Below, one piece after another: positions 1-23,920 of a stretch of DNA of 23,920 nucleotides (within the stretch, counting starts at the first letter, position 1; each line of letters starts with the position of its first letter). Source of the DNA: a virus; IMG/VR virus record IMGVR_UViG_3300036852_000164, positions 1 to 23,920 of that record; one strand, given 5' to 3'. A program made the position numbers and the translations under genes. Under the pieces are notes generated by a model. That model did no database searches and was not told where the DNA came from. It saw only the letters and a list, made by a program, of their open reading frames with translations.

Positions 1-232
1 TGCCGACCGTGCCCCAGTTCCGGCCCAGCTCGACCAGGCGGCGGCCATGGCCCGGCTCGGTGCGGTAGCCGAGGCGTTCCAGCCGCCACGCCAGCGGCTG
101 GTCCGGGCCGTCGACCACGATCAGGTGTTCGATCGGCTGGTAGGTCTGCGACCACACCGACGGGATGCACCGCTCGATCAGGACGCCGGGCCGGCCATGG
201 GTGGCGGTGATGATCGAGACCAGCGGGTTCAC
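1..232 (-). CDS. Family 2 glycosyltransferase, N-terminal part (runs off left edge)
   Basis: Only the first 77 codons are inside the window; the C-terminal part is missing. The GTG start (230-232) overlaps the TGA of the upstream oxidoreductase in a GTGA junction. The N-terminus begins PLVSIITATHGRP, continues through SVWSQTYQPIEHLIVVDG, and so matches the opening beta strand, helix and second strand of GT-A family 2 glycosyltransferases, where the Asp of VVDG contacts the nucleotide. These enzymes transfer a sugar from a nucleotide-sugar donor. Sugar, acceptor and C-terminal architecture cannot be seen. It is the last visible gene of a four-gene chain (methyltransferase, small peptide, oxidoreductase, this gene) joined by four-base overlaps, so it probably acts on the same glycan. 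Family assignment is firm; the specific role is inference. Confidence 0.85.
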   Translation of the reverse strand, partial: MNPLVSIITATHGRPGVLIERCIPSVWSQTYQPIEHLIVVDGPDQPLAWRLERLGYRTEPGHGRRLVELGRNWGTVG

Positions 233-1254
233 GCCCGCACCAGGTCACTAGCCATCGCCACGATGCGGGCGGCGGCCGCGGGCGCGCCGTCGATCTTGCC
301 GGCCAGGACGTGCACGAGGTGGCCGTCACGCAGGAGGCGGGTTGGCCGCTCGTCGGTCGCGTCCACGCCGGGCAGGACCGCCCGCACCGTGAACAGCGAC
401 CCCGCGTAGGTCGCGCCGGCCAGCGCCGGGAAGTGCCTGCGCGCGCCAGCGAGCACCGCCCGCACCCGGCTTCCCCCCGTGGGGACCACGCCACGGTCCA
501 GCAGCGGCGCGAGGTGGCCGGGGATCTCCGCCGTGAGGCCCTCATTGGCAGCGTGGACGCTCTCAGTGACGTGGTAGAGCAGGTGCCCCCGCGCGGTTGG
601 CAGCGGGTCCAGCGAGCAGCCGGACTCCCCGTCCAGAACCACGAACGACGTGAAGGCGTGCGCGGTCAGGCCCAGCACCATCACGACCTCGCACACCTCG
701 AAGCGCAACGGCGCGGGCCAGCCCCGCCCGTAGGTCGCCACCACGACCAGGTCGTGGTCGAGCTTGCCCGGGTTCACGTCGGCGGGTGGGCGGAACCGGA
801 CCTTGGCCTGGCGCAGCTCGGCGCGCAGCTGCTCCCGCAGCGCGGTCACGTTGACCAGCGCCTCGGGCACCCGGACGCACACGTCGACGCCGGCCAGCAG
901 CGACGGCGGCTTGCAGACCTGCGCGCCCGCGTCGAGCTGCTCACAGAACGCCAGATACTCGTCCGCGCCGGTCAGGCTGCCCTCGCTGGCGATGGCGTAG
1001 TAGTGGGCGTTACGGCGGTTCACCGCCCCCGGGAACCGGACCGCAAACGCCTGCGCGTCGGCCTTGGCGGCCAGGGCCGTGGGAAGCGACCGGGGGTAGT
1101 GGAACCCCGAATGCAGCCGGGCCTGCTGCTGCCGCGTCGCGCCTCCCAGCAGGTCGCGGTGGCGCTCGTACAGGTCCACCTGGTGGCCGGCACGGGCGAG
1201 CTCGACCGCGATGGTTGCGCCGTACACGCCGGCGCCGACGACGGCGGCCCTCAC
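229..1254 (-). CDS. FAD-dependent oxidoreductase (DAO-like, glycan-cluster type)
   Basis: A 341-residue flavoprotein. GAGVYG at residues 7-12 is the Rossmann GxGxxG loop and Glu30 at the end of the second strand (LYER) is the usual FAD ribose contact. The segment QQARLHSGFHYPRS (residues 43-56) resembles a motif I associate with DAO-fold oxidoreductases in bacterial polysaccharide clusters. I chose the GTG at 1252-1254 because it makes a GTGA overlap with the stop of the preceding small gene and starts just before the Rossmann strand; an earlier in-frame start at 1290 would add 12 residues. Substrate is unknown. A flavin oxidase between a methyltransferase and a glycosyltransferase suggests oxidation of a sugar or lipid-linked sugar. 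It is not a typical phage structural or replication protein, so it is probably acquired host-type DNA. Confidence 0.82.
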   Translation of the reverse strand: MRAAVVGAGVYGATIAVELARAGHQVDLYERHRDLLGGATRQQQARLHSGFHYPRSLPTALAAKADAQAFAVRFPGAVNRRNAHYYAIASEGSLTGADEYLAFCEQLDAGAQVCKPPSLLAGVDVCVRVPEALVNVTALREQLRAELRQAKVRFRPPADVNPGKLDHDLVVVATYGRGWPAPLRFEVCEVVMVLGLTAHAFTSFVVLDGESGCSLDPLPTARGHLLYHVTESVHAANEGLTAEIPGHLAPLLDRGVVPTGGSRVRAVLAGARRHFPALAGATYAGSLFTVRAVLPGVDATDERPTRLLRDGHLVHVLAGKIDGAPAAAARIVAMASDLVRA

Positions 1255-1412
1255 GTACCGCCCCACAGGCAGGTCACCCGCCAAAGCCATTCAGCCATAC
1301 CAAGCCGTCGACGGTCGATCAGCCAGCCAGCGACCCGGTCGACCGTCCGCTCCCAGCGAAGCCGGATCCGGACCCGCCGAGGAAGCAGTGGCAGCAGCGA
1401 CGGCGCGCTCAC
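1251..1412 (-). CDS. Small basic, Trp/Arg-rich hypothetical protein (53 aa)
   Basis: An unrecognised 53-residue ORF. Its GTG start overlaps the methyltransferase stop (GTGA, 1409-1412) and its TGA overlaps the oxidoreductase GTG (GTGA, 1251-1254), so it fills the gap exactly with translational coupling on both sides; this is the main reason to believe it. The protein is rich in Arg, Leu and Trp, with a mildly amphipathic middle (RTVDRVAGWLIDRR) and a C-terminal Trp-rich piece. No domain is recognised. It could be a small membrane-associated partner of the neighbouring enzymes. A chance ORF cannot be excluded, but two exact four-base overlaps argue against it. Confidence 0.5.
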   Translation of the reverse strand: MSAPSLLPLLPRRVRIRLRWERTVDRVAGWLIDRRRLGMAEWLWRVTCLWGGT

Positions 1413-1978
1413 GCCAGGCCCTCGTAGACCGCCAGGGTGTCGACCAGCCGCGGCGGTGGGCCCAGGACCCGCTCGAGTGCCGCACGGACACCTGGGCAAG
1501 TGGCCTCGTCCCAATCATGCGCCGCTAGAACACCACCAGGCTTGAGCAGCTTTACCGCCCAGCCGACGTCGTGCTCCACCGTCGCCTCGTCATGGCCGCC
1601 GTCGACGAACACCAACCCGAACGTGGCCGCCTCCAGGTTCGGCAGGGCCTGCTGCGACGTGGCCACGACCACGGTGACCCGGTCGGCGACCCGGTAGGCG
1701 GCGAGGTTGCCGGCCAGGACCTGGTAGGTGCCGGGGTTCTCGCCCGCGTGCGGGTCGACGGTGGTCACCTGGGCGCCGGCCAGGGCCAGCACGACCGCGC
1801 TGTAGCCATACGCGCTGCCGATATCGAGGGCGTTGCCCGCGGCGGCGGCCAGCTCGGCGAGGACGGCGGTCTCGTCCAGGGTGATCGACGTCAGGATCGC
1901 GGGCGCCTCGGCCCGGCCATCAACGTGGACGGGCCGCCACGGCAGGGAGATCACCACGTGCGGGCCCTCACTTGGCAT
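1409..1978 (-). CDS. Class I SAM-dependent methyltransferase (Methyltransf_24-like)
   Basis: A Rossmann-type methyltransferase of 189 residues from the ATG at 1978. Motif I is LDIGSAYGYS (residues 51-60), the acidic end of strand 2 is VDPH (74-77), and FVDGGHDE (about 124-131) followed by LKPGGVLAAHDWDE is typical of the Methyltransf_24 group, which includes sugar and small-molecule O-methyltransferases. An in-frame ATG at 2020 would give 203 residues but overlaps the divergent plus-strand gene, so I prefer 1978; neither has a strong ribosome-binding site. It is the first gene of the leftward chain, coupled by GTGA to the next ORF. Context suggests methylation of a glycan or glycan precursor. 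A DNA or protein substrate is unlikely from the motifs but not excluded. Confidence 0.8.
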   Translation of the reverse strand: MPSEGPHVVISLPWRPVHVDGRAEAPAILTSITLDETAVLAELAAAAGNALDIGSAYGYSAVVLALAGAQVTTVDPHAGENPGTYQVLAGNLAAYRVADRVTVVVATSQQALPNLEAATFGLVFVDGGHDEATVEHDVGWAVKLLKPGGVLAAHDWDEATCPGVRAALERVLGPPPRLVDTLAVYEGLA

Positions 1979-2005
1979 GAGCTGGCGGATGCTGGCATGA
2001 ACTGG
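1974..2005. promoter_or_regulatory. Direct repeats in divergent intergenic region, candidate operator
   Basis: Two copies of GGCATGARCTGG occur at 1974-1985 and 1994-2005, start-to-start spacing 20 bases, about two helical turns. They lie between the divergent methyltransferase (leftward) and winged-helix gene (rightward), and the first copy contains the methyltransferase start codon. This is where an autoregulatory DNA-binding protein would bind. A weak -10-like TAAGCT at 2006-2011 lies just upstream of the plus-strand ATG and would give a leaderless or nearly leaderless transcript. Repeats are seen directly; binding is inference. Confidence 0.4.
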
Positions 2006-2018
2006 TAAGCTTAGGTGC

Positions 2019-2315
2019 ATGGAACGCAACGAGGTATCACGCCATGAGGTCGAGGTCATCCGAGTCCTGACAAGTCATCAAGGCCAATGGCTGACCAACC
2101 AGCAGATCCGCGATGCAGCGACCGACGTCGCGCCCCGAACCGTCCGAGCAACGACGCTCAAGCTCGTCCGCCTCGGCCTACTGGATCAGGCAGAGGTCTT
2201 CCCGGCGCACCGCTACCGCCTGTCAGGGTTCGCCGCCAAGCGGAACCGTGGCTACTGGGACAGGGTCCAGCAGGCGGCCGAGGTCTTCGGCGTCAAGCTG
2301 GGCAACTCAGCCTGA
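2019..2315 (+). CDS. Winged helix-turn-helix protein, the only plus-strand gene
   Basis: A 98-residue protein. Residues about 10-70 have winged-helix character: a first helix (EVEVIRVLTS), a helix-turn-helix (LTNQQIRDAA then APRTVRATTLKLVRLGLL) and a short wing (AEVFPAHRYRLS), as in MarR-like and related small regulators. The C-terminal 25 residues are helical and basic. It is transcribed against everything else in the window, diverges from the methyltransferase and converges on the double-domain glycosyltransferase, with the two 3' ends overlapping by nine bases (2307-2315). Its local base composition appears less GC-rich than its neighbours, which suggests separate acquisition. It probably represses its own promoter and the leftward sugar cassette. 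A non-regulatory DNA-binding role cannot be excluded. Confidence 0.7.
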   Translation: MERNEVSRHEVEVIRVLTSHQGQWLTNQQIRDAATDVAPRTVRATTLKLVRLGLLDQAEVFPAHRYRLSGFAAKRNRGYWDRVQQAAEVFGVKLGNSA

Positions 2316-3806
2316 CCCAGCATCATCACCTGCATGCGCCCGAAGACGTTCCTCGAATAGTTTGCGGTCCTCCTCAAAACTGGACTGGCCGAGTTTATGG
2401 ACCTCGTCCAATTCGGCCTTCTGCCAAAATGGATGGAGATGTTCCACGCGGCTCGCGAGCGCAGGAGTCCAGGTGCCACGCTGTTTCGCGGCCGTCACCA
2501 GCTCATCATCGACGAAATTGTGCTGATAACCCTCATGGCAAACAATACCCGGCCCATCCCAGCTCGCCCCGACCTGATCCACATATAAGCGGCGAACCAA
2601 TGGATGCGGTGAATGCTCGCCGGCCATCACCCGCGGATTCCCCAAATCATTCGTCCCGACGACCGAGAACCGGTCGCCCTCGGCGGCGGCGAGGGCGTGG
2701 TCCCACCAGCCCGGATGGAAGCGGACGTCGGAGCCTGTCAGCAGCAGCCACGGCTCGCTGGTGACCCGGTAGCCCTCGTTCACCTTCTCCGCGAAGGTGC
2801 CCGGCCGGTCATCGGCAGGGTCCAGCGGCAGCAGCACGGTCGCGCCGGCCTGCTTCCATGCCGTCGCCGCGTCTTCGTCGCCCCGGTCGCAGATGGCGTA
2901 CGCGCGGGCCAGACCGGTGCTCGCGCGCAAGCTCGCCATGAACGGCGCGGCGTGCTCGGGGCGTCCAAGGACCGGGACCAGGACCGCGACCTCCTCCGTG
3001 GCCGGCGCCGGCACGCCCAGCGCGAGGTAATCGTGCTCGGCCAGCCACACCCGCTTCGCATGCGTCGTCCGCACCCCAGTGTGGACGTAGACGGGGACGC
3101 CGACGGCGGTCGCCCGCATGCAGAACGACAGGTCCTCCCCCATCGACCCCTCACGGGCCGGCACCCGGTGATACCACTCCGGGCCGTACTTGGCTTGGAT
3201 CCGCTCGAACACCGAGCGATGGACCAGGATCGCCGCCGACCCGGTCGCGTCGCAGCGGACCAGCGCGTTCTGCGGGTAGCCCCAGCGGATATCGAAGCCC
3301 TCCAGCTCCTGGCCGTCCACGGTCGTGACTGGCGCCCAGTCGTAGACGGTCGGGACCGGCATCGTGTGATAACCACCCATCCCGTCGGGGCCGAGCTGCC
3401 GCGACCCGAAGCACAACGCCCCCACGACCGGCCGCTCCGTCGGGTCCGCGGCGGCCATCAGCTGCTCGAGCAGGTCCGGCTGGAAGCCCATGTCGGTGTC
3501 CAGCCACAAAAGCCACGGCGCGTCACCAGCCAGGAAGTCGCGGACGGCCTTGTTGCGCCCGGCGACCAGCTGGCCGGAGTTGCACTCCATCGAGATCAGC
3601 CCGCCGCGGCGGATCCGCTGGTGCGTGCCGAGGTCGGCGAGGAACAACTGCCACCAGGAGTGGTGCCACGAATAGGCGACGTCGTCTGTATGCAAATAGG
3701 CCACAGTGACCGCGTCGGGAAGCGGCTCGGCCTGGACGAGCTTGGTGGCCTGCTCCGGAGTGATGCCCTCGGTCAGCAGCGTCTGGACTGTCGCGGTCTC
3801 AGCCAT
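2307..3806 (-). CDS. Double-domain GT-A glycosyltransferase
   Basis: A 499-residue protein with two consecutive GT-A-like domains. The first (about 30-255) has LLWLDTDMGF with the metal-binding DTD at 103-105, and GEDLSFC at 223-229, the acidic pair expected near the acceptor site. The second (about 272-480) restarts with VAVLVPVLGRPEHAAPF and has LLLTGSDVRFHPGWW, where GSD (358-360) takes the DxD position, then FVDDEL (431-436). No signal peptide or membrane helix is seen, so it should act in the cytoplasm. It lies three small genes downstream of the capsid gene. Glycosylation of virion proteins is known in mycobacteriophages, so a capsid or tail acceptor is a reasonable inference; DNA, lipid or host-surface acceptors remain possible. 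The last 80 codons look lower in GC than the rest. The ATG start overlaps the preceding gene by eight bases. Confidence 0.85.
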   Translation of the reverse strand: MAETATVQTLLTEGITPEQATKLVQAEPLPDAVTVAYLHTDDVAYSWHHSWWQLFLADLGTHQRIRRGGLISMECNSGQLVAGRNKAVRDFLAGDAPWLLWLDTDMGFQPDLLEQLMAAADPTERPVVGALCFGSRQLGPDGMGGYHTMPVPTVYDWAPVTTVDGQELEGFDIRWGYPQNALVRCDATGSAAILVHRSVFERIQAKYGPEWYHRVPAREGSMGEDLSFCMRATAVGVPVYVHTGVRTTHAKRVWLAEHDYLALGVPAPATEEVAVLVPVLGRPEHAAPFMASLRASTGLARAYAICDRGDEDAATAWKQAGATVLLPLDPADDRPGTFAEKVNEGYRVTSEPWLLLTGSDVRFHPGWWDHALAAAEGDRFSVVGTNDLGNPRVMAGEHSPHPLVRRLYVDQVGASWDGPGIVCHEGYQHNFVDDELVTAAKQRGTWTPALASRVEHLHPFWQKAELDEVHKLGQSSFEEDRKLFEERLRAHAGDDAGSG

Positions 3807-3987
3807 CGCGGACCACCGCGAACTGCTCGGCGGCGATGATGGTCACCTCGACCTCGGGGATGCGCCGCTTGAGGTGCTTGGCGAGCTGGTCGGCGTGCTC
3901 GGGGTAGGTGTCCTGCCGCACCCGGATCAGCAGCTTGTCACCGGGACGGACGACCAGGGCCTCGGCAACCTCGATGGCCTCAGCCAC
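3799..3987 (-). CDS. Small conserved-type phage protein (62 aa), unknown function
   Basis: A 62-residue acidic protein with a central alternating pattern (DKLLIRVRQDT, then EVEVTIIAAEQF) around a helix (HADQLAKHLKRRIP), a compact alpha/beta fold. Small proteins of this look occur in head-gene regions of actinophages, but I cannot assign a function. It starts at GTG, and the sequence GTGGCTGAG both starts this gene and ends the one before (eight-base overlap). It ends the same way into the glycosyltransferase. It might form an oligomeric clamp or accessory factor for the glycosyltransferase or for the head; this is speculation from position only. Confidence 0.65.
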   Translation of the reverse strand: MAEAIEVAEALVVRPGDKLLIRVRQDTYPEHADQLAKHLKRRIPEVEVTIIAAEQFAVVRDG

Positions 3988-4222
3988 CGACGCGCTCCGG
4001 CCAGTGCCAGGTACCGCCAGGCTTGAGGTCCTCGTCCCACGGAACCTCGGTGTTGAAGAACGCCCCGGTAGGATTGAGGACGGCCAGACCGACGACGTTG
4101 TGCTCGTGCATCTCGGTCACGATCGCGGCACGGCATGCATGGGCATACTCCCCACCCGGCGTGCCATAGCTCATGTAGTGGACGATGCGGCCGACGCTGG
4201 GTACCTGCTCCCGCTCAGCCAC
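3980..4222 (-). CDS. Small phage protein of the VGRIVHYMSYGTPGGE type, unknown function
   Basis: An 80-residue protein with PSVGRIVHYMSYGTPGGE near the N-terminus, CRAAIVTEM in the middle and GGTWHWPE at the C-terminus. I recognise this as a family common in actinobacterial phages and prophages, usually near structural genes and without known function. The strand-rich pattern suggests a small beta barrel. Start is GTG at 4222 in the repeated GTGGCTGAG junction, overlapping the previous gene by eight bases. It belongs to a run of three small proteins between capsid and glycosyltransferase. Confidence 0.75.
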   Translation of the reverse strand: MAEREQVPSVGRIVHYMSYGTPGGEYAHACRAAIVTEMHEHNVVGLAVLNPTGAFFNTEVPWDEDLKPGGTWHWPERVGG

Positions 4223-4436
4223 TCAACCGCTTGCCGGCCGGCTTCGCTGCCGCCTTCGGCGGCTCCGGCTCCACCTCGTAGTCGACCGTGAGTGGCACCC
4301 ACATACTCGGGCTGCGGGCGATGATCGGGTGGCCGGCGCGGGCGGTCTGCCGGGCCTGGACCGGGGTCGGCGCGTTCGGGCCCGCCGGGTAGTCCATGTA
4401 GGTGTCCCGCGCCATGTAGATCTCGGGGTCGGGCAT
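4215..4436 (-). CDS. Small hypothetical protein after capsid (73 aa)
   Basis: Starts at ATG 4436, preceded by a good ribosome-binding site (AAGGAG, six bases upstream). The 73 residues have an acidic, Tyr-rich N-terminus (PDPEIYMARDTYMDYPAG), a middle with QARQTARAGHPIIA, and a Lys/Pro/Ala-rich tail (PPKAAAKPAGKRLSG). It is the first gene after the capsid gene and its stem-loop and begins the run of three small genes that leads into the glycosyltransferase. The position would fit a head decoration or completion protein, but the sequence does not prove this. The frame is supported by the ribosome-binding site and by the eight-base overlap at its end. Confidence 0.65.
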   Translation of the reverse strand: MPDPEIYMARDTYMDYPAGPNAPTPVQARQTARAGHPIIARSPSMWVPLTVDYEVEPEPPKAAAKPAGKRLSG

Positions 4437-4453
4437 GGCTGCTCCTTCACGCC

Positions 4454-4486
4454 GCACGGCACCCCGAGCGGTTCGGGGTGCCGTGC
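4454..4486 (-). terminator. 14-bp perfect stem-loop just after the capsid gene
   Basis: A perfect 14-base stem (4454-4467 with 4473-4486) closes a five-base loop, starting 13 bases past the capsid stop codon. There is no T-run on the leftward side, so it is a strong hairpin rather than a textbook intrinsic terminator. High-GC actinobacterial hairpins often lack the T-run. It could trim or stabilise the capsid mRNA end and lower expression of the genes further left, fitting the need for much more capsid than glycosyltransferase. Confidence 0.6.
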
Positions 4487-4498
4487 TCTGGGACGGGA

Positions 4499-5962
4499 TC
4501 AGGTGGCGTAGACCAGCACGCGGAAGGCGTTGTCCACGAGCACCTTCGAATTGTTCCTCCAAAGGGCGAAGATCGCCCGCTGGCCGGTTGGAAGGTTCCC
4601 CTGCGCGGCGCCGAAGAGGTGCGGGATGACCTCGATGTCCATCCCGGCGCGGTCGACGATCAGGAACTGGCTGAAATCGCCGAGGATGGCGTAGCGGCCG
4701 CCGAACACGGTGGACGAGGTGAACCGGACCGGCATCGCGGTCGCCTCGCGGGCGGGGTAGCCGATCAGCTCGGGAGGGCGGCCCTCGGTCAGCCTGGCGT
4801 AGAGGGTGCCGTTGGTGTCCAGGGCGCGCATCTGGTTGTAGAAGTTCTTGCGGGCCAGCCACTGCGCGCGGGGGGTGAACCGCGGCGCCATCGCGTTCTC
4901 GGCCGCGAACACGGTGGTGGCGGCGTTGAACGCGGTGACGGTGTCGTTGACGTTGGAGGCGGTCGACAGGGTCGCCTGGATCCCGCCCGGGGCCGGCGGG
5001 GTGCCCGACCCGGTCACGAACGCGGTCGCCTCCTCGACGTCCTTGGCGTCCTGGAGCAGCCGGGTCATCTCGCTTCGGAGCTGCGTCCAGTCCTGGTCAG
5101 CCTCGATGCTGAATGGCACGAACCCGCGGACGGTGGTCGGGGTGAGGGTCGGCCCGGCCAGGGTCGGCGCGTTGTCGGTCGACGCCAGCGCCTCACCCAG
5201 CCGCCCGACGGTGATCCCGGCGGAGGTGACCCCCGACCAGGTCTTGCCGACGATCGTCTCCACCCGGCTCATCTGCCGCAGCGGGTTGGTCGCCCCGTCG
5301 GAGGTGATGATCACGGTGGGGTCCAACTCGAACGGGACCGCGACGCCGGTGCCGGACAGGGTCAGGGCGGCCTGCGGGCGGGGCACGTCGCCCTTGCCGG
5401 ACACCTGCGCCCAAAACCAGCGCTCGTACTCCGGCGACCCGGTCGCCAGGACCCGCTTGGCGAGGGTGCCGCGCTCGTCATCGATGTCGTCCAGGAGGCG
5501 CAGAACGTTGGTCTGGGCGTCCTCGCGGGTCACGATGCCGCGGACGGTGCCGTACTTCGCCTGCTCGATCGCACGCTTGGCGTTGTCGTGCAGCCGCGCG
5601 CGGTACTCCTCGTCGTCGTGGGACTCCGACCGGATGCGCTGCAGGTCGAAGATCTCGGTGCCGCGGCGGCGGATCACCACTGGCGCGCCGCCGCCGTTGC
5701 CGACGCGCTCGGTCGCCTGCGCGTCGGCGGCGGAGGCCGCGATCTGCGCCAGGCGCTCCCTGCGGGCGCGCAGCTCGGCGATGACGCCGACGTGCTCGTC
5801 GCGTTCGGCGTTGAGGCCGTTCCACTCCTCGCGGATGGCGGCGGGCATGGGAGCGCCCGCGTAGTCGGCGTCGATCTCCTGCACCCGAGTGTCGATGTCG
5901 ACGACCCGGGCCTCGCGGTCCTCAATGCTCATCGCATCGGAGATGCTCAGCGCATCTGCCAT
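4499..5962 (-). CDS. HK97-fold major capsid protein
   Basis: A 487-residue protein from ATG 5962, which has a good ribosome-binding site (AAAGGAG, nine bases upstream). The first 100 or so residues are charged and helical (IREEWNGLNAERDEHVGVIA and onward), the usual delta or scaffolding domain of phages without a separate scaffold protein, and are normally removed by the prohead protease. The rest has capsid-family features: VPFELDPTVIITSDG, then a long E-loop and P-domain region with VEEATAFVTGSGTPP and a C-terminus of GQRAIFALWRNNSKVLVDNA and AFRVLVYAT. It forms the icosahedral shell. It overlaps the protease stop by 16 bases, which supports co-translation of protease and substrate. Confidence is high from fold features and gene order. 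Confidence 0.93.
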   Translation of the reverse strand: MADALSISDAMSIEDREARVVDIDTRVQEIDADYAGAPMPAAIREEWNGLNAERDEHVGVIAELRARRERLAQIAASAADAQATERVGNGGGAPVVIRRRGTEIFDLQRIRSESHDDEEYRARLHDNAKRAIEQAKYGTVRGIVTREDAQTNVLRLLDDIDDERGTLAKRVLATGSPEYERWFWAQVSGKGDVPRPQAALTLSGTGVAVPFELDPTVIITSDGATNPLRQMSRVETIVGKTWSGVTSAGITVGRLGEALASTDNAPTLAGPTLTPTTVRGFVPFSIEADQDWTQLRSEMTRLLQDAKDVEEATAFVTGSGTPPAPGGIQATLSTASNVNDTVTAFNAATTVFAAENAMAPRFTPRAQWLARKNFYNQMRALDTNGTLYARLTEGRPPELIGYPAREATAMPVRFTSSTVFGGRYAILGDFSQFLIVDRAGMDIEVIPHLFGAAQGNLPTGQRAIFALWRNNSKVLVDNAFRVLVYAT

Positions 5963-7266
5963 TGGGGTGTCTCCTTTCCAGGAGGGCTCGGGACGAACCA
6001 CGAGGGGGTCGTTCCCATCCGGACCGGGCGCCGGCCGTTGCCGGACTCGGGGGCTTGGGTGGTGGTGCGGGCATCGGAGGGGGCGTCGGCCAGGTGCGCG
6101 TTGAGGTGCCGCTGGATGGCGTCGTGCTCGGACTCGGGGATGGTCGACTGGGGCAGCCGGGACAGGGCGTTGCGGACCCCGGCGAGGTGCGCCGCGCCCG
6201 GGGTGCCGTCCTCGCTGATCTGATGGTGGAGGAGCTTGCAGGCCTCCTTGGTGAGGGTCCCGTCCACGACCTGGGCGCCGTCGTACCAGCCGTAGGCCTT
6301 CTTCGCGGTCGCGACCGGCATCGGGGACGGCAGCCGCTTCTCGTTCGGGCCGGCGTCCCAGGTCCCGTCGACGGTGGCGGTGTGGTGGGTCGGTGGCGCG
6401 GTCGCGGCCACGGCCCGGGCGGCGCTATCCACCGGCGGGCCCGCCGCGGCGCTGGCCGCAGGGCGGGCCTCGGAGGGCCGGTGGGCGAACACCGACAGAT
6501 CCCAGGCGTCGGAGATCGGGCGGCCGTCGGCGTCGGCGACCTCGTCGACCAGCCCGGCCTTGTAGGCCTCGTCGGCGAGATACCACGTCTCGGCCAGCAT
6601 CCGGGACCGCCAGTCGGCGATCTCGCCGCCGGCGTGGGCGGCGTAGATGGAGGCGATGTTGTCGCCGTGCTTGTCCAGCAGGCCAGCCATGTCGCGCATG
6701 TCGGCGGCGTTGCCGATGACCAGACCCCACGGGTCGTGGATCATCAACATGGCGTTGGCCATCGCGGTGACCTTGTCGCCGGCCATGGCGATGAAGCTGG
6801 CCGCCGAGGCGGCCAGGGAGTCGACCAGGACGTGGACGTGGGCCTTGTGCTGCCGCAGGGCGTTGTAGATCGCCACTGCCTCGAACACGTCGCCCCCAGG
6901 GCTGTTGAGGTGCAGTTCGATCTTGGGGGTGTCGACCTGGCGGAGGTCGCGGACAAATTCAGCGGCGCCCGTTCCGAACCACCCAATCTCATCGTAGATG
7001 TCGATGATGGTCGTGTCGCCGTCAACCTTCGGCTCGTCCTGGCCGTCGTCGCCCGCAGGCTCGGCCTCGGCGGCCTTGGCGCTGATCCGGTACCACGACC
7101 TGGCCTGACGGGCGAGCGGGCGGATGAGCCGCAGCCGGGGCCGGCCCTTCCCATCGACGAAGCCGGCTGGCGACGGCGGGATGGAGCCGGCGATGGCGGG
7201 ATCGGCCAGCTTGTCGAACGGGACCACGCCGACCACCTTCAAGTCGCGCAGGTCGCGGCTGTCCAT
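5947..7266 (-). CDS. ClpP-like (S14) prohead maturation protease with C-terminal extension
   Basis: A 439-residue protein if started at ATG 7266 (GGAAGGA seven bases upstream). Residues about 85-245 form a ClpP-like domain: LHLNSPGGDVFEA (118-130), nucleophile Ser154 in LAASAAS, His177 in MLMIHDPW, and the third-residue region AETWYLADEAYKAGLVDEV, where Glu226 stands at the usual Asp position, as I recall for phage members. A Pro/Ala linker leads to a C-terminal domain (about 320-425) with RLPSPMPVATAKKAYGWYDG and KLLHHQISEDGTPGAAHL, a module I associate with phage head proteins. It should process capsid and its delta domain inside the prohead. The open frame continues upstream of ATG 7266 without a stop but also without a start codon; see the separate entry. 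Confidence 0.9.
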   Translation of the reverse strand: MDSRDLRDLKVVGVVPFDKLADPAIAGSIPPSPAGFVDGKGRPRLRLIRPLARQARSWYRISAKAAEAEPAGDDGQDEPKVDGDTTIIDIYDEIGWFGTGAAEFVRDLRQVDTPKIELHLNSPGGDVFEAVAIYNALRQHKAHVHVLVDSLAASAASFIAMAGDKVTAMANAMLMIHDPWGLVIGNAADMRDMAGLLDKHGDNIASIYAAHAGGEIADWRSRMLAETWYLADEAYKAGLVDEVADADGRPISDAWDLSVFAHRPSEARPAASAAAGPPVDSAARAVAATAPPTHHTATVDGTWDAGPNEKRLPSPMPVATAKKAYGWYDGAQVVDGTLTKEACKLLHHQISEDGTPGAAHLAGVRNALSRLPQSTIPESEHDAIQRHLNAHLADAPSDARTTTQAPESGNGRRPVRMGTTPSWFVPSPPGKETPQWQMR

Positions 7267-7396
7267 GCAGTGTCCTTCCGTCCGGCGCCGCAACGCGGCG
7301 CAGTACGCCGCCGGGTCGTCGCGGTCGGCGTTGGCGCGCTCGCACGCCTGTTGATCCTCGAACTCGCAGTCAGACCCGAAAGGGCACGTCGCCTCA
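7267..7396 (-). other. Cys-rich coding-like segment in protease frame without start codon
   Basis: Between the portal stop (7394-7396) and the protease ATG, the protease frame stays open and encodes a motif that looks conserved: CPFGSDCEFEDQQACERAN, then a DP.AYCAAL.RRTEG stretch, with five Cys in 40 residues. I recall F..C...N.DK.DP.AYCA.L as recurring in phage head proteins. No ATG, GTG or TTG lies in this frame up to and beyond the portal stop. It could be reached from the portal by a +1 shift at its AGG TGA end, be non-canonically initiated, or reflect a one-base sequence error. A GTG ORF in another frame overlaps the portal stop as GTGA, but its Arg/Thr/Ala-rich product looks like a shadow. 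Confidence 0.5.
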
Positions 7397-8935
7397 CCTC
7401 GCCAATCCGGTTGGGACCTGCCCGTTGCCCTGCCCGTTCGGCGGTGCCGCCGGCGCGCCGGGCAGGCCGCCGGGTGGCAGGCCGGCGCCGCCCTGGTTGA
7501 GGATCTCGCGGGCCTCCTCATCGGAGAGGACCACCCCGACGCCGAGGTGGATCTTCTGGATCATCTCAACGACGCTGCGGGCCTGGTGCGCCGCCGCCGC
7601 GCCGGGGTCCGAGTTGGCGGGCGGCTGGAGCTGGACCGAGAGCAACCCAAGGTGACGGAGGCGGCTCCAGTCGCGGTTCTTCACCGCATCGATCGCCGAC
7701 TCCGGCGTGAACCCGTCCTTGACCAGCGCCACGATCGTCTGCGCCTCCTCCGCCTGGATCTTGGCCGCGTCGGCGGCGTCCTCGCGCAGGAACGGCACGC
7801 TGCGGGTGTCGAACCACAACGACGCGCCCGGCGCGTTCACGGGGTCGGCGACCAGCGGCTCCAAGGACCGGGCGGCGTTGGCCCACCAGTGGTGCGCGGT
7901 CCCGTCGGCGTAGCGGCGCCTGGCCGAGTTGAAGTTCCCCGCGTTCAGCGCCGAGCCCTGCAACCCCTCACTGAACCCGACCCAGGAGGGCGGCACCCCC
8001 GCGGCGGCGGCCAGCCGGGACTCGGCCTTGCCGGCGACCGAGGAGAAGTCCATGTCCTTCAAGCTGGAACCGATGGGCACGGGGTCGGCGCCGCCGCCGA
8101 GCCAGATCGTCCTGTAGGCGTTCCACGCGCCCTCGTGGTCTTTCTCGAACATCGCCTTGAAGCGTTCGACCTGGTCGACGGTGACCGCCGCGTCGAACTT
8201 GATGGCGAGGTTCGAGGTGGCGTTGTTGCGGAAGAACGCCAGCTTGTGCTCGGTCTGCGCACTGTCGGCCCGCAGCTCGGACAGGACCGGCGTGATCCAC
8301 GACATGCCCAGGAACACCCGATCGGGGTCGGGGATCGGCGCGAACACCGCCACCTCGCCAGGGTCCAGCAGCACCATCCCACCCGACGGCGGGACGTAGG
8401 CGAAACCGAGCAGCTCGACGTCGGCGGCCTCGGCCGGATGCTCGGCGTCCTCGGCCGAGCCGAGCGCCACGATCACCCACTCCGGCCGCAGGCGGCTGAG
8501 GCGGGGCGGGGAGCCGCGCCGGGTGATCTTGCGGACGTAGGACGTCCCCGCCGTCGAGACATCGACCTCCATCCGGGCGAGCAGGTCCGAGGTCGTCCCG
8601 CCCGGCCACGGCCGCTCCAGCACCTTCAACGCCTGGGTGCCGAACAGGTCGGTCGGCTGGCCGCCCTGGAACCGGGTCCACGCGAACCGGACCTGCGAGA
8701 GCACCTGCAAGCGGGCGAGGACCAGGGCGAACACCGGCCCGTGCATCCGGTAGGCCATGCTGGCGGTCTGGACGAGCTGCTCCTCGTCCAGCTTCCCCAT
8801 CGAGGTGCGCAGCAACGGGTACTCGCCGCTGAAGCCCTGGAAGCGGAGCAGCTCGACGTAGTCGTCGAGGGTCAGGTTCACCGGCCGCGCCGCGCTCGAC
8901 CGCCCGGCGGCGACGCGCTCAAGCAGGCCCGGCAC
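7394..8935 (-). CDS. HK97-family portal protein
   Basis: A 513-residue protein from GTG 8935; an earlier in-frame start at 8998 would overlap the upstream gene by 80 bases. Family features include MAYRMHGPVFALVLARLQVL (helix near residue 65), the LIWG-like region with SYVRKITRRG, EVAVFAPIPDP then GMSWITPVLSELR, and RFKAMFEKDHEGAWNAYRT followed by AAAGVPPSWVGFSEGLQGS, the stretch preceding the tunnel helix in phage_portal proteins. The C-terminus is Pro/Gly-rich (GLPPGGLPGAPAAPPNGQ), a common disordered portal tail. The dodecameric portal is the DNA gateway at one capsid vertex and docks the terminase. Order terminase, portal, protease, capsid is canonical. Stop is TGA at 7394. Confidence 0.92.
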   Translation of the reverse strand: MPGLLERVAAGRSSAARPVNLTLDDYVELLRFQGFSGEYPLLRTSMGKLDEEQLVQTASMAYRMHGPVFALVLARLQVLSQVRFAWTRFQGGQPTDLFGTQALKVLERPWPGGTTSDLLARMEVDVSTAGTSYVRKITRRGSPPRLSRLRPEWVIVALGSAEDAEHPAEAADVELLGFAYVPPSGGMVLLDPGEVAVFAPIPDPDRVFLGMSWITPVLSELRADSAQTEHKLAFFRNNATSNLAIKFDAAVTVDQVERFKAMFEKDHEGAWNAYRTIWLGGGADPVPIGSSLKDMDFSSVAGKAESRLAAAAGVPPSWVGFSEGLQGSALNAGNFNSARRRYADGTAHHWWANAARSLEPLVADPVNAPGASLWFDTRSVPFLREDAADAAKIQAEEAQTIVALVKDGFTPESAIDAVKNRDWSRLRHLGLLSVQLQPPANSDPGAAAAHQARSVVEMIQKIHLGVGVVLSDEEAREILNQGGAGLPPGGLPGAPAAPPNGQGNGQVPTGLAR

Positions 8936-9149
8936 GTGGCCCTGCCTTGGTCGGGCTGCGGGCCTCGACGTAGCCGACCCTCGCTGCGGCGTACGCAAAC
9001 CCGACGCCGAGGGTCAGCTTCCCGGCCAGCCAGCCGAGTAGCCAGAACACGCCGACCAGCAGGGTGAGCAGCGCCCGGCCGAGGTCGACCTGCCTGGCTT
9101 CGGCCTGGATCCGCTCGAGCGGCACCCGGTCCACGAGCCTTGTGGCCAT
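8919..9149 (-). CDS. Small membrane protein between terminase and portal (76 aa)
   Basis: Starts at ATG 9149 with AGGAG seven bases upstream (an adjacent ATG at 9152 is too close to it). An amphipathic charged N-terminus (RVPLERIQAEARQVD) precedes a long hydrophobic stretch (ALLTLLVGVFWLLGWLAG, then LGVGFAYAAARVGYVEA), enough for one or two membrane helices. The tail is basic. Small membrane proteins in this slot between large terminase and portal are common in actinophages; their role is unknown. It overlaps the portal start by 17 bases and starts 11 bases after the terminase stop, so it belongs to the late operon. Confidence 0.72.
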   Translation of the reverse strand: MATRLVDRVPLERIQAEARQVDLGRALLTLLVGVFWLLGWLAGKLTLGVGFAYAAARVGYVEARSPTKAGPRAGPA

Positions 9150-9159
9150 CATCGGTCTC

Positions 9160-10650
9160 CTATCGGCCGAACAGCACGAACGGATCCGGCGCGGCCGCCT
9201 CGGTCGCGTGGCCCTTGACGGCGTGGCCCCACAACGCCTCGGTCGCCGCGACCAGCGGCGAGATGTCGACCATGACGCCCTTGCGGGCCCACAACCATGC
9301 GTCGCCGAGGTCGCGCTTGAGCGCCCCGGCGACGGCGGCGTCGAGCTCGGGCTGGCCGAGGTGCCGCAGCCACGCCGGCTCATCGACCTCGGGGTTCGCG
9401 CCGGTGCCGTCGTAGAATGACCCGGACGCTTGCGCGATCTCCCGGACGCTCGGCTTGAGGATCTCAAGGCCGGCGGCCTCCGCCTCGGGGATCAGCGACC
9501 CGGCCGGCCCCGACGGCGCGATGACGTTGGCGCACGGAGACCAGCGGTCAGCCCGGTCGGCGCGTTCCTTCAGCCACGGCACGACCCACGACCCGCCGCG
9601 GCGGCGCTCGACCAGCTCGATGTGCTTGCGGCCATCGGCGCGGCACCCGGCCGCGGTGATCGACGCCCACGTCCGGTCGGGGGGCATGTCGACCGCGAAC
9701 GCCGGCCGATCAACGATCGCCGAGTGCGGGTCGCGGATTGCCTGCCACGCGGCCTGGCCGATCACCAGCCACTCCGCCGGGCTCTCGTCCGCCCACTGGT
9801 TGAGGTAGGCGCGGCGGAACTCGGCCAGGTCCATGGAGGCGAACTCGGCCCGGACCGCGTCCTCGGTGACGGTGTGACCCAGCGCCGGCATGCACGCCCA
9901 CCACGTCGCCGGATCGGCCGGGTCGGCGTCGTTCGGGGCCGACCACTCGAAATACGCCACCCCTGAGGTCAGGCCGGCCTCGGCGGCGAGACGGCCCGCC
10001 TCGACCTTGCCCCACAGGTACGGGCTCGCACCCTTGGACTTCCCCGCCGTCGACACGACGTCGAGCTGTGGCTGCGGTCGGGTGATCATCGCCGGAGCCA
10101 TCGCCTGCTCGACCCGAGCGTCCTCCCGGGCGAACGCCTCGTCGATCACGCCCTGATCCAACGTCGGGCCATGTCCAGAGTCATCGGTCGGGGCATCGAT
10201 GGCATGGATCGACCCGTTCCGCCAGCGAATCGCCTCCTGGCCGATCTGCTTACGCACCGTGAACAGCGGCCGGAACGCAGACGCCTCGAGGATCGGGAGG
10301 TGGTCGTCCTCCCATTTCTCCCTGGCCTTCAAGCGGGTCTGCGCGGTGTAGGCGATCCGCTGCGCGCGGCCGAACGCCTGCGCCCGGTGGACCATCTTGG
10401 CTAGCAGCAGCGTCGTCTTCCCGCTCTGCCGTGGGACGGTCAGGACCACCCGCCGGTAGACCAGCAGCCCCGAATCCGGGTCAGCCTCCAGCGCGACGTC
10501 GGCGACGTGCCGCTGCCACGGCATCAGCGGCGTCCCCAGCGCCGCCGCGAACCGCGCGAGCTCGCCGCCCCTTGTCGGCCGGCCGGTCCTCGGCGTTGTC
10601 CACCGGGGCGAGCAGCGAAGCGACGAACGCGCTTCCAGTGTCAGAGTCAC
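9160..10650 (-). CDS. Terminase large subunit
   Basis: A 496-residue packaging ATPase and nuclease. PLMPWQRHVADVALE (41-55) is the adenine-binding motif typical of the family, VPRQSGKTT (72-80) is Walker A, LDQGVIDEA (164-172) is Walker B with the catalytic Asp-Glu pair at 170-171, and STAG (200-203) is the coupling motif. The C-terminal RNase H-like nuclease has its first acidic residue at Asp321 (AFAVDMPPD) and further Asp/Glu positions near the end. The protein cuts concatemeric DNA and drives it through the portal. The only usable start before the adenine motif is GTG 10650, which makes a 170-base overlap with the small subunit in another frame; that overlap is unusually long, so the small-subunit end or this start may need revision. 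Confidence 0.93.
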   Translation of the reverse strand: MTLTLEARSSLRCSPRWTTPRTGRPTRGGELARFAAALGTPLMPWQRHVADVALEADPDSGLLVYRRVVLTVPRQSGKTTLLLAKMVHRAQAFGRAQRIAYTAQTRLKAREKWEDDHLPILEASAFRPLFTVRKQIGQEAIRWRNGSIHAIDAPTDDSGHGPTLDQGVIDEAFAREDARVEQAMAPAMITRPQPQLDVVSTAGKSKGASPYLWGKVEAGRLAAEAGLTSGVAYFEWSAPNDADPADPATWWACMPALGHTVTEDAVRAEFASMDLAEFRRAYLNQWADESPAEWLVIGQAAWQAIRDPHSAIVDRPAFAVDMPPDRTWASITAAGCRADGRKHIELVERRRGGSWVVPWLKERADRADRWSPCANVIAPSGPAGSLIPEAEAAGLEILKPSVREIAQASGSFYDGTGANPEVDEPAWLRHLGQPELDAAVAGALKRDLGDAWLWARKGVMVDISPLVAATEALWGHAVKGHATEAAAPDPFVLFGR

Positions 10651-10894
10651 CGTGCCGCCCCAAGGTCTCCATCGTCGCCCGCAGCTCCCGCGTCACCGCC
10701 GCCATGTCCCGCGCCGAGGCATCGACCCGCAGGCTCATCTCCTCGTCACACTGCCGGCAGACGCCGCGGCACTCACCGTCCATCAGTTGCGCCAACGCCA
10801 ACGCCGTCGCAGCCAGTCCGGATGGCGCCCGCAGGCTGATCTTGAGCTTGCGGAGGTCCCGCCGGATCGCCTGCTCAACCGGGCCGAAGCTCAT
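10481..10894 (-). CDS. Putative terminase small subunit
   Basis: A 137-residue protein immediately upstream of the large terminase. The N-terminus is basic and helical (VEQAIRRDLRKLKISLRAP), followed by GLAATALALAQLMD, a short Cys cluster (GECRGVCRQCDEE), then RDMAAVTRELRATMETLG, a pattern I recognise from small terminases of actinophages, where helical segments bind DNA near the packaging site. The C-terminal 40 residues are Arg/Ala-rich and overlap the large subunit in a different frame for 170 bases, so the true product may be shorter in function. The assignment rests on position, size and the helix pattern; no classical DNA-binding motif is unambiguous. Confidence 0.7.
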   Translation of the reverse strand: MSFGPVEQAIRRDLRKLKISLRAPSGLAATALALAQLMDGECRGVCRQCDEEMSLRVDASARDMAAVTRELRATMETLGRHGDSDTGSAFVASLLAPVDNAEDRPADKGRRARAVRGGAGDAADAVAAARRRRRAGG

Positions 10895-10929
10895 GGCAGA
10901 TGTCCATTTCCCGGCTCACGCAGGTACAC

Positions 10930-10952
10930 AAAAAACGCTCGGCTGGCAAGCG
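10930..10952 (-). terminator. Intrinsic terminator before the terminase genes
   Basis: Reading leftward, a six-pair stem (10936-10941 with 10947-10952, one G-T wobble) and five-base loop is followed directly by six T residues (A-run on the plus strand at 10930-10935). This is a textbook intrinsic terminator placed between the zinc-ribbon gene and the small terminase. A second perfect 10-bp inverted repeat (10950-10959 with 10981-10990) abuts it and could form an alternative fold. It would separate right-hand transcription from the late head operon unless antiterminated. Confidence 0.7.
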
Positions 10953-10990
10953 GGTCGGCACCCGAATCGGACATTCCGTCGCCGACCCGC
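10950..10990. repeat. 10-bp perfect inverted repeat next to the terminator
   Basis: GCGGGTCGGC at 10950-10959 pairs perfectly with 10981-10990 across a 21-base loop. It shares three bases with the intrinsic terminator stem, so the two hairpins are mutually exclusive. This is the geometry of an attenuator or antiterminator, or a protein-binding site near the packaging genes. It may equally be an accessory stem of the terminator. Confidence 0.5.
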
Positions 10991-10994
10991 CCCC

Positions 10995-11198
10995 CTACCC
11001 GTCGGCGCTGGTCAGCGCGTTGCGTACAGCGTTTTGGATCGTCTCGCCGTATGGGCAGTAGATGCGGCCGTCTTCGAGGACGGTCGCGTCGTCGCCGCAT
11101 TCGGGGCAGCGGACCAGCGTGCGGCCATCCTCACCGGTGCCGAGTATCGTGACCGGCATGAGGTAGCTGACCTGCTGGATGTCTAGCTGTCTGTCCAT
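10995..11198 (-). CDS. Small zinc-ribbon-like protein (67 aa)
   Basis: Start chosen at ATG 11198, with GGTGA directly upstream; an earlier ATG at 11231 adds 11 residues. The core is RCPECGDDATVLEDGRIYCP, a CxxC knuckle followed 13 residues later by a third Cys, with no clear fourth ligand, so zinc binding is likely but not certain. The N-terminus (QLDIQQVSYLMPVTILG) is strand-like. Function unknown. It is the last gene before the intrinsic terminator that precedes the terminase genes. Confidence 0.6.
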   Translation of the reverse strand: MDRQLDIQQVSYLMPVTILGTGEDGRTLVRCPECGDDATVLEDGRIYCPYGETIQNAVRNALTSADG

Positions 11199-11240
11199 GT
11201 CACCAGACTCTAGACCTGACGGGGATGGCAATGGGTTGCG

Positions 11241-12047
11241 CTACGCCACTGCTTGCCGAGTGCTGTTGCAGGGAGGGCATGAGGCGACAAGGTTAGCTAG
11301 CTCGTTGTTCGCCCTGTTCCAGTCCAGGTGGTCAACCACCAACGCAGCTTGGTCAGCCGGGTATCGCTTGGACCAGTCGACCAGCGTGCTGCACCAATGG
11401 CAGGGATGCTCACCTGGACCAATAGCCTCGTACAGCACCAGCCGATGCAGAGCGACGACGCCGTCCTTGCCGGCTAGTGAATGGCCAGGGCGCTTCACCC
11501 TTCGGTAACGCCGATCTGGGTAGCGGGCGTTGGGGAAGCTGACCAGCGGGTCGCCATGCCGCTCCCAGCGCCGTGAGTGCATCGAGCACCAGCCGCGATT
11601 CTTGCTGGGCTTCTCACACCCGTCGATGGTGCAGGTGAGCGGATGGATTCGCTTGTTCAGTCGCTCGGTGATGCCGTTCCTGTAGAACCGGATGTAGTGC
11701 TTCAGGCAAAGGTCGAGACTTCGGCGTGGTTCCTCGCAACCCTCAGCGGTGCAGGCCAGGGTGTTCTTTGGCTGCCGGAGCGGTATGCCGGCCTGGGGGT
11801 CACCGCACCTCAGCCACCGCTGGTAATGCAACTGGCACCAGCCACGGCCACCATGGCCGATCCGCCCCTCGCAACTCGGGGCCTTGCAGAGAGTTCCGTT
11901 CGCCGCCCTTCCGGCCAACGGATCGCCGTACTTGGTGAATCGGCGGCAATGCGGCTGGCAGTAACCGTGGCCGTAGTGCTTCCTGCCGCAGCCGGGAACG
12001 GTGCAGGTACGCTGGGCGATGGTCGGCCTCCTGGTAGGTCGATCCAC
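11241..12047 (-). CDS. HNH endonuclease with four N-terminal zinc-finger repeats
   Basis: A 268-residue protein. Four tandem repeats of the form C-x4-C...GxC-x2-H followed by RRxxxxGDP occupy residues 15-43, 54-84, 99-126 and 139-167; examples are RGWCQLHYQRWLRCGDP and RGWCSMHSRRWERHGDP. Residues 201-262 are the HNH core: HRLVLYEAIG, CHWC (216-219), VVDHLDWNRANNEL with the catalytic Asp-His at 239-240, and CPPC (257-260). Zinc-finger arrays on HNH enzymes usually give sequence-specific binding, as in homing endonucleases. The gene starts at GTG, has its own candidate promoter, does not overlap its neighbours and appears less GC-rich, all consistent with an independently mobile gene inserted upstream of the terminase. 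Confidence 0.85.
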   Translation of the reverse strand: MDRPTRRPTIAQRTCTVPGCGRKHYGHGYCQPHCRRFTKYGDPLAGRAANGTLCKAPSCEGRIGHGGRGWCQLHYQRWLRCGDPQAGIPLRQPKNTLACTAEGCEEPRRSLDLCLKHYIRFYRNGITERLNKRIHPLTCTIDGCEKPSKNRGWCSMHSRRWERHGDPLVSFPNARYPDRRYRRVKRPGHSLAGKDGVVALHRLVLYEAIGPGEHPCHWCSTLVDWSKRYPADQAALVVDHLDWNRANNELANLVASCPPCNSTRQAVA

Positions 12048-12087
12048 GGCCCGGGGTGTGGGAGCACCGCCGGGCCACTACATGCCT

Positions 12088-12117
12088 ATTATCGCAGGTC
12101 AGAGGGACAATCACCAA
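12088..12117 (-). promoter_or_regulatory. Candidate promoter for the zinc-finger HNH gene
   Basis: Reading leftward, TTGGTG (12112-12117) and GATAAT (12088-12093) are separated by 18 bases and lie about 40 bases upstream of the GTG start. GATAAT is one mismatch from TATAAT and stands out in this GC-rich region. The -35 element overlaps the 3' end of the small HNH gene. Sigma70-type recognition is inferred. Confidence 0.4.
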
Positions 12118-12383
12118 CGCCTTGAGCGCGGGCTCCACTTCGGCGTGAGGTTCGCGCCCCGAGACTGGTTGCACCGCTGACCGCATGTGCTGCAACCGCG
12201 CACACCGTGCGCTGGCCGCCAGTTGCTCGGCTCGGCGCGCAGGTCGGGGGCAACGCTGGCGGGAATGACGTGGTCGAGGGAGTCGCTGCCGGGGTGGCCG
12301 CACAGCCAGCAGGTGGGGCCGGTGGCCTGGACCTCGGCCAGTGCCCTGCGGTAGGCACGGCTGTCGTAGGTCCAGGCTGACAT
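12111..12383 (-). CDS. Small HNH endonuclease of the packaging region
   Basis: A 90-residue HNH protein starting at ATG 12383. CWLCG provides the first zinc knuckle, SLDHVIPASVAPDL the catalytic His with its preceding Asp, SNWRPAHG the Asn region, and CSTCGQRCNQSRGA the second knuckle and final helix. Small HNH proteins of this kind sit near terminase genes in many phages and, in several cos phages, work with the terminase in cutting packaging ends. Here an HNH homing-type gene and a small zinc protein separate it from the terminase. Packaging is therefore a good but unproven inference; a free-standing homing nuclease is the alternative. Confidence 0.82.
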   Translation of the reverse strand: MSAWTYDSRAYRRALAEVQATGPTCWLCGHPGSDSLDHVIPASVAPDLRAEPSNWRPAHGVRGCSTCGQRCNQSRGANLTPKWSPRSRRW

Positions 12384-12391
12384 GGCTACCG

Positions 12392-12799
12392 CTACAGGCT
12401 GACCGAGAGGTTGTTGGTGGTGTCGGTGAGCGTGGCGCTGCGGACGACGACCGTCATCGGGGGTTCGCACTTGGGCTGCAGCACCGCCGTCACCGAGAGG
12501 CTGCCGGAGACCTGGCCGTTCTGGACCGGCAGCGTCGCCGCGGTGGAGAAGGACTGCTTGTTGCCGGCCGCCGGGTCGTTGCCGCCGGGGTTGACGCACT
12601 GGAACGTGGCGTCGAGGAGGTAGTCGACCTGGGGTTCGTCGCCGAGGCCGGCTTCCTTGAACGTGACGGTGAGGGTGCTGCCAGTCTGGGCGAAGGTGGT
12701 CTGGTCGTTGACGAAGTGGGGTGAGCCGGCGAGGGCGGGGGCCGTGGTCGCGGCGAGCAGGCCGGCGGCGAGGGCGACGGTGGCGAGGATGCGGCGCAT
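12392..12799 (-). CDS. Exported protein of actinobacterial type, unknown function (135 aa)
   Basis: Starts at ATG 12799 with AAGGAG nine bases upstream. A clear signal peptide (MRRILATVALAAGLLAATTA, cleavage likely after ALA at about residue 24) precedes a beta-rich domain: TLTVTFKEAGLGDEPQVDY, then CVNPGGNDPAAGNKQ and a final segment with KCEPPMTVVVRSATLTDTT. I recognise the NPGGN..AANKQ and CxPPMTVV pattern from secreted actinobacterial proteins of unknown function. Two Cys could form a disulfide. It is unusual among packaging genes and looks like a host-derived cargo or lysogenic-conversion gene. Its stop lies nine bases before the small HNH start. Confidence 0.75.
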   Translation of the reverse strand: MRRILATVALAAGLLAATTAPALAGSPHFVNDQTTFAQTGSTLTVTFKEAGLGDEPQVDYLLDATFQCVNPGGNDPAAGNKQSFSTAATLPVQNGQVSGSLSVTAVLQPKCEPPMTVVVRSATLTDTTNNLSVSL

Positions 12800-12801
12800 G
12801 T

Positions 12802-13023
12802 TCAGTTCTCCTTGGCTTGGAGCTTGGCGATGACCCGGTCGGCGATGCGTTCGACATCCTCGTCGGACAGGCGCCATGGCTGGGCTTGGACGTAGACCGG
12901 TGCGGCCGGTGTCTTCCAGAGGCAGTTGTGGAAGCCCAGGTAGTGCGTGCCGCAGCTTGGGCAGGTCGACCATGCGGGGCCGGTCGTGTCCCACGGGCTT
13001 CCGATGACCGCGCTGGACGTCAC
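12802..13023 (-). CDS. Small CxxC protein (73 aa), unknown function
   Basis: Start taken at GTG 13023 (VTSSAVIGSPWDTTGP); the ribosome-binding site is weak, so the start is uncertain. CPSCGTHYLGFHNC supplies three Cys and one His for a zinc knuckle. The C-terminus is a charged helix (WRLSDEDVERIADRVIAKLQ). It is separated by two bases from the exported-protein gene start and could be co-translated with it. Function unknown. Confidence 0.55.
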   Translation of the reverse strand: MTSSAVIGSPWDTTGPAWSTCPSCGTHYLGFHNCLWKTPAAPVYVQAQPWRLSDEDVERIADRVIAKLQAKEN

Positions 13024-13039
13024 GGGAATCTGAAGCGAC

Positions 13040-13207
13040 CTACTTGTCGGTACCGAACGGCGGGCAGTGGTCGTTGCCGCCGGCCTGGCACTGCGTCGAG
13101 CCGTTGTTGGAGTGGCCACTGTTGCCAGCCGAGGGGTCGGCCAGCGCGGCGGTGGGCAGAGCGAGCAGACTGACGGCGAGTAGCGCAGCGCAGAGCGGGC
13201 GTCGCAT
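13040..13207 (-). CDS. Small exported peptide (55 aa)
   Basis: ATG 13207 is preceded by GGAAGGA at good spacing. The first 24 residues are a classical signal peptide (MRRPLCAALLAVSLLALPTA then ALA). The mature part is about 31 residues, Asn/Gly/Ser-rich with two Cys (STQCQAGGNDHCPPFG), which could form a single disulfide. It resembles small secreted host proteins more than phage structural proteins. Along with the next exported protein to the left it may be carried for the lysogen's benefit or act at the host envelope. Function not recognised. Confidence 0.6.
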   Translation of the reverse strand: MRRPLCAALLAVSLLALPTAALADPSAGNSGHSNNGSTQCQAGGNDHCPPFGTDK

Positions 13208-13244
13208 GACGGGTTCCTTCCCTTGCGGGGCGGGGGATGGGAAG

Positions 13245-13421
13245 TCAGCGTTCTTCGTGCAGGGTGTCCCGCTGGCATTGCGAGCACCATTCGGTCCGCA
13301 CCTTGAACCGTGGCGCGACCTGGGCCTTGAGCGCCCGGTACCGGTGGCGGTCGTCGCAGCGCAGGCAGTAGGTGGTGACGGTCTCGCGGCGGCCCTCGTC
13401 GAGGTCGTCACGCCTGAGCAT
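13245..13421 (-). CDS. Small zinc-ribbon protein (58 aa)
   Basis: ATG 13421 is chosen over an earlier ATG at 13463, since the added residues look non-coding. YCLRCDDRHRYRALK and WCSQCQRDT form two CxxC knuckles spaced about 25 residues apart, a complete four-Cys zinc ribbon. Such ribbons in phages bind nucleic acid or host proteins; no specific role can be given. Confidence 0.62.
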   Translation of the reverse strand: MLRRDDLDEGRRETVTTYCLRCDDRHRYRALKAQVAPRFKVRTEWCSQCQRDTLHEER

Positions 13422-13453
13422 GGGGCACACTCCGCTGGGTAGGGAATGTAGCA

Positions 13454-13470
13454 CCGCTGGCAAGCAGCGG
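13454..13470. repeat. Short hairpin between two small genes
   Basis: CCGCTG (13454-13459) pairs with CAGCGG (13465-13470) across five bases, in the gap after the 153-residue gene. No T-run follows, so it is a weak terminator candidate at best. Confidence 0.25.
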
Positions 13471-13513
13471 CGCTGGTCAACGGCTCAGCATTTTCAGGAA
13501 CAACCCGAATCGG

Positions 13514-13975
13514 TCAGCCTTTCTGGGCGCGCTGGGAGGGGTCGAGGTACTTCGCGATCTCGTCGGCCTCGGACTCGTAGCTGCCGACGGTTGCGGCCAA
13601 GCGGCCATACCATTCGCGCCGCATCCGCTTGAACCGCTTGTAGAACCAGTCGTCGACCTCGACAGGCAGCAGGTCGGTCCGCTCGGGGGTGCGGCCGCGA
13701 CGCCGCGGCCGGGCACCGTTGGCTTCGTCCTCGAGGTCGGTGCCGAAGTCGAGGCGGTCTTCGGTGGGGCGGTTCAGGCCGTGTCGGCCGATGGTGTGGG
13801 CGTCGGATCCGGGGCCGTAGGAGGCGGCGGCGCGGGCGGCGCGGGTCTCTTGGTCGACCCAGACGAGTACATCGATGAGGCTGGCAACGAGGAAGTACAT
13901 GGATTGGTCGCGGTCTGCCAGGACGTAGAGGAGGTCTTGGGCGTTGCCGACGTGCTCGATCGTGGGTCTCGCCAT
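13514..13975 (-). CDS. Hypothetical protein (153 aa)
   Basis: Starts at ATG 13975 with GGGAGG seven bases upstream. The N-terminal half is helical and hydrophobic in part (DQSMYFLVASLIDVLVWVDQ), not clearly a membrane helix. A charged, Arg-rich linker (RPRRRGRTPERTD) leads to a second helical part with WFYKRFKRMRREWYGRLA. No family recognised. Net charge and Arg/Trp patches would fit a nucleic-acid or head-associated role, but position after the terminase block is the only hint. Confidence 0.6.
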   Translation of the reverse strand: MARPTIEHVGNAQDLLYVLADRDQSMYFLVASLIDVLVWVDQETRAARAAASYGPGSDAHTIGRHGLNRPTEDRLDFGTDLEDEANGARPRRRGRTPERTDLLPVEVDDWFYKRFKRMRREWYGRLAATVGSYESEADEIAKYLDPSQRAQKG

Positions 13976-13998
13976 GCGGCCGCCTCCCGGCTTGCTTG

Positions 13999-14085
13999 CT
14001 AGGCTATCGGGCGACCGCCCCGTTGGACCGCGGGTGCCTGGTCCGCTGCGGCGCCCTTTTCGGGTTGGGGCGCCGCTGGCGTCAT
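13999..14085 (-). CDS. Possible 28-residue ORF
   Basis: ATG (14083-14085) overlaps the stop of the upstream tiny ORF as TGATG. The product is Pro/Ala/Gln-rich (MTPAAPQPEKGAAADQAPA and so on). It contains the 14048-14076 stem-loop, which argues that this stretch may instead be a non-coding leader or terminator. Low confidence. Confidence 0.2.
   Translation of the reverse strand: MTPAAPQPEKGAAADQAPAVQRGGRPIA
14048..14076. terminator. 9-bp stem-loop with T-rich loop
   Basis: GCGGCGCCC (14048-14056) pairs perfectly with GGGCGCCGC (14068-14076) across an 11-base loop. It lies upstream of the 153-residue gene. There is no T-run on the leftward side, so termination is uncertain; it may be an mRNA processing or attenuation element. 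Confidence 0.4.
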
Positions 14086-14138
14086 CAGCCGGCCTCGCTG
14101 GAGTGGCGTCCTTGGACGCAGAGCAGGTAGCGGCGCAG
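14085..14138 (-). CDS. Possible 17-residue ORF behind a perfect Shine-Dalgarno
   Basis: A CTG at 14138 lies eight bases past GGAGG in a 15-base sequence (14141-14155) matching the full complement of the 16S rRNA 3' end. The peptide would be LRRYLLCVQGRHSSEAG. A GTG inside the Shine-Dalgarno could also start it but would have no spacing. Either a tiny expressed peptide or a ribosome-loading site that helps the next gene. Low confidence as a protein. Confidence 0.25.
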   Translation of the reverse strand: MRRYLLCVQGRHSSEAG

Positions 14139-14140
14139 GG

Positions 14141-14155
14141 TGATCACCTCCTTTC
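14141..14155 (-). promoter_or_regulatory. Full-length anti-16S Shine-Dalgarno sequence
   Basis: On the minus strand this reads GAAAGGAGGTGATCA, matching the full complement of the 16S rRNA 3' terminus, far beyond the usual four to six bases. It sits before a CTG ORF of 17 codons. Such over-long pairing implies very tight ribosome capture. Confidence 0.6.
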
Positions 14156-14167
14156 GGTGGAGCGGGC

Positions 14168-14230
14168 TTAGCCGTCCAGGCCGGAGCGGCGCTGCTCGGC
14201 GTATTTCAGCCACGCAAGGAACTTGGACAA
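14168..14230 (-). CDS. Possible 20-residue peptide
   Basis: TTG start at 14230, eight bases after a strong GGGGAGG Shine-Dalgarno that overlaps the stop codon of the preceding 92-residue gene. The product, MSKFLAWLKYAEQRRSGLDG if TTG is read as Met, looks like an amphipathic helix with a basic end. The well-placed ribosome site and coupling support expression; the size makes function unassignable. Confidence 0.35.
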   Translation of the reverse strand: MSKFLAWLKYAEQRRSGLDG

Positions 14231-14234
14231 GGTG

Positions 14235-14513
14235 TCACCTCCCCTTGGGAACGGAGCGGACGACCTCGACGCAGGGCAGGTGCCGCAGCGGAATGGTGCG
14301 GGTCTCGGTGGCGACCACGTCTTGGTCGAGGTAGCGCAAGCCCAGGTCGTTGCGCAGGTACATGGTGGCCTCCATGCAGACCGGGAAGCCGGACCCGTAG
14401 CCGTGGACACTGGCCGGGGTGAAGCGGATGACAACCTCGGCACACTCGTTTACGTCAATGCCGTGAGTTTCGAGCCACGCTTTGAACTCGGGCCAGAACA
14501 CGCCGTCGCTCAT
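14235..14513 (-). CDS. Hypothetical phage protein (92 aa)
   Basis: Starts at ATG 14513 with GGAAGG at good spacing. The N-terminus is an amphipathic helix (FWPEFKAWLETHGIDVN), followed by strands: AEVVIRFTPASVHGYGSG, then MEATMYLRNDLGLRY, and RTIPLRHLPCVEVVRSV. A compact alpha/beta protein without recognised family. The end overlaps the Shine-Dalgarno of the tiny ORF that follows. Confidence 0.65.
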   Translation of the reverse strand: MSDGVFWPEFKAWLETHGIDVNECAEVVIRFTPASVHGYGSGFPVCMEATMYLRNDLGLRYLDQDVVATETRTIPLRHLPCVEVVRSVPKGR

Positions 14514-14529
14514 CGTCACCTTCCCTGGA

Positions 14530-14770
14530 TCAGCAGACCCATCCGGCGGGGTCGATCGTGCTGGCTTCGGCGGCGTCGGGGTAGCGGACGCGGCCGGCTG
14601 CGAGCGCGTCGGCGCGGGTGGGGGCGGGGCCACCCATGGCGAGCGGTGTGCGCCCGGCGAGCAGGGAGTAGGCCTGCCAGTACCATTGGCCGGTGAGGGG
14701 GCCCTGCCAGGTGATGAGGCGGACAGTGGGCGTAGGCGGCGAGGTGGGCTCCCAGCTCGGCGTAGGTCAC
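14530..14770 (-). pseudogene. Small gene split by a +1 frame change
   Basis: The GTG at 14770 overlaps the MT-A70 stop (GTGA) and opens with a plausible helix, TYAELGAHLAAYAHCP. After about 14725 that frame becomes Arg/Pro-rich noise, while the +1 frame, which has no start codon, gives convincing protein: VRLITWQGPLTGQWYWQAYS, then RTPLAMGGPAPTRADALAAG and a stop at 14530. The 241-base span is one base over a multiple of three, as expected for one inserted base. Joined, it would be an intact protein of about 79 residues. A sequencing or assembly error, a true null mutation and a programmed shift are all possible. Function unknown. Confidence 0.5.
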
Positions 14771-15537
14771 GAAGCGGCGCCTTCGTAGCCCCAGCCCCAG
14801 GAATCCCAGCCGAGGCGGGGCTGCCGGGCGAACAGCTCGACATAGGGTTCAGGGCTTACCTGCTCGACCACGTCAAGGAACGCAGCAGGCTTGACCGAAT
14901 GCGGGCCACGCGGCCACTGCCACCAAGTCGTGTCCACACGGTTCGCGTCGGCCGCAAGATCCGCCTGGTCGGCAAGCCCTGGGAGTACGTCGCGGAGCCG
15001 TCGCCAGTCCTCGGCGGTCGGGTAGGACAGGTCGGCTTCCCAGTTCGACACAGCACCGCCGTGGTTGACCTTGCCGTACGCACCGACGGCAGCACAGACG
15101 GCCTTGGTGCTCAGTCCTGCCGCTTGACGGGCGACCTTGATGAGGGCACCTACAGGGCGGCGGCAGAACAGAATGAATTCGGTGGTGTTGGTGAACGCGC
15201 CACCCTGGCCGAGGCCCATGGGCTCCTTGCACCATGTCAGGACCTTGCCGACCCGCCAGCCCCAACCCTCCGCGATGCGCTTGGCCTCCCACAGGTGACG
15301 CTGCGTCGTCCACAAGTACAGGTGCGCGCCGGGCTGGGCGAGCGCGGCCACCGGGAGGGCGACAATCTCCCCGAGCGACATCAGCGAATAGGACCATGGC
15401 CGGGACCATCCCTGGTCGCCCCGTGAGGTTGGCCCGAACGGTGGCCGGTCGCCCTCATACGGCCACGGCGGGTCGGCCACGATCGTGGCGTAGGGCGGCA
15501 AGAGTCCTTCCCAGCTCATACCAGGGTAGGGCGTCAT
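14767..15537 (-). CDS. MT-A70 adenine methyltransferase with embedded HTH domain
   Basis: A 256-residue protein. DPPWPY (22-27) is the DPPW catalytic motif of MT-A70 enzymes, which methylate adenine N6; AHLYLWTTQRHL and VGKVLTWCKEPMGLGQGG are the next conserved blocks, and PYVELFARQPRLGWDSWGWG is the C-terminal block that contributes to SAM binding. Between them, residues about 132-185 (IKVARQAAGLSTKAVCAAVG, then AVSNWEADLSYPTAEDW) look like an XRE-type helix-turn-helix. Most MT-A70 proteins are shorter there. It may give the enzyme its own site selection or let it regulate genes. Start ATG overlaps the upstream stop (ATGA). Likely role: modifying phage DNA against host restriction. Confidence 0.88.
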   Translation of the reverse strand: MTPYPGMSWEGLLPPYATIVADPPWPYEGDRPPFGPTSRGDQGWSRPWSYSLMSLGEIVALPVAALAQPGAHLYLWTTQRHLWEAKRIAEGWGWRVGKVLTWCKEPMGLGQGGAFTNTTEFILFCRRPVGALIKVARQAAGLSTKAVCAAVGAYGKVNHGGAVSNWEADLSYPTAEDWRRLRDVLPGLADQADLAADANRVDTTWWQWPRGPHSVKPAAFLDVVEQVSPEPYVELFARQPRLGWDSWGWGYEGAAS

Positions 15538-15770
15538 GCGGTGGCATCAATCAGGCGCCATGGGATGCTGACAACCCACCCGTTGCAACGCTCACACGGC
15601 TCGGCGGACCAGTCGTTCCAGGCCACATGCCGTTCGCCGGTCCAACCGCATGGCGCGTTGGACAAGGCGTCCTTGAACGGTGCCCACATGCCACCACCGG
15701 CACATTGCACGTTGGCGTTCGTGGCGTACGGCGGGGTGAGGCCGTCCCAGGACACCGCTAATCGCCCCAT
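15534..15770 (-). CDS. Small four-Cys protein sharing its N-terminus with the MT-A70 enzyme
   Basis: ATG 15770 gives 78 residues and overlaps the upstream stop by 13 bases; GTG 15755 is an alternative start. The opening SWDGLTPPYAT closely matches SWEGLLPPYAT near the N-terminus of the methyltransferase encoded next. The rest carries a Cys in VQCAGGG, one in APCGWTGE and a CERC knuckle (EPCERCNGWVVS), so a zinc-bound fold is likely. It overlaps the methyltransferase start (ATGA). The shared N-terminus suggests a partial duplication or a common binding surface. No function known. Confidence 0.6.
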   Translation of the reverse strand: MGRLAVSWDGLTPPYATNANVQCAGGGMWAPFKDALSNAPCGWTGERHVAWNDWSAEPCERCNGWVVSIPWRLIDATA

Positions 15771-15943
15771 TCGACATAGGCGGCCAGGGCGCCGAGGACG
15801 GTGAGGCAGCCGGCGGCGAAGGTGCCCAGCGGCCACGCGAGGTGGACACGGCGGGTCCGGTTTTCCAGGCAGCGGACGTACCAGACCAGGCCGGCGAGGG
15901 CGGTGAGGCAGCCGGCGGCGGCGAGGGCGGCCCAGCGGGTCAC
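15758..15943 (-). CDS. Two-helix membrane peptide with internal duplication (61 aa)
   Basis: GTG 15943 overlaps the upstream stop (GTGA). Two hydrophobic segments, WAALAAAGCLTALAGLVWYV and WPLGTFAAGCLTVLGALAAY, flank a basic loop (RCLENRTRRVH). The two helices share AAGCLT.L.GL.AYV, so the protein looks like a duplicated single helix. Basic loop inside and both ends outside would follow the positive-inside rule. It could be a holin-like or small accessory membrane protein; no lysis genes are nearby. Confidence 0.62.
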   Translation of the reverse strand: MTRWAALAAAGCLTALAGLVWYVRCLENRTRRVHLAWPLGTFAAGCLTVLGALAAYVEWGD

Positions 15944-16248
15944 GGGTCGGCGTCCAGCAGGGCATCGGGCCAATGGATCGCCTCCGGTACGAGGCGCCAG
16001 TGCGCTCGCATGCCGGTTGCCTGTTCCCATCGGGCGACGAAGCATGGCGGGCACAGGATGGTCCCGCGCCGCTCGACTGCGGCGTTCCAGCGGTCGGAGT
16101 CGACCGACCATGACCGGACGTTGGGCCGGCCGCATGCATGGCAGTAGTCCTCGGGATGGAAGTCGGGCCAGCCCAGCTCGCGCTGGCGGGCGATCTCGGC
16201 CAAGGTCACGCCAGTCACGCAATCGGCGTCCAGGTGGGCGCGGGTCAT
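15940..16248 (-). CDS. Zinc-ribbon phage protein (102 aa)
   Basis: ATG 16248 overlaps the upstream stop (ATGA). CHACGRPN (36-43) and CPPCF (66-70) form a four-Cys zinc ribbon, flanked by RSWSVDSDRWNAAVERRGTI and RWEQATGMRAHWRLVP. I recognise this arrangement from hypothetical proteins of actinobacterial phages. The N-terminus (TLAEIARQRELGWPDFHPED) is helical. Likely nucleic-acid or protein binding; no role known. Confidence 0.7.
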   Translation of the reverse strand: MTRAHLDADCVTGVTLAEIARQRELGWPDFHPEDYCHACGRPNVRSWSVDSDRWNAAVERRGTILCPPCFVARWEQATGMRAHWRLVPEAIHWPDALLDADP

Positions 16249-16520
16249 TGTTCGAGCAACTCCTCGAGCGTCGTGCCTTTGGCGTAGCGGGTGTGTGGCT
16301 TCTCATGGTTGGCGTAGCGGCGGTCAGGCGGATTGGGCGGCAGGGTCCGGGCACGGGATGGCCGGGACGGCTTCGGGGTCCGCCACGGTGTTGCCTTCGA
16401 GGCGGGCAGACAGGCGGCGCACCGCCACGCCTCGCCGTGCTTCCGGACGGTCTCGCCGGCCGGGATGCGCCTACCGCAGCCGGGGCACAGCCAGGCGACC
16501 TCGAGGACGCGGCCGGTCAC
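16245..16520 (-). CDS. Zinc-knuckle protein with basic Pro-rich tail (91 aa)
   Basis: GTG 16520 overlaps the XRE gene stop (GTGA). CPGCGRRIPAGE and CAACLP (Cys pairs about 20 residues apart, at 12-15 and 34-37) form a zinc ribbon. The following 45 residues are Pro/Arg/Lys-rich and probably disordered, ending in an acidic helix (TTLEELLEQ). The layout, a ribbon plus basic tail, fits nucleic-acid binding. Family not recognised. Confidence 0.65.
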   Translation of the reverse strand: MTGRVLEVAWLCPGCGRRIPAGETVRKHGEAWRCAACLPASKATPWRTPKPSRPSRARTLPPNPPDRRYANHEKPHTRYAKGTTLEELLEQ

Positions 16521-16975
16521 AGCCGGTACCTGTCCGGGTAGGCACGGATGGCCGCGCGGGCCATGACAGCGTGCTGGAGGTCGTGGACGTGGGCGGCGAA
16601 CTCGCCGAGATCCCGCTGCTGGGCGTCTGAGATGCCTTGGCCGCTGGCGCTGGCCTCCTCGGAGGCATACAGGATCGCGCGGAAGTCGAGGTAGCAGACG
16701 CCGAGCTTGCCGATCAGGTCGTGCTCGACGTGGGTCAGGAACGGGCCTGCGGAGGGCTCGTCGGCGTAGCCGAAACAGGCCGCCAGGCGCCCGTAGGGCT
16801 CGTCGTAGACGCTGGCGAGGGCGCGCAGGATCTGCGGGGAGGGGTGGGCGACGCGGCCGCGTTCGAGCTGGGACAGGTAGCCGTGGCTGAGGCCGGCCCG
16901 CTTGGCGGCCTCGCGCATGCTGAGCTGCCGGCCTTGGCGCAGCTCACGGAGCAGCTCGCCGGTCACGGGGGTCAC
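16517..16975 (-). CDS. XRE-family transcriptional regulator
   Basis: A 152-residue protein started at GTG 16975, which forms a GTGA overlap with the preceding Cys-rich gene. Residues about 7-62 are a lambda-repressor-like helix-turn-helix: LLRELRQGRQLSMREAAKRA, GLSHGYLSQLERGRVAHPS, then ILRALASVYDEPYGRLA. The C-terminal 80 residues are helical (IGKLGVCYLDFRAILYASEE, then RDLGEFAAHVHDLQHAV) and could mediate dimerisation. Embedded in an operon rather than facing its own promoter, it is more likely an accessory or early regulator than the immunity repressor. There is no recognisable protease or cleavage motif. Confidence 0.85.
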   Translation of the reverse strand: MTPVTGELLRELRQGRQLSMREAAKRAGLSHGYLSQLERGRVAHPSPQILRALASVYDEPYGRLAACFGYADEPSAGPFLTHVEHDLIGKLGVCYLDFRAILYASEEASASGQGISDAQQRDLGEFAAHVHDLQHAVMARAAIRAYPDRYRL

Positions 16976-17139
16976 AGCTCGTAGCCTTCGTTGCAGCAGC
17001 AGAACCGCACCGGCGGCGCGTCGGGGTCGTCGGCGCACAGCTCGCAAGGCTCCGGCTTGGCGCAGCGGTCGTGGTCGCCGCGGAAGCAGGCGTCGCAGGT
17101 GCCGTCGTCGACGGCCCAGCCCTGGTCTTCTGCGGTCAC
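16972..17139 (-). CDS. Cys-rich 55-residue protein
   Basis: GTG 17139 and TGA 16972 each take part in GTGA overlaps with the neighbours, which strongly supports this short gene. It has eight Cys: CDACFRGDHDRC, CELC and a CCC triplet (RFCCCNEGYEL) near the end, enough for two zinc sites. It is acidic overall. No family recognised. It sits in a row of similar small CxxC proteins. Confidence 0.65.
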   Translation of the reverse strand: MTAEDQGWAVDDGTCDACFRGDHDRCAKPEPCELCADDPDAPPVRFCCCNEGYEL

Positions 17140-17336
17140 GGGGCGGCATCCAGGTGCGCGAGGTACGCCTTGATCCCGATCCGGAGGCCTTCGCGGGTCG
17201 TGAGGCCATTGCCGATGAGCCTGCCATCGCCGTGGTGCAACACGCTGATCCGGCGGTCGCGGAACTCGACCAGGACGTCCTCGACGGCCTTGTGTGCCGC
17301 CGTCAGGGCGTCCTCGTCGAGGGTCGGGTCGGTCAC
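17136..17336 (-). CDS. Small hypothetical protein (66 aa)
   Basis: Framed by GTGA overlaps at both ends. The N-terminus is an acidic helix (DEDALTAAHKAVEDVLVEF), followed by a strand (RRISVLHHGDGRLIG) and a second helix (TREGLRIGIKAYLAHL). No Cys, no membrane segment. A compact alpha/beta peptide of unknown role that is co-translated with the Cys-rich genes. Confidence 0.6.
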   Translation of the reverse strand: MTDPTLDEDALTAAHKAVEDVLVEFRDRRISVLHHGDGRLIGNGLTTREGLRIGIKAYLAHLDAAP

Positions 17337-17635
17337 GGATCCACGTCCTTGAAGTCGCCGTTCACCGAGTCGGGGCACAGCTCGCACGGGTCGTCGGCGT
17401 GGTGCCAGACGGTCATGCCGCCCTGCCGGTGCACCACGCTCGTGGCGGGCCGGTAGCCGTCGACGTCGACCGCGGGATAGGTGCGCGGGTGCCGCCAGCA
17501 CATTCCAGCGGTCGACTCATGACAGTCGAGACAGACTCGCCCCGGGACGGGTGGTGGGGCGAGGCGGTCGGTGGCGGGGTCGCCGAGGTGCCAGAACGCG
17601 GCCGGGTCGAAGGTCGCGGCCGGGTCGAAGGTCAT
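17333..17635 (-). CDS. CxxC protein with an exact N-terminal tandem repeat (100 aa)
   Basis: ATG 17635 overlaps the upstream stop (ATGA). The first codons after Met contain two copies of TFDPAA, encoded by two identical 18-base units (17598-17615 and 17616-17633). Then come CLDCHESTAGMCWRHP and CELCPDS, together six Cys/His ligands, so one or two zinc sites. The middle (DVDGYRPATSVVHRQGG) is strand-like. Function unknown. Confidence 0.62.
   Translation of the reverse strand: MTFDPAATFDPAAFWHLGDPATDRLAPPPVPGRVCLDCHESTAGMCWRHPRTYPAVDVDGYRPATSVVHRQGGMTVWHHADDPCELCPDSVNGDFKDVDP
17598..17633. repeat. Perfect 18-base tandem duplication
   Basis: Two identical 18-base units abut, encoding TFDPAA twice right after the start codon of the 100-residue CxxC gene. 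Exact identity suggests a recent slippage duplication. Confidence 0.85.
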
Positions 17636-18033
17636 GGCCGCCGCCTCGACCATGGCGGAGCGTCGGAAATAATCTGGTCCTTCCTCGCCCACGCTGGCGG
17701 CTCCCAGCCTTGCTGCACGGTCTCGCTCTCACCACGCGGGAAATCGGGCTCGGGCTGGACCTGGTCGTGGCGGCCGTCGAACCTGGCAGTGCGGCGGGTG
17801 TAGGCGCGGCGGACAGCCCGCCACGCGCCCCAGCGGGTCCGGGCGTAGCCGAAGTCACCGGCGACGTGCCAGCGGGTCCAGCTCTCGCGGTCGCCGATGC
17901 GGTGCCATTCAACGTCCCACCGCCACGCCTGTCGGGACAGCCAGGGCATCTTCGTCCGGCCGACGTACAGCTCCGCGACGAGCGGCCGGCCGCCGGGCTG
18001 GAATGCGGGCGTCGCGGGATGGGTGGCGGTCAC
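17632..18033 (-). CDS. Trp/Arg-rich hypothetical protein (133 aa)
   Basis: GTG 18033 overlaps the upstream stop (GTGA). The central part is very rich in Trp and Arg (RQAWRWDVEWHRIGDRESWT, GYARTRWGAWRAVRRAYTRR), suggesting a small strand-helix fold that binds nucleic acid; the C-terminus is polar (FPRGESETVQQGWEPPAWAR). It ends in an ATGA overlap with the next gene. I do not recognise a named family, although similar GD.GYARTR..A.RA patterns occur in phage hypothetical proteins. Confidence 0.62.
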   Translation of the reverse strand: MTATHPATPAFQPGGRPLVAELYVGRTKMPWLSRQAWRWDVEWHRIGDRESWTRWHVAGDFGYARTRWGAWRAVRRAYTRRTARFDGRHDQVQPEPDFPRGESETVQQGWEPPAWARKDQIISDAPPWSRRRP

Positions 18034-18266
18034 CGGGCGACCAGCCGGAAGATCGCCAGCGCGGCGGCGCCCAGACCCAGCGCCGGGCCGCGCCTCGCGG
18101 CCCGCTCGGCCGCCAGACGGGCCGCCAGAACCGTGGCAGGGTCTGGCGCGTACGGGTTCTCGAGCACCGTGCGCTCGCCGGCGGCGAGCAGGTGGCCGAT
18201 GGGCGCGGGCAGGGTTCGGGGCCTCGGGACGGCGGCGATCTGTTCGGTGGCGGTGTTCCATAGCAT
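18030..18266 (-). CDS. Small hypothetical protein (78 aa), possible membrane tail
   Basis: Starts at ATG 18266. The N-terminal 50 residues are mixed (IAAVPRPRTLPAPIGHLLAA, then ENPYAPDPATVLAARLAAE); the C-terminal 17 (ALGLGAAALAIFRLVAR) could be a short membrane anchor. It heads the compact run of overlapping genes reaching left to the MT-A70 enzyme, after a stem-loop in the short gap upstream. No family recognised. Confidence 0.55.
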   Translation of the reverse strand: MLWNTATEQIAAVPRPRTLPAPIGHLLAAGERTVLENPYAPDPATVLAARLAAERAARRGPALGLGAAALAIFRLVAR

Positions 18267-18311
18267 CTGGACCGGTGCCCCTCTTGGATTGGCTACAGGG
18301 TCAGGGTCGGT

Positions 18312-18339
18312 GCCGGGGCGTGGGCGGACACACCCCGGC
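18312..18339. terminator. 11-bp stem-loop between two operon segments
   Basis: Arms 18312-18322 and 18329-18339 pair over 11 positions with one mismatch, closing a six-base loop. It begins 12 bases past the stop of the 35-residue membrane peptide and precedes the long overlapping gene run. No T-run follows, so termination is likely partial. Confidence 0.45.
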
Positions 18340-18350
18340 GTGCGGGCGGA

Positions 18351-18458
18351 TCAGATCCACACCCACTTCTCTGCGGCCATCGCCGGGGCGGCCAGCAGCA
18401 GCAGGCCGGCGGCCAGGGTCACGGCGACGAACGCCTTGCGGCGCCAGTGCTTCGACAT
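18351..18458 (-). CDS. Tiny membrane or exported peptide (35 aa)
   Basis: ATG 18458 follows AAGGAGG at ideal spacing. The peptide MSKHWRRKAFVAVTLAAGLL continues with a hydrophobic run and AMAAEKWVWI, so it has a basic N-terminus, a signal-like helix and an aromatic end. It could be a one-helix membrane peptide or a signal peptide with almost no mature part. The strong ribosome site and the hairpin after it support a real gene. Role unknown. Confidence 0.55.
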   Translation of the reverse strand: MSKHWRRKAFVAVTLAAGLLLLAAPAMAAEKWVWI

Positions 18459-18507
18459 GGGATGCACCTCCTTCCGGGGTGTCGTGGTGGACAGGGCCCG
18501 GGCGGTG

Positions 18508-18549
18508 CTACGACCAGGTCGTGGACGGCTTGAAGCCTTCGTCATTCAT
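18508..18549 (-). CDS. Possible 13-residue peptide
   Basis: ATG 18549 lies nine bases after GAGGAGG. It encodes MNDEGFKPSTTWS and stops at 18508. The ribosome site is as good as any in the window and overlaps the stop of the preceding split gene. At this size it may be a leader peptide for the membrane peptide that follows. Confidence 0.3.
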   Translation of the reverse strand: MNDEGFKPSTTWS

Positions 18550-18563
18550 CCGTGGTCACCTCC

Positions 18564-18873
18564 TCAGAACGGGTCCTTGTCCTCGTCGTCGGGCGCGGTG
18601 ATGGCGAGCTGGCTGGCGGAGTCTCCGACCATCCGCCGCGCCGACCACACGCTCACCGGTTCGGGCGGGGCGTCCATCGCGGCGACCATCCGGGCGGTCT
18701 CCTCGTCGACCGGCTCCATCGAGTAGACCGCGTCGGGGCTGTAGTCGATCGTGCGGGCCTGGCGGCCGTTCGACGCTGGCCTTCACCTCGGTCAGGTAGC
18801 CGGCGGCGCGCTGGCGGCCGAACAGGTCGACCACTGACCATTGGCCCAGCGGCTTCGCGTCAGTCTCGTTCAC
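18564..18873 (-). pseudogene. Frame-split paralogue of the acidic-tail protein at 23194-23571
   Basis: GTG 18873 has a good ribosome site (GGAAGGAG). The first frame gives LGQWSVVDLFGRQRAAGYLT, which aligns with EGWAILELMGHRRLAGYVRE of the right-end gene. Near 18770 the homology moves to the +1 frame: SPDAVYSMEPVDEETARMVA aligns with SPQAVYCLTPTTEDTARVVA. The product would end APDDEDKDPF, an acidic tail like its paralogue. Total length 310 is one base over a multiple of three; about 30 middle residues of the paralogue are also absent. Either a decayed duplicate, a one-base sequence error in a short version, or a programmed shift. Confidence 0.6.
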
Positions 18874-18893
18874 GGATGCTCCTTCCACGCACG

Positions 18894-19376
18894 TCACACC
18901 CCGATGATCGGGCCGGCGTCGGAGTCGGCTAGGACGGCCCGAAGCCGCCCAGCAAGCTCGTGCAAGGCCGGGTCATCATCGGCCTTCGGGCTGATGACCT
19001 GTTCGCACTCGCGCAGGAGGCCCTCGTAGAACTCCCGGTCCTGCCGCTCACGCGACCAGTCATCGGTGATGAACGGGACCCGCTCGTGGCTCTCGCGGAT
19101 CATCTGGACGACCTCGATCAGCGTCTCGACGGGCTGGTCGTGGTGGAGGTAGCCGCCGAGCGGGGAGAGGACGGCGAGCAGGTCGGCGACGTCTCCGGGC
19201 GCGTGGGCGATGAACTCGGCGTCACGAGGCTCGAAGACGGTGACGATCCAGCGGTCGGAGTCCACCTCGTCGGAGACGACGATCTCGGTGTTGCCGCCGA
19301 ACGGGCGCGGCGGGTTTGCCCTCCACCGTCCCGGTGTCACGGCTGCTCGGCGCTGGGAGATCTCGGTGAGGTTCAT
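18894..19376 (-). CDS. Conserved-type phage hypothetical protein (160 aa)
   Basis: ATG 19376 with AAAGGA upstream. ISQRRAAVTPGRWRANPPRP near the N-terminus and FEPRDAEFIAHAPGDVADLL in the middle are a pattern I recognise from actinophage and other phage hypothetical proteins, some described as Ea22-like. The C-terminal half is helical and charged (RESHERVPFITDDWSRERQD, LHELAGRLRAVLADSD). Soluble, probably cytoplasmic. Function unknown. Confidence 0.68.
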   Translation of the reverse strand: MNLTEISQRRAAVTPGRWRANPPRPFGGNTEIVVSDEVDSDRWIVTVFEPRDAEFIAHAPGDVADLLAVLSPLGGYLHHDQPVETLIEVVQMIRESHERVPFITDDWSRERQDREFYEGLLRECEQVISPKADDDPALHELAGRLRAVLADSDAGPIIGV

Positions 19377-19393
19377 GGCGGTCCTTTCGTTGG

Positions 19394-20101
19394 CTACCAG
19401 TTGGCCCAGAAGCGGCGCATCCGCTCGCGCGCGGCGGCCAGGGTCATGGTCTTGTCGCGGCACACGGCGTCGAACAGGCGCACCTCCAAGCGGTCCTTGC
19501 GCTGCTTCTCGGCCGCATCGACCTCGGGCCAGATGTTCCTTGGGGTGGATTCGCCGCCGGCCCAACGGGCGACGAGGTGGTCCCACTCGGCGACGTGGGC
19601 TGTCGGGGGCAGGTAATACGCGGCCAGGACCCGGCGTTTCTGCGCCGCGGTAAGCTCACGGCGCTTGTTGTAGTCGGGGCGGCACACGCCGTCGGTGCTC
19701 GGGATGACGGCGCCCGGGGTGACGTCGGGACGGGGACAGCCGACCACGACCATCGGGCAACCGCCGGCCGGGGCTGGGACGTACCCGGTCGTCGCCGGGG
19801 CGGTGGTGGCGGTCGTGGGCGGCTCGTCGGGGAACGCCGTCGTCGGGTCGGGCGCGCGGGTGCAGCCGGCCAGGACGAGGGTTCCCAGCAGCGCGGCCAG
19901 GGGCAACGCCCGGCCGAACGCCCGGTAGAACGCGCGCAGGACGAACCCGCCCTGGGAGACCAGTGCCGCCTTCGCGAGCTCCTGGCCGGCCCGTTCGCCC
20001 AGTTCGGTGCAGTCCATCTCGTCGGGGTGCAGCTCGACGGTGACCGGGACGGTGTGCTGGCGGACCAGGTCGTGCCGCTGTCCGCGGGGCTGGCCGGTCA
20101 C
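19394..20101 (-). CDS. Membrane-anchored or exported HNH-like nuclease (235 aa)
   Basis: GTG 20101 with GGGAG upstream. A 60-residue polar N-terminus is followed by a hydrophobic segment ending in a lipobox-like LVLAGC (ALPLAALLGTLVLAGC), a Thr/Pro-rich spacer (DEPPTTATTAPATTG), and a C-terminal domain with WDHLVARWAGGES, NIWPEVDAAEKQRKDRLEVR and VCRDKTMTLAAARERM. That domain matches the DH..P..GG...NLWP...KD.LE pattern of small HNH nucleases often found as exported bacterial proteins. The segment begins too far in for a normal signal peptide, so it may be a membrane anchor with the nuclease outside. It could degrade incoming DNA. The start is uncertain, which affects topology. Confidence 0.68.
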   Translation of the reverse strand: MTGQPRGQRHDLVRQHTVPVTVELHPDEMDCTELGERAGQELAKAALVSQGGFVLRAFYRAFGRALPLAALLGTLVLAGCTRAPDPTTAFPDEPPTTATTAPATTGYVPAPAGGCPMVVVGCPRPDVTPGAVIPSTDGVCRPDYNKRRELTAAQKRRVLAAYYLPPTAHVAEWDHLVARWAGGESTPRNIWPEVDAAEKQRKDRLEVRLFDAVCRDKTMTLAAARERMRRFWANW

Positions 20102-20139
20102 GGGGCCGCTCCCAGGCGCCGTTTCGTCGCCGGGGCCGA

Positions 20140-20225
20140 GGAAGGCCTGCCCCACCCGGCGGACGACCGCGCAGGCCAAGGAACGAAGGCCTGCGCGGTC
20201 GTCCGCCGGGTGGGGCAGGCCTTCC
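20140..20225. repeat. Perfect 38-bp inverted repeat, 10-base loop
   Basis: The left arm (20140-20177) and right arm (20188-20225) are exact reverse complements over all 38 bases, with a 10-base spacer (AAGGAACGAA). It fills most of the 136-base gap between the cytosine methyltransferase stop (20238) and the next start (20101). As RNA from either strand it would form an extremely stable hairpin. There is no flanking T-run. Far longer than a normal terminator; see findings. Confidence 0.95.
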
Positions 20226-20237
20226 GTTCTTGTCTGG

Positions 20238-21317
20238 TCATGCGGTGGCCTCCATGCGCCGCCAGAGCAGTTCGAGGGCGAGGGCGCCCTGCTGGGGCAC
20301 GACGGCATTGCCAAGGGCGGTCACCCGCTGGACGCGGTTGGGGAGGCTCTTGGCGATGACCGTGCGAGGCGGCTCCCACGGGTACTGCGCGGCGCCCTGC
20401 GGGGCCGGCCAGCGGTGGCCGTCCAGCCCTCGGGGAAGCCCATCAGGCCCTCCACCCATGCCGGGTTCAGGCAACTCCCCGCCATGTCCGGCAGCTGGGC
20501 GCCCCTGGCCTGCTGCTTGGCCGTCCGCTCGCCGTGGTGGTCGCGGGCCATCGGCGTCGGCCAGAGGGTGACCGCCTGGGGCAGCGACGGCGTGCCCGTG
20601 CCGTGGCGGGCACTCGGGCCACCCTTCGCGCCGTCCGTGGACAGCGACGTCGGCCAGAGCCTGACCACCGCCATCAGTCCGTAGCCGCTCGGTGTGCCGA
20701 TGTCCGGCCGGTTGTAGAGCCCCGAGACCGTTGGGGTCGGCCAGCGGGCCGCGCCCGTCAGGGTCGGGTTCCCGCTGCCGTAGGTCGCGCTGGTCCGCTC
20801 CGAGTCGGCCGCCGTGGGCGTAGGCCAGGATGAAGACCCGTGCCCGTTCGTGCGGGGCGCCAGCGTCGGATGCGCGGACGCAGACCCATTCCGCATTGAA
20901 CCCGAGCGTGGCCAGGTCACCAAGGATCGCCTCGACAGGTGCCGGCCGGTATCGCCCGTCATCTCGCCAAGGGGAAAGGAGCCCTGCCGGGGCCTCCACG
21001 AACGCGTAGCGAGGTCGTAGTCCGCGAAGGAACCGAGCCATCTCGGGCCAGAGCCAGCGGTCATCGTTGGTCACCTTCCGTTTCCCGGCGGTGGAGAACG
21101 GCTGGCACGGCGGCCCGCCGAAGACAAGGTTGACGGGTTCGAGCACGGCCGGGTCGAGGGCCTTGATGTCGCCGTGGCGCGGCGTGGCGGGCCAGTGCCG
21201 CTCGAGGACGGCCGTGCAGTACGGGTCCACCTCAACCTGCCAAGCGACCTCGAAGCCGTGCGCTTCGACGGCGAGGTCCAATCCGCCCACGCCACTGAAG
21301 AGGCTGCCGGCCTTCAC
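20238..21317 (-). CDS. C5-cytosine DNA methyltransferase
   Basis: A 359-residue protein. LFSGVGGLDLA (6-16) is SAM motif I, GGPPCQPFS (67-75) is the catalytic loop with Cys71, FVEAPAGLL (106-114) is at motif VI, where most enzymes read ENV, GAPHERARVF (153-162) is motif VIII, and LGNAVVPQ (335-342) is motif X. The region between VIII and X, where target recognition lies, has four repeats of the form LADxxG and looks low in complexity. It methylates cytosine at an unknown site, probably to protect phage DNA. Start is GTG 21317. No cognate restriction enzyme is visible. The same DNA has a second long open frame (separate entry). Confidence 0.9.
   Translation of the reverse strand: MKAGSLFSGVGGLDLAVEAHGFEVAWQVEVDPYCTAVLERHWPATPRHGDIKALDPAVLEPVNLVFGGPPCQPFSTAGKRKVTNDDRWLWPEMARFLRGLRPRYAFVEAPAGLLSPWRDDGRYRPAPVEAILGDLATLGFNAEWVCVRASDAGAPHERARVFILAYAHGGRLGADQRDLRQREPDPDGRGPLADPNGLGALQPAGHRHTERLRTDGGGQALADVAVHGRREGWPECPPRHGHAVAAPGGHPLADADGPRPPRRADGQAAGQGRPAAGHGGELPEPGMGGGPDGLPRGLDGHRWPAPQGAAQYPWEPPRTVIAKSLPNRVQRVTALGNAVVPQQGALALELLWRRMEATA
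20321..21064 (-). CDS. Overlapping frame with WPTP repeats inside the cytosine methyltransferase gene
   Basis: A 247-codon ORF on the same strand, entirely inside the C5 methyltransferase gene but in another frame. It reads LGSFADYDLATRSWRPRQGS, LVTWPRSGSMRNGSASAHPT, then WPTPTAADS, WPTPTVSG, WPTSLSTDG and WPTPMARDH, and LNPAWVEGLMGFPEGWT. I recall phage proteins with repeated WPTP motifs and LNP..V.WLMG.P.GWT, sometimes annotated as methyltransferase companions. Starts at ATG 21064, with no evident ribosome site. The methyltransferase frame is clearly real at both ends, so this is either genuine overprinting or a recurrent frame shadow. Confidence 0.35.
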   Translation of the reverse strand: MTAGSGPRWLGSFADYDLATRSWRPRQGSFPLGEMTGDTGRHLSRRSLVTWPRSGSMRNGSASAHPTLAPRTNGHGSSSWPTPTAADSERTSATYGSGNPTLTGAARWPTPTVSGLYNRPDIGTPSGYGLMAVVRLWPTSLSTDGAKGGPSARHGTGTPSLPQAVTLWPTPMARDHHGERTAKQQARGAQLPDMAGSCLNPAWVEGLMGFPEGWTATAGRPRRAPRSTRGSRLARSSPRASPTASSG

Positions 21318-21342
21318 CGGCTCACCGCCGACGGGTGCTCAG

Positions 21343-21834
21343 CTACGCGGCGCGGCGGGCGGTGGTGCCGTGCGGGGCGCGGCGGCCGAGGCGGTTGAGC
21401 TTGCCCCAGCCGACGACCATGGGGGTGGTGAGCCACAAGCCGCGTTCGAGGTCGGAGAAGATCCACTCCGACCACCAGTGGACCGAGAAACGGTACGGCT
21501 TGCGGTAGGGCTCGCGCGTCACCGGGTCGTCGACCACGCGGTAGGCCAGGTGGTGGCGTTCGCACAACCACAGGACCTGCCAGGGCCGTTCCCACCCGTA
21601 CGAGCGGATATCCCAATGGTGAAGGTGCAGTGGGCCAGCGCAGCGCCAGCGGGCGGCGCAGCGGTAGCCGCGCCGGGCGGTCACGGCGGCGGCCAGGGCG
21701 GCCCAGTCGTCCGACTGCCGGTAGGCGCGCCGCTTGTCGTTGGGGATGCGGCCTTTCGCCCAGGGCCAGATGATGGTGAAGAAGACCACGGCCCAGAGGC
21801 AGTAGATCCCGAACCAGATCAGCGTTCCGCGCAT
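21343..21834 (-). CDS. Membrane-anchored HNH-like protein (163 aa)
   Basis: ATG 21834 (a TTG at 21843 is possible; neither has a clear ribosome site). A single N-terminal membrane helix (IWFGIYCLWAVVFFTIIWPW) is followed by a basic helix and an HNH-like core: CAARWRC, then LHLHHWDIRSYG and VLWLCERHH. The Cys pair, the His-His and the final C..HH arrangement fit a treble-clef nuclease. The C-terminal part is Trp-rich (YRFSVHWWSEWIF) and ends basic. With a basic segment after the helix, the nuclease domain most likely faces the cytoplasm. Next to a DNA methyltransferase, it may act as a nuclease with that enzyme protecting self DNA, but this is inference. Confidence 0.65.
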   Translation of the reverse strand: MRGTLIWFGIYCLWAVVFFTIIWPWAKGRIPNDKRRAYRQSDDWAALAAAVTARRGYRCAARWRCAGPLHLHHWDIRSYGWERPWQVLWLCERHHLAYRVVDDPVTREPYRKPYRFSVHWWSEWIFSDLERGLWLTTPMVVGWGKLNRLGRRAPHGTTARRAA

Positions 21835-21867
21835 TTGGGACAATGTACGCCCGGCGGTGGGGCGGCG

Positions 21868-22119
21868 TCACGGGGTCACCTCACCGGGAGGATCGGTGGC
21901 GAGGCGTTCGAGGATCCGGCGGTTGCGCTCGATCGAGGCGCGCAGCCGCGCTTGGAACTCGGGGTCGGCGCGGCGGGCAGCGACGTGGGCGGCGACGGCC
22001 TGGCGGATCGCCTCGGATGACGGGATGCCGTCGGTCTCGGCCACGGCGGCGAGGTCCTCGGCGAGGGCGTCGGGCAGGCGCACGGTCGTCGGCTTCTGGT
22101 GGTCGTTCGGGGACGTCAC
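21868..22119 (-). CDS. Ribbon-helix-helix DNA-binding protein (83 aa)
   Basis: GTG 22119 overlaps the upstream stop (GTGA). KPTTVRLPDALAEDLAAVAE is the strand and first helix of a CopG/Arc-like fold, and IPSSEAIRQAVAAHVAARRA the second helix. The C-terminal part is a charged helix (EFQARLRASIERNRRILERL). Such proteins are dimeric repressors, often antitoxins; no toxin partner is evident next door (the following gene is the HNH-like protein, the previous one hypothetical). It may regulate this small operon. Confidence 0.78.
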   Translation of the reverse strand: MTSPNDHQKPTTVRLPDALAEDLAAVAETDGIPSSEAIRQAVAAHVAARRADPEFQARLRASIERNRRILERLATDPPGEVTP

Positions 22120-22367
22120 GGCCTCACCTCTTGCAGCATGCGTAGCTCGGTCACGCCGGGCAGCGCCCAGTGATCCGGCACGCGCTCGTACGGCCCACCG
22201 CCGTGGCTGATGAGTTGGCCGGCGAGGTCGGCGGCGGTGCGGTCCCACCATGGGTGGCCGCACGGCGGGCTGGTGCCCTGCTCGCACACCCAAGCGAGGT
22301 CATTGGCCACGTCCGGGCCGCCGACGGCGTAGCCCCAGACCAATATCTGGAAGCGGAAATCGTTCAC
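22116..22367 (-). CDS. Hypothetical protein (83 aa)
   Basis: GTG 22367 forms GTGA with the upstream membrane-protein stop, so it is preferred to the ATG at 22379. It opens NDFRFQILVWGYAVGGPDVA and continues with CEQGTSPPCGHPWWDRTAAD and HGGGPYERVPDHWALPGVTE. Two Cys and one His might bind a metal. No family recognised. Coupled at both ends by four-base overlaps. Confidence 0.6.
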   Translation of the reverse strand: MNDFRFQILVWGYAVGGPDVANDLAWVCEQGTSPPCGHPWWDRTAADLAGQLISHGGGPYERVPDHWALPGVTELRMLQEVRP

Positions 22368-23194
22368 CGCCACCTCCAAACGGGTTCGCGGTCCCGGAAC
22401 AGCGGTTCGGGGATGCCGAAGTCGTCCGGCTCGGGCGGCGGCGTCGTCCGGGGCCGGACGGTGGCCGGCTCGGGCTCGCGTGCTGCGTCGCTGGCGGTGG
22501 GTGGGGCGGGCTGGGTCGGCGCGGCACGGTGGGCGCGGACCGCGGCGCGGAGCTCGCTGGTGGTGTGCTCTGAGGGTTTGAGGCCGGCGCGGCGGGCGTG
22601 GATCGCCAGGTCCCGGACCAGCATGCGGTCAATGTCGTCGGGGGGGCGGGGCAGGGCGGGCGGTGGGCGGCCGGTGACGGCACGCTGGCCGTGGCGGGTG
22701 ATCCAGCCCAGGCCGCGGCGGCCCAGGCCCATCGCGCGGCGGTGTTCTGCGGTCTGCTGGACCCGGCGGGTCTCGGCCGACCACGCCAGCGGGTTGGTGA
22801 GGTAGCCCAGCCGGCCGGTGACGACCCGCCAGGCGACGAACGCGGCGGCGACCAGCGCCACGACGCGGACGGTGCGGCCGGTCGCGTCGCCGAGCGCGGC
22901 GGGGAGCAGCATCCCGGCGGCCACGTTCACCCAGGCGACGGCGGCGAAGACCAGCGCGAGGCCGCCGTACAGCAGCAGGTGGCGCAGGCCCCAGCGATGG
23001 ACGACCCACAGGCCCAGCGCGAGCAGGACGGTTCCGGCGGCGTAGGGGCTGGCCTTGAGGTAGTACAGCGCCCAGCCGGCCGCGACCCAGACCAGCAGGG
23101 TGGCGGGCGCGCGGCGGAGCAGGATCCCGGCGGCCAGGGCCAGGCCGGTCCACAGCAGGACGCCGGCCAGTGCGGGGTCCAGGTCGGCGGGCAT
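22364..23194 (-). CDS. Multi-pass membrane protein with Pro-rich cytoplasmic tail (276 aa)
   Basis: ATG 23194 overlaps the previous stop (ATGA). The first 130 residues hold about five hydrophobic helices: LAGVLLWTGLALAAGILL, TLLVWVAAGWALYYL, AAGTVLLALGLWVVHRW, LLLYGGLALVFAAVAWV and VRVVALVAAAFVAWRVV. A charged segment (WSAETRRVQQTAEHRRAMG) and a long Pro/Arg/Thr-rich disordered tail follow. No transport or enzymatic motif is visible. Prophages carry similar proteins for superinfection exclusion, and conjugative elements for membrane complexes; either is a guess. Confidence 0.75.
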   Translation of the reverse strand: MPADLDPALAGVLLWTGLALAAGILLRRAPATLLVWVAAGWALYYLKASPYAAGTVLLALGLWVVHRWGLRHLLLYGGLALVFAAVAWVNVAAGMLLPAALGDATGRTVRVVALVAAAFVAWRVVTGRLGYLTNPLAWSAETRRVQQTAEHRRAMGLGRRGLGWITRHGQRAVTGRPPPALPRPPDDIDRMLVRDLAIHARRAGLKPSEHTTSELRAAVRAHRAAPTQPAPPTASDAAREPEPATVRPRTTPPPEPDDFGIPEPLFRDREPVWRWR

Positions 23195-23571
23195 CAGAAC
23201 GGCATCTCCGGATCATCGTCGTCGTCGTCCCCGTCGTCAGGGTCGAACGTGTCGGCCTCGGACAGGTGCGGCTGTCGTGGGGCGGGCAGCTCCCACCGTT
23301 GGACGGGGGCGGGCTGGCCAAGCTTGGCGACCACGCGGGCGGTGTCCTCCGTCGTCGGGGTCAGGCAGTAGACCGCCTGCGGCGAGTAGAACTGCGTCGC
23401 GGCCGTGGTTGTGCCTGACTCAACGTCGATGTTCGTGATCGGGTCGCCTGGGACGTCCAGGCGCAAGAACGCGGCCCCGGCGATCTCTTGCTCGCGGACG
23501 TAGCCGGCGAGGCGGCGGTGGCCCATCAGCTCAAGGATGGCCCAGCCTTCGTAGGTGGCCTGGTCGGTCAC
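23194..23571 (-). CDS. Acidic-tail phage protein (125 aa)
   Basis: GTG 23571 overlaps the preceding stop (GTGA). EGWAILELMGHRRLAGYVRE begins a compact strand-rich domain that includes AAFLRLDVPGDPITNIDVES and FYSPQAVYCLTPTTEDTARV. I recognise W..LELMGHRRLAG and YS..A.Y...PT.E.TAR from a family frequent in phages and prophages, of unknown function. The C-terminus is a run of Asp ending DDDDDDPEMPF, much like the acidic tip of single-stranded DNA binding proteins (DDDIPF). It may therefore contact host replication or repair factors that read that tip. A split paralogue lies at 18564-18873. Confidence 0.75.
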   Translation of the reverse strand: MTDQATYEGWAILELMGHRRLAGYVREQEIAGAAFLRLDVPGDPITNIDVESGTTTAATQFYSPQAVYCLTPTTEDTARVVAKLGQPAPVQRWELPAPRQPHLSEADTFDPDDGDDDDDDPEMPF

Positions 23572-23738
23572 GCGGCAGCCTTCGAGGTCGCGCCGGTGAA
23601 CATGTCAGCGATGGCCTTGGCGATCTGATGGGCGACCGGGACCGTCACGTACTTGTCGATCAACAGCATCGCGACCGCGACGAACAACAGCGACACGATC
23701 GCGTAGACGATCATCTGGCCGATGGTCATGTTCCGCAC
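23568..23738 (-). CDS. Single-helix membrane protein (56 aa)
   Basis: Start chosen at GTG 23738, eight bases after AAGGAGG; the ATG at 23744 is only two bases from it and that at 23729 is too far. The helix MIVYAIVSLLFVAVAMLLID is followed by an amphipathic, mostly helical tail (YVTVPVAHQIAKAIADMFTG). One short N-terminal part outside, tail inside is likely. Small size and one helix would fit a holin-like or accessory membrane protein. It ends in a GTGA overlap with the acidic-tail gene. Confidence 0.68.
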   Translation of the reverse strand: MRNMTIGQMIVYAIVSLLFVAVAMLLIDKYVTVPVAHQIAKAIADMFTGATSKAAA

Positions 23739-23754
23739 TGGCATTACCTCCTTG

Positions 23755-23920
23755 CTATTGCCACTTCCGAGTACCGATGGCGCCGTAGATTCCGGTCACG
23801 CGGGTCGTCGGCGCCCCCTGGTCGGCAGGGTGGGAATTGGCTGGTTGCTGGTATGGCGTCAGGTGCGCCTGGACCTCCTGCAACGTGCCGTCGGGATTCC
23901 GCCACCAGCCCCGCCCACGC
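23755..23920 (-). CDS. C-terminal part of an unknown protein (runs off right edge)
   Basis: The last 54 codons of a gene that begins beyond the window. The stop is TAG (23755-23757), 16 bases before the next start. The sequence GRGWWRNPDGTLQEVQAHLT, then Pro/Gln-rich YQQPANSHPADQGAPTTRV and ending GIYGAIGTRKWQ, has sensible composition in this frame and stop-poor, Arg-rich noise in others. WWRNPDGT might be a small Trp-rich motif. Nothing more can be said. Confidence 0.5.
   Translation of the reverse strand, partial: RGRGWWRNPDGTLQEVQAHLTPYQQPANSHPADQGAPTTRVTGIYGAIGTRKWQ

Follow-up and report, generated by a model that had tools for sequence, protein, structure and literature searches.

A probable virion-glycosylation cassette with an exchangeable flavoprotein or SDR slot in uncultured phages

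Virion glycosylation in mycobacteriophages reportedly received its primary study from Freeman in 2023 (as described in PMC12619734, PMC12363180 and PMC11600133). It is reported for a few of these phages. Corndog-type mycobacteriophages carry a set composed of an O-methyltransferase and glycosyltransferases (PMC4351075). In Corndog and Firecracker, which belong to Cluster O, the O-methyltransferase and several glycosyltransferase genes are joined by tight overlaps within the head-gene operon, between portal and protease (PMC4351075 and PMC12363180), and neither a flavoprotein nor an SDR is annotated in the Firecracker block. Chlorovirus PBCV-1 also encodes the transferases that build its capsid glycans, and in its A064R protein two glycosyltransferases are combined with a rhamnose O-methyltransferase. 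This virus differs from the phages considered here in infecting eukaryotic algae and in carrying N-linked glycans, and the passages cited mention no flavoprotein (PMC7826918).

The window analyzed here is the whole stretch of 23,920 nucleotides of an uncultured, bacteria-infecting virus. Its major capsid gene (4499..6001, minus strand) is of the HK97 type (Phage_capsid, 5.4e-28) and the encoded protein matched 64 phage records from Gordonia, Mycobacterium, Rhodococcus and Mycolicibacterium. An earlier note made from the sequence had placed a sugar-modification cassette directly downstream of this gene. The cassette is indeed downstream, but three small minus-strand ORFs separate the capsid gene from the first glycosyltransferase gene, GTd: a proline- and alanine-rich ORF adjoining the capsid gene on its downstream side (4215..4439; 77% identity over 57 residues in contig L157), an 80-aa ORF (3980..4222) matching phrog_2293, of unknown function (4e-26), and a 62-aa ORF (3799..3987) that is matched in L133 and L156, there too upstream of GTd. 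The cassette region, also on the minus strand, comprises GTd (2307..3806), encoding a double GT-A glycosyltransferase of 499 aa; MT (1409..1954), a class I O-methyltransferase; a 53-aa ORF at the MT-FAD junction (pep53, 1251..1412); FAD (229..1254), a DAO-fold flavoprotein of 341 aa; and GT2 (2..232), a family 2 glycosyltransferase represented by its N-terminal 77 aa. GT2 is interrupted by the contig end and the cassette of the window is therefore incomplete. Exact GTGA overlaps occur, as had been noticed, at MT/pep53, pep53/FAD and FAD/GT2. GTd is not contiguous with these genes, since a 98-aa ORF on the plus strand (2019..2315), previously overlooked, intervenes before MT.

The enzymes named in the earlier note, namely a methyltransferase, an oxidoreductase with the LHSGFHYPRS motif, a double glycosyltransferase and a second family 2 glycosyltransferase, were all recovered with Pfam profiles and, for GTd, with a two-domain model. 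GTd belongs to PF00535 (8.4e-7; 29.5 bits against a cut-off of 23.3) and is modeled as two successive alpha/beta domains (pLDDT 85.4); its Foldseek matches include COLGALT1, chondroitin polymerase and mimivirus R699, these three with low whole-chain TM values of 0.24-0.33. The GT2 fragment scores under the same cut-off of 23.3 (8.1e-4, 19.8 bits), and the full-length homologue of L002, to which it is 43% identical over the aligned part, passes PF00535 at 1.6e-13 and 51.3 bits. MT belongs to Methyltransf_24 (2.7e-19; 70.5 bits against 26.3), and its 20-row profile matches solved O-methyltransferases, the best being 6jcl (3.1e-16). DNA identity between MT and its L122 counterpart starts at GTG 1954, which is likely the ancestral start; 1978 and 2059 are also possible.

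FAD belongs to the DAO family (PF01266, 2.2e-11; 44.3 bits against 27.9), carries the Rossmann GxGxxG motif as GAGVYG in its N-terminal region and is modeled by AlphaFold2 with a pLDDT of 91.7. Its GTG 1254 start agrees with a 17-row alignment, ATG 1290 being an alternative. The whole-length fold is shared with the DAO superfamily: opine dehydrogenase, glycine oxidase and GlpD are matched at Z of about 27, and with GlpO included the range is 25.7-27.2 over 300-316 residues, at 13-18% identity. UDP-galactopyranose mutase, a possible alternative identity, is not among the matches listed in these comparisons. Searching the PDB with phmmer gave no match, and the scores of FAD lie far under the cut-offs for the orthologues ThiO (NCBIfam, 24.5 bits against 250.8) and MnmC (MnmC_Cterm, 33 bits against 174.2). 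The earlier note did not recognize a flavin oxidase in such a phage cassette as described. This agrees with the lack of any match to FAD in the 50,697 phage records searched and of any description of a flavin oxidase in a phage glycan cassette among the matches listed from the open-licence literature (titles and abstract openings).

Bacterial genomes were also searched for FAD. A first scan of genome contigs returned 64 loci whose best segments covered about the first 30-80 residues; because this nucleotide-binding region alone was covered, the scan is uninformative for the family and a C-terminal profile was used instead. It matched at least one of 396 and at least two of 299 genomes from two phyla, presumably Actinomycetota and Pseudomonadota, and these counts are minima because only part of the first-pass candidates were scored, at most 7 or 10 per genome in the rows listed. 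Scattered or host-only homologues, which the earlier note had named as grounds for refutation, are not the pattern seen for the close FAD family, and matches to its C-terminal profile are rare in the bacterial genomes sampled.

Two small ORFs call for separate treatment. The 53-aa basic peptide had been proposed as a gene of the cassette, a status that closer analysis did not support. It has no matches in Pfam, PHROG or NCBIfam, and tblastn against the viral loci first collected (E up to 1e-3) found only itself. GC content at its three codon positions is 0.72/0.61/0.74, compared with 0.78/0.51/0.93 in FAD, a weak coding signature, and MT runs into FAD with a four-base overlap and no intervening ORF in 12 of 15 loci. 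From these comparisons, pep53 is probably an insertion without functional product and not a gene. Another ORF, of 74 aa and rich in tryptophan and arginine, lies at the MT-FAD junction of L097; its blastp match to pep53 is insignificant (E 1.4). The plus-strand ORF has counterparts of 63-65% identity in the viral contigs L180-L182 and resembles a winged helix by eye, with a sub-threshold match to Trans_reg_C (E 0.053); neither promoter nor terminator was found near it with the sigma-70-type patterns used. In L122, GTd and MT meet in a GTGA overlap.

The FAD set consists of 16 non-redundant viral contigs, the window included. MT is the next recognized gene upstream of FAD in all 15 contigs with sequence there and GT2 the next recognized gene downstream in all 16; full-length GT2 homologues come after FAD in related contigs, and GT2 is followed in relatives by a GT-A or GT-B enzyme. 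Judged from sequence, the recurrence of this order across many diverged contigs is beyond chance. Of the four genes whose linkage the earlier note had proposed to check in related phages, MT, FAD and GT2 stay together and pep53 does not take part; GTd is missing from part of the cassette family. In L120, GTd and a methyltransferase domain are fused in a single 698-aa ORF, a likeness to A064R of PBCV-1. Five distant FAD loci (L174-L178) are without MT and GT2; in 23 of 48 loci GT2 is present but MT and FAD are not.

The position of the block is equally recurrent. It lies between capsid and head-tail adaptor in all eight non-redundant loci with both matches; a capsid match is found upstream of GTd in 41 of the 45 loci found with GTd, and MT is preceded by a major head protein in all seven further loci tested without detected GTd. 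Three other loci hold the block elsewhere: L089, with an adaptor-like gene upstream, and L167 and L170, where tail or lysis genes surround it and its neighbors include a sugar-type C-methyltransferase (Methyltransf_13/14) and further glycosyltransferases. Apart from these last two, glycosyltransferases and an O-methyltransferase reside within a structural operon in the window and in most loci that could be judged. The isolated actinophages REQ1, Jflix2 and Xula have an empty site of 75-77 bp. The family mostly sits downstream of the capsid gene, whereas the Cluster O genes lie between portal and protease, and profiles compared with single Firecracker sequences gave no significant match for MT with gp33, GT2 with gp34-gp36 or GTd with gp35 (probabilities at most 8.3%; E 0.0041 for MT against gp33).

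A new finding, missed by the earlier note, is that the FAD slot is exchangeable, as gene content and DNA identity indicate. An epimerase-family SDR replaces FAD in seven non-redundant contigs, a tally leaving out the SDR hits of L101 and L102, which share 23-25% identity, lie 3.6-5.6 kb away from GT2 and are not accompanied by MT, and gene order is also conserved in these seven loci. The DNA of L084 and L082 is 92% identical up to the slot; past it, identity is first 78% and then 92%. L084 carries FAD in the slot and L082 the SDR. Switches between FAD and SDR number at least two on the MT tree, which is poorly resolved (two of 18 inner branches starred) and leaves out L068 and L002, whose MT is short or absent. 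L167 has both FAD and an RmlD-type SDR.

Related phages keep these genes together, in most cases within the head-gene region, so they are best read as serving a glycan directed to the virion, and we consider it probable that this is a Corndog-like virion-glycosylation cassette with an interchangeable tailoring enzyme. The proposal of the earlier note is in part supported, by the linkage and by the Corndog analogue, and loses pep53 as a component. The glycan, its target and the FAD reaction, as we infer them, would be the following. The cassette would be expressed late, at the time of particle production. From nucleotide sugars of the host, GTd and GT2 would assemble a short glycan on a virion protein, joined in relatives by the GT-A or GT-B enzyme after GT2, and MT would contribute an O-methyl group. 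Whichever enzyme occupies the middle slot would determine the sugar chemistry, the flavoprotein oxidizing a hydroxyl or amine and the SDR of other phages catalyzing epimerization or dehydration, so that slot exchange would alter the surface glycan and leave the remaining phage largely unchanged. The capsid C-terminus of the window is no longer than that of REQ1 and therefore offers no obvious acceptor.

Alternatively, the cassette could alter the envelope of an infected or lysogenized host cell in the manner of serotype-converting phages, for example excluding other phages, which we regard as unlikely. FAD relatives on plasmids, 26-28% identical to the phage FAD, do lie near glycosyltransferase genes as in the cassette: in Roseobacter and Ruegeria polysaccharide clusters they adjoin GtrA, GT2 and polysaccharide genes, with an isomerase and an NAD-dependent epimerase also present, and in Azospirillum they adjoin glycosyltransferases. 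FAD and SDR co-occur in the plasmid clusters, whereas they alternate in the phage slot. In L167 and L170, an endolysin or tail gene is found close to the block, and no head gene was detected there. Against an envelope target, most judgeable blocks sit among head genes and the FAD family is rare in the sampled bacterial genomes. Moreover, no cassette protein has several membrane segments as in the GtrA control: at a hydropathy cut-off of 1.6, none was found in MT, GTd, GT2, GTA, GTB1 or GTB2, and FAD and SDR each show a single peak slightly above it (1.80 and 1.82), a test that is weak for transferases because a GtrB-like control also scored 0.

The head-gene position likewise bears on the idea that the cassette hypermodifies phage DNA with sugars against restriction, which appears improbable. 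Phage glycosyltransferases can reportedly act on DNA (Pyle 2024), and the window carries two DNA methyltransferase genes; nevertheless, GTd resembles protein- or glycan-acting enzymes, and no base-hydroxylating or nucleotide-hypermodifying family appears in 17 other window ORFs (10 with PHROGs, 10 with Pfam, 3 with both). We would be surprised if the product were a small glycosylated metabolite, made or altered by the cassette and unrelated to the virion, given that in diverged phages the block is placed next to a capsid or adaptor gene and that no scaffold-building family was found among the cassette proteins searched. The PDB matches of the MT profile nonetheless include many small-molecule O-methyltransferases, the FAD fold is common to amino-acid and glycine oxidases, and sugar C-methyltransferases of the L167/L170 kind are also known from antibiotic pathways.

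If virion glycosylation is the function, these phages would decorate their particles with unusual sugars and change those sugars by exchanging genes. More tentatively, the block may represent a modular glycotype locus for the virion surface, found in most cases downstream of the capsid gene and comparable to bacterial O-antigen serotype loci. In it, conserved transferases would accompany one slot swappable between flavin oxidase and SDR, and recombination near gene borders could give close relatives chemically different coats; the flavin oxidase would on this reading add a new activity to phage virion glycosylation. The cassette would offer uncharacterized sugar-modifying enzymes, and the L084/L082 pair would be a natural comparison for the function of virion glycans.

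The genes on the minus strand of the window, an IMG/VR virus record of 23,920 bases, are ordered as terminase, portal, head protease and capsid, followed by a cassette encoding a 499-aa double GT-A glycosyltransferase (GTd, 2307-3806), a class I O-methyltransferase recognized by its Methyltransf_24 Pfam match (MT, 1409-1954), a DAO-fold flavoprotein (FAD, 229-1254) and a family 2 glycosyltransferase fragment (GT2, 2-232) cut by the contig end. The capsid matches 64 records of Gordonia, Mycobacterium, Rhodococcus and Mycolicibacterium phages, at 42.8% or less among the 12 matches listed, so that the virus likely has an actinobacterial host. The window also carries two DNA methyltransferase genes (14767-15537 and 20238-21317, minus strand; phrog_359 and phrog_363), two adjoining ORFs, upstream of the terminase gene, that match HNH endonucleases (11241-12857, minus strand) and a ribbon-helix-helix (CopG-type) regulator (21868-22293, minus strand; RHH_1, 3.5e-6).

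Viral contigs were scanned from GTd, the GT2 of locus L002 and a FAD profile, yielding overlapping locus sets. The GT2 scan returned 48 loci, with an MT match in 23 (distant in L116), FAD in 16 and neither in 23. Among the 22 loci of the FAD-profile scan, all 17 at 44% identity or more have GT2 downstream and five (L174-L178, 31-38% identity) have neither MT nor GT2. Once loci were merged at a 95% identity cut-off on their middle gene, 16 FAD loci were left, window included. MT is the next recognized gene upstream of FAD in 15 of the 15 loci whose sequence extends that far (the exception, L002, starts within FAD), and GT2 is the next one downstream in 16 of 16. Four-base overlaps join MT to FAD in 12 of 15 loci (gaps of 154 bases in the window, 232 in L172 and 519 in L097) and FAD to GT2 in 11 of 16 (the others at -8, -1, -19, +196 and +463), the choice of the start codon nearest the expected start biasing these counts towards tidy overlaps. 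Small ORFs of no assigned function occupy the MT-FAD junction in L097 (1558-2084) and L074 (6737-6979), at the same place as the 53-aa ORF of the window. Among loci with FAD or its alternative described below, GT2 is followed by a GT-A protein in eight and a GT-B protein in nine; of the 13 non-redundant loci matching the head-tail adaptor, nine carry a second GT-B glycosyltransferase past that gene (e.g. L086:8103-9140). The earlier note proposed checking whether related phages keep four of the cassette genes together; MT, FAD and GT2 do stay together. GTd was found in 8 of 25 non-redundant loci and in none having a GT-B gene directly after GT2, and therefore stands outside the cassette core.

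The most unusual feature of the cassette is an exchangeable tailoring slot between MT and GT2. In seven non-redundant loci (L081, L085, L088, L089, L094, L113 and L114), an SDR belonging to the NAD-dependent epimerase family stands in for FAD (in L082, PF01370 at 1.2e-28 and phrog_540, nucleotide-sugar epimerase, at 1.7e-35), overlapping MT by four bases in all seven; none of the 25 non-redundant loci contains both FAD and this SDR (tblastn, E up to 1e-4). In a tree built from 21 MT proteins (14 FAD, 7 SDR), the slot label requires three changes, at least two of them forced by well-supported branches; the labels nevertheless remain clustered, with 2-3 of 500 shuffles needing as few changes, and the tree is poorly resolved. 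The exchange is clearest between L084 and L082, which share 91.8% DNA identity across GTd and MT, no DNA match between FAD (L084:4046-5088) and SDR (L082:7166-8010), 78.3% over GT2-GTA (the GT-A protein gene after GT2) and slightly beyond, and 91.5% farther downstream. L081, likewise an SDR locus, has this gap too when compared with L084, at 82% identity ahead of it. The slot gene has thus been exchanged close to its borders within one lineage; the lower identity of GT2-GTA shows that this segment also diverged or was exchanged. In the isolated phage Magritte, a possible cultured model for the SDR form of the cassette, an SDR relative (40% identity) adjoins a glycosyltransferase gene that lies upstream of the terminase.

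The block usually lies among head genes. A window-capsid match is found upstream in 7 of 25 non-redundant loci; in seven further loci devoid of such a match (L087 for L179, L079 for L166, L078 for L163, L083, L088, L113 and L114), a large ORF upstream of MT encodes a major head protein in every case (phrog_10, with E-values no higher than 1e-63). An adaptor match (PHROG 442, 2.6e-17 in L002) lies downstream in 13 of 25, and the block sits between head gene and adaptor in the eight of eight loci having both (L072, L073, L172, L173, L081, L084, L083 and L114). L089 is an exception, with an adaptor-like ORF upstream of MT. No head gene was found near the block in L167 and L170, in whose vicinity there are endolysin and tail ORFs, respectively; there the block follows a sugar-type C-methyltransferase (L167:5424-7343 and L170:6209-7447; Methyltransf_14, 3.6e-39 and 5.3e-37) with a Methyltransf_13 zinc domain, other glycosyltransferases lie nearby, and L167 has an RmlD-type SDR upstream of MT, outside the slot. 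In the isolated phages REQ1, Jflix2 and Xula, whose capsids are related, only 75, 77 and 76 bp, respectively, separate the capsid gene from the next head gene; the cassette is therefore accessory.

The GTd scan gave 45 loci, with a same-strand capsid match upstream in 41 and none found in L123, L131, L155 and L162. The GTd model has two alpha/beta domains (pLDDT 85.4), and its top Foldseek ranks include human collagen galactosyltransferase COLGALT1, E. coli chondroitin polymerase and mimivirus R699; whole-chain TM-scores of only 0.24-0.33 mean that the match is by domain. In L120 (7106-9202), a GTd is fused to an MT-like domain in a single uninterrupted 698-aa reading frame, with Methyltransf_24 (4.3e-18) at residues 533-644; L119 contains an equally long frame. 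Such fusion supports a shared pathway. A profile of 20 MT relatives matches solved O-methyltransferases (best 6jcl, 3.1e-16). The window MT has no match in phage records at 1e-5, and that of L084 has ten, short and weak, at up to 0.01. Between GTd and MT, the window has a plus-strand 98-aa ORF (2019-2315), winged-helix-like by eye and antisense to the cassette, with homologues in three viral contigs (L180-L182, 63-65% identity), again opposite two glycosyltransferase genes in L181. In L122, MT is 95% identical in DNA to that of the window over 231 bases, starting at the GTG (window 1954) of a GTGA overlap between MT and a GTd-like ORF limited to the first domain; L073, L081 and L084 also have a four-base GTd/MT overlap. 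It thus seems that a segment present in the window split an ancestral GTd-MT overlap.

The FAD model (pLDDT 91.7) aligns with opine dehydrogenase, glycine oxidase and GlpD at Z ~27 over 300-316 residues with 13-18% identity. The sequence alone has no PDB match, and a 17-row profile matches PDB chains solely in its first 61 positions (best 3dme). Among 50,697 phage records, no match was found for FAD of the window at 1e-5 or of L072 at 0.01. Six plasmid records match at 26-36%. Four neighbourhoods were read: FAD accompanies SDR, isomerase, GtrA and GT2 in Roseobacter and Ruegeria, lies among glycosyltransferases in Azospirillum, and adjoins an NAD(P)-dependent oxidoreductase amid transposases in Mesorhizobium. 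A C-terminal FAD profile matches at least one of 396 genomes (inferred Actinomycetota) and at least two of 299 (inferred Pseudomonadota), with a family 2-like glycosyltransferase ORF seemingly near each match by eye. The family thus has a glycan context in cells also, and in the sampled genomes it is not a widespread host gene.

The contigs show the block itself, where it usually sits, that it is conserved and that its slot gene is exchanged. The reading drawn here is of a cassette that would be expressed late and place a glycan on a virion protein, the glycan being O-methylated and the same sugar either oxidized by FAD or epimerized by SDR. The closest precedent is the Cluster O mycobacteriophage Corndog. 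Modification of the capsid was proposed there for an O-methyltransferase and three transferases that lie among the structural genes (PMC4351075), and PMC12363180 cites a later report of glycosylated proteins. Comparison of MT, GT2 and GTd with proteins of Firecracker, another Cluster O phage, gave no significant match, by a weak test; the present cassette would work in a similar way and may or may not share its ancestry. A proline/alanine-rich ORF (4215-4439, minus strand) immediately follows the window capsid gene, and small proline-, threonine- or glycine-rich ORFs occur near the same place in some relatives (e.g. L078:5903-6322); such ORFs are possible glycan acceptors.

Counting against a virion glycan, some blocks lie outside head genes, the window cassette is truncated, distant FAD relatives occur without MT and GT2, and GT2 occurs without MT and FAD; no protein stands out as an acceptor, and the window capsid C-terminus is no longer than that of REQ1. 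Modification of the host envelope or of DNA by the cassette is possible but less likely than glycosylation of the virion. The cassette is real, conserved and mostly uncharacterized and, if the virion reading is true, would represent a novel form of phage virion glycosylation.

What the first reader, a model, noticed from the sequence alone, without database searches (positions are those of the whole stretch)
20321..21064. Two meaningful reading frames in one methyltransferase gene
The C5 methyltransferase frame has motifs before and after this stretch. The overlapping frame, open for 247 codons, has four WPTP repeats and LNPAWVEGLMGFPEGWT, resembling phage proteins I recall as separate entries. 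The repeats coincide with LADxxG repeats of the methyltransferase frame, so one DNA repeat unit yields both. This could be real overprinting of a target-recognition region, or explain a family that arises as a frame shadow.
Basis: partly seen in the sequence, partly recalled or inferred. Interest (0 to 1): 0.7.

Follow-up and report, generated by a model that had tools for sequence, protein, structure and literature searches.

The report
Methyltransferase split across two overlapping frames
One stretch of phage DNA encodes two protein subunits of a single DNA-methylating enzyme in overlapping reading frames, with the part that probably recognises the DNA target hidden in the second frame; the same arrangement recurs in hundreds of relatives and is overlooked by standard protein-family databases.

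Summary
The main frame (alpha, 20238-21317 -) holds C5-methyltransferase motifs I-VIII and X but no motif IX. The nested +1 frame (beta, 20321-21064 -) holds the WPT[P/S] repeats and a motif-IX-like LNPxWVExLMGFPxGWT. In 243 relatives with a recognisable motif IX, it lies in +1 in 230, with GC down to 43%. Natural single-chain homologues (L152, L195) place beta's sequence exactly between motifs VIII and X. In 71 close pairs of relatives (12 clusters), beta is under purifying selection in the central region (omega 0.22-0.28), whereas alpha there shows no amino-acid constraint (0.81-1.04) yet avoids stops about eightfold. Beta often has its own Shine-Dalgarno and start (38 of 71 loci, 7.7 expected). 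Best explanation: a two-polypeptide C5 methyltransferase working like M.EcoHK31I, in which beta supplies target recognition and motif IX, and alpha's middle is only a stop-free linker. The LADxxG repeats are shadows of WPTP. Openness in the window alone is not remarkable at 72% GC; the evidence is comparative. Expression, assembly and activity are untested.

The parts
20238..21317 (-). alpha ORF: C5 methyltransferase catalytic subunit, 359 aa, GTG start
   Evidence: Pfam PF00145 res 1-169 E 7e-34; phrog_363 E 1.5e-63; the genome search PF00145 E 7e-36
20321..21064 (-). beta ORF in +1 frame: target-recognition region plus motif IX, 247 aa, ATG start
   Evidence: phrog_1008 E 7.5e-25; matches single-chain P0001 residues 206-351, E 1e-13
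21065..21084 (-). possible ribosome-binding site of beta (ggAAGG, about 9 nt before ATG)
   Evidence: weak in the window itself; family-level excess 38/71 v 7.7 expected
21270..21299 (-). alpha motif I FSGVGGLDLA (AdoMet binding)
   Evidence: invariant G11, G12 and A16 in A2
21093..21119 (-). alpha motif IV GGPPCQPFS with catalytic Cys71
20973..20999 (-). alpha motif VI, VEAPAGLLS (EAP instead of the usual ENV)
20832..20861 (-). alpha motif VIII GAPHERARVF
20420..20827 (-). beta-coded central region (target recognition + IX); alpha frame here is a stop-free, unconstrained linker
20816..20827 (-). beta WPTP repeat 1 (alpha shadow LAYAHGG)
20732..20743 (-). beta WPTP repeat 2 (alpha shadow LADPNG)
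20645..20656 (-). beta repeat 3, WPTS (alpha shadow LADVAVHG)
20552..20563 (-). beta WPTP repeat 4 (alpha shadow LADADG)
20420..20470 (-). beta motif IX LNPAWVEGLMGFPEGWT
   Evidence: same pattern as M.HhaI RKLHPRECARVMGYPDSYK; near-invariant in 77 betas
20364..20411 (-). alpha WPAPQGAAQYPWEPPR, conserved segment before motif X
   Evidence: alpha matches single-chain P0001 365-402 here
20292..20339 (-). alpha motif X NRVQRVTALGNAVVPQ

Best explanation
This is a two-polypeptide DNA cytosine-C5 methyltransferase written in two overlapping frames. Alpha carries the AdoMet-binding and catalytic motifs I-VIII and the C-terminal motif X. Beta, begun inside alpha just after motif IV and read in the +1 frame, carries the WPT[P/S] repeats (the target-recognition region) and motif IX. 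The two chains are inferred to assemble into one enzyme, beta filling the place between VIII and X. Between VIII and X the alpha reading is only a connector that must stay free of stops so that the ribosome reaches motif X. Shown here: motif distribution over frames, two-frame conservation, the selection pattern, start signals across the family, and natural fused homologues. Inferred: that both chains are translated in this phage, that they bind each other, that the WPT[P/S] region contacts DNA, and that the enzyme is active.
For: Motif IX lies in +1 in 230 of 243 loci with a recognisable IX; 208 have X back in frame 0, and alpha is open to X in 204 of those. WPTP motifs in that class: 519 in +1, none in frame 0. 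A search with alpha alone also gives 21 of 24 with IX in +1. GC 42-50% phages and contigs show it, with up to 418 overlapping codons; Paenibacillus phage Bloom has both ORFs annotated as methyltransferase. Close pairs: the fastest codon position switches from alpha pos 3 (N-terminal, 0.400) to beta pos 3 (centre, 0.298) and back (tail, 0.259). Cluster bootstrap, centre: omega beta 0.28 (0.21-0.36) and 0.22 (0.14-0.35); omega alpha 1.04 and 0.81; alpha-stop-making changes at 0.12 (0.04-0.23) of the rate of other beta-synonymous changes. Overlap with alpha's N part: both constrained (alpha 0.13-0.22, beta 0.33-0.55). Upstream of beta the +1 frame is unconstrained. Beta SD+start 38/71 v 7.7 expected. 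Single-chain P0001 from L152 (43% GC) and L195 (70% identical): beta maps to 206-351, alpha to 2-188 and 365-402.
Against: No expression, proteomic or activity data. AlphaFold models were uninformative for the target-recognition region (beta alone pLDDT 59.5; L152 model under 50 there). The window has no close relative: the best, L054, is 62% identical in alpha's N part, and its codon-position test is inconclusive (0.38/0.28/0.39). The window's motif VI reads EAP, not ENV, and its beta ribosome site is weak. That the WPT[P/S] region is the target-recognition domain rests on its place between VIII and IX, not on contacts or specificity data.
Confidence: 0.9

Rival explanations
1. Frame shadow: the second frame is open and looks conserved only because alpha is conserved and the DNA is GC-rich; no beta protein exists.
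For: At 72% GC beta would be open in 27% of synonymous recodings of alpha; alpha's motif VI region does dictate some of beta's N-terminal letters.
Against: In the central region beta is constrained and alpha is not; the frame is kept in 42-50% GC phages; beta has excess Shine-Dalgarno and starts; single-chain homologues encode it in frame.
Confidence: 0.02
2. Programmed frameshifting: ribosomes shift from alpha into the WPTP frame and back, making one chain with I-VIII, TRD, IX and X.
For: Natural single-chain versions have exactly that order.
Against: It needs a +1 shift and then a return shift; alpha avoids stops about eightfold through the centre, which a shifting product would not need; beta extends far upstream of the junction with its own start signals. 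I did not test for conserved shift sites.
Confidence: 0.05
3. Decayed single-chain methyltransferase: indels moved the middle out of frame and the gene is dead.
For: Frame switching does occur in the family: single-chain forms need two changes and AquI-like forms four on the tree. The window has the unusual EAP motif VI.
Against: Purifying selection on beta and on alpha's N part, stop avoidance in both frames, and the same phase in 230 of 243 loci over many host phyla.
Confidence: 0.03
4. Beta is an independent overprinted protein (for example an anti-restriction or regulatory factor) that merely shares the locus.
For: Beta has its own start; it has no Pfam or NCBIfam family.
Against: Fused homologues put beta between VIII and X of one chain; beta carries motif IX, which alpha lacks; AquI-like relatives join beta to X.
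Confidence: 0.04

Closest known systems
M.EcoHK31I (two-polypeptide C5 methyltransferase, YGGCCR)
   Same: Larger subunit with motifs I-VIII and X, motif IX in the smaller (PMC3404938). From memory, not checked: beta is nested in alpha in another frame, as reported also for M.EaeI.
   Different: The published description puts the target-recognition domain in the larger subunit; here the selection data put it in the smaller one, and alpha's middle is unconstrained. Homology to M.EcoHK31I itself could not be tested.
M.AquI (split C5 methyltransferase)
   Same: Two polypeptides jointly make one C5 methyltransferase; motif IX in the smaller.
   Different: In M.AquI motif X is also in the smaller subunit; here X is in alpha. 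Five relatives (L119, L129, L203, L251, L265) look AquI-like.
M.HhaI / M.HaeIII (single-chain C5 methyltransferases)
   Same: Alpha-type catalytic domain matches M.HhaI; beta's motif IX follows the pattern of M.HhaI RKLHPRECARVMGYPDSYK.
   Different: Single frame, different target-recognition domain; no sequence match to the WPTP region was found in the PDB.
phrog_1008 'DNA methyltransferase'
   Same: All 77 beta proteins tested match it; the window's beta matches 61-288 and its alpha tail 296-320.
   Different: PHROGs does not state that it is an overlapping subunit; no Pfam or NCBIfam model covers beta.
[quoted passage not shown]
   Same: A second meaningful frame inside a phage methylase gene.
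   Different: That is a mobile HNH endonuclease inserted in some relatives; beta is not HNH and is the rule in this family.

Membership tests
DNA cytosine-C5 methyltransferase (PF00145) | AdoMet/catalytic motifs I, IV (PCQ), VI, VIII | tested here: met
   Pfam E 7e-34 over 1-169; motif VI is EAP rather than ENV
DNA cytosine-C5 methyltransferase (PF00145) | Motifs IX and X | tested here: met
   X in alpha (20292-20339), IX only in beta (20420-20470)
DNA cytosine-C5 methyltransferase (PF00145) | Methylates cytosine in DNA | not testable with these tools
   needs enzyme assay or methylome
M.EcoHK31I-type two-polypeptide C5 methyltransferase | Larger chain with I-VIII and X, motif IX in the smaller chain | tested here: met
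   definition from PMC3404938
M.EcoHK31I-type two-polypeptide C5 methyltransferase | Both polypeptides needed for activity | not testable with these tools
   needs biochemistry
M.EcoHK31I-type two-polypeptide C5 methyltransferase | Sequence homology to M.EcoHK31I | not tested
   its sequence was not at hand; the 1995 paper is not held
M.AquI-type split C5 methyltransferase | Smaller chain carries IX and X | tested here: not met
   in the window X is in alpha; met in five relatives
Out-of-frame HNH insert (ShiLan domain) | Second frame encodes an HNH endonuclease | tested here: not met
   no HNH match of beta in Pfam, PHROGs or NCBIfam
Overlapping (overprinted) protein-coding genes | Purifying selection in the second frame not explained by the first | tested here: met
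   omega beta 0.22-0.28 in the centre and 0.33-0.55 in the N overlap; control frame 0.79-1.49, at family level

The most novel reading that the evidence does not exclude
A large, old class of phage and prophage C5 methyltransferases, found with hosts of over ten bacterial phyla, keeps its target-recognition domain in a second reading frame. The catalytic chain is translated straight through it as a meaningless but stop-free linker of roughly 60-300 residues, so selection acts on one frame for sequence and on the other only for openness. Many such enzymes in databases are then annotated with a wrong target-recognition region and lack a subunit.
Probability: 0.65. Interest if true: 0.8.

Novelty: new variant of a known kind. 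Interest (0 to 1): 0.72.

Why it matters
If true, many phage cytosine methyltransferases have been cloned or annotated as one gene when they need two products, and specificity prediction from the annotated chain uses a stretch with no amino-acid constraint. It also gives a rare, replicated case of overlapping genes in which one frame is selected for sequence and the other only for being open, testable in hundreds of natural sequences and in a simple expression assay.

Tried and rejected
Chance open frame: not excluded by the window alone (P 0.27), rejected by relatives. Structure: beta alone and the single-chain L152 gave no confident target-recognition fold; only the catalytic domain was recognised, so I did not search the beta model. 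A profile search of the PDB with beta gave nothing meaningful (best E 0.36). A first mixed alignment for L152 put the repeats in the wrong place and was replaced. A codon-position test on the window's own nearest relatives was too saturated. Paper searches found no description of this family as a two-frame enzyme beyond M.EcoHK31I and M.AquI; most subscription papers are not held. The plasmid search found only five relatives. Conserved frameshift sites were not searched for.

Full report
WHAT IS THERE. The window is a 23.9-kb virus record with capsid, portal and terminase genes on the minus strand. At 20238-21317 (-) a 359-aa ORF (alpha) is a C5 methyltransferase by Pfam (residues 1-169, E 7e-34). 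Inside it, in the +1 frame, 20321-21064 (-) is a 247-aa ORF (beta). Beta has three WPTP and one WPTS, 28-31 residues apart, and LNPAWVEGLMGFPEGWT. Three of the repeats fall on alpha-frame LADPNG, LADVAVHG and LADADG.

IS OPENNESS REMARKABLE? Not in the window alone. With alpha's amino acids fixed and codons redrawn from the window's usage, beta stays open in 27% of draws; with beta fixed, alpha stays open in 8%. The case rests on relatives.

RELATIVES. The second frame hits Paenibacillus, Acinetobacter, cyanobacterial and actinobacterial phages. In Paenibacillus phage Bloom (44% GC) both ORFs are annotated as methyltransferase; in Acinetobacter phage ABMM1 (42% GC) 298 codons of beta frame lie within alpha. 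Searches with alpha, beta and a single-chain homologue gave 273 loci with an alpha. Of 243 with a recognisable motif IX, 230 have it in +1; of these 208 have motif X in frame 0, and alpha is open to X in 204. In the +1 class WPTP-like motifs number 519 in +1, none in frame 0 and two in the third frame. The alpha-only search, not chosen for beta, gives 21 of 24. Overlaps reach 418 codons at 45% GC (L028). In most loci under 50% GC few synonymous recodings of either frame keep the other open: with beta fixed, alpha usually stays open in under 1 in 100 draws and often in under 1 in 1000; with alpha fixed, the whole beta frame usually in under 1 in 100.

WHICH FRAME IS SELECTED. In 24 close pairs, divergence at alpha codon positions 1/2/3 is 0.124/0.052/0.400 before beta, 0.106/0.046/0.189 where beta overlaps alpha's catalytic part, 0.298/0.163/0.143 in the central region, and 0.117/0.099/0.259 after motif IX. 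Beta's third position is alpha's first, so the coding signal passes from alpha to beta and back. Classing changes by their effect in both frames over 71 pairs in 12 clusters, with bootstrap over clusters: in the centre omega for beta is 0.28 (0.21-0.36) or 0.22 (0.14-0.35), and for alpha 1.04 (0.90-1.20) or 0.81 (0.59-1.24). Beta-synonymous changes that would make an alpha stop occur at 0.12 (0.04-0.23) of the rate of others. So alpha's middle is kept open but not kept in sequence. In the N overlap both frames are constrained (alpha 0.22 and 0.13, beta 0.55 and 0.33). Upstream of beta the +1 frame shows no constraint (1.49 and 0.79), a useful control. These are family-level figures; the window's own nearest relatives are too distant for the same test. 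For the window itself the beta-frame centre scores above all shuffles against 78 of 78 relatives, the alpha-frame centre no better than shuffles.

TRANSLATION OF BETA. A start codon with a five-base Shine-Dalgarno match lies near beta's opening in 38 of 71 distinct loci, against 7.7 expected when alpha's amino acids are fixed. The window's own signal is weaker (ggAAGG, about 9 nt before ATG).

WHAT BETA IS. LNPAWVEGLMGFPEGWT has the pattern of C5 methyltransferase motif IX (M.HhaI RKLHPRECARVMGYPDSYK), which alpha lacks. The decisive comparison is natural: L152, from a Pelosinus assembly at 43% GC, encodes in one frame motifs I-VIII, three WPTP repeats, LNPDWVECLMGFPIGWTD and motif X, and L195 from a viral contig is 70% identical, so this is not a single assembly error. 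The window's beta aligns to its residues 206-351 (E 1e-13); the window's alpha aligns to 2-188 and 365-402; the beta profile aligns with E 8e-26. A two-frame Paenibacillus beta (L134) is 52% identical to that region. Beta is therefore the piece missing between VIII and X, the position of the target-recognition domain.

HISTORY. On a tree of alpha's catalytic part the two-frame form is spread throughout, with hosts of more than ten phyla as labelled in the records (several are metagenome bins). Single-frame forms need two changes and AquI-like forms four. The actinophage 'single-frame' group includes hybrids in which the repeats are in +1 but motif IX is in alpha's frame.

MECHANISM. Most likely alpha and beta are translated separately from one message and assemble into one methyltransferase; alpha's centre is a connector that only needs to be free of stops. 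The placement, selection and start signals are shown; translation in this phage, assembly, DNA contact and activity are inferred. A frameshifted single chain is unlikely: it needs a +1 shift and a return, and would not need alpha's stop avoidance. Phage methyltransferases of this sort commonly protect phage DNA from restriction (general knowledge); no restriction partner was looked for.

COMPARISON. It works like M.EcoHK31I, whose larger subunit has I-VIII and X and whose smaller has IX (PMC3404938). There the target-recognition domain was placed in the larger subunit; in this family the data place it in the smaller. Whether the families are homologous was not tested. M.AquI differs in having X in the smaller chain. 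No Pfam or NCBIfam model covers beta; PHROGs has it as phrog_1008.

LIMITS. AlphaFold gave no confident target-recognition fold. The window's motif VI is EAP. Pairs are related; clusters were resampled to allow for that. Many loci were found through beta itself, so the 230 of 243 figure is not an unbiased frequency; the alpha-only set (21 of 24) is the fairer one, though small. The library holds only open-licence papers.

Noticed in passing
window 20140-20225: Perfect 38-bp inverted repeat with a 10-nt loop just after alpha's stop; folds at -102.5 kcal/mol (z -13). No long T-run, so not a classic terminator; no other copy in the window.
   Followed up: partly
window 14767-15537 (-): A second DNA methyltransferase: MT-A70-type adenine methyltransferase (PF05063, E 1e-14) followed by a helix-turn-helix stretch in the same ORF.
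   Followed up: no
window 20973-20999 (-): Alpha's motif VI reads VEAPAGLLS instead of ENV; by a rough pattern count a minority of relatives also have EA at that place. Whether the enzyme is weakened is unknown.
   Followed up: partly
window 2307-3806 (-): Glycosyltransferase family 2 ORF next to the structural genes, perhaps for surface or DNA decoration.
   Followed up: no
L003 1224-1231; L116, L121, L130, L143 and others: In Acinetobacter and Pseudomonas relatives beta opens about 4 nt after alpha's start, so one Shine-Dalgarno site may serve two starts in two frames.
   Followed up: no
L007, L002, L010, L055: Actinophage hybrids: LPTP repeats are in the +1 frame but motif IX is in the methyltransferase frame, with extra in-frame repeats in some; looks like frame switching in progress.
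   Followed up: partly
L119, L129, L203, L251, L265: AquI-like relatives in which alpha stops early and beta carries IX and X.
   Followed up: partly
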